A stretch of 64,000 nucleotides of DNA. Source: Herminiimonas sp. GTDB taxonomy: Bacteria > Pseudomonadota > Gammaproteobacteria > Burkholderiales > Burkholderiaceae_D. A program made the position numbers and the translations under genes. Where the stretch lies: the NCBI GenBank assembly GCA_027310305.1, contig DAIDBD010000098.1:1-64000 (forward strand), written 5' to 3'. The notes beneath the pieces are model-generated. The model searched no databases, was not told the DNA's origin, and was given only the letters and a program-made list of their open reading frames with translations. Below are positions 1-64,000 of the stretch, piece by piece; the first letter of the stretch is position 1, and each line of letters starts with the position of its first letter.

Positions 1-225
1 CATCACCACGAACAGGAATAACACCATCACCGCACCGACATAAACCAGCACCAGCACAATGGCGAGAAATTCAGCCTTCAGCAACATCCAGATCGCTGCG
101 GCGGAAAAAAAGGACAGCACAAGAAACAATGCCGCATGCACCGGATTGCGATCTGTGATGACGCGGGTCGCGGCGAAAATCAATATCGCCGAGAGCGCGT
201 AGAACAATGCAGTTTTAAATTCCAT
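1..225 (-). CDS. nuoJ: NADH-quinone oxidoreductase subunit J (5' part only)
   Basis: Membrane subunit of the proton-pumping NADH dehydrogenase I (complex I). Only the first 75 codons lie in the window. The gene starts at ATG 225 with MEFKTALFYALSA and runs off the left edge. The visible part is two hydrophobic stretches, as in the N-terminal transmembrane helices of NuoJ. It is last of the visible nuo genes and lies 93 bases beyond the nuoI stop, a gap that holds a degenerate copy of a palindromic repeat. Identity rests on the N-terminus and on gene order. Confidence 0.93.
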   Translation of the reverse strand, partial: MEFKTALFYALSAILIFAATRVITDRNPVHAALFLVLSFFSAAAIWMLLKAEFLAIVLVLVYVGAVMVLFLFVVM

Positions 226-269
226 ATTGAACCAAAAAAGTTGGCTGGATTACGGGCCAATTAAACTTA

Positions 270-310
270 TTGTGAGACAAGGTCGAGTGCAACGGCACTC
301 TGTTCTGACA
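270..310. repeat. Degenerate copy of the ACAGAGT/ACTCTGT palindromic repeat
   Basis: The nuoI-nuoJ gap contains TTGTGAGACA, a short spacer and GCACTCTGTTCTGACA. This resembles the ends of the better conserved copies at 22079-22136, 22149-22190 and 55077-55131, but with several mismatches. Family membership is inferred from the end sequences and the intercistronic position. Confidence 0.4.
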
Positions 311-318
311 TACTAAAA

Positions 319-807
319 TCAACGATACGGCGCATCAGCTGCACGATCGGCAGCGATTTCCTTTTCATAGCGATCACCAACAGCCAGCAGCATTTCCTTG
401 GTGTAGTACAAGTCGCCACGCTTCTCGCCGTGATATTCCAGAATATTCGTCTCGACGATCGAATCGACCGGGCAGGATTCTTCGCAAAATCCGCAGAAAA
501 TGCATTTGGTGAGATCAATGTCGTAACGCGTGGTCCGGCGCGAACCATCGTCGCGCTGCTCCGATTCAATCGTGATCGCCAGCGCCGGGCAAACCGCTTC
601 GCATAATTTACAGGCGATGCAGCGCTCTTCTCCATTCGGATACCGGCGCAATGCGTGCAATCCGCGAAAACGCGGCGATATCGGTGTTTTTTCTTCCGGA
701 AATTGCACCGTGATCTTACGGGCGAACATATAGCGACCGGTCAGCGCCAATCCCTTGAGCAGCTCCCGCAGCATCAAGCTGCCGAAAAAATCCTTGATTG
801 CTTCCAT
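319..807 (-). CDS. nuoI: NADH-quinone oxidoreductase subunit I (two 4Fe-4S ferredoxin-type)
   Basis: Peripheral-arm subunit of complex I that carries two tetranuclear iron-sulfur clusters (N6a/N6b) on the electron path to NuoB and quinone. The two ferredoxin motifs [12 protein letters not shown] and [12 protein letters not shown] are both intact. I chose ATG 807 ([10 protein letters not shown], 162 aa) because this is the usual family start and GGAAG lies five bases upstream. An in-frame ATG at 819 would add MEAK and also has a purine-rich GAGAG in front. The gene sits between nuoH and nuoJ, with repeat-bearing gaps on both sides. Confidence 0.95.
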
Positions 808-840
808 CTTGGCTTCCATTACTCTCAGCCTGCTTTAATT

Positions 841-911
841 TGTTGGCGACAGAGTATCCTTCGATACGCTACGCTATTCAGGACGAACGGGGCGATCAGC
901 TCTGTTCTCCA
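841..911. repeat. Repeat element in the nuoH-nuoI gap (two repeat styles nested)
   Basis: The 5' end TGTTGGCGACAGAGT and the 3' end AGCTCTGTTCTCC resemble the dispersed ACAGAGT palindrome. Nested inside (about 856-890) is an imperfect hairpin, TCCTTCGATACGC followed by TCAGGACGAACGG. It resembles the very widespread proteobacterial CTTCGA...GAACGG intergenic repeat. The element lies wholly between co-transcribed genes. Confidence 0.45.
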
Positions 912-918
912 GTAAATA

Positions 919-1995
919 TTATTTCCAAATATTCCACGATGTCTGCATCCACGCTGCCACTATCACCAGGTATGCCAGCGTCAGCGGAATGAATACCTTC
1001 CAGCCAAGGCGCATGATCTGATCGTAGCGGTAACGCGGAAACGATGCCCGCGCCCAGATGAACAGAGACACGACGAAAAATGTCTTGATTCCCAGCCAGA
1101 TCCAGCCCGGTATCCAGTTGAACAACATCGAATCGATCGGCGAATTCCAGCCGCCAAGAAACATCAATGACGCCATCGCTGAAATCAGGATCATGTTGGC
1201 GTATTCGGCCAGGAAGAACATGGCGAACGACATGCCCGAATATTCAACCATGTGGCCCGCAACGATTTCCGATTCGCCTTCCACCACATCGAATGGATGG
1301 CGGTTGGTTTCCGCGATCCCGGAGATGATGTAGACGACAAACATCGGCAGCAGCGGCAGCCAGTTCCAGGATAGAAAATTCAAGCCCTTGCCGGCGAAGT
1401 AGCCGTGGTTCTGTCCCGTTACGATTTCACTCAGATTGAGGCTGCCCGATACCATCAGCACAATCACCAATACAAAGCCCATCGCAATTTCGTAAGACAC
1501 CATTTGCGCCGACGCGCGCATCGCCCCCAGGAACGCATATTTGGAGTTGGATGCCCAGCCGGCGATGATGACGCCATACACTTCCATTGACGTGATCGCC
1601 ATCACGAACAGCAAACCGGCATTGACGTTTGCCAGCACTGTTTCAGGACCGAACGGAATGACGGCCCATGCCGCAAGCGCCGGCATGATCGTCATGATCG
1701 GTGCAATCACGAAGAGCGCCTTGCTGGCCTTGGCCGGAACGATGATTTCCTTGAGCAGCAGCTTCAACGCATCGGCGATTGGCTGCAGCAAACCCGCGGG
1801 ACCAACGCGGTTCGGGCCGATCCGGACATGCATCCAACCGATCATCTTGCGTTCCCATAGAGTCAGATAGGCGACGCAGCCCATGATCGGCAATACGATG
1901 GCGATAATTTTTACCAGATTCCAGACCAGCGGCCATAGAAAGCCCAGCAGGCCCTGGCCGGTTGCATGGATGGTCGTCAGCATCTGATCCATCAT
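919..1995 (-). CDS. nuoH: NADH-quinone oxidoreductase subunit H
   Basis: Integral membrane subunit of complex I (ND1 homologue) that helps form the quinone-binding chamber at the junction with the peripheral arm. At 358 aa it has the usual family length, with about eight hydrophobic segments. Conserved stretches such as [19 protein letters not shown] near residue 50 and [20 protein letters not shown] near residue 230 are typical of NuoH. The start ATG overlaps the nuoG stop by four bases (ATGA), so the two are probably translationally coupled. A second ATG follows immediately, so the start could be one codon later. Confidence 0.97.
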
Positions 1996-4331
1996 GCTTT
2001 CTCCACCGTGATGGAACCGAACATCGCACCAAGTGTTCTAGTCGATGCGTGTGCAGTGGCGACGCGCACCACGCTGTCGGGCAATGTGCTGTCGATACCC
2101 GCAGCCAAAACGGCACTGCCTTCGCTCTGCGTAATTTTCAGCGGAGCACCTTCAGCCACGCCGAGTTTTTGCGACAGAGCGACCGAGATCCACGCTTTCG
2201 GCTGCGCCGCATCGTTCGTTTCCTGCAGCGGGACGGAACGCCGCACAATCGCGTCGGTCGCATAGATCGGCACATCGGCAATGCGCTCCAGTTGCTGCTC
2301 GGCGCCACCGGCCATCAGCAATTGCGGCTGAAGATTCGCGATGTTGTTCAAGCGCCCTGTCAGGTCGGCATCGTTGACCGTTGCGACGCCAAGTATCTCG
2401 GTGCGGATCGCTTCCGAAGTTTCATGCTCGAATCCTTGAAGACCCAGCAGATTGCCCAGTACGCGCAGCACTTTCCATCCAGGACGGGTTTCTCCCAGCG
2501 GCTTGACAGTGCCGTTGAAACTCTGCGCGCGGCCTTCGCAATTGACGAACGTGCCGGCGGTTTCTGTGAATGGCGCGATTGGCAGCAGCACATCGGCATA
2601 ATCGATTCCGTGCTTGTAAGCCGACATCGCCACCACCATATCGGCAGCATCCAGTGCAGCGCGGGCAGCTTGCGGATCGTAGCAATCGAGCTCCGGCTCG
2701 GCGTTCAGCAGCAGATAGGCCTTGCGCGGTTGATCAAAAAATTGCAACGCATTGCCACCATTGGCTGGCAACGCATTTGCCAGATAGCCGCCGACAGTAT
2801 TTGCCGCTTCCGTCAAATAGCCGAACCGTGCATCCGTGTTCTGCGCAATCCATTGCGCGGCTGCATGCAATTCCGATGCCTGCGGATGCTGCGCGGCTGC
2901 ATTGCCAAGCAGGATAGCCTTGGGTTCGCCCGACAGCAGGCTTGCAGCGGTCTGTTTCGCTTCCGCAGAAGGTTCGACATTTTCGAAGCCGGTTGGCGCA
3001 GCGATGTTTTTAGCCTGCGCAATGGCAGCAATCACCTCGCCGAGCGTCGACAGCCATGCCGATGGCGCCTTGATCATCTTATTGGCGATCGGCATCAGCA
3101 AATCATCATCGGTTGCATGCAGGATGCTGATTTTTGCGCCGCGCTTGACCGCCTGGCGTAGACGCGCCGCAAGTAGCGGATGATCCTTGCGCAGGAAGGA
3201 ACCGATGACGAATGCACGTTTCAACTGACCGAACTCTGCGATCGACATGCCCAGCCATGGTGTGACCTGGCCGTCCAGAGCGAAATCGGATTGACGCAAG
3301 CGGAAGTCGACATTCTCCGAGCCCAGGCCGCGTGTCAGCTTTTGCAACAGGGATAATTCTTCCAGCGTCGAATACGGTGTAGCAAGTGCGGCGATCGCAT
3401 CGGCGCCATGCTCATGCTTGATGTTGCGCAGGCCGTGCGCGACATATTCCAGCGCGGCTTGCCACTCGACTTCCTGCCATTGGCCATCCTGCTTGAGCAT
3501 GGGCCTGGTCAGGCGCTCTTCGCTATTCAAGCCTTCGTACGAAAAACGGTCCTTGTCGGACAGCCAGCACTCATTGACGGCTTCATTTTCCATCGGCAGA
3601 ACGCGCATGACCTTGCTGCCTTTGACCTGCACAATCAGATTGGAACCCAGCCCATCATGCGGGCTCACGGACTTGCGACGCGACAGTTCCCAGGTACGGG
3701 CGCTATAGCGAAACGGCTTGGAAGTCAACGCGCCAACCGGGCACAGATCGATCATGTTGCCGGACAATTCCGAATCGACGGTCTTGCCGACGAACGACGT
3801 GATTTCAGCATGCTCGCCACGCCCCAGCATGCCGAATTCCATGACGCCGGCGATCTCCTGTCCAAAGCGGACGCAACGCGTGCAATGAATGCAGCGGCTC
3901 ATCTCTTTCATCGAGATCAGCGGCCCGGCATCCTTGGGAACCACGACCCGTTTTTCTTCTTCGTAGCGGGAGGACGATGCACCGTAACCCACCGCCAGGT
4001 CCTGCAACTGACACTCGCCGCCCTGATCGCAAATCGGGCAATCGAGCGGATGGTTGATCAGCAGGAATTCCATCACGCCTTTTTGCGCCTTGACTGCCTT
4101 GTCGCTATGGGAGCGCACGATCATGCCGGCGGTGACAGGCGTCGCGCAGGCAGGCAACGGCTTCGGCGCCTTCTCGACTTCAACCAGGCACATGCGGCAG
4201 TTGGCCGCGATGGACAATTTCTTGTGATAGCAAAAATGCGGAATGTATGTGCCAAGCTTGTTGGCAGCGTCCATCACCATGCTGCCTTCTTGCACTTCGA
4301 CCTTCTTGCCGTCTATTTCGATTTCAACCAT
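1992..4331 (-). CDS. nuoG: NADH-quinone oxidoreductase subunit G
   Basis: Large iron-sulfur subunit of the NADH dehydrogenase module (779 aa). The N-terminal 2Fe-2S ferredoxin domain is visible from its cysteines ([15 protein letters not shown] and the later CATP). It is followed by the HCTRCVRF segment and the [13 protein letters not shown] cluster motif, then a long molybdopterin-oxidoreductase-like domain that lacks enzymatic function in complex I. The start [10 protein letters not shown] is preceded by a 45-base gap to nuoF that contains a small hairpin. The gene overlaps nuoH by four bases. Confidence 0.97.
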
Positions 4332-4344
4332 GGCTTTGCTTTTT

Positions 4345-4381
4345 CGCCGTAGGGTGCGTCAAGCGCACCGACTCTGTTAAA
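4345..4381. repeat. Short hairpin with ACTCTGTT end in the nuoG-nuoF gap
   Basis: GGTGCG (4353-4358) and CGCACC (4364-4369) form a six-base stem with loop TCAAG. ACTCTGTT follows and runs into the nuoF stop. The ACTCTGT end is shared with the dispersed repeat family, so this may be an eroded half-copy. The stem itself is certain; membership of the family is a weak inference. Confidence 0.35.
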
Positions 4382-5672
4382 TGTACGTGGGCACCAAGCA
4401 ACGCTTGTGCTCGATGTGATATTCAAACTCTTCGGTAAAATTCTTGATCATCGCGCGCACCGGCATCGCGGCGGCATCACCCAAAGCGCAGATGGTGCGG
4501 CCCTGGATATTGTCGGCGACTGAATTCAATAAATCCAGATCATCCGGACGGCCCTGGCCATGCTCGATCCGGTGCACCATGCGGTACAACCAGCCGGTAC
4601 CTTCACGGCACGGCGTGCATTGTCCGCACGATTCTTCGAAATAAAAATACGACAGGCGTAACAACGATCGGACCATGCAACGTGTTTCATCCATCACGAT
4701 CACGGCGCCGGAACCCAGCATCGAGCCGGCTTTCGCGATCGAGTCGTAATCCATGTCGGTTGCCATCATGACGTCGCCGGTCAATACCGGCATCGACGAT
4801 CCGCCTGGAATCACCGCCTTGATTTTTTTGCCCTCGCGCATGCCGCCCGCGAGTTCCAGCAATGTGGCGAACGGCGTACCGAGCGGAACTTCGTAGTTGC
4901 CCGGTTTTGCGACATCGCCGGACATCGAGAATATCTTGGTGCCGCCGTTGTTCGGTTTGCCCAATGCCGCATAGGCCTCGCCGCCCATTTTGAAAACGAA
5001 CGGAACGGCCGCAAACGTTTCGGTGTTGTTGATCGTGGTCGGCTTGCCGTACAGGCCGAAGCTGGCCGGGAACGGCGGCTTGAAGCGCGGCTGACCCTTT
5101 TTGCCTTCCAGCGATTCGAGCAGCGCGGTTTCTTCGCCGCAGATGTAGGCGCCGTAACCGTGAAATGCATGCAACTGGAAGTCGAATTCGCTGCCCATGA
5201 TCCGGTCGCCCAGAAAACCGGCTGCGCGCGCTTCTTCCAGCGCCTCTTCGAAACGTTCGTAATCGGCCCAGATTTCACCGTGAATATAGTTGTAGCCGAC
5301 GGTAATGCCCATTGCATAGGCACCGATGGCCATGCCTTCGATCAGTGCATGCGGGTTGTAACGGATGATATCGCGGTCCTTGAATGTGCCCGGCTCGCCT
5401 TCGTCCGAATTGCAGACCAGGTACTTCTGTCCCGGGAACTGGCGCGGCATGAAACTCCACTTCAGGCCGGTCGGAAAACCGGCGCCGCCACGGCCGCGCA
5501 GCGATGAGGCTTTCAATTCCGCGACGACCTGTTCCGGCGTGATCCTGTCGTTCAGAATCCGCTTCAATGATTCGTAGCCGCCGCGGTTGACATAGTCGGC
5601 CAGATGCCAGTTTTGACCATCGAGGCCGGCCAGAATCAGCGGATTGATATGGCGGTTATGCAGGCTGGTCAT
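4377..5672 (-). CDS. nuoF: NADH-quinone oxidoreductase subunit F (FMN, NADH site)
   Basis: NADH-oxidising flavoprotein of complex I (431 aa): it binds NADH and FMN and holds cluster N3. The glycine-rich [13 protein letters not shown] near residue 65 is the FMN/NADH loop. The C-terminal [10 protein letters not shown] supplies cluster cysteines. The open frame extends further upstream, but [12 protein letters not shown] at 5672 is the right start because it overlaps the nuoE stop by four bases (ATGA) and matches the family N-terminus. Confidence 0.97.
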
Positions 5673-6160
5673 TTTGGGGTCGCCTCGCTCAGTTCCTCCA
5701 CCAGCGCATCGATCTTGTCGTCCGACATCCAGCTGCACATGCGCTTGTTGTTCACCAGCAGCACCGGCGCATCGCCGCAGGCGCCCATGCACTCGCCTTC
5801 CATCAATGTGAACTGGCCATCGGCCGTGGTTTCCCTGTAATCGATACCAAGCTTTTGCTTCAGGTAATGCGCCGCTTTTTCACCGCCCGATAACGCGCAT
5901 GGCAGGTTGGTGCAAATCGTGATCTTGTTCCTGCCGATCGGCGTGGTGTTATACATCGCGTAAAACGTCGCGACTTCCTGCACCGCGATCGCCGGCATGC
6001 CGAGATAATCGGCGACATCCTGCATCACTTCCGGCGGGAGCCAGCCTTTTTCGTCCTGGGCGATGGCGAGCGCAGCCATCACTGCGGATTGTTTTTGATC
6101 CGCAGGAAATTTCGCGACTTCGCGATCGATTTTTTTGTACGCTTGCTCTGATAACAGCAT
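5669..6160 (-). CDS. nuoE: NADH-quinone oxidoreductase subunit E (2Fe-2S)
   Basis: Thioredoxin-like 2Fe-2S subunit (163 aa) that binds NuoF and carries cluster N1a. The four ligand cysteines are visible as CTNLPC and, about 35 residues later, CMGACG. The N-terminus [12 protein letters not shown] and the [15 protein letters not shown] helix region are typical. The stop overlaps the nuoF start, and a 51-base gap separates it from nuoD. Confidence 0.96.
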
Positions 6161-6211
6161 TATCTATGCCTCAAGTATTGACACGCTTGCGCGTTCAACT
6201 TATTTATCAAC

Positions 6212-7465
6212 CTATCTGTCAATTTCGCCAAACACGATATCCTGCGTGCCGATGATCGTTACGGCGTCGGCAATCATGTGGCCTTTTGCCATCTCGTTCA
6301 AACCCTGCAAGTGGGCGAAGCCGGGCGCACGGATCTTCATGCGATAAGGTTTATTCGCGCCATCCGAAATCAGGTAAATGCCGAACTCGCCTTTCGGATG
6401 CTCAACGGCGGCGTAGGCCTCGCCGGACGGTACATGAAAACCTTCGGTGAAAAGCTTGAAATGATGAATCAGCTCTTCCATGTTGGATTTCATGTTCACG
6501 CGCGATGGCGGCGCGACCTTGTGATTGTCGATCATCACCGGGCCCGGATTGTTGCGCAGCCACTCGATGCATTGCTTGATGATGCGATTTGACTGGCGCA
6601 TTTCCTCGACCCGCACCAGATAGCGATCGTAGCAATCGCCATTGACGCCGACCGGAATATCGAAATCGAGCAAATCGTAGACTTCATACGGCTGCTTCTT
6701 GCGCAGGTCCCACTCGATGCCGGAACCGCGCAGCATCGGGCCGGTAAAGCCCATCGCTTTCGCGCGCTCGGGCGACACCACGCCGATACCCACCAGACGC
6801 TGCTTCCAGATGCGGTTATCCGTCAACAGGGTTTCATACTCGTCCACATAAGTGGGAAACCGGTTGGTGAAGTCTTCGATGAAGTCGAGCAGCGAACCCT
6901 GGCGGTTCTCATTGAGTTGCTTGATCGCCTTGGCATTGCGCACGATCGATGCCTTGTGCTGCGGCATCGCATCCGGCAAATCGCGGTAGACGCCGCCCGG
7001 GCGATAATATGCCGCATGCAAACGGGCACCGGAAACCGCCTCGTAGCAATCCATCAAATCTTCGCGCTCGCGGAATGCATACAGGAAAACACCCATCGCG
7101 CCAACGTCAAGCGCATGCGCGCCCAGCCACAGCAAATGGTTCAGCAAACGGGTGATTTCATCGAACATGACGCGGATATATTGCGCCCGCAACGGCACGT
7201 CGATACCCAGCATCTTTTCGATGGTCATTACATAGGCATGCTCGTTGCTCATCATCGACACATAGTCGAGCCGATCCATGTACGGCACCGATTGCAGATA
7301 GGTTTTCTGCTCCGCCAGTTTTTCGGTTGCACGGTGCAACAGCCCGATATGCGGGTCGGCGCGCTGGATAACCTCGCCGTCCAGTTCCAGCACGAGGCGC
7401 AATACGCCATGGGCAGCAGGATGCTGCGGACCAAAGTTCAGCGTGTAATTTTTGATTTCAGCCAT
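6212..7465 (-). CDS. nuoD: NADH-quinone oxidoreductase subunit D (49 kDa)
   Basis: Peripheral-arm subunit related to the large subunit of NiFe hydrogenases. With NuoB it forms the quinone reduction site. The length of 417 aa is normal, and the start [20 protein letters not shown] carries the conserved GPQHPAAHG signature. The C-terminus ends with the family motif DIVFGEIDR. The ATG shares one base with the nuoC stop (TAATG), which suggests coupled translation. Confidence 0.97.
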
Positions 7466-8061
7466 TATTTCATCCCGTATTGTTCTTCGCGAATCACGCG
7501 CGGCACATTTTCACGCGGCTCGATCGTTACGGGTTGATAAATCACGCGCTTTTGTTCGGGATCGTAGCGCATCTCCACATAGCCGGAGACAGGGAAATCC
7601 TTGCGGAACGGATGACCGATAAAACCATAATCCGTCAGAATGCGGCGCAAGTCGTTGTGGCCGTCGAACAGGATGCCGAAGAAATCAAACGCTTCGCGCT
7701 CATACCAGTCGGCTGTGGACCAGATATCGGTTACCGACGCGACCAGCGGCACCTCATCGTCGGGCGCAAACACCCGCACCCGCAGACGCCAGTTGTGGGT
7801 CATCGATAGCAGATGCGAAACGACTGCGAATCGGGCGCCATTCCATATGCCGTCGCCGTAGGTTGAATAATCGACACCGCACAAATCAATCAATTCTTCA
7901 AAGCGCAAATCGGCATGGTCGCGCAGTACCCGCATGACCGGCAAATAATTGGCAGCATCGACCACGACAGTGATCTCGCCCAGTGCCGCAGTCAAGCCTT
8001 GAATCTGATCGCCCAGCGCATTGCGCAGGGAAGCTTCCAGGGTTTCGAGTTTTGTCGTCAT
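7465..8061 (-). CDS. nuoC: NADH-quinone oxidoreductase subunit C (30 kDa)
   Basis: 30-kDa peripheral subunit of complex I (198 aa). It is a separate gene here, not fused to nuoD as in enterobacteria. The signature [21 protein letters not shown] lies in the second half, followed by [19 protein letters not shown]. It overlaps nuoD by one base and lies 22 bases after nuoB. A conserved structural subunit, with no unusual feature seen. Confidence 0.96.
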
Positions 8062-8083
8062 ATCTTTTAATCAGGCCGCACTG

Positions 8084-8560
8084 TTAGCGCGCAATCGTGT
8101 TGGTACGCTTAATCTTGTTCTGCAACTGCATGATGCCGTACAGCAGTGCTTCGGCTGTCGGCGGGCAGCCCGGCACGTAAACATCGACCGGAACGATGCG
8201 GTCGCATCCGCGCACCACCGAGTACGAATAGTGATAATAGCCGCCGCCATTGGCGCACGAACCCATCGAGATCACCCAGCGCGGCTCGGCCATCTGGTCA
8301 TACACTTTGCGCAGCGCCGGCGCCATTTTGTTGCACAAGGTACCGGCCACGATCATCACGTCGGATTGACGCGGCGACGGGCGAAACACGACACCGAACC
8401 GGTCGAGATCATAGCGCGACGCGCCTGCATGCATCATTTCAACTGCGCAGCATGCCAGACCGAACGTCATCGGCCACATCGAGCCGGTACGCGTCCAGTT
8501 GATCAGCTTATCCGCTGTGGTAGTGACAAAACCTTCGTTCAATACGCCTTCAATTGACAT
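8084..8560 (-). CDS. nuoB: NADH-quinone oxidoreductase subunit B (cluster N2)
   Basis: PSST-type subunit holding cluster N2, the last iron-sulfur centre before quinone. The tandem cysteines sit in [13 protein letters not shown] near residue 37. The other ligands are in [18 protein letters not shown] and [13 protein letters not shown]. At 158 aa it is full length. It begins three bases after nuoA, so the two are probably coupled. Confidence 0.97.
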
Positions 8561-8563
8561 GGC

Positions 8564-8923
8564 TTACTCCCAATCAAGGGCACCTTTCTTCCAGATGTAC
8601 CAGAATCCGACTGCGAATTCGACGATAAACACCAGCATCGTCACGAAACCGGCCCAACCGAGATCGCGCATTGCGACACCCCATGGAAAGAAAAACGCGG
8701 TTTCCAGATCAAACAAGATAAATAGAATCGCAACAAGGTAATAACGCACGTCGAACTTCATGCGCGCATCCTCGAATGCTTCAAAGCCGCACTCGTACGG
8801 AGAGTTCTTTTGAAAATCGGGCTTGTGCGGCGCTAGCAAACGGCCCAGCACCTGCGGAACGACACCGACGCCGATACCGACGAGAATAAACAGAAGGACA
8901 GGAAAGTAATTTTCGAGGTTCAC
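8564..8923 (-). CDS. nuoA: NADH-quinone oxidoreductase subunit A
   Basis: Small membrane subunit (119 aa) at the head of the nuo operon, with three hydrophobic segments. The signature [22 protein letters not shown] lies in the middle and is typical of the family. I chose the GTG at 8923 because it gives [12 protein letters not shown], the usual N-terminus. The longer frame begins with TTG at 8935. No clear Shine-Dalgarno sequence precedes either start. Confidence 0.94.
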
Positions 8924-8950
8924 GATTGAGTGCAATATGTTGAACAGTCC

Positions 8951-8977
8951 GTTGAATGATTTATTGAATCATTTAAC
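8951..8977. promoter_or_regulatory. AT-rich inverted repeat upstream of nuoA
   Basis: GTTGAATGATT and AATCATTTAAC form eleven-base arms with one mismatch around a five-base centre. They lie between the tRNA-Leu terminator and the nuoA start, where the nuo promoter must be. This could be an operator for a dimeric regulator. I could not fix a convincing -35/-10 pair here. Confidence 0.35.
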
Positions 8978-8988
8978 AATTTCTCGAT

Positions 8989-9025
8989 AAAAAGCCAGCT
9001 TAGGCATCTCCTTCGCTGGCTTTAT
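8989..9025 (-). terminator. Rho-independent terminator after tRNA-Leu
   Basis: On the minus strand AAAGCCAGC and GCTGGCTTT form a nine-base perfect stem followed by further T residues. It lies just downstream of the tRNA gene and ends that transcript before the nuo operon. Confidence 0.8.
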
Positions 9026-9032
9026 TATTTTT

Positions 9033-9117
9033 TGGTGCCGACGGCGAGACTCGAACTCGCACAGCTTGCGCCACTACCCCCTCAAGATAGCGTGTCTACC
9101 AATTTCACCACGTCGGC
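9033..9117 (-). tRNA. tRNA-Leu, anticodon GAG
   Basis: Class II tRNA of 85 bases including an encoded CCA. The acceptor arms GCCGACG and CGTCGGC pair fully. The D arm contains TGGTGAAATTGGTAGACAC. The anticodon loop TTGAGGG is closed by CTATC/GGTAG, which reads anticodon GAG. A long variable arm and the T arm with GTTCGAGTC follow. Its position between secG and nuoA is the standard Burkholderiales arrangement. Confidence 0.96.
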
Positions 9118-9202
9118 ATTAGCTTTATATTTTAACCTGTTTCAGCCCCTTTGTTCAACGCACAATTGCGCTGACGCAAGGCGACGCCGGAGTAATGCCG
9201 AA

Positions 9203-9610
9203 TTATTTCGGGATTTGATTTGACTGACCCGCAGCACCTGAAGCCGGCGATGGCGAATTTGCCGAAGCGGGGGTGCTCGGTACAGAAGCGGCCGGCGCTG
9301 CGTTGCCGGCAGGCGTCGCCGGAGCGGAAGTTGCAGGCAAGCTATCCATCACGCCACCGCTACCCGCCACAGGCCGGTTGCTGAGAAAAGCCAATGCCAA
9401 AGTCGCACCGAAAAAAACCGCGGCCGCAACGCCGGTCGATTTGGACAGAAAATTGGATGAGCCGGTCGCACCGAATAAACTGCCGGATGCGCCGGAACCG
9501 AAAGCGGCTCCCATGTCAGCGCCCTTGCCGTGCTGCAGCAGCACAAGACCGATGATCGTCAAGGCAGACAACACCTGAATAACGATAATGATGGTAAATA
9601 AAGTGTTCAT
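9203..9610 (-). CDS. secG: Preprotein translocase subunit SecG
   Basis: Accessory subunit of the SecYEG protein-export channel in the inner membrane (135 aa). Two transmembrane helices flank the conserved loop LLQHGKGADMGAAFGSGASG, which is diagnostic. The second half is a low-complexity tail rich in Ala, Pro and Ser, longer than in E. coli SecG but common in betaproteobacteria. It follows tpiA by 44 bases and precedes the tRNA-Leu gene. Confidence 0.96.
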   Translation of the reverse strand: MNTLFTIIIVIQVLSALTIIGLVLLQHGKGADMGAAFGSGASGSLFGATGSSNFLSKSTGVAAAVFFGATLALAFLSNRPVAGSGGVMDSLPATSAPATPAGNAAPAASVPSTPASANSPSPASGAAGQSNQIPK

Positions 9611-9654
9611 TTAATTAAATTTCCAATCTTGGTTAATTCTGCAAAAGCGGATTT

Positions 9655-10401
9655 TCATACTGCCCGGATAATCGCCAGAAAATCCGACGCTTTCAATGCC
9701 GCACCGCCGATCAGGCCGCCATCAATGTCAGGCATCGCCAGCAATTCTTTCGCGTTATCGGGTTTCATGCTGCCGCCATACAAAATCCGTACTCGGGCAG
9801 CCGCAGCCGAATTTTTTGCCGCAAGTTTTGCACGCAGCATCGCATGAACCTCTTGTGCCATGCGAGGGGTCGCTGTCTTGCCGGTACCGATTGCCCACAC
9901 CGGCTCGTACGCAACCACGATTTTCGCCAGATCGCCGGCATCGATCATCGCCAGCACTGCATCGATTTGTTGCCCGACTATCAAGTCGGTCTGACCCGCT
10001 TCGCGATCGGCCAATGTTTCACCGACGCAGACGATTGGAGTCAGTCCTGATTTCAGCGCACGCATTGCCTTTTGTGCAACCAGCTCATTGCTTTCGGCAT
10101 GGTACGCGCGCCGCTCGGAGTGCCCGACGATCACATACCGGCATCCGAAATCGAGCAGCATCGCAGCAGCTATCTCGCCGGTATAGGCGCCGGATTCCTG
10201 CACGGACAAGTCTTGCCCGCCCCACGCCACCTCAGTGTTTAATAACGCGGCTTGGCACTGTGAAAAATAAGGTGCCGGTACGCATACTGCCACGTCACAA
10301 ATCGGATACGTTAGTTCAACCTTTATGTCATTCAGCAAAACAGCGTTAGCCGTAAGGCTGCCGTTCATTTTCCAATTACCGGCGATGAGTTTGCGACGCA
10401 T
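9655..10401 (-). CDS. tpiA: Triosephosphate isomerase
   Basis: Glycolytic enzyme that interconverts dihydroxyacetone phosphate and glyceraldehyde 3-phosphate (248 aa, normal length). The N-terminal [15 protein letters not shown] supplies the catalytic Asn and Lys. VIVGHSERR supplies the electrophilic His, and [15 protein letters not shown] contains the catalytic Glu and flexible loop 6. It is followed by secG on the same strand and is probably co-transcribed with it. Confidence 0.97.
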
Positions 10402-10718
10402 AGGAGGATGAGTTTGATTTCAATAACCCGCCATTCTAGCGCGTCATGGCTGGGCCGGTCAAACCGGCAGATTGATTAGAAGCGATTTGCTGAGGAAATG
10501 TTCCGAGCTGTTTTGGCTTTATTCAGCACGCGGACCAAAGATGCGGCCGATCACTATTTCAGTTTATATGTGAAGGGCGCGAAGTTTGACAAGGAATGCA
10601 CCGGATTCCTGATTGTAATGTTTTTGCAAAAAGCATTGATCCCGTTCGGGAAATACAGTAAAAGTACCGTATATCTTTACGATTAAAAACGGAAATTTGA
10701 GTGATGAGATCAAAACAC
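10402..10718. other. Intergenic region between tpiA and the quinone oxidoreductase gene
   Basis: About 317 bases without a recognised gene. It contains a perfect six-base hairpin, GCCGGT-CAA-ACCGGC, near 10454-10468. A possible small plus-strand frame of 62 codons starts at ATG 10498, directly after GAGGAA, and has no recognisable similarity. A second hairpin lies at the right end. The tpiA promoter should also lie here, but no clear hexamers were fixed. Confidence 0.5.
10498..10686 (+). CDS. Possible small protein, unrecognised
   Basis: A 62-codon frame on the opposite strand to both neighbours. The ATG is immediately preceded by GAGGAA, though the spacing is shorter than ideal. The product (starts MFRAVLALFSTRTKDAAD, ends STVYLYD) is mildly hydrophobic near its middle and has no motif I recognise. 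It could equally be chance. It is listed because it is the only frame in this gap and carries a ribosome-site-like sequence. Confidence 0.2.
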   Translation: MFRAVLALFSTRTKDAADHYFSLYVKGAKFDKECTGFLIVMFLQKALIPFGKYSKSTVYLYD

Positions 10719-10723
10719 TCAAA
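10696..10723 (-). terminator. Possible terminator overlapping the quinone oxidoreductase stop
   Basis: TTTGAGTG and CACTCAAA form an eight-base perfect stem with a twelve-base loop that spans the stop codon of the minus-strand gene. A run of five T follows about eight bases later on the minus strand. The late T run makes this a weak terminator candidate. Confidence 0.4.
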
Positions 10724-11699
10724 CTATTTTCAACATGATTTTTCCTACATGCGTGCTGCTTTCCATTAATGCATGCGCTTGCGCTGCTTGCTCAAGTGGA
10801 AAGGTTTGATATATCACCGGTTTGATTTTGCCGCTTTCCAGCAAAGGCCAGACATGTTCGCGCAATTTGGCTGCGATAGCCGCCTTGAATGCGACCGGAC
10901 GAGGGCGCAATGTCGAACCGGTAATGGCCAAACGGCGGCGCAATATCTGCCCCAGATCGACCGTCGCTTTTGCGCCGCCGAGCAAGGCGATCATTACCAG
11001 CCTGCCATCATCGGCCAGGCACTGGATCTCACGCGGAACATAATCGCCTCCTACCATGTCGAGGATCACATCGGCGCCCTTTCCATCAGTGGCCGCCTTG
11101 ACTATGTCGACGAAATCTTCGGTCCGGTAATTGATTCCCCGCTCTGCGCCCAGTGCCTCGCAGGCACGGCATTTATCGTCCGAGCCCGCAGTGGCGAATG
11201 TCCGGTGCCCGAGCGCCGTTGCCAATTGAATTGCGGTTACGCCGATACCTGAAGTGCCTCCTTGCACCAGCAAGATTTCCGAACCGGACAATCGTGCCCG
11301 ATCGAAGACGTTGCTCCACACGGTAAAAAAGGTTTCCGGCAGCGAAGCCGCCTCTATTGCATTCAAGCCCTTGGGCATCGGCAAACATTGCTCGACGGGC
11401 GCCGCGCAATATTCCGCATATCCGCCGCCCTGCACCAGCGCGCAAACCATATCGCCTTTTTTAAAAAGGCTGCCGGCCAGATCGCCATCAATAATTTCCC
11501 CTGCTACTTCCAGTCCCGGCAAATCGGACGCGCCCGGCGGCACAGGATAATTGCCGGTTCTTTGCAACATGTCGGGCCGGTTTACCCCGGCCGCATGGAC
11601 TTTGATCAACACCTCACCAGACTTCACCACCGGCATCGGCCGCTCGCAGATTTTCAATACATCCGGGGCACCGGGTTGGGTAATTTCAATAGCGCGCAT
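10719..11699 (-). CDS. NAD(P)H quinone oxidoreductase (zinc-independent MDR family, PIG3/QorA-like)
   Basis: Medium-chain dehydrogenase/reductase-type quinone oxidoreductase (326 aa), probably cytosolic and NADPH-dependent. The N-terminus MRAIEITQPGAPDVL, the VLIKVHAAGVNRPDMLQRTG segment and the nucleotide-binding LVQGGTSGIGVTAIQLA near residue 145 mark the PIG3-like subfamily. The zinc ligands of alcohol dehydrogenases are absent, as expected. It lies between tpiA and the ndh gene on the same strand. The exact substrate cannot be told from sequence. Confidence 0.88.
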   Translation of the reverse strand: MRAIEITQPGAPDVLKICERPMPVVKSGEVLIKVHAAGVNRPDMLQRTGNYPVPPGASDLPGLEVAGEIIDGDLAGSLFKKGDMVCALVQGGGYAEYCAAPVEQCLPMPKGLNAIEAASLPETFFTVWSNVFDRARLSGSEILLVQGGTSGIGVTAIQLATALGHRTFATAGSDDKCRACEALGAERGINYRTEDFVDIVKAATDGKGADVILDMVGGDYVPREIQCLADDGRLVMIALLGGAKATVDLGQILRRRLAITGSTLRPRPVAFKAAIAAKLREHVWPLLESGKIKPVIYQTFPLEQAAQAHALMESSTHVGKIMLKIV

Positions 11700-11826
11700 G
11701 ACTAGGCCGTTTCGAAAAAAGATTCATTGTACGGGACATGGCAAAAATGTTTTGCGCCCTGCTCAATCAAGACTGGATTTCGACGCCGCCAAAAATGCGA
11801 CGTCATGGCGACAACGCCGCCATGTT

Positions 11827-13131
11827 TCAGGTTGCTTCCTTGCTTGTATCGTTCACGCGTTTACCTGGCTGGCGATCCGGTTCATCTTCGGCGCTCACCA
11901 CAATTCGCGCATTGCGCTGGAACGTGAAATAAGCCCACGCCCAATCCGTCATCACCATTAAACGGCTGCGAAAACCGATCAGAAAATAAATATGCACGAA
12001 CAACCAGAACAGCCACGCCGAGAAACCGGAAAATTTGACCTTGCCCACCATGGCGACTGCTGACTTGCGTCCGATGGTCGCCAGTGAACCATAATCCCGA
12101 TAGCGGAAAGCCTCCGCTTTTTCGCCCTTTATACGATGCAGAATATTATGTGCGGCGGTGCGCCCCATCTGTTTGGCGGCGGGCGATACGCCCGGTACGG
12201 GCTTGCCGTCCGAAATAACCGCAGCCAGGTCGCCGATGACGAAAACTTCCGGATGGCCGCGAATGGATAGATCGGATTCGACCGCTACCCGCCCCGCGCG
12301 ATCAAGCGGCACACCCAGCGATTGGCCTAATGGCGATGCCGCGACACCGGCAGACCAGATAACCGTTTTAGACATGAGACGCTCATTGCCGCCGACGGTC
12401 GAAAACGTCACGCCTTCTTCATCAATTTCCGTGACCCGGCAACCGGTTCGTACCTCGACACCAAGTTTTGTCAATTGCGCGTGCGCTTTCTCCGAAAGAT
12501 CCGGCGGATAAGGCGGCAGCACCCTATCAGCCCCCTCCACCAGCACCACGCGCGCCAAACGCGAATCGATGCGGCGGAATTCACCATGCAGGGTATGCCG
12601 TGCGATTTCGGCCAGCGTGCCTGCCATCTCGACACCGGTGGCGCCCGCTCCGATCACAGTGAACGTCAGCCATGCCGCACGCCTGGCAAGATCTGTCTCG
12701 CGCTCGGCTTGCTCAAAAGCCATCAAAATACGGCGGCGAATTTCGAATGCGTCCCCCAGCGTCTTCAGGCCGGGCGCAAATCGGGCCCATTCGTCATGAC
12801 CGAAATAACTATGCGTCGAACCGGTTGCGACAATCAAATAGTCGTATGCAATTTCGCAGTCATCGTCCAGTACAACAACGCGTCGCATGACATCAATCGC
12901 CGACACCGATGCCATCAATGTCGTCGCGTTGCGCTGATCGGCCAGAATATGCCTGATCGGCGCGGCAATCGCAGGCGCCGACAAACCGGCGGTTGCAACC
13001 TGATACAGCAAAGGCTGAAAAAGATGGTGGTTGCTGCGATCGATCACGGTAATCTGCACATCGGCCACTGCCAGTTCGCGCGCAGCCCACAAACCGCCGA
13101 AGCCACAGCCCAGAATAACAATATGAGTCAT
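11827..13131 (-). CDS. ndh: Type II NADH dehydrogenase (NAD(P)/FAD-dependent oxidoreductase)
   Basis: Single-subunit, non-proton-pumping NADH:quinone oxidoreductase (434 aa). The N-terminal FAD fold is seen in VILGCGFGGLWAAREL. A second dinucleotide fold, TVIGAGATGVEMAGTLAEIA, lies near residue 165, and VFVIGDLAAV is the third FAD contact. A hydrophobic C-terminal segment (AWLFWLFVHIYFLIGF) probably anchors it to the membrane. The cell therefore carries both NDH-1 (nuo, same window) and NDH-2. Symbol assigned by family. Confidence 0.87.
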   Translation of the reverse strand: MTHIVILGCGFGGLWAARELAVADVQITVIDRSNHHLFQPLLYQVATAGLSAPAIAAPIRHILADQRNATTLMASVSAIDVMRRVVVLDDDCEIAYDYLIVATGSTHSYFGHDEWARFAPGLKTLGDAFEIRRRILMAFEQAERETDLARRAAWLTFTVIGAGATGVEMAGTLAEIARHTLHGEFRRIDSRLARVVLVEGADRVLPPYPPDLSEKAHAQLTKLGVEVRTGCRVTEIDEEGVTFSTVGGNERLMSKTVIWSAGVAASPLGQSLGVPLDRAGRVAVESDLSIRGHPEVFVIGDLAAVISDGKPVPGVSPAAKQMGRTAAHNILHRIKGEKAEAFRYRDYGSLATIGRKSAVAMVGKVKFSGFSAWLFWLFVHIYFLIGFRSRLMVMTDWAWAYFTFQRNARIVVSAEDEPDRQPGKRVNDTSKEAT

Positions 13132-13323
13132 AGAAGGAAATTGGCAGACATTCGAAAAATGAACGTTTGCCCGAAGTTATTGATAATGAAGGAGGCAATC
13201 CAGGCCGCGGCATGGCTTGTCATTAACAACATGATAACTCAGGCGTTTGACGCTGATTGGACTGCAGTTACTAAAACAAATACTGCGAACGCTGTTCATC
13301 CTTTAAGCAATCAAAAAACATAT

Positions 13324-13358
13324 AAAAAAACCGCCCGGGCTTTCACCTCGAGCGGTTT
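13324..13358 (-). terminator. Rho-independent terminator of pnp
   Basis: On the minus strand ACCGCTCGAG and CCCGGGCGGT pair (one mismatch, one G-T) and are followed by seven T. It lies about 30 bases past the pnp stop. Confidence 0.85.
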
Positions 13359-13384
13359 GTGGCATGAACCAAATCCCATCGAAA

Positions 13385-15520
13385 TTATTGCTGGACTTGT
13401 TCAACCGGTTCAGTACCCTCTTCTGCAGCAGCCGCTTTCATCGACAGTTTCAGACGGCCGCGATCGTCGGTTTCCAGCACCTTGACCCGAACCGCCTGGC
13501 CTTCTTTCAGATAATCGGCAACCGCATTGACGCGCTCGTTGGCAATCTGGCTGATATGCAGCAAACCGTCTTTACCCGGCAGCACTTGCACGATGGCGCC
13601 GAAATCCAGCAACTTGAGCACGATACCGTCGTAAGTCTTGCCTACCTCGACCGAAGCGGTCAGCTCCTCGATACGGCGCTTGGCTTCCTGTCCGGCAGCA
13701 GCATCAACCGATGCGATGGTGACGACGCCTTCATCGCTGATGTCGATCTGGGTGCCTGTTTCTTCGGTCAGCGCGCGAATCACAGCACCGCCCTTGCCGA
13801 TCACGTCACGGATTTTTTCCGGATTGATCTTGATGGTGATCAGGCGCGGCGCGAAATTGGACAGCTCGGTTTTACCGTGCGGTACAGCTTCCTGCATCTT
13901 GCCGAGGATATGCATGCGACCTTCCTTGGCCTGCGCCAGCGCGACCTGCATGATTTCCTTGGTGATGCCCTGGATCTTGATATCCATCTGCAGCGCGGTA
14001 ATGCCATTGGCGGTACCGGCCACCTTGAAATCCATATCGCCCAAGTGATCTTCGTCACCGAGAATATCGGTCAACACGGCGAATTTTCCGCCATCCTTGA
14101 TCAAGCCCATCGCGATGCCGGCGACGTGCGCCTGCATCGGCACGCCCGCATCCATCAGCGCCAGGCAACCGCCGCAGACCGAAGCCATCGACGACGAGCC
14201 GTTGGACTCGGTGATTTCCGAGACGAGGCGCACCGAATAGCTGAACTCTTCCGGCGCCGGCAACGCGGCTATCAATGCGCGCTTGGCCAGACGGCCATGA
14301 CCGATTTCGCGGCGCTTCGGTGTGCCGACACGACCGGTTTCGCCGGTAGCGAACGGAGGCATGTTGTAATGGAGCATGAAGCGATCGGAATACTCGCCCA
14401 TCAATGCGTCGATCTTTTGTTCATCGCGTGCGGTACCGAGCGTTGCAATGACCAGCGCCTGCGTTTCGCCGCGCGTGAACAATGCGGAACCATGGGTACG
14501 CGGCAGCACGCCGGTGCGGATCGAGATCGGACGCACGGTACGGGTGTCGCGGCCATCGATACGCGGCTCGCCGTCGAGAATTTGCGAACGCACGATCTTT
14601 GCCTCCAGATCGAACATGATATTGCCTACGTCGGCGCCATCGGGCGCCACGCCGCCAATCGATGCGGCTTCGGCAGCCAATGCCGCGCTGACTTCAGCCG
14701 AAGCATCCTTGAGCTTGGCGGTGCGTGCCTGCTTGTCCTTGGTCTGATAGGCTTCACGCAATTTGGCTTCAGCGAAATGCGCAACGCGCGCGATCAGCGC
14801 TTCGTTCTTCGGTGCCGGACTCCATTCCACTTCAGGCTTGCCGCCGTCGCGCACCAGATCGTGAATCGCATTGATGACCGCTTTCATTTGATCATGGCCG
14901 TATACGACCGCGCCGAGCATGATTTCTTCGGACAATTGCTTGGCTTCGGATTCGACCATCAACACGGCGATCTCGGTACCGGCGACAACCAGGTCGAGGT
15001 CGGAGGCAGCGAGTTGCGACACGGTCGGGTTCAGCACGTATTGACCATCGATATAACCGACGCGTGCAGCGCCGACCGGACCGTTGAACGGAAGGCCGGC
15101 AACGCTCAGCGCAGCGGAAGCGCCAATCATTGCAGCGATGTCGGGATCGATTTCCGGATTGACGGACAGCACATGAATGATCACCTGCACTTCATTCAGA
15201 TAACCTTCCGGAAACAGCGGACGGATCGGACGATCGATCAGGCGCGAGGTCAGCGTTTCTTTTTCTGACGGACGTCCTTCACGCTTGAAAAATCCGCCCG
15301 GAATGCGGCCGGCTGCATAAGTTTTTTCGACATAATCGACGGTCAAAGGAAAAAAATCCTGACCTGGTTTTGCGTCCTTGCGCGCCACAACGGTCGCAAG
15401 CACAACGGTATCTTCGATCGACACCATTACGGCACCGGATGCCTGGCGAGCGATTTCGCCGGTTTCCAGCGTTACTTGATGCTGGCCGTACTGGAAGGTC
15501 TTGGTAACTTTATTGAACAC
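13385..15520 (-). CDS. pnp: Polyribonucleotide nucleotidyltransferase (PNPase)
   Basis: Phosphorolytic 3'-5' exoribonuclease and degradosome component (711 aa, normal length). It has two RNase PH-like domains, with the conserved [20 protein letters not shown] near the start and [14 protein letters not shown] in the second. A C-terminal KH domain ([20 protein letters not shown], about residue 555) and an S1 domain ([19 protein letters not shown], about residue 622) complete it. It follows rpsO on the same strand, as in most proteobacteria, with a strong hairpin between them. Confidence 0.98.
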
Positions 15521-15580
15521 GGTGTTTCCTTTCTATTTTTGCCGACAGATTTTCAGGCGCTGTCGTTCACCTCACCACGC

Positions 15581-15605
15581 ATGACATGCCAGGAATGACA
15601 TGCCA
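15581..15605. repeat. Short tandem direct repeat in the pnp leader
   Basis: ATGACATGCCA occurs at 15581-15591 and again at 15595-15605, a 14-base period. It lies in the untranslated leader between the rpsO terminator and pnp, a region that is an RNase III processing and autoregulation target in E. coli. Function here is unknown. Confidence 0.5.
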
Positions 15606-15639
15606 TCTTATTGATTATTTACACATCCAAATCGCAAAC

Positions 15640-15685
15640 TGCCAAAAGACAAAATGCCCGCATCAGCAAACTGACGCAGGCATTT
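15640..15685 (-). terminator. Terminator/attenuator between rpsO and pnp
   Basis: Two arms at 15652-15666 and 15671-15685 form a 15-base stem (with two G-T pairs) and a four-base loop, followed on the minus strand by TGTCTTTT. It lies 35 bases after the rpsO stop and should reduce read-through into pnp. Confidence 0.8.
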
Positions 15686-15720
15686 CAGCTATAAAATCCG
15701 GATAAGATATCGCAATGAGA

Positions 15721-15990
15721 TTACTTGCGCAGGCCGAGTTTTTCGATCAGTGCACGATAACGGTTTGCGTCCTTGCCCTTGAGGTACGAGAGCAGGCTTT
15801 TACGGCGATTCACCATCATGATCAAGCCGCGGCGGGAGTGGTGATCCTTGGCGTGGGCTTTGAAGTGACCGTTGAGTTCATTGATACGGGCGGTCAGCAA
15901 TGCGACTTGCACTTCCGGGGAACCCGTATCGTTTTGGCCGCGCGCATTATCCGCGATAATGGCAGCCTTGCTGCTTTTTTCTACTGACAT
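15721..15990 (-). CDS. rpsO: 30S ribosomal protein S15
   Basis: Primary 16S rRNA-binding protein of the small subunit (89 aa, standard length). The core [21 protein letters not shown] and the basic [21 protein letters not shown] are characteristic. A well-placed sigma70 promoter lies upstream, and the transcript is attenuated before pnp. Confidence 0.98.
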
Positions 15991-16082
15991 GATTACCTTT
16001 CACATGCGGTGCACAGAGTAATCCCTACCCCACGCACCGTGAACAAACGATTAAAAAAACCGGTCAAACCGACCAGACGCGC

Positions 16083-16111
16083 AGTATAACGGAAATATCA
16101 TGGCGATTCAA
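16083..16111 (-). promoter_or_regulatory. Sigma70 promoter of rpsO
   Basis: On the minus strand TTGAAT (16106-16111) and TATACT (16083-16088) are separated by 17 bases. This places the transcription start near 16076 and gives a leader of about 85 bases. CGGTGC and GCACCG in that leader can pair, a structure that could serve S15 autoregulation; that role is inferred. Confidence 0.65.
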
Positions 16112-16152
16112 ACACTTAGCGCGATTTTGAATATTTTCCGGAGGGAAAATTC

Positions 16153-16665
16153 ATGAGAGATGTCTTTCGTCCATTATTGGCTGCAATGTTGATCGCGATC
16201 GGCGGCTGTGCAAGTTTTGGCGCCCCGCCAATTAATCCGGGCGACTCCGAAACAGTCGTCTTGTCCGCATTGGGATCGCCGACCCACCACTATCAGGACG
16301 GCAAAAGTCACTTGCTGGAATACATGAGTGGCCCGTGGGGGCAAACCACTTACATGGCTCGCATCGACGCCAGCGGCAAACTTGTTTCTTATGAACAAGT
16401 ATTAACAACGCAGAAATTTGCCACGATCAAGCCGGGCGAAGCGACCAAGGACGATGTCCTGCGCACTATCGGCGCTCCCAGCGACATTTCTTATCTGTCG
16501 CTGTCCGATCTGGAAGTATGGTCTTATCCATACAAGGAAAGCGGCGTGTGGGATTCGATCATGCATGTCCATTTCGATAAAACCGGCATTGTGCGCAGAA
16601 TGGAAAACGGTCCCGACTTGCGACGCGACCCGGATTCGCACTGGCCTTTTCTGATGCGAATGTGA
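16153..16665 (+). CDS. Outer-membrane-type lipoprotein with two BamE/SmpA-like modules
   Basis: Predicted lipoprotein (170 aa). The signal peptide MRDVFRPLLAAMLIAIGGCA ends in a lipobox whose Cys is residue 20. Two similar modules follow: one starts at INPGDSETVVLSALGSP, the other at IKPGEATKDDVLRTIGAPS. This repeats the pattern (I.PG....V...GSP/GAP) of BamE/SmpA proteins, so the mature protein looks like a tandem duplication of that fold. It has an excellent GGAGGG ribosome site seven bases before ATG. It stands alone, divergent from rpsO. It is unlikely to be BamE itself, which has one module; function unknown. Confidence 0.75.
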   Translation: MRDVFRPLLAAMLIAIGGCASFGAPPINPGDSETVVLSALGSPTHHYQDGKSHLLEYMSGPWGQTTYMARIDASGKLVSYEQVLTTQKFATIKPGEATKDDVLRTIGAPSDISYLSLSDLEVWSYPYKESGVWDSIMHVHFDKTGIVRRMENGPDLRRDPDSHWPFLMRM

Positions 16666-16671
16666 GCGTCC

Positions 16672-16720
16672 GTTTTATTTGTATGGATCGACACCCATCT
16701 CGGTGTCGATCCATAAAAAT
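16672..16720. terminator. Bidirectional terminator between the lipoprotein gene and leuA
   Basis: A perfect 13-base stem (16683-16695 with 16702-16714, loop CATCTC) is flanked by TTTATTT on the left and AAAAAT on the right. It can therefore stop transcription from both convergent genes. It reaches the leuA stop codon. Confidence 0.85.
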
Positions 16721-18270
16721 CATAGTTGCGGATTGAGTTTTTCGGCCTTTGAGTGCAGCTTGTTCAGCGCGGATAAGTAAGCCTTGGCTGACGCGACGAC
16801 GATATCCAGATCGGCACCGACGCCGTTTACTATGCGGCCGGCTTTCGACAGACGCATCGTTACCTCTCCTTGCGATTGGGTTCCGGTCGTAATCGCATTC
16901 ACTGAAAACAGCAGGAGTTCCGCGCCGCTCGCGGTTTTCGATTCGATCGCATTGACGATTGCATCGACCGGGCCATTGCCCTGTCCTTCGCAGGCAGCTT
17001 CCTTGCCATCGATCGAGAACACCACTTTTGCAGTCGGTTTTTCGCCGGTTTCCGAATGCTGCGACAGCGAGACGAAGCGATAGTATTCATTGTCGTGCGA
17101 ATGCTGTTCGTCCGACACCAGCGCCATGATGTCTTCATCGAAAATATCCGATTTGCGATCCGCCAATTCTTTGAACCTGGAAAAAGCAGCGTTGACTTCA
17201 GTCTCGGATTCCAGCGCAATCCCCAGTTCTTCGAGGCGCTGCTTGAACGCATTGCGGCCGGATAACTTTCCCAGCACAATCTTGTTGGCAGCCCAGCCCA
17301 CATCTTCGGCCCGCATGATTTCATAGGTATCGCGCGCCTTCAATATGCCATCCTGATGAATGCCGGATGCATGGGCAAACGCATTGGCGCCGACCACCGC
17401 CTTGTTCGGCTGTACCGCGAAACCGGTAATCTGCGATACCAGCTTGGAGGTCGGTACGATTTGCGTTGAATCGATCGCGATATCGAGATTGAAATGATCC
17501 TTGCGGGTGCGCACCGCCATCACGATTTCTTCCAGCGCGGTATTGCCGGCACGTTCGCCCAAACCGTTGATCGTGCATTCGACCTGACGCGCTCCGCCGA
17601 TCATCACGCCGGCCAGCGAATTGGCAACCGCCATACCGAGATCGTTGTGGCAATGCACCGACCAGACTGCCTTGTCGGCGTTGGGAATGCGTTCGCGCAG
17701 GGTCCTGAGCATATTGCCGTACAGCTCCGGCACGCCATAGCCGACGGTATCGGCGAAATTGATCGTGGTCGCACCTTCCGCAATCACGGCCTCGATCACG
17801 CGGCACAGAAAATCGATGTCGGAACGGCTGCCGTCTTCCGGGCTGAATTCGACATCGTCGGTAAACTGACGCGCAAACCGGACCGCCAGCCTGGCTTGCT
17901 CGAATACCTGATCCGGCGTCATCCGCAACTTTTTTTCCATATGCAGCGGCGAAGTCGCAATGAATGTATGAATGCGCTTTCTGGCCGCGGGCGCCAGCGC
18001 TTCGGCGGCGCGTGCGATGTCGCGGTCGTTGGCGCGGGACAGTGAGCAGACGGTAGCGTCCTTGATCAGGCCGGCGATCGCCTTGATCGATTCGAAATCA
18101 CCCTGGGAAGAAGCGGCGAAACCCGCTTCGATCACATCGACTTTCAAGCGTTCCAGCTGCTTGGCGATGCGAATTTTCTCATCCTTGGTCATCGATGCGC
18201 CAGGAGATTGTTCCCCGTCACGCAAAGTGGTATCGAATATGATCAGCTTGTTTGATGAATTGGCGATCAT
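16720..18270 (-). CDS. leuA: 2-isopropylmalate synthase
   Basis: First committed step of leucine synthesis: condenses acetyl-CoA with 2-oxoisovalerate (516 aa). The HMGL-like TIM barrel begins with [18 protein letters not shown]. The metal-site [16 protein letters not shown] lies near residue 200, and the C-terminal third is the LeuA dimer domain for leucine feedback. I chose ATG 18270 (MIANSSNKL), which has AAGGAG six bases upstream. The open frame continues upstream into the pssA end but without family similarity. It lies 22 bases after pssA, so it is probably one operon with psd and pssA. Confidence 0.97.
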
Positions 18271-18292
18271 GCTGCACTCCTTGAAAAATAAT

Positions 18293-19171
18293 TCACCATT
18301 CTTTGTCGTCTGCCGATTCCGTTTCAGTCTGTATGATGCTGACCGGCTTGCCTTTGAACAAGCGCCAGAAATAGACGCCATACCCCGACAAGCCATACAG
18401 CACGAATAGACCGAACAGCACTTTCGGAGGATCGCTCGATACCGCGACGAATACCAGCACGATCAGAAAGATCGCAATGAATGGAACCGACTTGCGAAAA
18501 TTGACATCCTTGAAGCTATAGAACGGCACGTTGGTAACCATGGTCAGCCCTGCATAGAGCGTGATGATCCAGGAGGCCCAGGTCAGGTCGGTGCCGGCGA
18601 AACGCAAGTCATCCATCTGCCAGATAAAGCCGGCGACCAGTGCGGCGGCGGCCGGACTGGGCAAACCCTGGAAGTACCGCTTGTCGACCACGGTAATATT
18701 GGTATTGAAGCGTGCCAGGCGCAACGCCGCGCCGGCGCAGTAAACGAATGCCGCCAGCCAGCCCCATTTGCCCAATCCATGCAACGACCACTCATAGACA
18801 ACCAGCGCGGGCGCCGCGCCGAATGACACCATGTCGGACAGGCTATCGTACTGGGCGCCGAACTCGCTTTGCGTATTGGTCAGCCGGGCGACACGGCCAT
18901 CGATCGCATCCAGTACCATCGCGGCAAAAATCGCAATTGATGCATGATCGAATTTCAGGTTCATCGCCATCACGATTGCATAGAAACCGCAAAACAGCGC
19001 CGCTGTCGTGAAGGCGTTCGGCAGCAGATAAATGCCGCGCCGGCGCAGGGTCGGGCCGACCTGTCCGCCGTCATCCGGGTGCGGACGGCGCAGACTGTGT
19101 TTGAATGCACGCGGCACCTTGGGAAATCGCGTTACGTTGTTTTTGGTTTTGCGGCGGTTGAAAGCGGCCAT
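18293..19171 (-). CDS. pssA: CDP-diacylglycerol-serine O-phosphatidyltransferase
   Basis: Membrane enzyme that makes phosphatidylserine from CDP-diacylglycerol and serine (292 aa). The CDP-alcohol phosphatidyltransferase signature DG..AR........G...D...D is intact in [20 protein letters not shown] (starting about residue 91). Multiple hydrophobic segments follow. This is the Bacillus-type integral membrane PssA, not the E. coli peripheral type. It sits directly downstream of psd, the next enzyme of the pathway. Confidence 0.95.
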
Positions 19172-19212
19172 ATCGATCCCGTTTTAGTATGCTGCCGATA
19201 ACAGATCAGAAA

Positions 19213-19851
19213 TTACAGTTCGGCCAGCACCGTTTCCGTTGCCGATACCTTGTCGCCCACTGCTACTTTCGGTATCGCCGTAAGCGGCAGATAGACATCG
19301 ACACGCGAACCGAAACGAATGAAGCCGTAGCGCTGCCCTTTCGTCAGCATATCATTTGTCTTTACATAGCACAGAATGCGGCGCGCGATCAGGCCTGCGA
19401 CTTGCACGCACGTCACGGTCTGGCCGTTGACGGAAGTAATAATCAACGCATTGCGTTCGTTTTCAACAGAAGCCTTGTCGAGATCGGCATTGATGAACTT
19501 GCCGGGAAAATACTGCACATTCTGGATCTTGCCATCCACCGGTGCACGATTCGAATGAACATTGAAGACGTTCATGAACACGCTGATCTTGAGCGCATCG
19601 CGGCCGGCATACGGATCCCGGGTTTTTTCGACAACCACGATGCGCCCATCCGCCGGCGACAATACGGCATTCGGATTTTGCGGAATGACGCGTGCCGGAT
19701 CACGGAAAAACTGCAGTACGAATAACGTGATGATCCAGAACGGAATGGACCATGCGGCGGAAAAAAAAGTCACTGCTGCCGCAAGCACCGCAGCAATGCC
19801 GAGAAACGGCCAGCCTTCACGGGCAATGACAGGATGTGGATAATTATTCAA
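19213..19851 (-). CDS. psd: Phosphatidylserine decarboxylase (short form)
   Basis: Converts phosphatidylserine to phosphatidylethanolamine (212 aa). It belongs to the short PSD-A class. One N-terminal membrane segment is followed by [12 protein letters not shown], then [11 protein letters not shown] with the catalytic His. [12 protein letters not shown] contains the Gly-Ser autocleavage site (residues 181-182) that creates the pyruvoyl cofactor. The gene order psd-pssA couples product and precursor enzymes. A good promoter lies upstream. Confidence 0.95.
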
Positions 19852-19918
19852 TGTCGCTCCGGATAGTCAGAATCGTTGTTTTCAAGCGATGTATCATCGA
19901 AAAGGAAAAAGCGTGGCT

Positions 19919-19946
19919 ATTCTAGACGAGCGGCGGCTAAATGCAA
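19919..19946 (-). promoter_or_regulatory. Sigma70 promoter upstream of psd-pssA-leuA
   Basis: On the minus strand TTGCAT (19941-19946) and TAGAAT (19919-19924) are 16 bases apart. The start of transcription would fall about 60 bases before the psd ATG. No terminator lies between psd, pssA and leuA. Confidence 0.6.
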
Positions 19947-19987
19947 CCTCCGGCATGCCTGTATTCTTCATGGTTTGACAGGCCGGC

Positions 19988-20185
19988 TTATTTTTGCGCC
20001 TCATCCGCTGCTTTCATTCGCGCTTCGGCCTGTTGCTGCAATTGCGCTTCCAATGCTTTTGCATTGTCCAATCCTTCCCGCTGCGTTTTCATCAGGTCAG
20101 GCGGCGCGTCATGAGGCTGGCATCCTGCCAAAATCATTGCGACAAATAAACCTGCAATTTTCAATATCGAATTCGTTATCGCCAT
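19988..20185 (-). CDS. Small predicted lipoprotein, function unknown
   Basis: A 65-residue product starting MAITNSILKIAGLFVAMILA with lipobox LAGC (Cys about residue 22). After it come PHDAPPDLMKTQREGLDNAK and a charged helical tail rich in Ala, Gln and Glu that may form a coiled coil. The longer open frame overlaps the SIMPL gene and is not credible. ATG 20185 lies eight bases after the SIMPL stop, so the two are probably co-transcribed. I do not recognise the family. Confidence 0.6.
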   Translation of the reverse strand: MAITNSILKIAGLFVAMILAGCQPHDAPPDLMKTQREGLDNAKALEAQLQQQAEARMKAADEAQK

Positions 20186-20192
20186 GTCGCGA

Positions 20193-20942
20193 TTACCTGA
20201 ATTTGACTTTGCCGACGACTTGCATTTGCAAAGTCGTCTCGCCGGGCTCGAAACTCGGTTCTTCGACCGACACGGATTCCTGCATGGCTGCGGTACGCAT
20301 CGCCATTTTGGGCGCCGCGGCATCTTGTTGCGCATAAGCACCCGACCCCTCGAAATCTAGCGTATCGAGCACCGCATCCGCTCCGGCCCGTCCCATTGCC
20401 TTCGCAATTGCGGCAATGCGTTCGGTCAAATTGCGGTAGGCAGCTTCGATGCGCTTGTCATCCAGTTTTTTTCTGGTTGCATCGGCAAGCCCGAAATACA
20501 AGCCGTTGAGCGCCAGGATTCGCTGAGCGGCAGCAACGGTTTTCGGCAGATCATTCAGATTCGTCGTAGTCACTTCTAGATATTGGCCGACGCGCCAGCC
20601 GGTTGGCTGTCTCATTTTATTATTCGGGCGCAGCGGCTCTTCCGGATAAACCGGATAGGTGTAATAGCCGCGCGTCTTGAACGTCGCCAGCGGATCTGCG
20701 TGCTTGACGATTTCGATTCCCTGCTTCATCTTTTGATTGACGCGGGAAGCGGCGGCGGACTTGTCTTTGTCGTGCTCTTCGATCATCAGCGTGACGCGCG
20801 CTTCATCGTTGGGATGTTTGACTTCACCAAAGGCGGGCACGATGACCAGCGCACCGCCAGTCTGCATTGTCGTTTGCGCCTGCGCTGCCATGCAGGCCAT
20901 TAATAAAACGCATGGCAAAACTATTCCCGTCAATCGCGACAT
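20193..20942 (-). CDS. SIMPL (DUF541) domain periplasmic protein
   Basis: A 249-residue exported protein: signal peptide MSRLTGIVLPCVLLMACMAAQAQ, then a SIMPL/DUF541 domain. The family pattern is seen in ATFKTRGYYTYPVYPEE and QYLEVTTTNLNDLPKTVAAA, with ADATRKKLDDKRIEAAYRNL near the middle. ATG 20942 has GAGG close upstream; the frame upstream of it overlaps the ilvC terminator. SIMPL proteins are mostly uncharacterised, some being linked to oxidative stress. The gene sits between ilvC and the psd cluster with no obvious metabolic link. Confidence 0.82.
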   Translation of the reverse strand: MSRLTGIVLPCVLLMACMAAQAQTTMQTGGALVIVPAFGEVKHPNDEARVTLMIEEHDKDKSAAASRVNQKMKQGIEIVKHADPLATFKTRGYYTYPVYPEEPLRPNNKMRQPTGWRVGQYLEVTTTNLNDLPKTVAAAQRILALNGLYFGLADATRKKLDDKRIEAAYRNLTERIAAIAKAMGRAGADAVLDTLDFEGSGAYAQQDAAAPKMAMRTAAMQESVSVEEPSFEPGETTLQMQVVGKVKFR

Positions 20943-20956
20943 GGCGCCTCCTCGAT

Positions 20957-20990
20957 AAAAAAAGGGGCAATACTCAAAGTACGCCCCTTG
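20957..20990 (-). terminator. Rho-independent terminator of ilvC
   Basis: On the minus strand AAGGGGC and GCCCCTT enclose a loop and are followed by seven T. It lies about 55 bases past the ilvC stop and ends the ilvBNC transcript before the SIMPL gene. Confidence 0.88.
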
Positions 20991-21043
20991 TTTGCAAAAC
21001 CAAATTATTCCTGCAATCAATTATTTGACTGATTGCCTATAAC

Positions 21044-22138
<1,095 letters not shown>

Positions 22139-22148
22139 TTAAAAAAAA

Positions 22149-22190
22149 TTGCGAGACAGAGTTAAGCACAACGAACTCTGTCCCCCAACA
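22149..22190. repeat. Palindromic dispersed repeat, copy B
   Basis: GACAGAGTT (22155-22163) and AACTCTGTC (22174-22182) are nine-base arms around AAGCACAACG-like spacer sequence. The element has the same TTGC start and CCAACA end as copy A, which lies only a dozen bases away, so the ilvN-ilvC gap carries a tandem pair. Confidence 0.72.
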
Positions 22191-22212
22191 TTACATAAAG
22201 CGGTACAACAAA

Positions 22213-22704
22213 TTACACTTTGAGAATACGCTCGCCGCGACCGATGCCGGAACCGCCGGTGCGAACGGTCTCCAGAATCGCGGTGCGATCGATCGAGTCG
22301 ATGAACGCATCGAGCTTGGTTTTATTACCCGTCAGTTCGATCGTGTAAGTCTTCTCGGTGACGTCGATGATGCGGCCTCGGAAAATATCCGCGGTGCGCT
22401 TCATTTCTTCGCGCTCCTTGCCGACCGCGCGTACCTTGATCAGCATCAGCTCGCGTTCGATGTGCGCGCCTTCGGTCAGATCGACGACCTTGACGACTTC
22501 GATCAAGCGGTTCAGGTGCTTGGTGATCTGTTCGATCACGTCATCGGAACCGGAGGTCACGATCGTCATCCGCGACAAGGTTGCGTCTTCAGTCGGCGCC
22601 ACCGTCAGGGTTTCGATATTGTAGCCGCGCGCCGAGAACAGGCCCACCACGCGCGACAACGCGCCCGCTTCATTTTCCAGCAAAACAGAAACGATATGTC
22701 GCAT
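22213..22704 (-). CDS. ilvN: Acetolactate synthase, small regulatory subunit
   Basis: Regulatory subunit of acetohydroxyacid synthase (163 aa), giving valine feedback to the catalytic subunit. The N-terminal ACT domain MRHIVSVLLENEAGALSRVV and the RMTIVTSGSDDVIEQI segment are typical of the IlvH/IlvN family. It starts one base after the ilvB stop and is therefore co-expressed with it in matched amounts. ilvH would be an equivalent symbol. Confidence 0.96.
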   Translation of the reverse strand: MRHIVSVLLENEAGALSRVVGLFSARGYNIETLTVAPTEDATLSRMTIVTSGSDDVIEQITKHLNRLIEVVKVVDLTEGAHIERELMLIKVRAVGKEREEMKRTADIFRGRIIDVTEKTYTIELTGNKTKLDAFIDSIDRTAILETVRTGGSGIGRGERILKV

Positions 22705-22705
22705 G

Positions 22706-24433
22706 TTACAGATCCTCCGAACCGAGCAGCATTTCAGTCAAGCCTTTGCCGGCCTTGACCATCGGCCAGACGTTTTCGGTTTGATCCGTAATGAAATTCA
22801 TGAACACCAATCTATCCTTCATCCCGAACGCTTCTTTCAGCGCGCCATCCACGTCTTTGGGATTCTCGATCTTCATGCCGACATGGCCGAACGACTCGGC
22901 CAGCATCGTGAAGTCCGGCAGCGAATCCATGTACGACTCGGAATAGCGTGAGCCGTAATCGATTTGCTGCCACTGACGCACCATGCCGAGGAATCGGTTG
23001 TTCAACAGGATGATCTTCGGCGTCAGGTGATATTGCTTGCAGGTCGCGAGTTCCTGGATGCACATCTGGATCGATGCCTCGCCGGTGATGCAGGCGACGG
23101 TCGAGCCGGGATTCGCCATCTGCACGCCCATCGCATACGGCAAGCCGACGCCCATCGTGCCCAAACCGCCGGAATTGATCCAGCGGCGCGGCTTGTCGAA
23201 GTTGTAGTACTGCGCAGCCCACATCTGATGCTGGCCGACGTCGGATGTGATGAAGGCGTCGCCCTTGGTGATTTCCCAAACTTTCTGCACCACCGCTTGC
23301 GGTTTGATCACGTCATCCGACGTTGGATATTTCAGGCAATCGCGGCCGCGCCATTCCTCAATCTGCTTCCACCAGTTGGCCAGCGCAGGCGCATTCGGTT
23401 TTGACGGATTCGCCGCTTCGATTGCATCGAGTTGCGACAGCAGTTCCTGCAACACATCCTTTACATTGCCGACGATCGGTATATCGACCTTGACGCGCTT
23501 GGAAATCGACGAAGGATCGATGTCTATGTGAATGATCTTGCGTGCGTTCGACGCAAAATGTTTCGGGTTGCCGATCACGCGATCGTCGAAGCGTGCGCCG
23601 ATTGCGATCAGCACGTCCGAATGCTGCATCGCCATGTTGGCTTCGTATGTGCCGTGCATGCCCGGCATGCCGACAAACTTGTCGCTCGACGCTCTATAGG
23701 CACCGAGACCCATCAGTGTATTGGTGCATGGGAAGCCGAGCTTGTCGACCAGCTTGTTGAGTTCAGGCGCCGCATTGGCCAGGATCACGCCGCCGCCGGT
23801 GTAAATCATCGGACGCTCGGCTTGCAGCAGCAGTTGCACGGCCTTGCGGATCTGGCCGGCATGCCCCTTGTCGACCGGCTTGTATGAGCGCATTTCGACT
23901 TCTTTCGGATATGCGTATGCACACTTGTGCATCGAAATGTCTTTGGGGATATCGACCAAGACAGGGCCCGGCCGCCCCGTCGTGGCGATATAAAACGCCT
24001 TCTTCATCGTCTCTGCCAGATCCTTGACGTCCCTGACGAGGAAGTTATGTTTTACGCAAGGACGGGTAATGCCTACCGTATCGCATTCCTGAAATGCATC
24101 CTGCCCGATTGCAGTCGACGGCACCTGGCCCGAAATGACCACCATCGGAATCGAGTCCATGTACGCCGTTGCAAGGCCGGTGACCGCATTGGTCACGCCA
24201 GGGCCGGACGTAACGAGAGCGACGCCGACCTTTTGCGAACTGCGCGAATAGGCATCGGCCGCATGTATCGCAGCCTGCTCGTGGCGCACCAGAATATGCT
24301 GGAATTTGTCTTGATTGAAGATGGCGTCGTAAATATAGAGCACCGCCCCGCCGGGATAACCGAATACATGTTCGACGCCCTCTTCGGCCAGGCAGCGCAC
24401 GAGAATTTCAGCGCCCGTGATTTCTGAACTCAT
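22706..24433 (-). CDS. ilvB: Acetolactate synthase, large catalytic subunit
   Basis: Thiamine-diphosphate enzyme for the first common step of branched-chain amino-acid synthesis (575 aa). The N-terminal EEGVEHVFGYPGGAVL contains the catalytic Glu region near residue 14. The C-terminal GEASIQMCIQEL...NN is the ThDP/Mg binding motif, with the usual D of GDG replaced by GEA-S. That departure from the common GDG(S/A) start is worth noting. The gene heads ilvB-ilvN-ilvC and has an untranslated leader of about 310 bases. ilvI would be an equivalent symbol. Confidence 0.96.
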   Translation of the reverse strand: MSSEITGAEILVRCLAEEGVEHVFGYPGGAVLYIYDAIFNQDKFQHILVRHEQAAIHAADAYSRSSQKVGVALVTSGPGVTNAVTGLATAYMDSIPMVVISGQVPSTAIGQDAFQECDTVGITRPCVKHNFLVRDVKDLAETMKKAFYIATTGRPGPVLVDIPKDISMHKCAYAYPKEVEMRSYKPVDKGHAGQIRKAVQLLLQAERPMIYTGGGVILANAAPELNKLVDKLGFPCTNTLMGLGAYRASSDKFVGMPGMHGTYEANMAMQHSDVLIAIGARFDDRVIGNPKHFASNARKIIHIDIDPSSISKRVKVDIPIVGNVKDVLQELLSQLDAIEAANPSKPNAPALANWWKQIEEWRGRDCLKYPTSDDVIKPQAVVQKVWEITKGDAFITSDVGQHQMWAAQYYNFDKPRRWINSGGLGTMGVGLPYAMGVQMANPGSTVACITGEASIQMCIQELATCKQYHLTPKIILLNNRFLGMVRQWQQIDYGSRYSESYMDSLPDFTMLAESFGHVGMKIENPKDVDGALKEAFGMKDRLVFMNFITDQTENVWPMVKAGKGLTEMLLGSEDL

Positions 24434-24749
24434 ACTATGTTCCTTTCAAGGTCCATTGGAGATTGATCGGATGCTCTCTCCTGACGAAATCGTCCGGTAT
24501 TTCAGTGCTGAGGCTTCCCTTTTTTGTGCGGGTTGCGCCAATTCGTCGCACATCCGTAGATGCGGTTCAAAATGACGCTCAACGCGACTCGTTCAGCCGG
24601 AGGTTCTGAAGTACCGCTGCGAATTTCTCACACTTGTGGCGTGGGTTAGAGCAAACAGCTTTAAATAAAGCGCGTCTTGTCGGTACGCGGCATCATGCGT
24701 CGCGCGCGAAAAGACCATGGAGTCCCTTCGAGATGGCGAAGGGACTGAT
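24434..24749 (-). promoter_or_regulatory. Long ilvB leader RNA (candidate cis-regulatory element)
   Basis: About 310 bases separate the inferred transcription start from the ilvB ATG. The leader begins with a perfect hairpin and has several other short pairable segments (for example CCGCATCTACGGATGTGCG). No leader peptide rich in Ile, Val or Leu codons is visible, so classical peptide attenuation is unlikely. A structured RNA such as the betaproteobacterial ilvH-type leader motif is possible; this is an inference that needs covariance searching. Confidence 0.45.
24721..24746. repeat. Perfect hairpin at the 5' end of the ilvB leader
   Basis: AGTCCCTTCG (24721-24730) and CGAAGGGACT (24737-24746) form a ten-base perfect stem with a six-base loop. 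It coincides with the predicted transcription start of the ilvB mRNA, so it would form a stem at the extreme 5' end. Confidence 0.7.
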
Positions 24750-24778
24750 ACGTTAATGCGTTGCACCATTTTGGTCAA
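24750..24778 (-). promoter_or_regulatory. Probable promoter of ilvBNC
   Basis: On the minus strand TTGACC (24773-24778) and TAACGT (24750-24755) are 17 bases apart. The -35 element is strong and the -10 is moderate. Confidence 0.5.
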
Positions 24779-24995
24779 GTCAAATTCTGCAAAATCCTTT
24801 TGGAATCAAGCATTTTGAGCAAAAAGCGCGCACAAGCATGGGCTTTTTTGCTAGCATGCGCACAGCTTGTAGAAACGACGATCGACAGCGCTATCGGCGT
24901 CCACTTAACGACCGACGGAAGTTCCTTTTCGGGACAGCCAACGGAAATCCCTTCAAGGGACGCAGCTCAGCAAAAAGACTAACGCGCCGCATCGA
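24779..24995. other. Divergent control region between ilvB and the sigma-factor gene
   Basis: Non-coding. It holds a 13-base palindrome TCCCTTCAAGGGA at 24948-24960, similar in sequence to the stem in the ilvB leader. TTTTTTGCTAGCATGCGC near 24844-24860 may hold part of the promoter for the plus-strand sigma gene. No strong Shine-Dalgarno sequence precedes the sigma-factor ATG. Confidence 0.4.
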
Positions 24996-25565
24996 ATGGC
25001 AACCGACAAAGAACTCTCCGACTTCCTCGAAACGGTGGAACGTCGCGCATTCAAGCAAGCGGCCTACGCAGTTCGCAAGGATGAATCGGCACTTGATATC
25101 GTCCAGGATGCGATGATCAAACTGGCTGAAAAATATGGCGACAAACCGGCCGCCGAATTGCCTCTGCTTTTTCAACGCATATTGCAAAACACGATCCATG
25201 ATTATTTTCGCCGTGAAAAGGTTCGCAACACCTGGGTCAGCCTGTTTTCCACGATAGGCGGCAATTCAGAAAATCAGGAGGATTTCGATATACTGGAAAC
25301 CTATGAGGCCGAAGAAGGCAGCCAAGCATCGGAATCCAGCGAAGATAAAGTCGGACGCGATCAAGTTCTTGCCGCAATCGACGAAGAAGTACAAAAACTT
25401 CCGGCACGTCAACGGGAAGCGTTCCTCATGCGTTATTGGCAGGATATGGACGTGGCCGAAACGGCTGCCGCAATGGGATGTTCGGAGGGTAGCGTAAAGA
25501 CGCATTGCTCTCGCGCAACGCATGCACTGGCCCAAGCTTTAAGAGCCAAAGGAATCAGCTTATGA
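24996..25565 (+). CDS. ECF-type RNA polymerase sigma factor
   Basis: Alternative sigma factor (189 aa). Region 2 (about residues 20-75) includes DESALDIVQDAMIKLAEKYG and LQNTIHDYFRREKVRN. Region 4 (about 135-185) includes LPARQREAFLMRYWQDMDV and the helix-turn-helix ETAAAMGCSEGSVKTHCSRA. A long acidic linker (ETYEAEEGSQASESSEDK) joins them. The stop overlaps the next start by four bases (ATGA). The position before DUF3619 is a known Burkholderiales arrangement, so the next gene is a candidate anti-sigma factor. Target genes cannot be told. Confidence 0.9.
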   Translation: MATDKELSDFLETVERRAFKQAAYAVRKDESALDIVQDAMIKLAEKYGDKPAAELPLLFQRILQNTIHDYFRREKVRNTWVSLFSTIGGNSENQEDFDILETYEAEEGSQASESSEDKVGRDQVLAAIDEEVQKLPARQREAFLMRYWQDMDVAETAAAMGCSEGSVKTHCSRATHALAQALRAKGISL

Positions 25566-25966
25566 ACACCAAAGAACTTAATTTTGCCTACAAAGTGCGC
25601 CATGCACTTAATGAAAATCTCGATAATTTACCCGCATCTACTAATGAACGGTTGGCTTCGGCGCGCAACACAGCTTTGTCGCACAAGAAAAAGAGCATGC
25701 CGGCACGCGCTTTGGCGCCGCAAAGTACATTTGCCGGACATGTAGACGGATTGTTCAGCGCACCTATATCCTGGATCGGCCGCATGAGCTTTGCCGTGCC
25801 TGTGATCGTGTTGGCCGCCGGTTTAATCGGCATTTACCAATTCGAGCAACGCCGGCACATCAGTGACATTGCCGAAATCGACGCGCTTGTTCTATCTGAC
25901 GAATTGCCGTTATCGGCTTATCTGGATCATGGCTTTAATGCTTACCTCGCCAATCGGGGGGAATAG
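25562..25966 (+). CDS. DUF3619 family membrane protein, candidate anti-sigma factor
   Basis: A 134-residue protein starting MNTKELNFAYKVRHALNENL. The cytoplasmic N-terminal part is about 75 residues long. One transmembrane helix (VPVIVLAAGLIGIYQF) follows, then a short outer segment IAEIDALVLSDELPLSAYLD. This layout, together with translational coupling to the sigma gene, is what an anti-sigma factor would show. That function is an inference; the family is named only as DUF3619. An in-frame start further upstream lies inside the sigma gene and is rejected. Confidence 0.82.
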   Translation: MNTKELNFAYKVRHALNENLDNLPASTNERLASARNTALSHKKKSMPARALAPQSTFAGHVDGLFSAPISWIGRMSFAVPVIVLAAGLIGIYQFEQRRHISDIAEIDALVLSDELPLSAYLDHGFNAYLANRGE

Positions 25967-25968
25967 GC

Positions 25969-26685
25969 ATGGCGAGCATTTCGGCTTGCGCCGCTGTCCG
26001 TCTTAAAAGAGCGGCAAGCATCCTGGCGTTGATCGGGTTTGGCACAATTTCTTATGCGGCGATTAACGCTGGTCCGGTCGCTGCAGACAGCGCATCAAAT
26101 ACGACGCCGGCGGCAAAAGCCGGCGATATCGCACCGTCACCGGTCATAGCCGGCAAGAGTGCGGCGAAAAAAGTATCCCATCCGCCGGCAAAACCGTTGT
26201 GGGCCGAATTGACGCCGGCACAACAACAAGCGCTTATGCCATTGGCCGCCGAATGGGACAAACTCGATGCGCCTCACAAGAAAAAATGGCTTGCAATCAG
26301 CCGCAGATATGCGGCCTTGAAGCCCGAGCAGCAAGTTCGCCTGCAAAATCGCATGCGCGATTGGATCAAACTCACGCCTGAGCAGCGACGGGTCGCCCGT
26401 GAAAGCTATTCACGCGCCAAAAAGCTTAATCCAGGTGAAAAATCTGCCGAATGGCGGCAATATCAGCAATTGCCTGAAGAACAGAAAAAGAAACTGGCAA
26501 AGGATGCTGCGGCTAAAAAGCGCGTAACCAATCTTCCTCCTGCATCGCAAAACAAGGGGAAAATAACATCGCCGCCCAAATCCTCACCGAAGCGCGAGGC
26601 AGCGCAATCCGGAATCCCGCCATTGCCTGCCGGATCCGCAGCGCCATCGCCCTCGCAACCAGCCATTAAAAACGACAGCCATTGA
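25969..26685 (+). CDS. DUF3106 family exported protein
   Basis: A 238-residue protein with an N-terminal signal-like helix (RAASILALIGFGTISYAA). The DUF3106 core has a repeating helical pattern: LTPAQQQALMPLAAEWDKL, then KPEQQVRLQNRMRDWIKLTP, then LPEEQKKKL. These LTP.QQ-type motifs recall the periplasmic Spy/CpxP/ZraP proteins, although homology is not shown. The tail is rich in Lys, Pro and Ser. It begins two bases after the DUF3619 stop, so it is part of the sigma-factor operon and may be its envelope-side partner. Confidence 0.82.
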   Translation: MASISACAAVRLKRAASILALIGFGTISYAAINAGPVAADSASNTTPAAKAGDIAPSPVIAGKSAAKKVSHPPAKPLWAELTPAQQQALMPLAAEWDKLDAPHKKKWLAISRRYAALKPEQQVRLQNRMRDWIKLTPEQRRVARESYSRAKKLNPGEKSAEWRQYQQLPEEQKKKLAKDAAAKKRVTNLPPASQNKGKITSPPKSSPKREAAQSGIPPLPAGSAAPSPSQPAIKNDSH

Positions 26686-27197
26686 ACAGCATTAGCATTA
26701 CCGCACCTTCTTTAAAAAGCCGCCTTGCCAGCATGGTGTATGAAGCCATGCTGCTGTTTGGCGTACTCTTCATCGCCGTCTGGTTGTTTTCGACGCTGCT
26801 GCAGCAACGTCACGCGCTGTATCTGCGCAGTGCGCTGCAGGATTGGCTGTTTTTCGTAATCGGTATTTATTTCGTCTGGTTCTGGAGCCATGGCGGACAG
26901 ACGCTCGCCATGAAAACCTGGCGCATCCGGTTGGTGACAACCGATGGTCAGCCGGTAACAATCCGGCGTGCGATCGTCAGATATCTATTGGTATGGTTAT
27001 GGTGCTTGCCGGGCTTGGCGCTGGCCTGGGCGCTGGGCGCAAAGACCTGGATGCTGGTGCTGATTCCTGCGGCGAACGCGGTTATCTGGGCGCTCATGAT
27101 TTATCTGGACCCGCACCGGCAATTCCTGCACGACCGGCTAGCCGGTACCCGCCTGATTCGCGTCGCCGGCTTGCCTCCGAAAGCAAAATCAGGCTGA
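26682..27197 (+). CDS. RDD family inner-membrane protein
   Basis: A 171-residue protein with about four transmembrane segments. The RDD pattern is visible: the Arg in LKSRLASMVYEAMLLFG, then GGQTLAMKTWRIRLVTTDG, and the Asp pair in DPHRQFLHDRLAGTRLI. The start is TTG 26682, overlapping the DUF3106 stop (TTGA). A later ATG at 26733 would remove the conserved first Arg, so TTG is preferred. It is fourth in the sigma-factor operon. RDD proteins have been linked to transport or ion exchange; the role here is unknown. Confidence 0.85.
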   Translation: MNSISITAPSLKSRLASMVYEAMLLFGVLFIAVWLFSTLLQQRHALYLRSALQDWLFFVIGIYFVWFWSHGGQTLAMKTWRIRLVTTDGQPVTIRRAIVRYLLVWLWCLPGLALAWALGAKTWMLVLIPAANAVIWALMIYLDPHRQFLHDRLAGTRLIRVAGLPPKAKSG

Positions 27198-27443
27198 TTT
27201 CCGCCGCCAGCAACAAAATAATCGGATGCGATTCAAAACATCGTAGGTAAGCGCATGGCTTGTCGATTTCGATCCGCCCAATTCTTCAGCATTGTCTTCA
27301 AGAATGCAGCCCATTTTGCATGTGCCTTATATTGCAATAATGGAATTTAAAGCGTTGCACCAGCGTAAAAATATCGTCAGAATGTAAATTAGAAGCATGC
27401 AAACAAGAAGCCGCAGCAAGACGGCAAATGAGGAGAACTGCTT

Positions 27444-27755
27444 TTGAGGCAATATGTCATCCGCCATGCGCTCGGACTGTCAATCCTGCTAATGCTTCCT
27501 GGTCACGCGGTCAAGGCGTATGAGATACCTTTCATTCATTCGCTCGACAATCTGATTTACGACACCAAGATAAAACCGACCATGCCGCAGACGATGGACG
27601 AGCGCGTGGTCGTCCTCGACATCGATGAAAAAAGCCGGTCCGAGATCGGCCGCTGGCCCTGGGGACGGGACCGCATGGCGACGCTGGTCGACAAGCTGTT
27701 CGAGCGCTACCGTATCGGCATCATGAACGGGGCAACGAAGTTCGACACAAAATAG
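27444..27755 (+). pseudogene. CHASE2-domain protein stub (truncated cyclase/sensor)
   Basis: Only about 103 codons remain. The start TTG 27444 has GGAG nine bases upstream, and a signal-anchor helix (GLSILLMLPGHAV) follows. The CHASE2 N-terminus is recognisable: LDNLIYDTKIKPTMPQTMDE, RVVVLDIDEKSRSEIGRWPW, GRDRMATLVDKLFERY. Full CHASE2 proteins continue for several hundred residues to a cyclase or kinase domain. Here the frame ends at once with GIMNGATKFDTK. The last residues may be the original C-terminus joined by an internal deletion. The next gene is a cyclic-nucleotide phosphodiesterase, which suggests the lost part was an adenylate or guanylate cyclase. Confidence 0.75.
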
Positions 27756-27768
27756 GCTGACCATAAAA

Positions 27769-28536
27769 ATGAAAGCAAGAATTCTCGGCTGCAGCGGAGG
27801 GATCGGAGGAAAAAACCTGCGGACGACTTCGATCCTCGTCGATCACGACATCCTGATCGATGCCGGCACCGGCGTGGGGGATTTAAGCGTGGCCGAGCTG
27901 GCGTTGATCGATCACGTATTCGTCACCCACTCGCACCTGGATCACATTGCCTTTCTGCCGTTCATTCTCGACACGGTGGGCGATATGCGCAATAAGCCGT
28001 TGACCATGCATGCAACCCAGGCAACGCAGGAAATCATCAGGGCCCATATCTTCAACTGGACAATCTGGCCTGACTTCAGTGAAATCCCGAACGCGGAAAA
28101 CCCCTACCTGCGCTTTCATACGATCCGGCTGGGAGAAAATGTTTTGCTCAATAAGCGCAAGTTTACCGCGCTGCCGGCCAGACATACCGTGCCAGCAGTC
28201 GGTTACCGCCTGGATAGCGGAATGGCCAGCCTGGTATTTACCGGTGATACGACAACCAATGACGATCTCTGGAATGAAGTGAATAAAATTCCGGATCTGC
28301 GCTATCTGATTATCGAAACCGCATTCTCCAACAGCGAGCGGCAGCTTGCGGTCGTCTCGAAGCATCTCTGCCCCAGCATGCTGGAAGAAGAACTTCAAAA
28401 ACTGCAGTGCAATCCGGAGATATTCATTACCCATTTGAAACCGGGCCAGATCGAACGCACCATGCTGGAAATCGAAGGAAGCATCGGCGAACACAAACCG
28501 CGCATGCTGCAAAACAACCAGATATTCGAGTTTTAA
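27769..28536 (+). CDS. MBL-fold 3',5'-cyclic-nucleotide phosphodiesterase (class II)
   Basis: A 255-residue cytosolic metallohydrolase. The metal-binding HSHLDH (about residues 54-59) lies in VFVTHSHLDHIAFLPFI. Later ligands are in LPARHTVPAVGY, VFTGDTT and FITHLKPGQ. The TSILVDHDILIDAGTG start and HSHLDH rather than HxHxDH fit the class II (PDE1-type) cyclic-nucleotide phosphodiesterases. It starts 13 bases after the CHASE2 stub and looks intact. With the putative cyclase degraded, its substrate supply in this strain is uncertain. Confidence 0.82.
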   Translation: MKARILGCSGGIGGKNLRTTSILVDHDILIDAGTGVGDLSVAELALIDHVFVTHSHLDHIAFLPFILDTVGDMRNKPLTMHATQATQEIIRAHIFNWTIWPDFSEIPNAENPYLRFHTIRLGENVLLNKRKFTALPARHTVPAVGYRLDSGMASLVFTGDTTTNDDLWNEVNKIPDLRYLIIETAFSNSERQLAVVSKHLCPSMLEEELQKLQCNPEIFITHLKPGQIERTMLEIEGSIGEHKPRMLQNNQIFEF

Positions 28537-28579
28537 ATTTGCCGCGACGATCTTTTTCTCTGTATCGAAAAATTCAAAA

Positions 28580-28835
28580 ATGCTCATGCAGCCCGTATCG
28601 ATTGACCATTTCAAGAACCTGCAACCGCTCGGCACGCAATATCGGCGGCCGCCAATGACGAAGAATGGATGAAATGACATGAGCGCGGTTCTCGGAACAC
28701 AGCAAGAGGATTGCGGCGGCGCTGGAAGACGGCATGCTGACGCTTAAAATGGATGGCATCGAAAAAGCACTTTCCGGCGCTACCGGCATGAAGCAGGTGC
28801 GCCAGGTCTGCATAAAACAACAGGGGCTTGTGTGA
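28580..28835 (+). pseudogene. Remnant of a GspE/PulE-type ATPase gene, internal deletion
   Basis: Two pieces in different frames. The 3' piece (28683-28835) reads KRIAAALEDGMLTLKMDG followed by IEKALSGATGMKQVRQVC, which is the C-terminal end of GspE/PulE-family ATPases. Its TGA overlaps the GTG start of the HD-GYP gene (GTGA), so the original stop and coupling are preserved. The 5' piece (ATG 28580, MLMQPVSIDHFKNLQPLGTQ) could be the original N-terminus of a cyclic-nucleotide-binding GspE homologue and ends at a stop at 28670. The ATPase core with Walker motifs is missing. The 3' assignment is firm, the 5' one tentative. Confidence 0.65.
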
Positions 28836-30475
28836 ATACGGTAAATGACCTTTTGCGCCGATTCGAAGAACTCAACGACATTGGCGCGGCATTGTCGAGC
28901 GAGAAGGACATTGACTGCCTGCTGGAAAAAATTCTGGTCGCAGCGAAAGAGATTACCCATGCTGACGGCGGCACTCTCTACTCCATGTGTGAAGATGGAG
29001 CCAGACTTCAATTTGAAATTGTCCGCAACGATAGCCTGAACATTTCCATGGGCGGCACCTCGGGCAAATCGATTCCGTTTGCCGCATTGCCGCTCGTTAC
29101 CGAAGACGGGCTGCCGAACAATTCCATGATTGCCGCCTACTGCGCAATTCATCAGGCAACCATCAACCTTGCGGATGCATACGAAGCAAAGGGATTCGAC
29201 TTTTCCGGAACGCGCACATTCGACAAAAGCACCGGCTACCGCTCGAAATCGTTCCTTGCCGTACCGATGAAAAATCATGAAAATGAAATCATCGGCGTAT
29301 TGCAATTGATCAATGCAATCGAACCGGATACCGGACTGATCGTTTCCTTCTCGCCGGCTGCGCAGCGGCTGGTGGAATCGCTGGCGTCGCAAGCCGCGAT
29401 CGCGCTTTCCAACCGGCAGCTGATTCTGCAGCAGGAAGCGCTGTTCGAGTCGTTCATCAGCATGATCAACTTCGCGCTCGACGACAAATCGGCCTACACC
29501 GGCGGCCATTGCCAGCGCGTGCCCACGCTGACGATGATGCTGGCCGAGGCGGTTGAAGAAACGGCGGAAGGTCCGTTCGCGTCATTCAAGATGACCGATC
29601 AGGATCGCTACGAACTGAAAATTGCAGGGCTGCTGCATGATTGCGGCAAGATCACGACGCCGGTACACGTGGTGGACAAGGCAACCAAGCTGCAAACCAT
29701 TTTCGACCGGATCGAGCTGATCGACACCCGGTTCGAAGTGCTGAAGCGGGATGCCGAAATCGCGATGCTAAAGGCCAGGCTGGCAGTGCGCGCATCGCCC
29801 GAGCCCGATGCCGAAAGCGAGCTGGAAACGAAGTTTTCGCGACAGATCGCGCAGATCGACAGCGACCGGGAATTTTTACGCCGCGCCAACATCGGCAGCG
29901 AGTCGATGCGCGAGGAAGACCGGCAGGCAGTGCGAGACATCGGCGCGCGGTATCGATGGGTCGGCGCGCAAGGTGCGGCAGCGGATTTTCTGACGGCGGA
30001 CGAGATCGAAAACCTGGTCGTCCGCTCCGGTACGCTGACACGCGCCGAACGTGACATCATCAACAATCACATCGTCGTCACGATCAAGATGCTGGAAAGC
30101 CTGCCATGGGTCAAGCATCTCAAGCGCGTGCCCGAATATGCCGGCGGACACCATGAGCGGATGGACGGCAAAGGCTATCCACGCGGCCTGACGCGCGACC
30201 AGATGCCGGTGCAGACCCGCATCATGGGCATTGCCGATATCTTCGAGGCGCTTACTGCCAACGACCGGCCTTACAAACCGGGGAAAACGCTGTCCGAATC
30301 GCTGGCTATTCTAAAAAAATTCAGCCTCAATGGACACATCGATCCCGATCTGTTCGAGATATTCGTACGCAGCAAGGTTTACCTCAAGTATGCGCAGGCA
30401 TTCCTGGGGCCGGAACAGATGGATGCAGTTGATGAATCAACGATCATCGGACCAACTTTGAAGCCTCTCGGCTAG
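28832..30475 (+). CDS. GAF domain / HD-GYP domain signalling protein
   Basis: A 547-residue cytosolic protein. An N-terminal GAF sensor spans about residues 20-200 (SFLAVPMKNHENEIIGVLQL is its typical core). The HD-GYP phosphodiesterase follows: HDCGK near residue 269 and HHERMDGKGYPRGL near 439. A charged helical insert of about 100 residues separates HD and GYP. Intact HD and GYP motifs suggest cyclic-di-GMP or related hydrolysis. GTG 28832 is the start, with CAGGGGC just upstream and coupling to the remnant before it. It is the last gene of the old CHASE2/PDE/GspE operon. Confidence 0.88.
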   Translation: MNTVNDLLRRFEELNDIGAALSSEKDIDCLLEKILVAAKEITHADGGTLYSMCEDGARLQFEIVRNDSLNISMGGTSGKSIPFAALPLVTEDGLPNNSMIAAYCAIHQATINLADAYEAKGFDFSGTRTFDKSTGYRSKSFLAVPMKNHENEIIGVLQLINAIEPDTGLIVSFSPAAQRLVESLASQAAIALSNRQLILQQEALFESFISMINFALDDKSAYTGGHCQRVPTLTMMLAEAVEETAEGPFASFKMTDQDRYELKIAGLLHDCGKITTPVHVVDKATKLQTIFDRIELIDTRFEVLKRDAEIAMLKARLAVRASPEPDAESELETKFSRQIAQIDSDREFLRRANIGSESMREEDRQAVRDIGARYRWVGAQGAAADFLTADEIENLVVRSGTLTRAERDIINNHIVVTIKMLESLPWVKHLKRVPEYAGGHHERMDGKGYPRGLTRDQMPVQTRIMGIADIFEALTANDRPYKPGKTLSESLAILKKFSLNGHIDPDLFEIFVRSKVYLKYAQAFLGPEQMDAVDESTIIGPTLKPLG

Positions 30476-30516
30476 AAGCGCCTAGAGTACACTACCAGAA
30501 ACAGTTCACATCAAAC

Positions 30517-31035
30517 ATGGCAACCGCTCTGTCCCGCCGCTCTTTCGTCAAGGCCGGTCTCATCGGCGCAATCGCACTCGCCGCAGCGGGCGGCCTGTAT
30601 CGCGCCACAAGAAGTTCTGCACCTGCCGGCGGCTTCACACTCGATGGCGAAAGCAAAGCCGCGTTGGGTGCCATCACCGCCGTCATGTTGAAAGACGCGG
30701 TTCCCGCTACTGCGGACGGCATTGAAGCGGCGATTGCACGCGTCCAGGGTGCGATCGCCGGATTGCCGCTGGCGACGCAAAAAGAAATTCAAGACCTGTT
30801 CGGTTTGCTGGTACTCGGCCCGACACGATATTTCCTGGCCGGCGTGCCGGATCAGTGGAGCAATGCTCGGCCGGAAGATATCGCGGCGTTCCTGCAAAGC
30901 TGGCGCATGCACCGTCTTGCGATGCTGCAAAGCGCCTACCATGCGTTGCACGACCTGATCATCGGCGGTTGGTATGCGGATGAATCGACCTGGTCGTCGA
31001 TCGGTTATCCCGGCCCGATGAAAGCATTGAGCTGA
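30517..31035 (+). CDS. Tat-exported small subunit associated with GMC oxidoreductase
   Basis: A 172-residue protein with a twin-arginine signal, LSRRSFVKAGLIGAIALAAA, at the N-terminus. The rest is predicted helical and resembles the small subunits that travel with GMC-type dehydrogenases (gluconate 2-dehydrogenase subunit 3-like), inferred mainly from context. The next gene, three bases on, is the GMC enzyme itself, which lacks a signal and could be exported by hitch-hiking on this subunit. Confidence 0.7.
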   Translation: MATALSRRSFVKAGLIGAIALAAAGGLYRATRSSAPAGGFTLDGESKAALGAITAVMLKDAVPATADGIEAAIARVQGAIAGLPLATQKEIQDLFGLLVLGPTRYFLAGVPDQWSNARPEDIAAFLQSWRMHRLAMLQSAYHALHDLIIGGWYADESTWSSIGYPGPMKALS

Positions 31036-31038
31036 GAC

Positions 31039-32694
31039 ATGGCCATGACGAATTCCGTTATCAGCCAGCCGCTGGGCCCGATCCCGGATCCGATTCAGGC
31101 AGGCCTCGCCGCCGGCTGGAAAGTGATCGATGCGGCGATGCTCGCCGACCACAGGACCATCGAAGCGGATGTCGCCATTATCGGCACCGGCGCAGGCGGC
31201 GGCGTAACCGCTGAAATTCTGACGCTCGCGGGCTTGAAGGTGGTGATGATCGAAGAAGGCGCACTGAAGTCATCGCGCGATTTCAAGATGCGCGAAGCGC
31301 AGGCTTATCCGGCGCTGTATCAGGAATCGGCCGCGCGCAAAACCAAGGACAAATCGATCAATATCCTGCAAGGGCGCACCGTCGGCGGATCGACCACGGT
31401 CAATTGGACGTCGAGCTTCCGCACACCGAACGGCACACTCGATTACTGGCAAAAAAATTTTGGCTTGACAGGCTACACGTCCGAAGCGCTGGCTTCCTGG
31501 TTCGTGATGATGGAACAGCGCCTGAACGTAATTGACTGGCCGACACCGCCGAATGAAAACAACGACTTGCTCAAACGCGGCGCGGTGAAACTCGGCATTC
31601 CGACCGGAGCAATCAGGCGCAATGTGAAAGGCTGCTGGAATCTTGGCTATTGCGGCATGGGCTGCCCGACCAATGCAAAGCAATCGATGCTGGTGACCAC
31701 CATTCCCTCCGCGCTGGCCAAAGGCGCAACCCTGCTGACGCATATGCGTGCCGACAAATTGATATTCAAAGGCGATACGGTCGAGAGCCTGGTTTGTATC
31801 GCGCTAAACGACAGCGGCCTGGAACGCACCGGGAAAACGGTGACCGTGCGCGCAAAACATTTCGTGGTCGCGGGAGGCGCCATCAACTCGCCCGCGCTGC
31901 TGATGCGTTCCAGGGCACCCGATCCGCACAACTTGCTCGGCAAGCGCACCTTTCTGCATCCCACCGTAATTTCTGCCGGGCTGTTCGAACAGGAAGTGAA
32001 TGGCTTTGCCGGCGCGCCGCAAACCATTTATTCCGATCACTTTCTGGAAACGCAGGCAATCAGCGGGCCGGTGGGTTACAAACTGGAAGCGCCGCCATTG
32101 CATCCGCTGCTTTTTTCCACCACGATGCAAGGATTCGGCGCGCAGCATGCGGCGATGATGAAACAGTTCGCGCACAGCCATGCGCTGCTTGCCTTGTTGC
32201 GCGACGGGTTCAATGACGATTCCATCGGCGGCGCGGTGCAGCTACGCGACGGATCACCGGTGCTCGATTATCCGATGACGGATTTTTTGTGGGATGGCGT
32301 CAGGCGCGCGCATTTGTCGATGGCGGAAATCCAGTTCGCCGCCGGCGCCAAAAGCGTCTATCCGGTGCATGAAATGGCGGAGGGTTACACCACATGGGCC
32401 GGCGCCAGAAAGGCAATCGGCAATTTGCCCTACAGGCCGCTTCTGACCCGCGTCGTTTCGGCGCATGTGATGGGCGGCTGTGCCATGTCGAATGACGAAA
32501 AGCTGGGTCTGGTGTCGTCCGACGGACGCTATCACGGCGTATCGAATTTGTCGGTACATGACGGCTCGCTGTTTCCGACCTCGATCGGCGCCAATCCGCA
32601 ATTATCCATTTACGCCATGACCGCGAAGCTTGCCAGCGGATTGTCTGAAAAAATGACGGGTAAGGCTGCGCCGCAATTGGCTGCATCCGCCTGA
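31039..32694 (+). CDS. GMC family FAD-dependent oxidoreductase
   Basis: A 551-residue flavoprotein. The FAD-binding EADVAIIGTGAGGGVTAEIL lies near residue 45. The GMC signature region GRTVGGSTTVNWTSSFRTP lies near 115, and the C-terminal HVMGGCAMS and SIGANPQLSIYAM (catalytic His/Asn region) complete it. The cysteines in CWNLGYCGMGCP are typical of the long-chain alcohol or choline-dehydrogenase-like subgroup near lipases. No cytochrome c subunit gene is adjacent. Likely substrate is an alcohol released by the neighbouring lipase; this is inference. Confidence 0.87.
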   Translation: MAMTNSVISQPLGPIPDPIQAGLAAGWKVIDAAMLADHRTIEADVAIIGTGAGGGVTAEILTLAGLKVVMIEEGALKSSRDFKMREAQAYPALYQESAARKTKDKSINILQGRTVGGSTTVNWTSSFRTPNGTLDYWQKNFGLTGYTSEALASWFVMMEQRLNVIDWPTPPNENNDLLKRGAVKLGIPTGAIRRNVKGCWNLGYCGMGCPTNAKQSMLVTTIPSALAKGATLLTHMRADKLIFKGDTVESLVCIALNDSGLERTGKTVTVRAKHFVVAGGAINSPALLMRSRAPDPHNLLGKRTFLHPTVISAGLFEQEVNGFAGAPQTIYSDHFLETQAISGPVGYKLEAPPLHPLLFSTTMQGFGAQHAAMMKQFAHSHALLALLRDGFNDDSIGGAVQLRDGSPVLDYPMTDFLWDGVRRAHLSMAEIQFAAGAKSVYPVHEMAEGYTTWAGARKAIGNLPYRPLLTRVVSAHVMGGCAMSNDEKLGLVSSDGRYHGVSNLSVHDGSLFPTSIGANPQLSIYAMTAKLASGLSEKMTGKAAPQLAASA

Positions 32695-32717
32695 TGAATT
32701 GAATTTGGAAGCGCCGC

Positions 32718-33686
32718 ATGGTTGCCCGCATCACACGCATATTGCTTTTTCTGCAGATGGCAATTGCCGTAGCGCTGTTCGTACTGGCCGTCAAAGTCTG
32801 GCACATCGATAGCCTGGCGCTGGCGGTGGCGGCGAGCATCGGTCTTATTCTTTTGGCGCGCCTTTTGATTACCGCCAATAATTTCTTTATCTCATGGCTT
32901 TATCGCAGCGAAACCCCGGACGCGCTTCGTCTTAACCGGCGACAGGCATGCCGGCTGTTTTTCGGCGAATTCGGCGCATCCATGGCGAGCTCGTCCTGGA
33001 CCATGGCATTTCATCGATTCAGCAAACGCTCTGTCCGCAATCCGACCGCATTGCCTGTGCTGCTGGTTCACGGTTACGGCTGCAACAGCGGTTACTGGCA
33101 TGCCATGAGCAAAGCGCTTGCCAAAGCGCGGATCACGCATTATGCGGTCGATCTGGAACCGATACTGGGCAGCATCGACGATTATGTGCCGGCCGTGCAG
33201 CGCGCAGTGGAAGCCGTATGCGATGAAACCGGACAGGGCAAGCTCATCATCGTCGCCCACAGCATGGGCGGCTTGGTGACGCGCGCTTATCTGCGCGACC
33301 ACGGCAGGGACCGCATCGCGAAAGTGATCACGCTTGGAACGCCGCACCGCGGAACCGGCCTGGCGAATTTCGGAATCGGCCGCAGTTCAATGCAAATGCG
33401 GTGGAAAGGCGATGCAATCAAAGGCGAGTCAAGCGACTGGCTCAGCAAACTGGCGAACACCGAAGACGATGCGTTGCGGGCGCTGTTCGTTTCCATTTAT
33501 TCGCATCACGACAATATCGTTTCACCGCAAACATCGTCCTGTCTGGCGGGCGCGGCCAATATCGAATTCCACGGCATCGGACACGTTGCGCTGGCATTCA
33601 GTCCGGCAATCCAGGCACGCGTGATTGAGGAAATCCGTGCTGCTTCGCGGCAAGCGTCGGCCATGCCTGAAGCATGCCCGGCTTGA
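32718..33686 (+). CDS. Alpha/beta hydrolase (triacylglycerol lipase-like)
   Basis: A 322-residue hydrolase with two N-terminal transmembrane helices. The oxyanion-hole sequence VLLVHGYGCNSGYW is near residue 115, and the nucleophile elbow AHSMGG is near 180. A late His in GIGHVALAFSP and an Asp upstream could complete the triad. The membrane anchor suggests action at the inner membrane. It follows the GMC gene by 23 bases and is probably in one operon with it. Confidence 0.83.
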   Translation: MVARITRILLFLQMAIAVALFVLAVKVWHIDSLALAVAASIGLILLARLLITANNFFISWLYRSETPDALRLNRRQACRLFFGEFGASMASSSWTMAFHRFSKRSVRNPTALPVLLVHGYGCNSGYWHAMSKALAKARITHYAVDLEPILGSIDDYVPAVQRAVEAVCDETGQGKLIIVAHSMGGLVTRAYLRDHGRDRIAKVITLGTPHRGTGLANFGIGRSSMQMRWKGDAIKGESSDWLSKLANTEDDALRALFVSIYSHHDNIVSPQTSSCLAGAANIEFHGIGHVALAFSPAIQARVIEEIRAASRQASAMPEACPA

Positions 33687-33718
33687 CATCGCAATGCCTG
33701 CCCCCGCACTCAATGCGA

Positions 33719-34111
33719 TCAGCGTTTGCGTTGGCCGAGTAGAAAATGAAACGCCAGCGATGGAACCAGCGATCCCGGCAGCAGTATGACCACATTGCGC
33801 AGCACGCCTGCCCACGGAACGGGACTGAAGGAAGAAGCCCACCACGCCACGGCCAGCACAACCCATAGAAATGCCACCACGCTGGCCGCGAGCGTCGACA
33901 CGGACACCCGCCGCGCCGCCAATAACAATAAAATCAGCAGCGGCGGCAGTACATAAACCATGCTGGATTCAGCCGCAGCCGATAGTGCGCCGCGCATTGC
34001 CGTAAGCGACCAGCGTGGCGGGCTGAACTGCAGCGCGATGAATAAACAGGCAATGCCGATTATCCAGGACAGAATGAAGGCGCGGAAAATACGCAATGTG
34101 GTTTTTTGCAT
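33719..34111 (-). CDS. Hypothetical four-helix membrane protein
   Basis: A 130-residue protein, nearly all hydrophobic, with four predicted transmembrane segments and a short basic end (LLGQRKR). It starts MQKTTLRIFRAFILSWIIG. It is convergent with the lipase gene, 32 bases apart, and stands alone on the minus strand. I do not recognise the family. Confidence 0.6.
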   Translation of the reverse strand: MQKTTLRIFRAFILSWIIGIACLFIALQFSPPRWSLTAMRGALSAAAESSMVYVLPPLLILLLLAARRVSVSTLAASVVAFLWVVLAVAWWASSFSPVPWAGVLRNVVILLPGSLVPSLAFHFLLGQRKR

Positions 34112-34353
34112 GAAACCCTTTTAGCAAAGCATGAACAAGTGCCTGCACTGAGGCAATGCTTGCCGCTTGAATAAATTCCTGGAAGGCTTGTTGATCGATA
34201 TTGATGTGCACCAACTGGTTTCATTGAACTTTTTTGATTATATGACAACCCAACATAATCGAACCGGTTTTTGCGCCTGCATGATCCGGACGAAAACTAT
34301 CCATTAATCTGACTGACCTGATTTTTTTATTTGAATACGCCCAAGGCTCTGTC
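34112..34353. other. Divergent upstream region of the fasciclin gene
   Basis: Non-coding and A+T-rich in its right half. TTTTGATTATATGAC and a CATAAT hexamer near 34250 could be promoter elements for the fasciclin gene, but spacing does not allow a firm call. Confidence 0.3.
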
Positions 34354-34824
34354 ATGAAAAAAATTTTTAGCGGAATTACCGCAAGCATTGCATTATGTTT
34401 TGCCGTCGGATCAGTCTTTGCCGCCGATATTGTCGATACTGCGGCCAAGGACGGTTCTTTCAAGATATTTGTTGCGGCATTAAAAAGCGCAGGATTTGCC
34501 GAAGCGTTGAAAGGCACCGGTCCTTATACCGTATTTGCGCCTACCGATGCAGCGTTTGCGAAATTGCCGGCGGGTACCTGGGATGCTTTATCCAAAGACA
34601 AAGTGAAACTCGCGCGCGTGCTGTCCTATCATGTCATTCCCGGTAAAGTCATGGTGACCGAAGTGAAGCCGGGCAAAGTCAAAACCGTTCAAGGCAGTCC
34701 GCTTGCCTTGACTTCGGACAATGGCAAGGTGACCGTCAATAATGCAAAAATCACGCAGAGCGATATCGTCGCCGATAACGGCGTGATCCATGCCATCGAT
34801 ACTGTTGTGATGCCACCTGACTGA
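34354..34824 (+). CDS. Secreted fasciclin-domain protein
   Basis: A 156-residue exported protein: signal peptide [20 protein letters not shown] with likely cleavage after VFA, then one FAS1 domain. FAS1 boxes are clear: [19 protein letters not shown] in the first half, then [11 protein letters not shown] and a final [17 protein letters not shown]1 proteins are involved in adhesion or surface attachment; the role here is not known. It is monocistronic between non-coding gaps. Confidence 0.9.
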
Positions 34825-35130
34825 CAGGAAAATCTCATGGAATATTTGCGGAATGGCGCGTACGCGGATACGCCGAATATTGGGCAACCGAACCGAAACG
34901 CTGAACCCATTGCGCGGTGAACGCATTGCTCATATCTTCGATGCTGACTGTACCTGTTCGTCAATATTTACCTTGGCTCACGAATTGCGGCAAGGCGTAA
35001 AAAGACCGGCATGTTTAATCTCCCGCTTTCGGCTTTAGAATCCCGTCTCTATTTTTGATACCTACACTGCATTCATCAAAATGCGCGTCGGCTGGCCCGG
35101 CGTTTGATCCAATCAGCAACTGGAGAACAC
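34825..35130. other. Gap between the fasciclin and phasin-like genes
   Basis: About 306 bases. The only frame seen is a 27-codon one from ATG 34837 (MEYLRNGAYADTPNIG) with little to support it. No terminator or clear promoter was found by eye. Confidence 0.4.
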
Positions 35131-35676
35131 ATGGTGAAGAAATTGAAGAGCCTTGCCAAAACCGACGACAGGGAATTGGCGGAAGCCGTACGCACTTCCG
35201 CCCAGCAGATTTGGCAAGCCGGCTTGGGCGCCTTCGCCAAAGCGCAGGAGGAAGGCGGGAAAGTATTTGCCAGGCTGGTCAAGGAAGGCACCGACTTGCA
35301 GAAACGCACACAGAAACTGGCTGAAGATAAAGTTTCCGGCGCCATTCACACCGTTACCAAGATAACCGATAACGCGAGCAAGCAAGCATCCGGTTCCTGG
35401 GACAAGCTCGAGCAAGTATTCGAAGACCGCGTATCGCGTTCGCTGGCCAGTCTCGGCGTACCTACTCAAAATGACTTGCAGACGCTGACCATGCGCGTAG
35501 AAGAATTGAGCAAATCGATCTCGGCGCTGTCCGGAAAAAAGCTTGCGGCAAGCAAAAAAGCGGCGGCGAAACCGGCTCCCAAAACCAAACCTGAAGCCAG
35601 GAAGCCGCCCGCCCGCGCCGCAAAAAAATCGGCAAAAAAAACTGCGGCAAAAAAATCGCTCAAGCTTGTTTCCTAG
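35131..35676 (+). CDS. Phasin-family (PhaF/PhaI-like) protein with basic tail
   Basis: A 181-residue protein. The first two thirds form an amphipathic helical phasin domain (AQQIWQAGLGAFAKAQEEGG, then RVSRSLASLGVPTQNDLQTL). The C-terminal third is a histone H1-like Lys/Ala/Pro tail (KKAAAKPAPKTKPEARKPPA). This matches PhaF, which coats polyhydroxyalkanoate granules and binds DNA. ATG 35131 (MVKKLKSLAK) has GGAGAA seven bases before it and is preferred to an upstream frame start. No PHA synthase gene is near. A downstream TetR-type gene could be relevant to its control. Confidence 0.82.
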   Translation: MVKKLKSLAKTDDRELAEAVRTSAQQIWQAGLGAFAKAQEEGGKVFARLVKEGTDLQKRTQKLAEDKVSGAIHTVTKITDNASKQASGSWDKLEQVFEDRVSRSLASLGVPTQNDLQTLTMRVEELSKSISALSGKKLAASKKAAAKPAPKTKPEARKPPARAAKKSAKKTAAKKSLKLVS

Positions 35677-36037
35677 TGGTGTGCTTCGCCCAGGCAAAGC
35701 CATCGGCGGGATGCCGGCAATTTTGAATCTCTGTTGTCTTGAGCAGTTCACCGGGCTTATGCGATTCACAGGCCCTTTTCATATCCGCTTCAAAAAATCG
35801 TCTTCGGATTCAGACAGATATCCACGGCTGCCGACGCCAGACATGTTTTGCCGCCCTCAATAAACAGGATCAATTGCGGCTCGCTTTTGTACATTGATTT
35901 ATCAATGTTATGCTACCAAGAAACCAGAAGCGTCCGGCAAAATGAGCGTGGCAGCCTTGCGCAGAGCCCTTGCAAGAGCAAGCGCGCTGCCGAAATTTTG
36001 TCAGGCGCTCTAAAATCGAGATGGAGAAAACACCTCT
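35677..36037. other. Gap upstream of the TetR-type regulator
   Basis: About 360 bases without a gene. It carries the TetR promoter with a perfect palindrome (separate entry). The left part after the phasin stop has only short G+C-rich pairings (GCCATCGGCGGGATGCCGGC region) and no obvious T-tract terminator. Confidence 0.5.
35887..35914 (+). promoter_or_regulatory. Promoter with embedded palindromic operator for the TetR-type gene
   Basis: TTGTAC (35887-35892) and TATGCT (35909-35914) are 16 bases apart. The spacer is filled by a perfect 18-base palindrome, ACATTGAT-TT-ATCAATGT (35891-35908). A dimeric repressor bound there would block RNA polymerase, as expected for TetR-family autoregulation. 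The binding protein is inferred. Confidence 0.6.
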
Positions 36038-36703
36038 ATGCAACATAAAGCTCCACGCCGCACCCGCGAACGCATTCTGGAATTGTCGCTTCGATTATTC
36101 AATGAATTCGGTGAACCGAACATCACCACCACCGTGATTGCCGAAGAGATGAATATCTCGCCAGGTAATCTGTACTATCACTTCCGCAACAAGGATGACA
36201 TCGTCAATTCGATCTTCGTGCAATTCGAAGGGGAAATCGAACGCATGCTGGCAGTGCCTGCCGATCGCCGTCCGAATATCGAAGACGTATGGCTTTATCT
36301 GCACCTGATGTTCGAACTGGTATGGCGCTATCGGTTTTTTTATCGCGACCTGAGCGATCTGCTGTCGCGCAACAGAAAACTGGAACTGCATTTCAAGCAG
36401 ATCCTCGCGCACAAGATCAAGGTTGCGCGGCAATTATGCGAAGGTCTGCGCATCGACAATGCGATGCAGGCGGAAGACCTGGAGATCGATGCGCTATCGA
36501 CCAACATGGTTGTGGTCGCCACCTACTGGCTGTCTTATGAATATGTACGCAATCCCCGCAAATATACCGAGCAAAAGATGATGGCCGATGCATTGGCGCG
36601 CGGCTGCTATCAAGTACTGTCGCTGATCGGCCCTTACCTGCGCGGGGAAACTTTCCTGCTTTTCGAAAAACTGTCCGAAGAATATTTAAAAAAAGTCAAA
36701 TAG
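36038..36703 (+). CDS. TetR/AcrR family transcriptional regulator
   Basis: A 221-residue repressor-type protein. The DNA-binding domain spans about residues 8-57: RERILELSLRLFNEFGEPNI, then AEEMNISPGNLYYHFRNKDD. The ligand domain is rich in aromatic residues (YLHLMFELVWRYRFFYRDLS), so a hydrophobic effector is plausible. A palindrome in its own promoter suggests autoregulation. It lies between a phasin-like gene and a LOG gene, with the latter 11 bases downstream. Effector and targets are unknown. Confidence 0.88.
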   Translation: MQHKAPRRTRERILELSLRLFNEFGEPNITTTVIAEEMNISPGNLYYHFRNKDDIVNSIFVQFEGEIERMLAVPADRRPNIEDVWLYLHLMFELVWRYRFFYRDLSDLLSRNRKLELHFKQILAHKIKVARQLCEGLRIDNAMQAEDLEIDALSTNMVVVATYWLSYEYVRNPRKYTEQKMMADALARGCYQVLSLIGPYLRGETFLLFEKLSEEYLKKVK

Positions 36704-36714
36704 GGATCACCGCG

Positions 36715-37311
36715 TTGAAATCTCTTTGCGTCTATTGCGGCTCTTCATCCGGCGCTTCGCCGGTCTACGCGGAAGCTGCGCGCGCATTGGCCGGAGAAAT
36801 GGTCGCCGGCCATATCGCACTCGTGTATGGCGGCGGTAATGTCGGGCTGATGGGCATCATTGCCGATGAAGTGCTGCGCCTGGGCGGCGAAGCGACCGGC
36901 GTGATTCCGCAAGCGCTGCTGGACAAGGAAGTCGGCCATGGCGGACTGACCCGGCTGCATGTCGTCAAGGACATGCATGAACGCAAGGCGATGATGGCCG
37001 AATTGTCCGATGGCTTCATCGCCCTGCCGGGCGGCATCGGTACGCTGGAAGAATTATTCGAAGTGCTGACCTGGTCGCAACTCGGCTTTCATGACAAACC
37101 GATCGGGCTGCTGAACGTCGATGGTTTTCATGACGGCCTGATTCAGTTCATCCGCCATCTCGTGACGCAGCGTTTTTTAAAACCCGAGCATGCATCCTTG
37201 ATGATGCATGCGCCGGATGCAGCGGCACTGCTGGAACGATTCAAATCGTTCAAACCCTCTCGCCATGGCAAATGGCTGGATCAGGCGACTGCAAAAACGC
37301 TGGTCCCTTAA
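36715..37311 (+). CDS. LOG-family cytokinin riboside 5'-monophosphate phosphoribohydrolase-like protein
   Basis: A 198-residue cytosolic protein of the lysine decarboxylase-like/LOG fold. The N-terminus MKSLCVYCGSSSGASPVYAE and the diagnostic PGGIGTLEE (about residue 103) are intact. Many bacterial LOG proteins hydrolyse nucleoside monophosphates to base and ribose 5-phosphate. The start is TTG 36715 with AGGGA about nine bases upstream. It follows the TetR gene closely, so the two probably share a transcript. Confidence 0.88.
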   Translation: MKSLCVYCGSSSGASPVYAEAARALAGEMVAGHIALVYGGGNVGLMGIIADEVLRLGGEATGVIPQALLDKEVGHGGLTRLHVVKDMHERKAMMAELSDGFIALPGGIGTLEELFEVLTWSQLGFHDKPIGLLNVDGFHDGLIQFIRHLVTQRFLKPEHASLMMHAPDAAALLERFKSFKPSRHGKWLDQATAKTLVP

Positions 37312-37320
37312 CGGTTTTCG

Positions 37321-38562
37321 TCAGGCGTCCAGTGCCTGGCTGAAGTCCTCGAGCAGATCCGCGGTATCTTCAATGCCGACCGATACCCGGATCAGCGATT
37401 CCGCGATGCCCATGCGGGCGCGCCGCTCCGGCCCCATTTCATAAAAAATGGTATGAGCGACCGGAATCACCAGCGTGCGCGTATCGCCCAGATTGCTCGC
37501 CGGTATGCCCAGCTTGAGGCGGTTCAGATAATCGAAACAATCGATACCGTCTTTCAGCTCGAAGCTGAATAATCCGCCGCAGGCATCAAACAGGTCGGTC
37601 GCCAGCGCGTGCTGCGGATGCGATTGCAACCCGGGATAGTGGACTGCGGCGATCCGTTCATCGGCTTCCAGCATGGTCGCCAGCGCCATCGCATTGACAC
37701 ACTCGCGCCCCACTCTCAGCGCCATGGTTTCCGCGCCGACCGCCAGATGATGCGCCGCTTCCGGTCCGAGCGAACCGCCGAAATCGCGCAGGCCCTTGGC
37801 CCGGATCTGCGCCACGCCCCACTGCGCCGGTGCAAACCGTTTGTAACTATCGACGATATTCGGATACCTGGTCCAGTCGTACAACCCGGTATCGGTCACG
37901 CTGCCGCCCAGCGCATTGCCATGGCCGCCTATCGACTTGGTCAATGCATTGATCACCAGGCTGGCATCGACTGTCTTCGGCTGAAACAGATAAGGCGAAG
38001 TCATCGTGTTGTCGACGATATACAAAATGCCGCGCTCGCGGCACAGCCGGCCGATGCGCGCCAGATCGGCGACCTGGGTGCGCGGATTGGCGATGGTTTC
38101 GACGAACACGATGCGCGTGGCGGGCGTCAACGCCGCCTCGACCTGCGCCACATCGGTTGCATCGGCCATCGACACATCGGCGCCCTGCGCATTGACCGTT
38201 TGCCAAAGACTGTTGGTGTTGCCGAACAGGAAAGCGGACGATACGACATGGTCGCCGTTGCGCAGCAATGCCTGCACGACCGCGGCGATTGCCGCCATGC
38301 CGGTGGCGAAACAGATCGTCGCATTGCCGTCTTCCATTTTGGTGATCTTGTCTTCCAGCGCAGTGACGGTCGGATTGCCTTGGCGGCCATACCGATAACC
38401 CGGCTGCCTGCCCTGAAATACCGCCGCCAGATCGCGCGCATCCTTGTAGCCGAAAGCGACCGAAGTATGGATCGGCTTGTGCAATGATCCATGCTCGATC
38501 GGCTTTTGCCGGTCGCTGTGCAGGATGGTGGTGGTGAAGCCGTATTTTTTGCTGTCGTTCAT
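37321..38562 (-). CDS. Cys/Met metabolism PLP-dependent enzyme (cystathionine gamma-synthase / O-acylhomoserine sulfhydrylase family)
   Basis: A 413-residue PLP enzyme of the trans-sulfuration family. The Schiff-base lysine is K209 in NALTKSIGGHG. The cofactor Asp is in YIVDNTMTSPYLFQP (about residue 184), and YRYGRQGNPTV supplies the phosphate-binding Tyr/Arg. The GGHG after the lysine is more like MetY-type sulfhydrylases than MetB/MetC. The ATG lies only about 14 bases beyond a strong terminator, which in turn follows a SAM-II-like aptamer. A role in methionine synthesis under SAM feedback is therefore likely. The exact reaction is not decided by sequence. Confidence 0.85.
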   Translation of the reverse strand: MNDSKKYGFTTTILHSDRQKPIEHGSLHKPIHTSVAFGYKDARDLAAVFQGRQPGYRYGRQGNPTVTALEDKITKMEDGNATICFATGMAAIAAVVQALLRNGDHVVSSAFLFGNTNSLWQTVNAQGADVSMADATDVAQVEAALTPATRIVFVETIANPRTQVADLARIGRLCRERGILYIVDNTMTSPYLFQPKTVDASLVINALTKSIGGHGNALGGSVTDTGLYDWTRYPNIVDSYKRFAPAQWGVAQIRAKGLRDFGGSLGPEAAHHLAVGAETMALRVGRECVNAMALATMLEADERIAAVHYPGLQSHPQHALATDLFDACGGLFSFELKDGIDCFDYLNRLKLGIPASNLGDTRTLVIPVAHTIFYEMGPERRARMGIAESLIRVSVGIEDTADLLEDFSQALDA

Positions 38563-38570
38563 GGAAGACT

Positions 38571-38610
38571 TTAATAAAAAAACCCGTTTAGCGAGCGCTG
38601 AAACGGGTTA
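38571..38610 (-). terminator. Terminator between the SAM-II-like aptamer and the PLP-enzyme gene
   Basis: On the minus strand AACCCGTTT and AAACGGGTT form a nine-base stem, extended inside by CGCT/AGCG. Seven T follow. The T tract ends about 12 bases before the ATG, so the gene can only be expressed if this is bypassed or regulated. It also ends read-through from mshN. Confidence 0.85.
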
Positions 38611-38623
38611 ATGGTAATGATCA

Positions 38624-38698
38624 CATCCCTTTTAGCGGCACTTGTTTGGGATAGGTTCCTGATCCCGGCGCCCGCAAGCAAAAACAAATCGGCGCAGT
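38624..38698 (-). promoter_or_regulatory. SAM-II (SAM-alpha) type riboswitch aptamer
   Basis: Read on the minus strand. P1 is GCGCC (within 38691-38696) paired with GGCGC (within 38668-38673). The loop holds GATTTG (38685-38690) and GCTTGC (38674-38679). CTTG (38675-38678) can pair with CAAG of AAACAAG (38641-38647) as the pseudoknot P2. The conserved GCTAAAAGGG is at 38627-38636. These are the conserved positions of SAM-II as I remember them. A 19-base hairpin GGGATCAGGAACCTATCCC is inserted between P1 and AAACAAG. A terminator and a methionine-type PLP gene follow. Confidence 0.78.
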
Positions 38699-38702
38699 CC
38701 TT

Positions 38703-38729
38703 ATCGTATCGCAAAAAGGAGTAAAAACA
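38703..38729 (-). promoter_or_regulatory. Promoter of the riboswitch transcript
   Basis: The -10 candidate TACGAT (38703-38708) lies about seven bases before the start of P1. A weak -35, TTGTTT, lies 16 bases further up. Transcription would begin almost exactly at the aptamer. The -10 is convincing by position; the -35 is poor. Confidence 0.45.
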
Positions 38730-38761
38730 AAATCACACGATGGTTCGACACATATTGCGCA

Positions 38762-39958
38762 TCAGCGCAATTGATTCAGCTTCTGATCCACAAATGCCGC
38801 CAGTTCGGGCGACAGGGTGTTGGCTGCCCTGGCGCGGCCAAACGCATCCCGTGCTTCCGTTACGCGACTTTCAGCCTGCAGGGAAATTCCCAGCCCCATC
38901 CACCAAAGCCCGTTTTGCGGCGACTTGCGCAACGCGAGCGAATAATGATCTACCGCATCCTTGTTGCGTCCGTCGCGCTGAAACAGCGCGGCCAGAAATG
39001 CCTGATAATCGCCCCGCTCCGCCGCATACGGCAACGTGCGTTCCAAGGTTTCGATCGCAGGCCGAAGATCGCCTTTTTCCACTTGCAGCCGTGCCAGCAT
39101 CATCGCCAGGCCAGGCTGCGTCCGGTCGAGATTGACGCCCTCCTGCAACTTGCGTATTGCGTCATCCTGACGCTTGTTTTCCAGCAGCAGGCCGACCAGG
39201 GTCTGGCGCGCCACCGAGTGTCGGGGATCGAGTTGCAGCGCCTGCTCCAGCGCGCTGATCGCTTCGGCGGTCTTCGCTTGCTGTATCAATACCGTTGCTC
39301 TTCGATACTCGTTCTCGGCGCGCTGCTGCGGCGTCAGTTCGTTGATTTGCTTGCTGACATTCGCCGGTATATCGAAATCGGTTGGCTTTTCCGCTTGCGC
39401 CGCCGGCTCAACCGGTCCCTTTGCCTTGATCGGTGCCGCCACCTCTATTTTCGCCGGCATCATTGGCCGGACCGGCGCGGTCACGGGTAAAGTCAACACT
39501 GGCGTCGGCGCCGCTGCCGGTATGGCTGCCGGTGCATTCGCAGCATTGCTTCGCGGCGCTTCATTGGCTGGTCCGTTCGACGCAACCTTGGCATCGGCTT
39601 GCTCCTTGATTGAAGAAGACGGCGCTGCAGCAGCGGGCAAAACAACGTCCTTTGCCTCTGTTGCCGGATTTTTCGAAACGGGCGGCTGTACCGCAGTCAG
39701 GCCCGCTGCAAGTTTCAGCGCCAGCCGTGGCGGCTGCACAATCGGTTGCGCCATGACGACCGTCGGCGCAGTCTGGCGGCCCCATAACCAGGAAATTACT
39801 CCCGTCAGTATCAATGTCAATCCCAATACAAGCCACCAGGCGACATGAATTCTGCGATTCTCCGGCGCGGCGCGAAGCTGGCCATGCATGGCACCCACCA
39901 CTTCGCCTTCGGAGCGGCGCCCTTCCAGGTCCTGCAGCATTTTATTAATCAGGCTCAT
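38762..39958 (-). CDS. mshN: MSHA biogenesis protein MshN (TPR protein)
   Basis: A 398-residue inner-membrane protein with tetratricopeptide repeats. The N-terminus MSLINKMLQDLEGRR is typical of MshN. One membrane helix (VAWWLVLGLTLILTGVISWL) follows, then a Pro/Ala-rich linker, then TPR units (AISALEQALQLDPRHSVARQ and later repeats). ATG 39958 overlaps the mshM stop by four bases; upstream frame extension is rejected. It is the last gene of the mshI-N block. MshN is an accessory pilus-assembly factor. Confidence 0.88.
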   Translation of the reverse strand: MSLINKMLQDLEGRRSEGEVVGAMHGQLRAAPENRRIHVAWWLVLGLTLILTGVISWLWGRQTAPTVVMAQPIVQPPRLALKLAAGLTAVQPPVSKNPATEAKDVVLPAAAAPSSSIKEQADAKVASNGPANEAPRSNAANAPAAIPAAAPTPVLTLPVTAPVRPMMPAKIEVAAPIKAKGPVEPAAQAEKPTDFDIPANVSKQINELTPQQRAENEYRRATVLIQQAKTAEAISALEQALQLDPRHSVARQTLVGLLLENKRQDDAIRKLQEGVNLDRTQPGLAMMLARLQVEKGDLRPAIETLERTLPYAAERGDYQAFLAALFQRDGRNKDAVDHYSLALRKSPQNGLWWMGLGISLQAESRVTEARDAFGRARAANTLSPELAAFVDQKLNQLR

Positions 39959-40854
39959 TTCAAATAAACCCATCCTATTCCGGTACCGGCAATCAATAAC
40001 GTTACTGCGCCGAGCCACATCCAGGGCCAGGGCCAGCCGATCCGCCTGGAAGCGATCGTGTCCTTCGCGGCCGCCTTCACATGACGCGCCCGTACCTGCT
40101 GCTTGCCTTCGCCGTACGTCAGCATGAGCGCCTTGTGCGCGAGAATGTTCACCAGCCGCGGAATGCCGCCGCTGGCAGCGCTCAGCATTTTCACCGCATC
40201 GCGGCCAAACAGCCTGCTGCCGGTAAATCCTGCGACATTGAGCCGATGGGAAATGTAAAATTCCAGATCATCCTTGGTAAGCGGCCCGAGATGATAATGG
40301 AACGTGATGCGCTGGGTGAGCTGGCGGATTGCATCCTGTTGTAGTTTCCTGTCCAGTTCAGGCTGGCCGAACAAGACAATTTGCAGCAGCTTGCGTTTTT
40401 CGGTTTCCAGATTGGTGAGCAGGCGCAGCGCTTCCAAGCTCTCGAGCGGCATCGCCTGCGCTTCATCCAGGCATAGCAATACCCGCTTTCCTTCACGCGC
40501 CAAAACCAGCAACCGGTGATTGATCGCTTTCAGCAACTGATACTGGTCGACATCTTTTTCGAGTGAAATTTCCAGTTCGTCGGCCAGCGCCAGCATCAGC
40601 GTGCGCGGTTCGAGATACGGATTGGGAATGTACGCAGTGACAAAACTGTCATCCAGCGTGGCCATGAATTTGCGGCACAGCAGCGTCTTGCCGGTGCCCA
40701 CTTCGCCCGTGATCTTGATGAAACCTTCGCCGTTTTTCGCGGCGACCAGCAGCGTATTCAATGCCTGCTGGTAATTGGAACAGGCGAAAAAAAAACTGGT
40801 ATCCGGGGTAATACCAAATGGCAGTTCATGCAAGCCAAAATGAAGCTTGTACAT
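39955..40854 (-). CDS. mshM: MSHA biogenesis ATPase MshM (ExeA-like AAA)
   Basis: A 299-residue AAA ATPase of the ExeA/GspA type. Walker A is GEVGTGKT (residues 50-57) and Walker B is VLLCLDEAQ near 125. A C-terminal transmembrane helix (WMWLGAVTLLIAGTGIGWVY) anchors it to the inner membrane. ExeA-type ATPases help secretin or pilus complexes pass the cell wall. It starts two bases after mshL and overlaps mshN. Confidence 0.9.
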   Translation of the reverse strand: MYKLHFGLHELPFGITPDTSFFFACSNYQQALNTLLVAAKNGEGFIKITGEVGTGKTLLCRKFMATLDDSFVTAYIPNPYLEPRTLMLALADELEISLEKDVDQYQLLKAINHRLLVLAREGKRVLLCLDEAQAMPLESLEALRLLTNLETEKRKLLQIVLFGQPELDRKLQQDAIRQLTQRITFHYHLGPLTKDDLEFYISHRLNVAGFTGSRLFGRDAVKMLSAASGGIPRLVNILAHKALMLTYGEGKQQVRARHVKAAAKDTIASRRIGWPWPWMWLGAVTLLIAGTGIGWVYLK

Positions 40855-40856
40855 GC

Positions 40857-42593
40857 CTACTGCGGTCCTGACAAACTTTGCGGATCGAGGTTCTGGATAT
40901 TGCGCTGGCTTTCCACCATGTCCTTGGTCCAGCTGGCATCGCCCTGTATCACCGTCGGTTTAAGCAGGATAACCAGTTCGCGTTTTTGCGTTACTTCATT
41001 CGTATTGCGCAGCAGCGCGCCGACGACAGGCAGGTTGCCCGCGCCAGGCAATTGCGAACGATCCGACGTCGTCGCTTGCCGCATCAGGCCGCCGATCGCG
41101 ACGATATGGCCATCGCGTCCGCGCACCACGCTATCCGTTTCCGAAATGGTGCTGGACGCTAGTGGCAAGGTGAAGGAAGCGCCGTTGCCTATGTTGACCG
41201 AAGTGTCGACGCTAACCACATTGCTGACCGAGGGATGAATATGCAAAATGATATTGCCGCTTTCATCGATTTGCGGCGTCACGTCGAGCGCGACACCGGA
41301 GAAGAAAGGTTGCAGCGTCACGTTCGGGCTGGTCTGCAAGTTTGCACCGACGGTAGTGCTCGTCGTGCTGAGATTGGTGATGAACAGTTCGTCTTTGCCG
41401 ACCTTCAGCACTGCTTTTTGATTATTCAGCGTAGCGATTCGCGGGCTCGATAGCACATGCACGGTTCCCTGCGTTTCCAGGAAAGAGAGCAACGCGGCAA
41501 AATTGCTGGTCTGAAATGCCATCCCGAACAAATTGCCGAAAGTGGAAGCCGCGGAAACCAGGTTCTGCCCCGGATTCGAAACCACCTGACCGCCGGTAAA
41601 CGTTCCATTAGCCGAATTAAACGATAATGCACCGCCGGCCAATGCTCCGCTCGATTGCAGTACGCTTCCGGGCGACAGGCGTCCGGCAGACAGGCGGCTG
41701 TTTCCGCCATTGGCAAATGCCGCCCAGTTGATTCCCGACTGATAGCTGTCATTCAGTTGGACTTCCAGTATTTTCGCTTCCAGAATCACCTGGCGATCCA
41801 CCGAGATCTGGGTCGCTTTCAAATAAGCGGCCACATCGCGCATTTCGCTCCACATGGCACGGACCACAACCACACCTGATTGCGGACTGATGACGACGCT
41901 GCGCCCGTCCTTGCCGCCGCCGACGATCGCTTCCAGGGAAGACTTCAGCTCAACCCAGAAATCGCTGCTTGATACCGTTTTGATATTGCTGGAATTTAAT
42001 GAACGGGAAGAAGTGCCGGGTGTTGTACCGGGAACGGTTCCGGTGACAGGCGTGGTCGAGCCGGCTGAAGTATCGCTGACGGAGCCTGAAGTGACGCGGA
42101 TTTCGGATGTCCCGTTCCGGCTTCCGGTCAAATAATTAACTTGAAACACTCGCGTTTGCAATGTCAGCGGCTTGATGTAAATACGCGTGCCGTCCACTTT
42201 ATAGTCGTAGCCATAAAGCTCGCGAATCGCATCCAGCGCTTCAAATACCGTCACGTCCTTGAGGTTCGCGGAGATCGTGCCGGTCACTTCCGGCGGCACC
42301 AGCATGCTGTATCGCGTGCCGGATACAAGGACCATGAAAAACTGGTTTGCCGGCAAATTATTGAACGCCAGGTTGAAGCGCTGCTCGGCCGGCTGGCGGG
42401 CGGGAGGCATCTCGATCCGGAGCGGCGGCAACAATGAAGCGGAGACCGCATCGGGTTGCGCGGGACGCGCCTGGGCTTCCGCCACAACCTTGTTCATTTC
42501 CGCATTGATCAGATCATATGTTTCGCGTCTGGGCGCAGAAGTAGTGCAGGCTGCCAGAAACAAAACCATGATGGCCAATATGAATTTTTGCAT
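40857..42593 (-). CDS. mshL: MSHA pilus secretin MshL
   Basis: Outer-membrane secretin (578 aa) through which the pilus passes. The lipoprotein signal MQKFILAIMVLFLAACTTSA has its lipobox Cys at residue 16. N-terminal STN-like modules follow (NLPANQFFMVLVSGTRYSML). The C-terminal secretin domain includes VHVLSSPRIATLNNQKAVLK and IGGLMRQATTSDRSQLPGAG. A Thr/Ser-rich linker of about 30 residues lies near residue 190. It is between mshK and mshM in the same orientation. Confidence 0.93.
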   Translation of the reverse strand: MQKFILAIMVLFLAACTTSAPRRETYDLINAEMNKVVAEAQARPAQPDAVSASLLPPLRIEMPPARQPAEQRFNLAFNNLPANQFFMVLVSGTRYSMLVPPEVTGTISANLKDVTVFEALDAIRELYGYDYKVDGTRIYIKPLTLQTRVFQVNYLTGSRNGTSEIRVTSGSVSDTSAGSTTPVTGTVPGTTPGTSSRSLNSSNIKTVSSSDFWVELKSSLEAIVGGGKDGRSVVISPQSGVVVVRAMWSEMRDVAAYLKATQISVDRQVILEAKILEVQLNDSYQSGINWAAFANGGNSRLSAGRLSPGSVLQSSGALAGGALSFNSANGTFTGGQVVSNPGQNLVSAASTFGNLFGMAFQTSNFAALLSFLETQGTVHVLSSPRIATLNNQKAVLKVGKDELFITNLSTTSTTVGANLQTSPNVTLQPFFSGVALDVTPQIDESGNIILHIHPSVSNVVSVDTSVNIGNGASFTLPLASSTISETDSVVRGRDGHIVAIGGLMRQATTSDRSQLPGAGNLPVVGALLRNTNEVTQKRELVILLKPTVIQGDASWTKDMVESQRNIQNLDPQSLSGPQ

Positions 42594-42606
42594 TCTTGCT
42601 ATACCT

Positions 42607-43017
42607 TTATTGCCGCCGACTATCGGCCTGTGGATATGCCCGGCTGGAAGCGGAGTTCAGACGCTTTTCCACATTTGGAAAAAGCTTTAGCGTCTGTAAG
42701 TTTTTACCGCTTTGCAACGTGACTTCACTTTCGGTAATATTAACCACTCGGGAATCACCGAATTTCCCTCCCAGATTCACTGCCTGGCCGCTGATGACCG
42801 CCACTTTCCGCTCCGGTGAAACCAGCACCGATTGCAATACCGGGCCTGTATCGGCAGCTTGAGAACTTGTCTCAGACCCCCGCCCGATTGAAACCGGCGG
42901 CCGCGTCGGGTCGATCAGTGTTTCCGCCAGTACAGAGGGCGTTACGGCAAACATCCATAACAGGAAGCCGCTCTGCATCACTCTTCTTGCAATGGCAATG
43001 TTCAAAGGTTCAACCAT
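42607..43017 (-). CDS. mshK: MSHA biogenesis protein MshK (PilP-like)
   Basis: A 136-residue periplasmic pilot-type protein. The diagnostic LIDPTRPP motif lies just after the signal-like helix (MQSGFLLWMFAVTPSVLAE). The remaining domain (VLQSVLVSPERKVAVISGQA) resembles the PilP/GspC homology region that contacts the secretin. The ATG overlaps the 3' end of mshJ by 16 bases. A second in-frame ATG just before the signal helix (42978) is an alternative start. Confidence 0.85.
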   Translation of the reverse strand: MVEPLNIAIARRVMQSGFLLWMFAVTPSVLAETLIDPTRPPVSIGRGSETSSQAADTGPVLQSVLVSPERKVAVISGQAVNLGGKFGDSRVVNITESEVTLQSGKNLQTLKLFPNVEKRLNSASSRAYPQADSRRQ

Positions 43018-43721
43018 TTCTTGTCCAGACTCATCGTGAAAAGAGTCAAGGTCAGCGTGGCTTTGGGATATTCATCGACATTCAGCTTTGCCTTCCCCCA
43101 AAACAGTTGCCACGGCATCGCCTCAAGCTGAGCCATGTAATTCACCATGTCGGGGTACCCGCCTTGCACGACAATTTCCACACCATGCTTGTAAACCGAT
43201 CCCGCCACCGGCTGATGTTCAGCTGCATTCTTTGTCGCGGCGCTTGCTGTTGGAATGCTTTTTTCTGCACCGGCTTTTACTTCGTTTGCCACCGGTTCGG
43301 TTAAATTCGTCGAAGCCAATGTTTTCAAAGACAACAAACGCAACTTGCCGTTACGCTTCAAGATGTCTTCCAGCAACAGTGTCATTTTATCAGGAGAAAC
43401 CAATCCTTTTTGCATATCCAGCAGAACCGTTTGCATTTGCGATAATTCCTGTTTTACCGCGTTCAAACGCTCACGGGTGCCGGCATCCGGATCGTTCCGC
43501 ACCATGATTGCCTGACGGACCTGAGTCTGAATCTGAGTGACCAGCACCTGCTCTGTTTTGAGTTGCCCCGATAATTGCTTTTGCCTGGTGAATAGCGGAT
43601 CGAGAAAGAGTGCATTCATTAACGCAATCAAAAGAATCGCCACCATGGCAAAAATAATGACGCGTTCCCGCAAGGTCAACGCATCTATTTTCAACACTGA
43701 TTTTTGCCAGTACTGCTTCAT
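43002..43721 (-). CDS. mshJ: MSHA biogenesis protein MshJ (PilO/GspM-like)
   Basis: A 239-residue bitopic inner-membrane protein with one N-terminal helix (IIFAMVAILLIALMNALFL). A coiled-coil region follows (RLNAVKQELSQMQTVLLDMQ), then a periplasmic ferredoxin-like fold. This is the PilO/GspM layout that links the cytoplasmic MshI ring to the secretin. It overlaps mshK and lies 50 bases after the PilN-like gene. Confidence 0.87.
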   Translation of the reverse strand: MKQYWQKSVLKIDALTLRERVIIFAMVAILLIALMNALFLDPLFTRQKQLSGQLKTEQVLVTQIQTQVRQAIMVRNDPDAGTRERLNAVKQELSQMQTVLLDMQKGLVSPDKMTLLLEDILKRNGKLRLLSLKTLASTNLTEPVANEVKAGAEKSIPTASAATKNAAEHQPVAGSVYKHGVEIVVQGGYPDMVNYMAQLEAMPWQLFWGKAKLNVDEYPKATLTLTLFTMSLDKKWLNL

Positions 43722-43771
43722 TTTCCGTGTGCTCCAAACGAATCCGTTTGTTCCGTCATTGTTTCGTCGAA

Positions 43772-44383
43772 TCAGTGCAGATTGAATTCAATATACCCGG
43801 CCAGCCCGCGCGATTTGGCGGCGGCCTGCTCTACTTGCGGCACCTGCATTTCCAGCGTTCCGAATGATTTTCCCTGCATCACCGGCTCGCGTTTCAGATG
43901 ATTCATGTAGGTCGGAACCAGATCCGGTTGCAGCGCCCGCCCTTGCAGTTCGACCTCATTTCCGGCACCGACCAGGCTCACGCTGGTCAGCCACACGCCA
44001 TCAACGATCTGCCGCGAAAAGGCCCGGAAATATCCCGAATAGCCCTTGGTGTTGCCCATGTCGCCTTTTTGCAGCACATTGAATACCTGCTTGAGCGACT
44101 GCATTTCGGCTTCCGCCTGCTGCAGCTGGTTTTCCAAAGCCTTGTTTTTTTGTCGCGGTCCGTATTCAGCCGTGATTTTGGCCAGTTGCGCCTGCGATGT
44201 GCTTAATTGCGCAGTCGAGATTGCGGCCTGCTTGCTCAACGCAGATACCTGGAAATTGGCATATATCGCCACCAGCGTCGAACCGAGCAGCAGCAAGCCC
44301 AGCGCCTGCAGCATCGCAACCGTCGAAAAATACTTTCTTTGCTTGAGAAAGATCGGGTTGAACAGGTTGATCTGCTGGCTCAT
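43772..44383 (-). CDS. MSHA biogenesis protein, PilN-like (MshI2)
   Basis: A 203-residue inner-membrane protein. It begins MSQQINLFNPIFLKQRKYFS, the INLFNP motif being the PilN peptide that binds PilM/MshI. One helix (ALGLLLLGSTLVAIYANFQV) and a coiled coil follow, then a periplasmic domain. The start overlaps the mshI stop by four bases. In Vibrio this gene is called mshI2 or is fused or absent in older annotations, so no symbol is forced. Confidence 0.86.
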   Translation of the reverse strand: MSQQINLFNPIFLKQRKYFSTVAMLQALGLLLLGSTLVAIYANFQVSALSKQAAISTAQLSTSQAQLAKITAEYGPRQKNKALENQLQQAEAEMQSLKQVFNVLQKGDMGNTKGYSGYFRAFSRQIVDGVWLTSVSLVGAGNEVELQGRALQPDLVPTYMNHLKREPVMQGKSFGTLEMQVPQVEQAAAKSRGLAGYIEFNLH

Positions 44384-45330
44384 AGCGCGATTTCCTCTTG
44401 GCGCAAAGCGGCGCCCAACGTCAGGAAATAACGCTGCTGCCCTTCAAGCTGCGCCAGTTCCGGCACGTTGGAAATATCCATCAGCTCGCTCAAGTCGATC
44501 ACTTCGACCGGCATATATAAATTGGCGGCCAGATAAGCCTGCAGTTCAGCGCCGGCGGTGCTTAACGGCGACAGCACGAGTTTGGAAACGGTGACAAACC
44601 GGTACTGCCGGTCGAAGTGGTCGAACGAGCGCTGCAACTCCAGCGTGATCCGGTCGTGGCACGCATGTTTCTGTTCGTCGCCGGATTGCTGCAACTGCTG
44701 CAATGTCACATCGATGCGCCGCGCCAGATACAATTCTCCGGAGAACGTGACAGTCAGCAATCCGCCTGCGGCGTCGAATGACAGCAGCGCAACACCCCTG
44801 CCGTCGGGTTCCAGCAATGCCGATATGTTTCGCTGCGCCATTTCCGGGATGTCGATCACGCTGAGCGGAATTTTTGCTTCCTCGAACAGGGCCTGGCGTT
44901 GCTCGATCAACTGATTGCGGGCGGCGACTGCATACATCGAATGCGTACGCACCGGCGCTTCCTTGTCGACCGGGACATCGAGCACATCGATCGTTGCATC
45001 GTCGATATGAAAATCCAGCATATCCTTGAGACGCCAGCGGATCGCCGTTTTCAGTTCGTCCGCCGGCACGTTCGGCGCATCCACGGACAGCAACTGATAT
45101 TCGCCGGGCGTCAGCAAGTTGATGCAACTGTAGCGGGTTCCATGCAGATTTTTTGCGAGCTTTTCCAGCGACAATGCCACAGAGGATTTACTGCCGGCAT
45201 AAAAGGCGGCGCGCTCTACGACAGGCATGCCGGTAGAGACGCGTTTCGTAAAAACCACGCAGATGCCGTCTTCCTGAAAATGGATGACCATTCTGCCGGT
45301 AATTTTCTTGTTTTTAGCAAATAAAACCAT
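44380..45330 (-). CDS. mshI: MSHA biogenesis protein MshI (PilM-like)
   Basis: A 316-residue cytoplasmic protein of the actin-like PilM/GspL type that forms a ring under the pilus. Recognisable parts are LKTAIRWRLKDMLDFHIDDA and VIDIPEMAQRNISALLEPDG. No transmembrane helix is present, as for PilM. It is the first gene of the mshI-N block and has its own sigma70-like promoter about 30-60 bases upstream. Confidence 0.87.
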   Translation of the reverse strand: MVLFAKNKKITGRMVIHFQEDGICVVFTKRVSTGMPVVERAAFYAGSKSSVALSLEKLAKNLHGTRYSCINLLTPGEYQLLSVDAPNVPADELKTAIRWRLKDMLDFHIDDATIDVLDVPVDKEAPVRTHSMYAVAARNQLIEQRQALFEEAKIPLSVIDIPEMAQRNISALLEPDGRGVALLSFDAAGGLLTVTFSGELYLARRIDVTLQQLQQSGDEQKHACHDRITLELQRSFDHFDRQYRFVTVSKLVLSPLSTAGAELQAYLAANLYMPVEVIDLSELMDISNVPELAQLEGQQRYFLTLGAALRQEEIAL

Positions 45331-45359
45331 GCACCGACTTGCCTATAAAGGGTTACTTG

Positions 45360-45388
45360 AAGTTAGGGGAATAAGCTGTTGTTGTCAA
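45360..45388 (-). promoter_or_regulatory. Sigma70 promoter of the mshI-N block
   Basis: On the minus strand a consensus TTGACA (45383-45388) lies 17 bases from TAACTT (45360-45365). The start of transcription would be about 25 bases before the mshI ATG. This shows that the second msh block need not depend on read-through from mshP. Confidence 0.68.
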
Positions 45389-45406
45389 TCATTTTTCCAA
45401 TGCAGC

Positions 45407-45427
45407 AATTTTCCTCAATGGAAAATT
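45407..45427. promoter_or_regulatory. Perfect inverted repeat upstream of the mshI promoter
   Basis: AATTTTCC (45407-45414) and GGAAAATT (45420-45427) enclose a five-base centre. The repeat is 19 bases upstream of the -35 element, a common position for an activator site. A related half-site, ATTTTTCCAATG, occurs at 45391-45402. The binding protein is unknown. Confidence 0.45.
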
Positions 45428-45586
45428 GTGCATAATTCGATTCAAATATGTGACAGGCGACCTTGATACGATGCCTTCAAGTGAATGGGCCGGCTTTTAG
45501 CAATCCCAATATCGGCGCATTCGGTTATGCTTGGCGGACAAGGCTGCATGGCAACCGCGAGCGCGCTGCGCTTGCCCTTCTATTCA

Positions 45587-46030
45587 TCACAGCGTCACTT
45601 CCATTCGCCGTTCAATGTAGAAAACACCGCCCGGCGTACCGGGGCAACTTCCTCCCGCCGGCTGATTGCAGGCAGTCGACTGAACCCTATAGACCGTCAC
45701 CCCCGATGAGGTGAATGACGCACAGGTCACGGTTACCGTAAATGGCGACAGCGTGGGAGCCGGCGGCACGAAAGACACCGGGCTGGCAAAGCAACTGGCG
45801 ACGAGCGGATTCAACAGTTTGAATGCGCCCCACTCGATACCTGCGCGCGCCGCCTGGTAGGCGCGCGTGCCCTGCATATCCTGCGCCGACGAAGTATGCT
45901 GGGCCGTGGAAAAGGTCAGCATTGCCGCCCCCAGCGCAGTCAGCACCACCAGCAGGAAAATGGCGCTCACTATGCTGAATCCGCGCTGGCATTTCCCTGC
46001 CATTCCCATCTGGCTGCGTCGGCTCATCAT
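45587..46030 (-). CDS. mshP: MSHA biogenesis protein MshP
   Basis: A 147-residue minor-pilin-like protein. A basic leader (MMSRRSQMGMAGKCQRGF) precedes the hydrophobic helix SIVSAIFLLVVLTALGAAML, and the C-terminal part has three Cys. QRGF-S resembles a prepilin cleavage site without the usual Glu5. The start overlaps the mshO stop by four bases. In Vibrio, mshQ follows mshP; here there is only a 256-base promoter region. Confidence 0.82.
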   Translation of the reverse strand: MMSRRSQMGMAGKCQRGFSIVSAIFLLVVLTALGAAMLTFSTAQHTSSAQDMQGTRAYQAARAGIEWGAFKLLNPLVASCFASPVSFVPPAPTLSPFTVTVTCASFTSSGVTVYRVQSTACNQPAGGSCPGTPGGVFYIERRMEVTL

Positions 46031-46851
46031 GGCGTATTGTCCACATGCGCCTGCTGGAACAAGGTGATCGACTCACCGTTTCTCTGCAGCGTAAGGCTTA
46101 CCCCAACCAGTCCGCTGCGTATATTGGACAGATTGGCATAGGAAAAGGCACAGCCCGTTACCTGGGTCGCCAGCAAGGCGGATGTCGATCCGGCGGGCGG
46201 CGATGACTGGGCGGCTGAAATCGGGTATCCCCAATAACGGGTCAGCGTATTATTTATGCAACCATAAGTGACCGGCGTGGTTACTACCTGAAAGCGTCGG
46301 CCGGGCGAGCGCATCGACGGTGACTGGGCCGCAAACGGATTCGAAGCCAGCGTTATCGTATTGCCGAGGACACTGCTTACCAAAGCCCGATTGCCTCCCT
46401 GATAAGCGTCAGCCGGGTTCATTCCCGGGCCGAGGTTATACACCACCACATAATTTCCTGCCACGACGACAGGCGGCGGCCCGATCACATCGAACTTCAG
46501 GCTGGGCGTACTGAAATCCAGGATATTGCTTCCCGGCCCCGGATTATCGCTTTCATCCAGATAGCGCCCGCCCAACTCAGTGATTAAAAATTCGATATAT
46601 TGATTGCCGCTGCCGTCACTTCCGATGCGTATGCTGTTGGGCAACGCCAAGCGGATGTCTCGCGTCATGCGGCGCAGCGCCGTGTCGGCCACGTCAGTCA
46701 ATTCCGCGCGCGCGGCGCTGTCGAAATAACCCTGCACCGGGGCACGAATGAATACCGCGACCACTGCCGCGACGATGCCGGTAATCGCGATTACGATCAC
46801 CGCTTCAACCAAGGTAAAACCTGCGTGAAATTGCTTGGCGGTTGTGTTCAT
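46027..46851 (-). CDS. mshO: MSHA biogenesis prepilin-like protein MshO
   Basis: A 274-residue minor prepilin. The class III leader and helix are clear: FHAGFTLVEAVIVIAITGIV with Gly before the cleavage site and Glu at +5. ATG 46851 (MNTTAKQFHAG) is chosen because it gives a normal short leader. The region DTALRRMTRDIRLALPNSIR is typical of MshO/PilW-like minor pilins. It overlaps mshP and begins four bases after the mshD stop. Confidence 0.86.
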   Translation of the reverse strand: MNTTAKQFHAGFTLVEAVIVIAITGIVAAVVAVFIRAPVQGYFDSAARAELTDVADTALRRMTRDIRLALPNSIRIGSDGSGNQYIEFLITELGGRYLDESDNPGPGSNILDFSTPSLKFDVIGPPPVVVAGNYVVVYNLGPGMNPADAYQGGNRALVSSVLGNTITLASNPFAAQSPSMRSPGRRFQVVTTPVTYGCINNTLTRYWGYPISAAQSSPPAGSTSALLATQVTGCAFSYANLSNIRSGLVGVSLTLQRNGESITLFQQAHVDNTP

Positions 46852-46855
46852 ATCG

Positions 46856-47413
46856 TCACGGCATCGCAGTAGGCGCATAACGTGTGCGGTAACCTTCCAG
46901 CACGATGCTGTCGCGGCCACTGTTGTAGGTGACCGTCACGGCGATGCGAAGCACGTCTGCGGCAGCAAGCGTTCCTCCGCCCGGACCGAATGCGTTATCC
47001 TGCGTCACGCTCACCGCTGCGGAATAACCGGCCGGTACCGTTACGCCTGCGGAACTGCCGATGTCGGTGCCGCCTCCGGCCAAGGTAAAGCCGGCGTAAT
47101 CGTTGACGTTGTCGAATGGCGTAGTGAGCGAGCCGCGCAATTCGCCGGATTCCGGCCCCATCGCTTCCGGCTGGGAGCAGGCCGCCGGCGGGTTATAACC
47201 GTCCGGATCGCAATCGGTGAAAGGCATCAATTCCACTTCTTCCAACAGCGCTTCCGCCACCGCCAGCGCCTGCTTGCGCAATTGCGGATCGGCGCTGGAC
47301 TTGGACGTCACATTCATCACTGACAGAATACCGACGATGCCGACGCTGACGATCACGATGAACATGACCAGTTCGATCAGCGAAATGCCGGACTGCCTGA
47401 CTTTGCCGGCCAT
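46856..47413 (-). CDS. mshD: MSHA biogenesis prepilin-like protein MshD
   Basis: A 185-residue minor prepilin with leader MAGKVRQSG and helix ISLIELVMFIVIVSVGIVGI (Glu at +5). The later segment LAVAEALLEEVELMPFTDCD fits MshD/PilV-like proteins. The ATG at 47413 lies one base after the mshC stop. An ATG at 47425, inside the end of mshC, would add four residues. Confidence 0.84.
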   Translation of the reverse strand: MAGKVRQSGISLIELVMFIVIVSVGIVGILSVMNVTSKSSADPQLRKQALAVAEALLEEVELMPFTDCDPDGYNPPAACSQPEAMGPESGELRGSLTTPFDNVNDYAGFTLAGGGTDIGSSAGVTVPAGYSAAVSVTQDNAFGPGGGTLAAADVLRIAVTVTYNSGRDSIVLEGYRTRYAPTAMP

Positions 47414-47414
47414 G

Positions 47415-47870
47415 CTAATGAACATAGCCGGTTTCCCGTTCCACCGTGATGCTGCGCGTCGTGCCGTCGCCGATGATACCGAGCGATACGGCGGCATCGG
47501 GCGTCGGCTTGCCAAGCGCTGAAAAAGAAAACGAGACCGAGCCGGACAGGGTCACGCCGGCTGGTGCGGTTTTGCTGAATTTGGCATTGTCGGCCGGATT
47601 GATTACGCCGGCCGGATTAGTACAGTTAGCGTCGGCGGCGTAGGCGAGGCAAATCGTATTGCTGGCTGCATTCGCGTTGACAAACACATTGGTCCGCTGC
47701 GCAATGGCCACCTTTTGCGCATAGCGCATCATCGTCAGCGCCTGGTCATGGTAGGTGCGCGCTTCGAAGGTCTGCCGCTGGAAAAACCGGGGAATTGCTG
47801 CGACGGCCAGAATGCCGACAATCATCATTACAACGATCAGCTCGACCAGAGTAAAGCCGGATTGCCGCAT
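47415..47870 (-). CDS. mshC: MSHA biogenesis prepilin-like protein MshC
   Basis: A 151-residue prepilin (GspH/FimT-like). The leader MRQSG is followed by FTLVELIVVMMIVGILAVAA. The rest is a small pilin fold with two Cys (ICLAYAADANC). ATG 47870 gives the normal short leader. The gene is separated from the major pilin gene by a gap with a perfect 15-base hairpin, so it is probably expressed at a lower level than the pilin. Confidence 0.86.
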   Translation of the reverse strand: MRQSGFTLVELIVVMMIVGILAVAAIPRFFQRQTFEARTYHDQALTMMRYAQKVAIAQRTNVFVNANAASNTICLAYAADANCTNPAGVINPADNAKFSKTAPAGVTLSGSVSFSFSALGKPTPDAAVSLGIIGDGTTRSITVERETGYVH

Positions 47871-47911
47871 AGTCTTTAGCCTTTTAAGTCGGCCATCACA
47901 AATTTGTTGAA

Positions 47912-47950
47912 GCAAAGAGACCGAGGCGAATGTTACCTCGGTCTCTTTGC
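47912..47950 (-). terminator. Strong hairpin between the pilin gene and mshC
   Basis: Arms at 47912-47926 and 47936-47950 are perfectly complementary over 15 bases with a nine-base loop. There is no long T run after it on the minus strand, so it may act more as an mRNA stabiliser or processing hairpin for the pilin message than as a full terminator. Confidence 0.6.
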
Positions 47951-48064
47951 GTATACGCTTATTCAAGTAAATCTACAAAGTGTATTGCTATTTAAAATAA
48001 TGGCGCTCACCACCATTTCAAATCTTGATTCTAAAAATCCCATTTTCTTAACTACTGCAAACAA

Positions 48065-48433
48065 TCAGGAAATGCCAATAACCGAAGCAGTTGCAGTCGA
48101 TGAACCATTAGTTACAGAGCAAGGTACCGTTGCGTCCACAGCAATAGGTGCCGCAGTCACGCTATATCCTGTTGGCAAACCGCCTTGAAGCAAGGCACCT
48201 ACACCGCTACAATTACTTATTGCAGTGCCATTGGCAATGTTAGCTTTCCTACTTGCATAGTTAACAGCGGAACCGGATGAAATTGCACCAGCGACACCTT
48301 GAACGGCTGCGGTGTTTGCCTGACCAGACAAATCAATGAACTTCGGCAGTGCAGTCGCAGCCAAAATTCCCAAAATAACAATGACCACCACCAATTCGAT
48401 CAGCGTGAAACCTTTTTGTACGTTGCGCATCAT
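48065..48433 (-). CDS. mshA: MSHA major pilin (type IV prepilin)
   Basis: A 122-residue type IVa prepilin: leader MMRNVQKG, then [20 protein letters not shown]. The rest resembles a short MshA-type pilin with two Cys (SNCSGVG and VPCSVTN) that can form the C-terminal disulfide loop. The gene and its flanks are richer in A+T than neighbouring msh genes. A second, longer pilin gene lies upstream. Which one encodes the major pilin is inferred from its position before mshC and the strong hairpin. Confidence 0.8.
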
Positions 48434-48504
48434 TTATCTCCTGAATTTAAAAAACAATCACTTACGCCCACAAAGAAAATATCTTGCATGCGCTTTCACC
48501 AACC

Positions 48505-48990
48505 TTAACAACCTGAAGTAACTAAAGAAATGGCAGGAGCGACCGGCCCCGAAGGCCCGGCAGTCGCAGCCGCATAACTGATACGGCAGTTCGGTGAGGT
48601 TCCTCCGACCATATCGATCAAAATCGGATTTCCTGCAGTAATCACGATGCCGTCATAGTTGGCATCCAACTGCGCCGCTCTGACGATTCCTGTGGCACTC
48701 GCCGCAGGATACTGATTCGTTATGTCTACTGCTGCGCCATCCATGTTGGCTGTGCCGGCCGTTGAGGTACAAGTCGGTGCGATGCTCACTCCAGCAAGAT
48801 CGACCATGCAACTCGCGCGCGCAAGCGCTGCGGAAGAACGAATGGAGCCAAAAATCGCTTGCGCCTTGGCGGTCCGCGCCTGCACTTGAACGTTGATGTA
48901 GCGCGGCAATGCAATGGCAGCCAGAATCGCAATGATCGAGATAACTACAACGAGCTCGATTAACGTAAATCCGTTTTTCTTGGCAGTCAT
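48505..48990 (-). CDS. MSHA prepilin, second copy (MshB/MshA-like)
   Basis: A 161-residue prepilin: leader MTAKKNG, then [20 protein letters not shown]. The ALPRYINVQVQARTAKAQAI stretch is typical of MshA/MshB. Cys pairs occur in the middle and at the very C-terminus (NCRISYA, SGC). ATG 48990 is used; the frame upstream starts with TTG. Position between the mshF-like gene and mshA suggests mshB, but the protein is long and pilin-like enough to be an alternative major pilin. Confidence 0.78.
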   Translation of the reverse strand: MTAKKNGFTLIELVVVISIIAILAAIALPRYINVQVQARTAKAQAIFGSIRSSAALARASCMVDLAGVSIAPTCTSTAGTANMDGAAVDITNQYPAASATGIVRAAQLDANYDGIVITAGNPILIDMVGGTSPNCRISYAAATAGPSGPVAPAISLVTSGC

Positions 48991-49040
48991 GTTTATTTTC
49001 GTTTGCAAACGTAGGCCGTGCTTTCAGATAGCGAACTGTG

Positions 49041-49074
49041 AACGTTTGCGTTGACAAAAATCAACATAAACGTT
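49041..49074. promoter_or_regulatory. Interrupted inverted repeat upstream of the second pilin gene
   Basis: AACGTTT-GC-GTTGA and TCAAC-AT-AAACGTT form arms of 14 bases with a two-base mismatch, around CAAAAA. It is about 50 bases before the prepilin ATG in an A+T-rich gap. It may be an operator or a 5' leader hairpin. Confidence 0.42.
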
Positions 49075-49206
49075 GGCACAAAGAAATTTGAGCCATTATG
49101 CCTATAAATAATGCCGTATGGCTAGTTTCTAATGACAGCTTGCAATCTCATGTGTATGGGATACAACGGGAAAATCTTTTTAGTTATCGGAATATTAATT
49201 TTATTT

Positions 49207-49755
49207 TTATCGATTTATCAACATCAGGGACAAACCCTCCACTTTTGGATTTGCACTGCCATTTTTTTCTTTTGAAGACGTTATTGCCATGACTCGGAAA
49301 TGCAGCGCTTTGCGCGCGCTTGCCGGATAGTCGAAAAACTGGCGATCATCCGGCAAGTAAACCAGTTCGTGCGTGGAGAGATCGAAATACCAGTTTCCCG
49401 GCGGGATCGAATCGGCACGCGGCGCCGCCAGTTCGCCGATGTAATTCGGCGGCGGCCGGTCCAGCCATGTAATCGGGTTTTGTTTCAGCAGCTTGCCGGC
49501 TTCGCCCATTCTGTCGCGCATCATCAGATCCGCCACCTGCAACCGCAAGCCGTTGCGCATGTTCCGGAGCGTGACATCCATCGCGGTTTTTTTCGCATAT
49601 TCCTGGTAGTACCGCATACGGTCCAGAAGCACGCCTGCCAGCACGCTGATGATCATGACGACGACGATCAGTTCATACAGCGTGAAGCCGCGCTGCCGGA
49701 TATTGCCGCTGTTTTTTCGAACACGACGGCTGTTTTCGTCCTGCCCGCCGATCAT
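49207..49755 (-). CDS. Prepilin-like MSHA protein (MshF position)
   Basis: A 182-residue protein with a long basic leader (MIGGQDENSRRVRKNSGN) and a prepilin helix RQRGFTLYELIVVVMIISVL (Glu at +5). The remaining part (RMRYYQEYAKKTAMDVTLRN, then NWYFDLSTHELVYLPDDRQF) does not resemble major pilins. The start overlaps the mshG stop (ATGA). By order (E-G-F-B-A-C-D-O-P) it occupies the mshF slot. Assignment is positional. Confidence 0.72.
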   Translation of the reverse strand: MIGGQDENSRRVRKNSGNIRQRGFTLYELIVVVMIISVLAGVLLDRMRYYQEYAKKTAMDVTLRNMRNGLRLQVADLMMRDRMGEAGKLLKQNPITWLDRPPPNYIGELAAPRADSIPPGNWYFDLSTHELVYLPDDRQFFDYPASARKALHFRVMAITSSKEKNGSANPKVEGLSLMLINR

Positions 49756-50978
49756 TTTGAAATCGCCACCTTGCCGAGATCCCAAATCGGCAGGAAAACG
49801 CCGAGGGCAAGTATCAGTACCAGCACGCCAAGGCCGGTGATCAGGATCGGCTCTATTTTCGATGAAAGCGTCTTGATCTCGTAATCGACTTCGCGCTCGT
49901 ACATGCCGCCGATTTCATCCATCAGGCTGTCGAGTTCGCCGGTTTCTTCTCCGACGGCGATCATTTGCAGCACAACCGGTGTGAATACGCCGGTTGTCAC
50001 CGCAGTGCGCAATATGGTTTCGCCGCGCTCCACGCCGTCGCGCATCTGCTCGATCCTGCTGGCGATATAGCTGTTGTCGACCGTCTGCGCGACAACGCTC
50101 AAACCCTGCACGATCGGCACGCCGCTTTTGCTCGACAGCGCGAAGCTGCGGGCAAAGCGCGCCATCGTTCCTTTCAAAATGATGTCGCCGATGATCGGCA
50201 AGCGCAGCTTTGCCTTGTCCCAGCGATATCTGCCGTTCGCCGTGCCGGTATACATCTTGAACGCAAAGGCGGCGCCGATAATCATGACGAGGATATAAGG
50301 CCAGTAGTGAACAAAAAAATTGGATGATTTGATGAGTATGCGCGTCATCAACGGCAATTCCGCCTTGAAACCCGCATACACTTTGGCGAACGCGGGAATC
50401 ACGAAAATATTGATGATCGCGATGGCAATCGTCATCGCAATGATCACGAACATCGGATAGCGCAGTGCGGTACGAATGCGCTCACGCATCTCGCGCTCGA
50501 ATTCGAGATGGTCGAACAGGCGCAGAAACACTTCTTCCAATCGGCCGGTGGTTTCGCCGACCCGCACCATGTTCAGATAAAAGGAAGAGAACACGGCTGG
50601 ATGGCGGCGCATGGCAGCCGACAATTCGCGGCCTGAATCGAGCGATTCGCGGATATCCTTCAGCACCCGCGCAAACGATTTGCTGATGGCGGATTCCTGC
50701 AAGCCGGCCAGGCCGCGCATGATCGGCACGCCGGCTTTCAGCAGCGTGTACATTTGCCGGCTGAAAAGCTGCACATCGATCGTACGCACCTTGTCTTCGG
50801 TCAGGCGCGCCCACCAGCCGCCGCCATCGGTGAGCGGTTTCTTGATCGCGACGATTTCAATCGGCGTGACGCCGGTATTGAAAAGCTGGTCCGCTACCGT
50901 ACCGCTGTCGGGGCTTTCTAGAACTCCCTGCAGCATTTCACCGCGGGCATTGCGAGCTTTATAGGCAAAATACGGCAC
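49752..50978 (-). CDS. mshG: MSHA inner-membrane platform protein MshG (GspF/PilC family)
   Basis: A 408-residue polytopic inner-membrane platform protein. The N-terminus MPYFAYKARNARGEMLQGVL and two GspF repeats (LFSRQMYTLLKAGVPIMRGL, then RFARSFALSSKSGVPIVQGL) are clear. Three transmembrane regions are visible. It is coupled to the mshF-like gene and lies 57 bases after mshE. Confidence 0.93.
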   Translation of the reverse strand: MPYFAYKARNARGEMLQGVLESPDSGTVADQLFNTGVTPIEIVAIKKPLTDGGGWWARLTEDKVRTIDVQLFSRQMYTLLKAGVPIMRGLAGLQESAISKSFARVLKDIRESLDSGRELSAAMRRHPAVFSSFYLNMVRVGETTGRLEEVFLRLFDHLEFEREMRERIRTALRYPMFVIIAMTIAIAIINIFVIPAFAKVYAGFKAELPLMTRILIKSSNFFVHYWPYILVMIIGAAFAFKMYTGTANGRYRWDKAKLRLPIIGDIILKGTMARFARSFALSSKSGVPIVQGLSVVAQTVDNSYIASRIEQMRDGVERGETILRTAVTTGVFTPVVLQMIAVGEETGELDSLMDEIGGMYEREVDYEIKTLSSKIEPILITGLGVLVLILALGVFLPIWDLGKVAISK

Positions 50979-51035
50979 ATCGATTCCTAATGACGACAGC
51001 GATTAAAACGGCAGAGCCTATCGCAGCAGGCTCTT

Positions 51036-52739
51036 CTAATCATCGAACTGATTGCTGATCCGCATCGCTTCCGACACGGTGGTTTTTCCCATTACCGCCA
51101 GCGCCACCGCATGCCGGCGCAGTGTATGCCCGCCCATTTCGGCCTGGGCAATTTTCAGGAATTGCGCGGGGTCCTCATGATTGGCGGCATCTGCCACGGC
51201 TCTTGTCATTTCCAGCATCTCGTAGACGCCGGTGCGCCCGCGATAGCCGGTACCGTTGCAATGCGAGCAGCCTCGGCCGTGCAGATAACGGCGCGAATCG
51301 ACCGTATCGGCCAATTCGAGTTTCAGCCATTCATGCTCGGCCGGCGTCAATTCGTGAGCCTGGGCGCAGCTTTCGCAAATCACGCGAACCAGGCGCTGCG
51401 CCAGCACGGCTTGCAGCGAAGTCGCCATCATGTACCTGGGCACGCCCATATCCATCAGACGGATAGGCGTGCTGACCGCATCGTTGGTATGCAGGGTCGA
51501 TAGCACCAGGTGACCGGTCAACGCGGCGCGCATGCCGATCTGGGCGGTTTCCTGATCACGCATTTCGCCGACCAGCACCACATCCGGATCCTGGCGCAAT
51601 GCGGAACGCAACACGCGCGCGAACGACAGTTCGATCTTGTCGTTGATCTGCACCTGGTTGATACCGGGCAAGCGATACTCGACCGGATCTTCCACCGTGA
51701 TCAATTTGCGCTCGAGCGTGTTCAGTTCGGCCAGCGCGCCGTACAGGGTCGTGGTTTTGCCGCTGCCGGTGGGCCCGGTAACCAGCACCAGGCCATTCGG
51801 GCGATTGATGATGGCGCGGAATTTTTTCGCCATCGCGGGCGGCATGCCGATCGAATCCAGCTTGAGCATGCCGCCGCTTTGATTCAACAGACGCATCACG
51901 ACCGATTCGCCGAATTGCGTCGGCATCGTGGAAATTCGCACATCGATTTGCTGCTGTCTGACTTTAATGGCGAAACGCCCATCCTGCGGCAGGCGCTTTT
52001 CCGAGATATCGAGATCCGCCATCAGCTTGAGGCGCAACGCCAGCGACGACGCGATTTTGATGTCGGCTTCGGTTTGCATGTGCAGCACGCCGTCGATCCG
52101 GAAACGGATTTGCAGCCGCTCCGCCTGCGGTTCGATATGAATATCGGAGGCGCGCACCTGAGTGGCATCATCGAATACCGATTGCAACAGCTTGACGATC
52201 GGCGCTTCTTCCAGCCCGGCGGCAAGGCCCAGCGCTCCGAAATCGACATTGCCGTCGCCCAGCTCCTGTTCCAGCTCGCGCGCAAAATCGGTGATTTCTT
52301 CGGTGCGGCGATAAATCCGGTCGATCGCCTGCAGCAATTCACCTTCATTGACGACGGCGAGCGAGATATTGCTTTTCAGCAGACGCGACAATTCGTCGTA
52401 GGCGTACAGGTCCGTCGGATCGGCCGTGCCGACCATCAGCGTTCCCGCCTTCTCTTCCAGCACAATTGCGCGATAGCGCCGTGCCTGGCTTTCCTGCAAC
52501 AGGCGCACCAAGGCGGAATTGATGTTGAAAAACTTGAGATTGATGTAGGGGATGTTTAACTGCTTGGCAAGCGCGCCGGAAATCTGCTCTTCCGTCACAA
52601 AGCCGTTCTCTATGAAAACGCGTCCGAGCTTGCGTCCGGTCCGTTTTTGTTCGGCCAGCGCGAACTGCAGTTGTTCTTCAGAGAGCAGCTTTTGCTGCAC
52701 CAAAATCTCACCCAGGCGGATCTTTTCCGGCCTTGGCAT
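51036..52739 (-). CDS. mshE: MSHA pilus assembly ATPase MshE (GspE/PilB family)
   Basis: A 567-residue hexameric ATPase that powers pilus extension. The N-terminal domain (residues 1-150) contains GRVFIENGFVTEEQISGALA, the region that in MshE homologues binds cyclic di-GMP. Walker A is GPTGSGKTT (322-330), the Asp box is near residue 350, and Walker B is DPDVVLVGEMRD. A zinc site with CESC and CSHC lies near the C-terminus. It is first in the mshE-P block and has its own promoter. Confidence 0.93.
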   Translation of the reverse strand: MPRPEKIRLGEILVQQKLLSEEQLQFALAEQKRTGRKLGRVFIENGFVTEEQISGALAKQLNIPYINLKFFNINSALVRLLQESQARRYRAIVLEEKAGTLMVGTADPTDLYAYDELSRLLKSNISLAVVNEGELLQAIDRIYRRTEEITDFARELEQELGDGNVDFGALGLAAGLEEAPIVKLLQSVFDDATQVRASDIHIEPQAERLQIRFRIDGVLHMQTEADIKIASSLALRLKLMADLDISEKRLPQDGRFAIKVRQQQIDVRISTMPTQFGESVVMRLLNQSGGMLKLDSIGMPPAMAKKFRAIINRPNGLVLVTGPTGSGKTTTLYGALAELNTLERKLITVEDPVEYRLPGINQVQINDKIELSFARVLRSALRQDPDVVLVGEMRDQETAQIGMRAALTGHLVLSTLHTNDAVSTPIRLMDMGVPRYMMATSLQAVLAQRLVRVICESCAQAHELTPAEHEWLKLELADTVDSRRYLHGRGCSHCNGTGYRGRTGVYEMLEMTRAVADAANHEDPAQFLKIAQAEMGGHTLRRHAVALAVMGKTTVSEAMRISNQFDD

Positions 52740-52820
52740 AAGCGCTCCTCTTTATTGTGCCTGCTTGAAAAGGCATGTGACGGCGACATGCAACGACGAC
52801 AGTTACTCTAGTGAATTTTT

Positions 52821-52850
52821 ATGATGTCGTAAAGTAGGCATTACCGTCAA
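52821..52850 (-). promoter_or_regulatory. Promoter of mshE
   Basis: On the minus strand TTGACG (52845-52850) and CATCAT (52821-52826) are 18 bases apart. The leader would be about 75 bases long. Confidence 0.5.
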
Positions 52851-52865
52851 GACAGTTTTTCGGCG

Positions 52866-53522
52866 TTAGGGAAGATTCCCGATCCTGTCCGACTCCATAA
52901 CGGTCGTGCCGCTTGAGTCATCTTTAGCTGCGGCAATCATGGCGCGCGCAACTGCTGCGACCGGTACCGATCGATATTTGGCCGGTAAAAACATGTTGCC
53001 GAACTTTAATGCGGCTAGCGCGAAACGCTCTCCCGGTCGCGATTCAGCGCGTTCCCCTGCCAAAAAGGAGGGACGCAACACTACCGTCGCGTCGAAACCC
53101 AGCGCCATCACTGCCGCTTCCATTTCGCCTTTGACACGGTTATAGAACACGCCGGACTTTGCATCGGCGCCCAGTGCCGAGATTACTATCGCGCGGGAGG
53201 CGCCGGATTGCCTGGCTTGCCGTGCCGATTCGACAACGTAATCGAAATCCACCATCCGGAATGCCGCCTTTGAGCCGGCTGTCTTGATGGTTGTGCCTAA
53301 ACAACAAAACAGCACATCGCTGCGCGGCCAGGCGACATGCGGCAATCGGTCGAAATCAATCATATGCTGGATCAGCTTGGGATTGCCTGCAATTGCGGCA
53401 TCGGCCAACGGGCGGCGTACCAGCAGATGCACCGCATCGATATCCGGGTCATTGCAAAGTTGCGCAACGACTTCGCTGCCGACCAAGCCGGTGGCGCCAA
53501 CCACGCTAGCCGTTATTCCCAT
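52866..53522 (-). CDS. NAD(P)H-binding oxidoreductase, TIP30/HTATIP2-like
   Basis: A 218-residue short-chain-dehydrogenase-like protein. The Rossmann motif VVGATGLVGSEVVAQL starts at about residue 7. Other parts are LFCCLGTTIKTAGSKAAF, then VISALGADAKSGVFYNRVKG with the Tyr-x-x-x-Lys-like pattern, and VVLRPSFLAGER. This resembles the atypical SDR proteins of the TIP30 type. It follows purF by nine bases on the same strand. Substrate unknown. Confidence 0.8.
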   Translation of the reverse strand: MGITASVVGATGLVGSEVVAQLCNDPDIDAVHLLVRRPLADAAIAGNPKLIQHMIDFDRLPHVAWPRSDVLFCCLGTTIKTAGSKAAFRMVDFDYVVESARQARQSGASRAIVISALGADAKSGVFYNRVKGEMEAAVMALGFDATVVLRPSFLAGERAESRPGERFALAALKFGNMFLPAKYRSVPVAAVARAMIAAAKDDSSGTTVMESDRIGNLP

Positions 53523-53531
53523 GGTTGGAGT

Positions 53532-55049
53532 TTAATCGACTTGCGCCAGGTTCAGGTTGAGCTGGGAACGAACCGCATCTTCGTTTTCCGGTTTTGGATT
53601 GTTGCGCGCGAATTCAATTCGATCCAGATAATCGCGCGAGATGTCTCCGGTCACGTAGACGCCGTCGAAGCATGATGCCTCGAAATTTTTCAGCACCGGA
53701 TTGGCATCCGAGATCGATCGCTTCAACGCGCCGATATCCTGATACACCAGCGCATCCGCGGTGATTTCGCGGCAGACTTCTTCATCGGTGCGGCCATAGG
53801 CAATCAGTTCATTGCGGGTCGGCATGTCGATGCCGTACACATTCGGATATTTCACCGGCGGCGCGGCCGATGCAAAAATGACGCGCTTGGCGCCGGAGTC
53901 GCGCGCCATCTGCACGATCTCGCGGCTGGTGGTGCCGCGCACGATCGAATCGTCCACCAGCAACACGGTCTTGCCTTTGAATTCCGAACCGATCGCATTC
54001 AATTTCTGGCGCACGGACTTGCGCCGAATCGCCTGTCCCGGCATCAGGAAGGTGCGGCCGATGTAACGGTTCTTGATGAAGCCTTCGCGGTAATCCAGGT
54101 TGAGCTTTAATGCCAGTTCCATCGCGGACGGCCGCGACGAATCGGGAATCGGCATCACCACATCGATATCGCCGGAAGAAAACTCGCGCTTGATTTTATC
54201 GGCCAGGTACTCGCCCATTTTCAGGCGAGTCGCATAGACCGATGCGCCATCGATGATCGAATCCGGACGGGCCAGATAGACGAATTCGAATGCGCAAGGA
54301 TTCAGCGAAGGGTTTTCCGCGCATTGCTGGTTGTACAGCTTGCCATCGTGATCGATGAAAATCGCTTCGCCCGGTATGACGTCGCGCAGGAAACGGAAAC
54401 CCAGGCCTTCCAGCGCAACCGATTCGCTGGCGACGACATATTCCGGCCCTTTTTCAGTGTCGTTGAATCCAATGCACAGCGGCCGAATGCCGAATGGATC
54501 GCGAAACGCAAGCAGCCCGTATCCTGCGATCTGCGCCACCACCGCGTAGGACCCGCGCACCCGTTTGTGCAATGCCGCCACCGCCTTGAACAAAGCCGCC
54601 GGATCGAGCGAATAGCCGCTGGTCGCCTGCTGGATTTCATGCGCCAGCACATTCAACAATACTTCCGAGTCGGAATCGGTATTGATATGGCGGCGATCGT
54701 TCTTGAACATCTCGATCTTGAGCTGTTCCCAATTGGTCAGATTGCCGTTGTGCGCGAGCGTAATGCCGAACGGCGCATTGACGTAAAACGGTTGCGCCTC
54801 TTCCGCGCTGGAGGAACCGGCGGTCGGATAGCGGCATTGACCGATGCCGGAATTGCCATGCAGCGAGCGCATATTGCGGGTGCGGAACACGTCGCGCACC
54901 AGGCCATTGGCTTTGTGCATGGAAAATGCATTGCCATGGTTGGTTGCGATGCCTGCGGCATCTTGGCCGCGATGCTGCAGCAACAGCAATGCATCATAAA
55001 TCAGCTGATTAACAGGATTGTGAGATACGACGCCAACAATGCCACACAT
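53532..55049 (-). CDS. purF: Amidophosphoribosyltransferase
   Basis: First committed step of purine synthesis: makes phosphoribosylamine from PRPP and glutamine (505 aa). The N-terminal nucleophile Cys2 is in MCGIVGVVSHNPV. The glutaminase domain has HRGQDAAGI and IGQCRYPTAGSSS. The PRPP-binding loop VLLVDDSIVRGTTSREIVQ lies near residue 365. It is downstream of cvpA, as in E. coli and most betaproteobacteria. Confidence 0.97.
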   Translation of the reverse strand: MCGIVGVVSHNPVNQLIYDALLLLQHRGQDAAGIATNHGNAFSMHKANGLVRDVFRTRNMRSLHGNSGIGQCRYPTAGSSSAEEAQPFYVNAPFGITLAHNGNLTNWEQLKIEMFKNDRRHINTDSDSEVLLNVLAHEIQQATSGYSLDPAALFKAVAALHKRVRGSYAVVAQIAGYGLLAFRDPFGIRPLCIGFNDTEKGPEYVVASESVALEGLGFRFLRDVIPGEAIFIDHDGKLYNQQCAENPSLNPCAFEFVYLARPDSIIDGASVYATRLKMGEYLADKIKREFSSGDIDVVMPIPDSSRPSAMELALKLNLDYREGFIKNRYIGRTFLMPGQAIRRKSVRQKLNAIGSEFKGKTVLLVDDSIVRGTTSREIVQMARDSGAKRVIFASAAPPVKYPNVYGIDMPTRNELIAYGRTDEEVCREITADALVYQDIGALKRSISDANPVLKNFEASCFDGVYVTGDISRDYLDRIEFARNNPKPENEDAVRSQLNLNLAQVD

Positions 55050-55076
55050 GGTGGACTCCTCAACTAAGGTAAGACT

Positions 55077-55131
55077 TGTTGGGACAGAGTAATCAGCGCG
55101 CTACGGCACCTTACAAACTCTGTCCCGCAAT
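55077..55131. repeat. Palindromic dispersed repeat, copy C
   Basis: GGGACAGAGT (55081-55090) and ACTCTGTCCC (55117-55126) are perfect ten-base arms. Read on the minus strand, the first 22 bases equal those of copy A. It fills most of the gap between cvpA and purF. Confidence 0.75.
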
Positions 55132-55133
55132 TC

Positions 55134-55622
55134 CTAAAACTGTACATGCCTCGCAAAATCGCCGGGTAAAAATGGCTTCACGGTGCGCGCCGCGGTTTCA
55201 GCCAGCGGACTCAGTAATGCCTCTTTCCAGAACGGCTGCCGAGGAATCGCGGTCATGCCGCACAACAGCACGGCAGTCATCACGATCACCAGCCCTCGCC
55301 CTAACCCGAACAATCCGCCCAAACCACGATCGGCGATTGTCAGTCCGCCTGCCTTGACCAGCGCTTCGACCGCCATGGTCAACAAACTCATCAGAATCCG
55401 TACTCCGATGAACAGCGCGACAAAAGCCGCTATCAGTCGCGTCAAGGCTCCCGGAATCAATTCCGGCAACAATGGCGCCAATGTTTCGCCATAGGCATTG
55501 GCAATCATGAAAGAGACTACCCAACTGACCAGCGACAATATTTCTTTCACCAATCCGCGCATCGTGCTGATGACGATCGAGCAGATCAGCACGAGCAGAA
55601 CCAGATAATCAAACATCGTCAT
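55134..55622 (-). CDS. cvpA: CvpA family membrane protein
   Basis: A 162-residue inner-membrane protein with four hydrophobic segments. The start MTMFDYLVLLVLICSIVIST and the loop RGLVKEILSLVSWVVSFMIA are typical of CvpA (colicin V production) proteins. ATG 55622 lies just past the SPOR gene; a longer frame overlaps it and is rejected. It precedes purF, with a palindromic repeat between. Confidence 0.92.
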   Translation of the reverse strand: MTMFDYLVLLVLICSIVISTMRGLVKEILSLVSWVVSFMIANAYGETLAPLLPELIPGALTRLIAAFVALFIGVRILMSLLTMAVEALVKAGGLTIADRGLGGLFGLGRGLVIVMTAVLLCGMTAIPRQPFWKEALLSPLAETAARTVKPFLPGDFARHVQF

Positions 55623-55653
55623 GTCCGGCACGCGATGCTGACCTGCATTTGAT

Positions 55654-56526
55654 TCAAGCCGGCACCAGCGTGCCATTCAATCCCAATTTGCCGATCTTCG
55701 CACGCATTTTTCCGGCTTCTTCCTTGCTTGAAAACGGGCCGATACGAATACGAATACGTTCGCCGGATTGGGTTGCAACTGTCTGCGTGTACGACTTGAC
55801 GCCAGCGTTTTTGAGCTTGCCCTGCAACTCGCGCACTTTTTCTTTCGACGCGAGTGCGGCGACCTGAATCACGAACTTGTCCGGCCTGGTGTCGGACGCC
55901 GGTTTGATATTGCTCGCCTTGGCATCCGGTTTTTCGTTGAGAATGGCAAGGGCTCGCGCAGCATCATCCGGCTTTGCGGCAACCTGGGACTGGGCCGCCG
56001 CTTTCGCTTCGGGCATGGATGGCTGCCGCTGCTTTTGCCCGGCTTCAGGTTCCGGTTTGCTGTTTGGGCTGATTGCCGGCTGCGGGTTCACGTTCGGCTT
56101 GACCGGCACGGCAGAGAGGGTTGACGGTTCGATCAGTTCTTCATTTTTGTCCAGGCCGGCCGACGCTGATAATGCGGATTTGGCAGCAGGCGGCGGCAGG
56201 CGACGGCGGTTGTCGGACTGGAACGGCTTGTCCCTCGATGGAATTTGAATGGCGATGTCATCGGCTAACGGTTTCGGCTCGGAATCCAGAATCATCGGCA
56301 GCCCGATGATCGCCGCCAGCACCAGTGCGACTGCGCCGATCAACCGCCGGCGCGCACGTTTTTTTTCAGGCAGGACAGGATCGACCGGTTGGTTACCCTG
56401 CTTGTTCTGCCTGCGTTTGCCGCGTCCGCGCGCCACGTTCGACTCTTCCTCGGCACGCGAGTGAAAATCGCCGTCGCCGAAAGCGGATTCCTGCTTGTTT
56501 TTACGGAGCGACGAGAACAAGCCCAT
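55654..56526 (-). CDS. SPOR domain-containing protein (DedD-like)
   Basis: A 290-residue bitopic protein. The cytoplasmic N-terminus is very basic (RGRGKRRQNKQGNQPVD), and one helix (LIGAVALVLAAIIGLPMIL) follows. A long Pro/Ala/Lys-rich linker then leads to the C-terminal SPOR domain (FVIQVAALASKEKVRELQGK to the end). SPOR domains bind denuded glycan strands at the division septum. ATG 56526 (MGLFSSLRKN) is preferred to the TTG frame start. It lies 19 bases after folC. Confidence 0.9.
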   Translation of the reverse strand: MGLFSSLRKNKQESAFGDGDFHSRAEEESNVARGRGKRRQNKQGNQPVDPVLPEKKRARRRLIGAVALVLAAIIGLPMILDSEPKPLADDIAIQIPSRDKPFQSDNRRRLPPPAAKSALSASAGLDKNEELIEPSTLSAVPVKPNVNPQPAISPNSKPEPEAGQKQRQPSMPEAKAAAQSQVAAKPDDAARALAILNEKPDAKASNIKPASDTRPDKFVIQVAALASKEKVRELQGKLKNAGVKSYTQTVATQSGERIRIRIGPFSSKEEAGKMRAKIGKLGLNGTLVPA

Positions 56527-56545
56527 GCGATAAGTGTTCAATCTG

Positions 56546-57847
56546 TCAATGATATTCGGACTTCCGGAATGCCATCACGCCAGCAACGGTCAGGAACGAT
56601 CCGAAAACCACAATTCTATCATTCTCGCCCGCCCGGCTTTGTGCATTCGAGAAAGCATTTGCAGGAGAATCGAAGACTTGGATGGTGCGCTCCGCATTCG
56701 GTTCATTTTGCGGCACGATACCGGCATCCAGCAGCTTTTGCCTGATCTGCGCGGCGGTCGCCGCTCGCGGCAACGGCAAATCCGTCACGCACCAGTGATC
56801 GATCCGGTTTTTGAGATGCGCAATCACCCCATCGATATCCTTGTCGCGCATGGCGCCGAATACCGCGTAAGTGTATGGATGAAATCCCATGTTTTCCAGG
56901 TTTTGCGCCAGGGTCGCCGCGGCATGTGGATTGTGCGCGACATCCAGGATGACCGTGGGCCGTCCCGGCAAAACCTGGAACCGGCCGGGCAAATCAACCA
57001 GCACCAGGCCGCTGCGCACTTCCTGCGCACCTACCGGCAAGCGCTGGCGCAAGACTTCAAGCGCCGCCAATACCGCCGATGCGTTCAACAATTGGTTGGC
57101 GCCCCGCAAGCTGGGATAGCCCAGCGAATTGCGGCGCTGGTTTCGGCCGCCGTAATTCCATTGCTGTTTGTCGCCTGCATAATTGAAATCACGGCCCAGC
57201 AGCCATAAATCGGCGCCGATCGCCTGTGCATGCTCGACCAATGACTTCGGCGGCATCGGGTCGCTGCAGATCGCCGCCCTGCCCGCCCGAAAAATACCGG
57301 CCTTTTCAAAGCCGATCGCCTCGCGCGTGCTGCCCAGATAGTCGGTGTGATCGATATCGACGCTGGTGACGATAGCCACATCGGCATCGATCACATTGAC
57401 CGCATCGAGCCGGCCGCCGAGACCGACTTCCAGAATCACGGCATCCAGACCGGCTTCGGCGAACAGCCGCAGAATCGCCAGCGTCGTGAATTCGAAATAA
57501 GTCAGGGATACTTCACCACGGCTGGCTTCGACCGCCGCGAAATTTTCAATCAATGCGTCATCGGAAACCGGCTCGCCGTTAATGCGCGCGCGCTCGTTGA
57601 AATGCAGCAGATGCGGCGATGTGTACAAACCGACACGATAGCCGGCCTGCAGCAGAATCGACTCCAGCATCGCGCAAGTCGATCCCTTGCCATTGGTACC
57701 GCCAACGATGGTGACCGGACAATCGAAATGAATGCCGAGACTGACCTTGACTTGAGCAACACGCTGCAAGCCCATGTCGATTGCCTTCGGGTGCATCGAT
57801 TCAAGGACGGCCAGCCAGTCGGCTAGTATGGTCGGATGATTTTGCAT
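56546..57847 (-). CDS. folC: Bifunctional folylpolyglutamate synthase / dihydrofolate synthase
   Basis: A 433-residue Mur-ligase-like enzyme that adds glutamate to dihydropteroate and folates. The ATP loop VGGTNGKGSTCAMLESIL lies near residue 44. The SPHLLHFNERARINGEPVSD motif follows near 78 and DVAHNPHAAATLAQN near 300. It sits between accD and the SPOR gene, its usual position in Burkholderiales. Confidence 0.96.
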   Translation of the reverse strand: MQNHPTILADWLAVLESMHPKAIDMGLQRVAQVKVSLGIHFDCPVTIVGGTNGKGSTCAMLESILLQAGYRVGLYTSPHLLHFNERARINGEPVSDDALIENFAAVEASRGEVSLTYFEFTTLAILRLFAEAGLDAVILEVGLGGRLDAVNVIDADVAIVTSVDIDHTDYLGSTREAIGFEKAGIFRAGRAAICSDPMPPKSLVEHAQAIGADLWLLGRDFNYAGDKQQWNYGGRNQRRNSLGYPSLRGANQLLNASAVLAALEVLRQRLPVGAQEVRSGLVLVDLPGRFQVLPGRPTVILDVAHNPHAAATLAQNLENMGFHPYTYAVFGAMRDKDIDGVIAHLKNRIDHWCVTDLPLPRAATAAQIRQKLLDAGIVPQNEPNAERTIQVFDSPANAFSNAQSRAGENDRIVVFGSFLTVAGVMAFRKSEYH

Positions 57848-57876
57848 TGCCTGAAACAGGTTGGGGCGAGATTGAA

Positions 57877-57912
57877 ATTAAAAAGCCCGAACCTGCAGCA
57901 GATCCGGGCTTT
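57877..57912 (-). terminator. Terminator between accD and folC
   Basis: On the minus strand AAAGCCCG (57905-57912) and CGGGCTTT (57882-57889) pair and are followed by TTAATTT. It lies 20 bases past the accD stop. Confidence 0.82.
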
Positions 57913-57931
57913 CAATTAATGCACGGAACAA

Positions 57932-58801
57932 TCAGGCCAGCACTTCGGCTGCCTGATTTTGCAGCAATGCCAGCAAGCGCGCAATTTCTTCCCGCATCTT
58001 GCGGCGATCGACGATCATGTCGACCGCCCCTTTCTGCACCAGAAATTCGGCGCGCTGAAAACCTTCCGGCAATTTTTCGCGTACGGTATTTTCAATCACG
58101 CGCGGGCCGGCAAAACCGATCAGCGCCTTCGGCTCGGCAATCACCACGTCGCCCATGAAAGCGAACGATGCGGATACGCCGCCCATCGTCGGGTCGGTCA
58201 GCACCGAAATGAACGGCAGTTTTTTCTCGGACAATTTGGTCAGCATCGCGGTCGTCTTCGCCATTTGCATCAATGACAACAAACCTTCCTGCATCCGCGC
58301 GCCACCGGTTGCGGTGATGCAGATAAACGGCACTTTTTGTTCCAACGCGATTTGCGCGCCGCGCACGAAGCGCTCGCCGACCACCGAACCCATCGAGCCG
58401 CCCATGAACTCGAATTCGAAGCATGCCACCACGACCGGCAGCGTCATGATGGCACCGCCCAGCACAACCAGTGCATCGGTTTCGCCGGTGGCTTCCATCG
58501 CCGCTTTCAGGCGATCCGGATATTTCTTGCTGTCCTTGAATTTGAGCGTATCGACCGGCAGTGTTTCCTGGCCGATTTCATAACGTCCTTCGGCATCCAG
58601 CAATGCATCCAGGCGATCGCGCGCACGAATGCGCATATGGTGATTGCATTTCGGGCAAACATGAATATTGGATTCCAGATCGGTGCGATACAGCACCGCT
58701 TCGCACGATGGACATTTTACCCACAGGCCTTCCGGCACCGATTTGCGCGGAGAATCGGAACGCTGAATGCGCGGAGGAAGCAGTTTTTCTAGCCAGCTCA
58801 T
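57932..58801 (-). CDS. accD: Acetyl-CoA carboxylase carboxyltransferase subunit beta
   Basis: Beta half of the carboxyltransferase that makes malonyl-CoA for fatty-acid synthesis (289 aa). The N-terminal zinc finger CPSCEAVLY...CPKCNHH (about residues 35-58) is intact. The crotonase-like core includes [20 protein letters not shown] and [19 protein letters not shown]. It follows trpA in the same direction, as in many proteobacteria. Confidence 0.97.
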
Positions 58802-58933
58802 GGTGACCTCTTTCAGTTTTTATACTCGCCGTATTTTTTACCTGCCGCATTGTACCGCTCGCATTGCGATACGCCAACTTGCGCATATTTCACTGCTATC
58901 GATATGCGTTTTGATGCCTTTTGACAAACGCTG

Positions 58934-59731
58934 TCACTCATCCAGCGCCTTGCGAATCCCGCTGATAAAACTTTGGACCGCCTCCACCGCCTTTTCACGC
59001 GGCGTGTTTTCCAGCTCCTGGATGATGCGGCTGCCGATCACAATCGCATCCGACACCGAGGCTACCGCCTTCGCAGTCGCCGCATCGCGGATACCGAAAC
59101 CGACGCCGATCGGCAATTTCACATGCTTGCGAATGGCGGCGATCCGTTGCGCGACTTCTTCGGTATTGATGGTTGCGGCGCCCGTCACGCCTTTCAGCGA
59201 TACGTAATAGCTGAATCCGCTGCCGACCTTGGCTACCTGCGCGATGCGTTCGTCGGTTGAAGTAGGCGCTAGCAGAAAGATCGGATCCATGCCGTTGGCT
59301 TGCATCGTCTGCGCGAATTCTTCGCACTCCTCTGGCGGGTAATCGACCACGATCGTGCCATCCACACCGGCTTCTTTCGCGGCATGGATGAAGGCTTGCT
59401 GCCCCATGCGTTCGATCGGATTGGCATAGCCCATCAATACGACCGGTGTTGCCGTATTTTCCTTACGGAATTCATATACGTAATCGAGCACATCCTTGAT
59501 GCCGACGCCATATTCGAGCGCGCGTTCACAGGCGCGCTGAATGACGGGGCCTTCCGCCATCGGATCGGAAAACGGCACGCCCAATTCGATGATGTCCGCC
59601 CCGCCTGCAACCAGCGCATGCATGATCGGCACGGTCAGTTCGGGCGCCGGATCGCCGGCGGTGATAAAGGGAATGAGGCCTTTTTTATTTTGCGCCGCCA
59701 ACGCGGCAAACACGGACTGGATTCGGGACAT
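58934..59731 (-). CDS. trpA: Tryptophan synthase alpha chain
   Basis: Cleaves indole-3-glycerol phosphate to indole and passes it to TrpB (265 aa). [19 protein letters not shown] is at the N-terminus. [20 protein letters not shown] contains the catalytic Glu, and [13 protein letters not shown] the catalytic Asp. [17 protein letters not shown] is the phosphate loop. It is separated from trpB by an unusually long gap of 157 bases with an inverted repeat. Confidence 0.97.
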
Positions 59732-59888
59732 TGTGCAATTCGATATTGGTGATGTCGTTCCGATGAAAGCCGAAATCCGGCGGCGTTAAAAGTGCAACGG
59801 CATCGGATCCGTCGTTCATCGGAACGACGTGCTGATTAATGAATGAGACTTGCAATTTGCGACGTGCCAGTTGAACCAAACCGCCGGA
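59732..59888. other. trpB-trpA intercistronic region with long inverted repeats
   Basis: A perfect 14-base inverted repeat, GTCGTTCCGATGAA (59754-59767) and TTCATCGGAACGAC (59815-59828), spans a 47-base loop. A second one, ATCCGGCGG (about 59775) and CCGCCGGAT (about 59880), is interlaced with it. A 64-codon minus-strand frame (MVQLARRKLQVSFINQHVVP) runs through the gap into trpA but has no recognisable domain. TrpA and TrpB genes are usually adjacent, so this may mark a lost gene or an inserted element. Confidence 0.55.
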
Positions 59889-61157
59889 TCAAAATTTCTT
59901 TTTATCCCGTTCGGCCACGGTATGCATATCCTTGTCGCCGCGTCCCGACAGATTGACCAGGATGGTTTTATCCTTGGGCAGGGTCGCAGCGAACTTGGCC
60001 GCATAGGCCAATCCATGGCTCGATTCCAGCGCAGGAATGATGCCCTCGATACGGCAGCAATTATGGAATGCGTCGACCGCCTCGTCATCGGTAATCGACA
60101 CGTATTGCGCGCGGCCGGAATCCTTCAGCCATGCATGCTCGGGGCCGACACCGGGATAATCAAGTCCGGCGGATACCGAATGGGTTTCGATGACCTGCCC
60201 ATTCGCATCCTGCAGCAGGTAAGTGCGATTTCCATGCAGCACGCCCGGCGAGCCGGCCAGCAGCGATGCCGCATGCCTGCCGCTGGCGATGCCCTCGCCC
60301 GCGGCCTCGACGCCGATCAACTGCACGTCACGGTGATCGATATACGGATAGAAAATGCCCATCGCGTTCGAGCCGCCGCCAATGCAGGCGACGACGTAAT
60401 CAGGCTGGCGACCGGTCATCTCGGGCATCTGCACCAGGCACTCTTCGCCGATCACCGACTGGAAATCGCGCACCATCATCGGATATGGATGCGGACCGGC
60501 AACGGTGCCAATGATGTAAAAGGTATTTTCAACGTTGGTGACCCAGTCGCGCATCGCTTCATTGAGCGCATCCTTGAGCGTTTTCGAGCCGGACTCCACG
60601 GGTACGACGGTTGCCCCGAGCAATTCCATCCGATACACGTTCTGCACCTGGCGCTTGACGTCCTCGCTGCCCATGTAGACCACGCACTCCATGCCGAAAC
60701 GTGCGCAGATGGTGGCGGTTGCCACCCCATGCTGGCCGGCGCCGGTTTCGGCGATCACGCGCGGCTTCCCCATGCGCTTGGCGAGCAGCGCCTGTCCGAT
60801 CACGTTGTTGATTTTATGCGCGCCGGTATGATTCAAATCTTCGCGCTTGAAATAGATTTGCGCGCCGCCCATCATTTCGGACCAGCGTTTGGCATGATAG
60901 ATCGGGCTCGGGCGTCCGACGAAATGTTTCAGTTCGCCATGGAATTCAGCGAGAAATTCCGGATCGTTCCGGTAATGCGCATACGCTTGTTTCAGTTCGG
61001 TGAGCGCATGGGTCAGCGTCTCCGACACGAAGCTGCCGCCGTATGGGCCGAAATGGCCTTTGGCATCGGGCAGGTTGTAGCGGGCGGCTTGATGCAATGC
61101 CGCAGTGGTCATCGCCTGGCGCTCGGCATGGTTTTCGAGCACATTCAATTCTTTCAT
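59889..61157 (-). CDS. trpB: Tryptophan synthase beta chain
   Basis: PLP enzyme that joins indole and serine to form tryptophan (422 aa). The catalytic lysine lies in [20 protein letters not shown]. The Glu region is in [20 protein letters not shown], and the phosphate loop [12 protein letters not shown] follows. ATG 61157 ([14 protein letters not shown]) has a purine-rich AGAGAGAAC before it; the longer frame overlaps trpF and is rejected. It lies 25 bases after trpF. Confidence 0.97.
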
Positions 61158-61182
61158 GGTGTTCTCTCTGCTGTTCTGTCTG

Positions 61183-61848
61183 TCAGATTGTGGCATCCGC
61201 CAATCGCACCGCCTCGACGAAGGCGCGCATCCTGGCGGCATCCTTGATCCCCTTTTCCAGTTCGATGCCACTGCTGACATCGACTGCATAAGGGCGCACG
61301 CGCACTACTGCATCAGTCGCGTTTTGTGCGTTCAAGCCACCACTTAAAACGACCCGAGGCGCGAGTTCTTCTGGAATGAGAGACCAATCGAAAACCTTTC
61401 CACCGCCGCCGTAAGCATCAACCCATGTATCGAGCAGCAAGCCGGCGAACAATCCGCTGGCGGCACGATAATCCTGATCGCATTTTAACAAATCGGCGCC
61501 CGTCATATCCGGCGTTACACGCATGGCCCGGATGAACGGCCGATGGACAGCCTGTGCCGCGGCACAACACTGCTCCAGCGTTTCATCGCCATGGAATTGC
61601 AAAAGCGAAACAGGCGCCTGCGCAACAGCGGTCGTCACCTGTTCCGGCGCCGCATTGACGAACAGACCGACGGTGGTAACGAATGGCGGCACCGCCGACA
61701 ATAGCCGGGCCACCACTTCCGGCGCGACGTGACGCGGGCTGTCCGGATAGAATACGAAGCCGAGCGCATCGGCGCCGGCCGCAACGGCGGCCTGCACGTC
61801 GGCCATGCGCGTCAGGCCGCAAAGTTTGATTCGGGTACGGTGAGTCAT
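61183..61848 (-). CDS. trpF: Phosphoribosylanthranilate isomerase
   Basis: Third step in the tryptophan-specific pathway, a TIM barrel (221 aa). [16 protein letters not shown] at the N-terminus contains the catalytic Cys. The catalytic Asp lies in [20 protein letters not shown], and [11 protein letters not shown] and [14 protein letters not shown] are the phosphate loops. It lies between truA and trpB on the same strand. Confidence 0.96.
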
Positions 61849-61877
61849 GGCAGTCAGTTATTCATTCCGGAAATTTT

Positions 61878-62684
61878 TCAGCCAGCCCATGGCAGTATCT
61901 TCGTCGTCTCTTGCGGCAGATTCCATTTGTCATCGTAGTCGATTTTAGCCAGATACAGGCCATCCGGCATGAAGGTCGGCGCCGCATGCCTGCGATTGCG
62001 GCCTTCCAGCAGTTCATTCATCCATTCCGGCGGCTGCATGCCGTTGCCGGTAAAAACAAGCGAACCCACGATGTTGCGTACCATGTGATGCAAAAAAGCA
62101 TTGGCACGCAGCGTGAAAACAATGAGGTCGCCGCGCCGCTCGATGTGTATGTCATGCATCGTCCTGACCGGCGATTTTGCCTGGCATTCGATTGAGCGAA
62201 AGGCTGAAAAATCATGTACGCCGCATAGATATCGTGCAGCGGTTTGCATCGGCTCAAGCGCGAGCTGGCGAAACACCCATCCTGCCTTGCCCAGCAAAAG
62301 AGGCGAACGGACCGGATGGTTATACAACACATAGTGATAGGTACGAGCCGTCGCACTAAAACGCGCATGAAAAGCGTCCTGCGAGTCAGGCTTGACTTCG
62401 CAAGCCCAGCGCACCGCAATGGAAGGCGGCAAAAATGCATTGACGCCACGCACCCACGAATATGCTGCACGGTCGATCGCCGTATCGAAATGAACGACTT
62501 GCTCGAGTGCGTGGACGCCCGCATCGGTGCGGCCGGCGCAAGTGGTTGCGATGTCTGCCTGCGTGAATTTCTTCAGCGCCGCTTCCAGCCTGTCCTGCAC
62601 GGTATTGCCATCTACCTGGGTTTGCCAGCCATGCCAGGGCGCGCCGTCGTACTGAATGCCGAGAGCAATGCGTTTCAATTCCAA
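61878..62684 (-). CDS. truA: tRNA pseudouridine synthase A
   Basis: Makes pseudouridine at positions 38-40 of tRNA anticodon stems (268 aa). The catalytic Asp lies in [39 protein letters not shown] is the expected N-terminus, and [17 protein letters not shown] occurs near the end. It lies just downstream of the fimV terminator and upstream of trpF, as in most Burkholderiales. Confidence 0.96.
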
Positions 62685-62717
62685 TCCAGTGTCATATCCA
62701 ATGTTATCAAGCGCATT

Positions 62718-62757
62718 TAAAAAAACAAAACGGGCGCAAGCATCGCGCTGCGCCCGT
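62718..62757 (-). terminator. Terminator of fimV
   Basis: On the minus strand ACGGGCGCA (62749-62757) and TGCGCCCGT (62730-62738) form a perfect nine-base stem, followed by TTTGTTTTTTT. It lies about 20 bases past the fimV stop. Confidence 0.9.
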
Positions 62758-62776
62758 CTATATTGTGCCAGAGGCT

Positions 62777-64000
62777 CTAGGCGATTTTTTGCAATATCGA
62801 TCTTGCTTTTTCGGTCTGCTCGACGGTGCCGCCTTTGACGACTTCATCCAGCAATTCACGCGCGCCTTCCTTGTCGCCGATCTCTTGATAAGCAAGCGCC
62901 AGGTCAAGCTTGGTAGCCATTTCCGCAGTGTTCGAATGCGAATCGCCGCCGGTCTCATGCGCATCCTGCATGACAGCGGATGTTGAATCGGCCGGATTCA
63001 GATCGAGATTGATTCCGGAAAGATCGAAATCGAGCGCGCTTGGAGCGGCGGCGGATTCATGCGTTTCCTTCGATGATTTCGGCGCGTTCGATAGCTGAAT
63101 ATCCAGCGGTGCGAAATCGTCGACAGCAATTTTCGGGGAAACGGCGGTAGCCATCGTATCGTTGTGGTGCGCATCAGCAACCGCAGGGCTGCTCTCCTGC
63201 AGGAAGTCAAAATCCATTGCGTCAGGCGTGGCGCTGAGTTCGGGAGGCATTGCCGACTGCGCCGCAGGCGGGAGTTCCACTTCCTTTATACCCAAGCCTG
63301 CAAGATCAAAGTCAAAGTCGAGTCCGTTCGGCGTTTCCGGCGCGGAGGCGGGGGCCAATGCAGCAACCGGGCCGAGATCTTTTTTGTCCGGATCGGGCGG
63401 CGGAACATCGGTTGTCCGAACCGTATTGTCGAAATAGGACGGACCCGATTCAATCGTATTCAAGTTTTCAAGGGATGCATTCGAGGTCTGCGTGGTATTG
63501 AGCAATGCATCGAGATCAAGCTCATCCAGTGGCTGCGTTGGCGCCGTTAATGCAGCGGCTTTGGCCGCCGCCGCTTCAGGCGCTTTGCCGCCTGCATACA
63601 GCGGATTTTTCGGATCGATCGCAATGCCGAGGCTGGCGGCCTGTTGCCAATCTTCCCCCGCGCCTTTTGTCATGCTGTACAGTTCGCTGGCCAGAATCTC
63701 GAATGCGCGCAGATCCTTGCGATTGGCATAAATCTCAAGAAGTTTGACACGCACGGCATTGCGCTCCGGCTGGGTGCGCAATGCTTCCTTCAAAATTTCC
63801 TCAGCCTGCGCATCGCGGCCGTAAGCGATGTAGACATCCGCCTCGGCCACCGGATCGACTTCATTGGTATCGAGCTGGCTGGCGGAAGGCGCGAAGTTGG
63901 AATTGAATACGCTGTTATTGGTATCGACACTCTGGCCGCCAGTCGAACCAAACAGCGAATTCGCCTTCAGGCTGGAGTCGGTAAGAATATTACTGTCCTG
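62777..64000 (-). CDS. fimV: FimV/HubP-like polar protein, C-terminal part only
   Basis: The last 407 codons of a long gene that runs off the right edge. The visible part starts [20 protein letters not shown]. The TPR-like conserved segment [20 protein letters not shown] and [20 protein letters not shown] follows. An acidic Ala/Pro-rich region with repeated LDFDFDL-like patches lies in the middle. The FimV C-terminal domain ([20 protein letters not shown], then LLDEVVKGG) ends it. FimV proteins organise the cell pole, type IV pili and cyclic-AMP-linked motility. The position before truA is the usual one. Confidence 0.9.

Follow-up and report, generated by a model that had tools for sequence, protein, structure and literature searches.

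The locus and its features

The window, i.e. the whole 64-kb stretch of DNA that was analysed, carries an RNA element on its minus strand at about positions 38697–38576, upstream of a gene (37321–38562, minus strand) for a PLP enzyme of the cystathionine gamma-synthase family. The 413-aa product matches NCBIfam NF004609 at 723.7 bits (cut-off 555) and Pfam PF01053. The upstream neighbour gene ends at 38762 and the regulated gene starts at 38562, and therefore the element occupies the whole 199-nt gap. Since the same genome encodes an O-acetylhomoserine sulfhydrylase and a cystathionine beta-lyase, the regulated enzyme could act as the gamma-synthase in transsulfuration, if the family names are a guide. 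The minus-strand region at 38762–44383 reads by eye as an MSHA-type type IV pilus operon (secretin, ATPase, tetratricopeptide protein), which is unrelated to the switch.

A probable promoter was located by eye at 38730–38703, with a −35-like TTGTTT (38730–38725), a 16-nt spacer and a −10-like TACGAT (38708–38703). Relatives have the block TTTGCGnTACGATA conserved at the corresponding position; in a consensus scan the promoter candidate scored under the threshold. The P1 stem-loop follows at 38695–38668, where GCGCC (38695–38691) pairs with GGCGC (38672–38668) around the loop L1, GATTTGTTTTTGCTTGCG, as indicated by folding and by the match to model R1 (see below). L1 contains the blocks GATTTG (38690–38685) and GCTTGC (38679–38674). 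The interval between P1 and the A-rich strand L3 is taken up by a hairpin, GGGATCAGGAACCTATCCC (38666–38648), recognized from its fold, from pooled inserts and from close relatives. L3 itself, AAACAAGTGCC (38647–38637), corresponds to an nAAAT consensus present in most collected SAM-II leaders, and includes the block AAACAAG (38647–38641). The 3′ pseudoknot strand GCTAAAAGGG is at 38636–38627. All sequence blocks quoted in an earlier note on this DNA are thus present on the minus strand, and in the order claimed.

The intrinsic terminator spans 38609–38576 (5′ arm 38609–38597, 3′ arm 38592–38581, T-run 38582–38576); it is predicted by folding and is conserved in relatives. A strong terminator had been proposed to lie shortly before the ATG, and this is confirmed, as the U-tract ends 13 nt upstream of the ATG at 38562. 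No clear Shine-Dalgarno sequence can be recognized between the T-run and the ATG (38575–38563), and the start codon of close relatives likewise comes soon after the T-run. Translation may therefore begin without such a sequence or via the U-rich stretch.

Identification as SAM-II

The 2005 description of SAM-II included many terminators (Corbino 2005, PMC1273637). The earlier note assigned the element to this class and suggested an Infernal search with the Rfam model (RF00521) as a check. That search gives 12.5 bits and misses the curated cut-off of 36, which is a search threshold and not a structural trait. The low score most likely results from the insertion of the hairpin and divergence of the tail, and does not point to a different kind of RNA. 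The own-genome copy before metX is above the RF00521 cut-off, and clear copies are found in relatives.

The cores of 29 SAM-II leaders from other genes, some of which carry inserts, were aligned to build a second model, R1, which has P1 as its only helix. Its training set left out the window and every leader of the regulated gene's family, but did include the metX leader of the same genome as one row. In the 64-kb window R1 finds the element at 45.2 bits (E 4e-10), and the runner-up place has 11.4 bits. The match spans the full length of the model, including the P1 stem and the GAUUU third strand with which L1 begins. In addition, the 21-mer AAACAAGTGCCGCTAAAAGGG has a single occurrence at up to three mismatches, and none in 100 shuffles.

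Plain SAM-II leaders lie immediately before six orthologues of the regulated gene from other families, and score 70–75 bits with R1. Four of these six leaders, which are without the inserted hairpin, are above the Rfam cut-off (37.2–42.1 bits). The plain leaders of the orthologues settle SAM-II membership better than any score of the window copy does, and together with the R1 match they uphold the original assignment. The identification as a SAM-II riboswitch with an intrinsic terminator is firm.

The genomic setting is also that of SAM-II. In the whole genome of the window, R1 finds further copies before metX (77.4 bits), metH (41.6 bits) and, weakly, metK (31 bits). Collected leaders with an identified gene are upstream of metX, metZ, metH or members of the regulated gene's family, and the element is itself the leader of a methionine/SAM gene. 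Most likely it senses S-adenosylmethionine (SAM). The weak SAM-II-like leader before metK (locus L206, G000:C4:3945–4003, minus strand) has GAGTTA replacing GATTTG, and weak matches of a length similar to that of this leader recur in relatives.

The element thus shares with SAM-II/SAM_alpha (RF00521, PMC1273637) the P1 stem, the GAUUU third strand, the UUGC/GCUAA core, an A-rich L3, a terminator and an association with methionine genes. It differs from the canonical form in the extra hairpin after P1, a short outer pseudoknot helix and a score under the Rfam cut-off.

The pseudoknot and P1

The pseudoknot was previously proposed to form between CTTG and CAAG. This pairing is not conserved: of 125 SAM-II leaders only 6 contain CAAG, and 82 have CTTG without CAAG. 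We read the SAM-II fold differently: UUGC pairs with GCUAA, its conserved partner, leaving one U bulged, and the A-rich strand serves as L3. Both TTGC (38677–38674) and GCTAA (38636–38632) are present in the window copy, and can form the inner helix P2b. GCTAAA is invariant in relatives, an invariance that is partly built into the search pattern.

The second pair of the outer helix P2a is a standard pair in 88 of 125 leaders, which equals the maximum of 1000 permutations (mean 75.8). In the window copy P2a consists of U-G wobbles only, and is weaker than that of close relatives, where the pairs are mostly C-G. One P1 pair changes from C-G to U-A in 8 of the 125 leaders. Column-wise covariation among close relatives was uninformative, with P1 invariant and the terminator registers shifting; folding of individual loci and duplex energies were therefore used.

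The inserted hairpin

The extra hairpin of 19 bases reported after P1 is indeed there, and is exactly 19 nt in length. The spacing between P1 and GCUAA is 12 nt in plain leaders vs 31 nt in the window copy, and the difference of 19 nt is the hairpin immediately after P1. Taken alone, the window's own hairpin is not significant, as 53 of 200 shuffles are equally stable. Support for it comes from the folding of the inserts of relatives and not from its own stability. The 103 inserts from leaders with a recognized gene have a summed energy of −1046 kcal/mol, vs −500 ± 22 kcal/mol for dinucleotide shuffles, and three quarters of them fall individually below 5% against shuffles, even as their sequences differ. 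The pairing is kept in 14 close relatives.

A genome scan for cores with a longer stretch found at least 118 places; Burkholderia, Paraburkholderia, Caballeronia, Cupriavidus, Ralstonia, Limnohabitans, Undibacterium, Halomonas, Legionella and Pseudoalteromonas are among the matches listed. The hairpin-bearing form is common in beta- and gammaproteobacteria, with inserts of unrelated sequence. Riboswitches are known for large stem-loops inserted at fixed sites (PMC2258182); a literature search found no description of such a hairpin inserted in SAM-II. The hairpin probably stacks on P1 at its open end, on the side remote from the ligand, and would aid folding or stability.

Hairpin-bearing SAM-II leaders in Halomonas (L076, L093, L097), Legionellaceae (L078, L094, L125, L173) and Pseudoalteromonas (L129, L141, L157) precede genes which by eye encode MetN-type ABC transporters or an integral membrane transporter, and not biosynthesis genes.

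Terminator and probable attenuation

The terminator of the window copy folds at −15 kcal/mol (z −5.2), and none of 200 shuffles is as stable. A terminator follows the aptamer in 101 of 125 leaders. Weak matches to the Rfam families 23S-methyl, anti-hemB, Trp_leader and C0465 all overlap the terminator and are under their cut-offs, and are therefore likely to be chance matches.

The 3′ strand of the pseudoknot, GCUAAAAGGG (38636–38627), is complementary to CCCGUUUCAGC (38607–38597) in the 5′ arm of the terminator, and the two may form an antiterminator (38636–38597), a proposal based on transcript folding and family-wide complementarity. In leaders of the regulated gene's family, the mean duplex energy of tail and terminator arm is −12.2 kcal/mol, vs −7.0 ± 0.5 kcal/mol for shuffled arms, and in other gene groups the duplexes are likewise better than those of shuffles. 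When the growing transcript of the window copy is folded, P1 and the hairpin form first, the antiterminator is the lowest-energy structure at 101–113 nt, and the terminator appears at 117 nt. It should be pointed out that the terminator is far more stable than the antiterminator (−18.0 vs −8.5 kcal/mol), and thus the switch would need to be kinetic. Swapping of arms among leaders of the regulated gene costs little pairing energy; the observed value is attained in 184 of 2000 permutations, so that covariation gives no proof of the antiterminator, and common descent of both pieces is possible. Only the metH group stood out in this test (24 of 2000).

The mechanism suggested is as follows. When SAM is scarce, the strand GCUAAAAGGG would be free to pair with the emerging 5′ arm CCCGUUUCAGC, and this would delay the terminator so that the gene is read. 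With ample SAM the pseudoknot would be stabilized and the strand held, whereby the terminator could fold and transcription would halt before the start codon. As the antiterminator precedes the terminator in folding, and SAM is taken to hold the 3′ strand, SAM would favour termination.

A different possibility is that the pseudoknot of the SAM-II aptamer affects termination without a dedicated antiterminator, or that control is mainly translational, near the ATG. This is considered unlikely. A clear complement of the GCUAAA core is found in 29 of 101 terminator arms, i.e. it is not universal, as might be expected if there were no antiterminator; against this, the antiterminator does form in the predicted order of transcription. 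With respect to translational control, a Sinorhizobium metA SAM-II is reported to act on translation at a distance despite a terminator (PMC9373788). The tail of the window copy, however, sequesters no ribosome-binding sequence, and is about 65 nt from the ATG with a strong terminator in between.

Terminator-based control, as proposed in the earlier note, is upheld; attenuation is the likely mechanism, with the antiterminator as its putative intermediate. Taken as a whole, the element is very probably a transcription-attenuation SAM-II riboswitch that has a P3-like hairpin between P1 and L3 and an antiterminator/terminator switch. It is a SAM-II attenuator with peripheral structural variation that current models miss.

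The statement that SAM-II acts mainly on translation does not hold, as terminators were the commonest platform in alpha- and betaproteobacteria in a 2007 survey (PMC2258182). Terminator-coupled SAM-II in betaproteobacteria is thus already published (PMC2258182), and a 2009 paper has beta- and gammaproteobacteria among SAM-II hosts (PMC2704228). A close parallel is the metZ SAM-II of Sinorhizobium meliloti, where a SAM-dependent terminator is also predicted and the terminated RNA was seen in vivo; it belongs to an alphaproteobacterium, and the accessible part of the report mentions no P3-like hairpin (PMC9373788).

Relation to SAM-V

The site of the inserted hairpin is shared with SAM-V (RF01826). 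The crystal structure of SAM-V shows the same core fold as SAM-II. It also has a P3 hairpin, which begins where P1 ends on the 3′ side, and the adenines after it occupy the minor groove of P1; according to the authors, SAM-II has no P3 (PMC6061858). The window hairpin (38666–38648) matches that description, being placed after the 3′ strand of P1 and before an A stretch. SAM-V differs in that it is translational and has no stable outer P2a helix. Its 3′ end covers the ribosome-binding site, whereas about 65 nt, with a terminator among them, separate the window aptamer from the ATG.

Could the element be a member of SAM-V, or of 'SAM-II long loops', and not of SAM-II proper? The common position of P3 (PMC6061858) would favour this, yet SAM-V gave no match with E up to 10 in either the window stretch or 18 related loci, RF01726 gave none at E ≤ 1 in the element's own genome, and orthologous leaders exceed the SAM-II cut-off. 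Such membership is highly improbable.

With SAM-II membership retained, it may tentatively be suggested that the inserted hairpin is a counterpart of SAM-V P3, and that beta- and gammaproteobacterial leaders with a short outer helix bridge SAM-II and SAM-V. If so, P3 would be an old module of one pseudoknot superfamily, repeatedly lost or gained and tuning folding for transcriptional control, and current catalogues would badly undercount the P3 form of that superfamily.

Tandem SAM-II aptamers, about 100–170 nt apart, are present at two loci, L037 (G040:C1:111464–114494) and L006 (G079:C347), and also in the genomes G063, G087 and G090. At L037 and L006 a terminator comes after the first aptamer, and the second is shortly before the start codon without a terminator. 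The arrangement is similar to that of the Pelagibacter SAM-II/SAM-V tandem, but here both aptamers look like SAM-II.

The metXZ element, Bp2_287 and distribution

In a 2014 survey SAM_alpha was confined to Rhizobiales and Rhodobacterales, and betaproteobacterial metX and metZ were described as preceded by a new 'metXZ' element, with a pseudoknot and a terminator that is always present (Leyn 2014, PMC4239095). The metX and metZ leaders collected here, from the same lineages and also with pseudoknot and terminator, are SAM-II, and some are above the Rfam cut-off. The metXZ element is thus very probably SAM-II, a judgment that comes from matching genes and lineages and the published description.

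Bp2_287 (RF02424) is a Burkholderia sRNA that was placed near metX/metZ (PMC3521395). It represents the same kind of DNA upstream of Burkholderia metZ, with the opposite strand modelled by Rfam. In five Burkholderia/Paraburkholderia loci (L113, L180, L176, L168, L079), RF02424 matches of 100–200 bits are exactly antisense to the R1 match before metZ, and in relatives many RF02424 matches are opposite SAM-II sites. In Burkholderia and Paraburkholderia, RF02424 is the reverse complement of the SAM-II metZ leader, and its strand and label in Rfam look wrong. That the window element is a small antisense RNA read from the plus strand is hardly credible: RF02424 on that strand is its best Rfam match and the Burkholderia candidate is among verified sRNAs (PMC3521395), but the match has 24.6 bits vs a curated cut-off of 70, the strong Burkholderia matches are antisense to SAM-II leaders, and the pseudoknot parts, the promoter-like block and the T-run are sensible on the minus strand only.

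The metXZ element and RF02424 probably merge into SAM-II. With the Rfam cut-off 6 of 100 relatives have SAM-II, vs 75 of 100 with R1 (E ≤ 1e-4), and this hidden form explains the apparent rarity of SAM-II outside alphaproteobacteria in Rfam-based surveys. On the same reading, the methionine genes of Burkholderia, Ralstonia, Cupriavidus, Halomonas and Legionella would be under the control of SAM sensing.

One further leader is on a contig labelled as an Alistipes senegalensis MAG (Bacteroidota; JAMPER010000001.1, L133), where SAM-II precedes a metX that is 77% identical to metX of the window genome. This is probably a misbinned or mislabelled betaproteobacterial contig.
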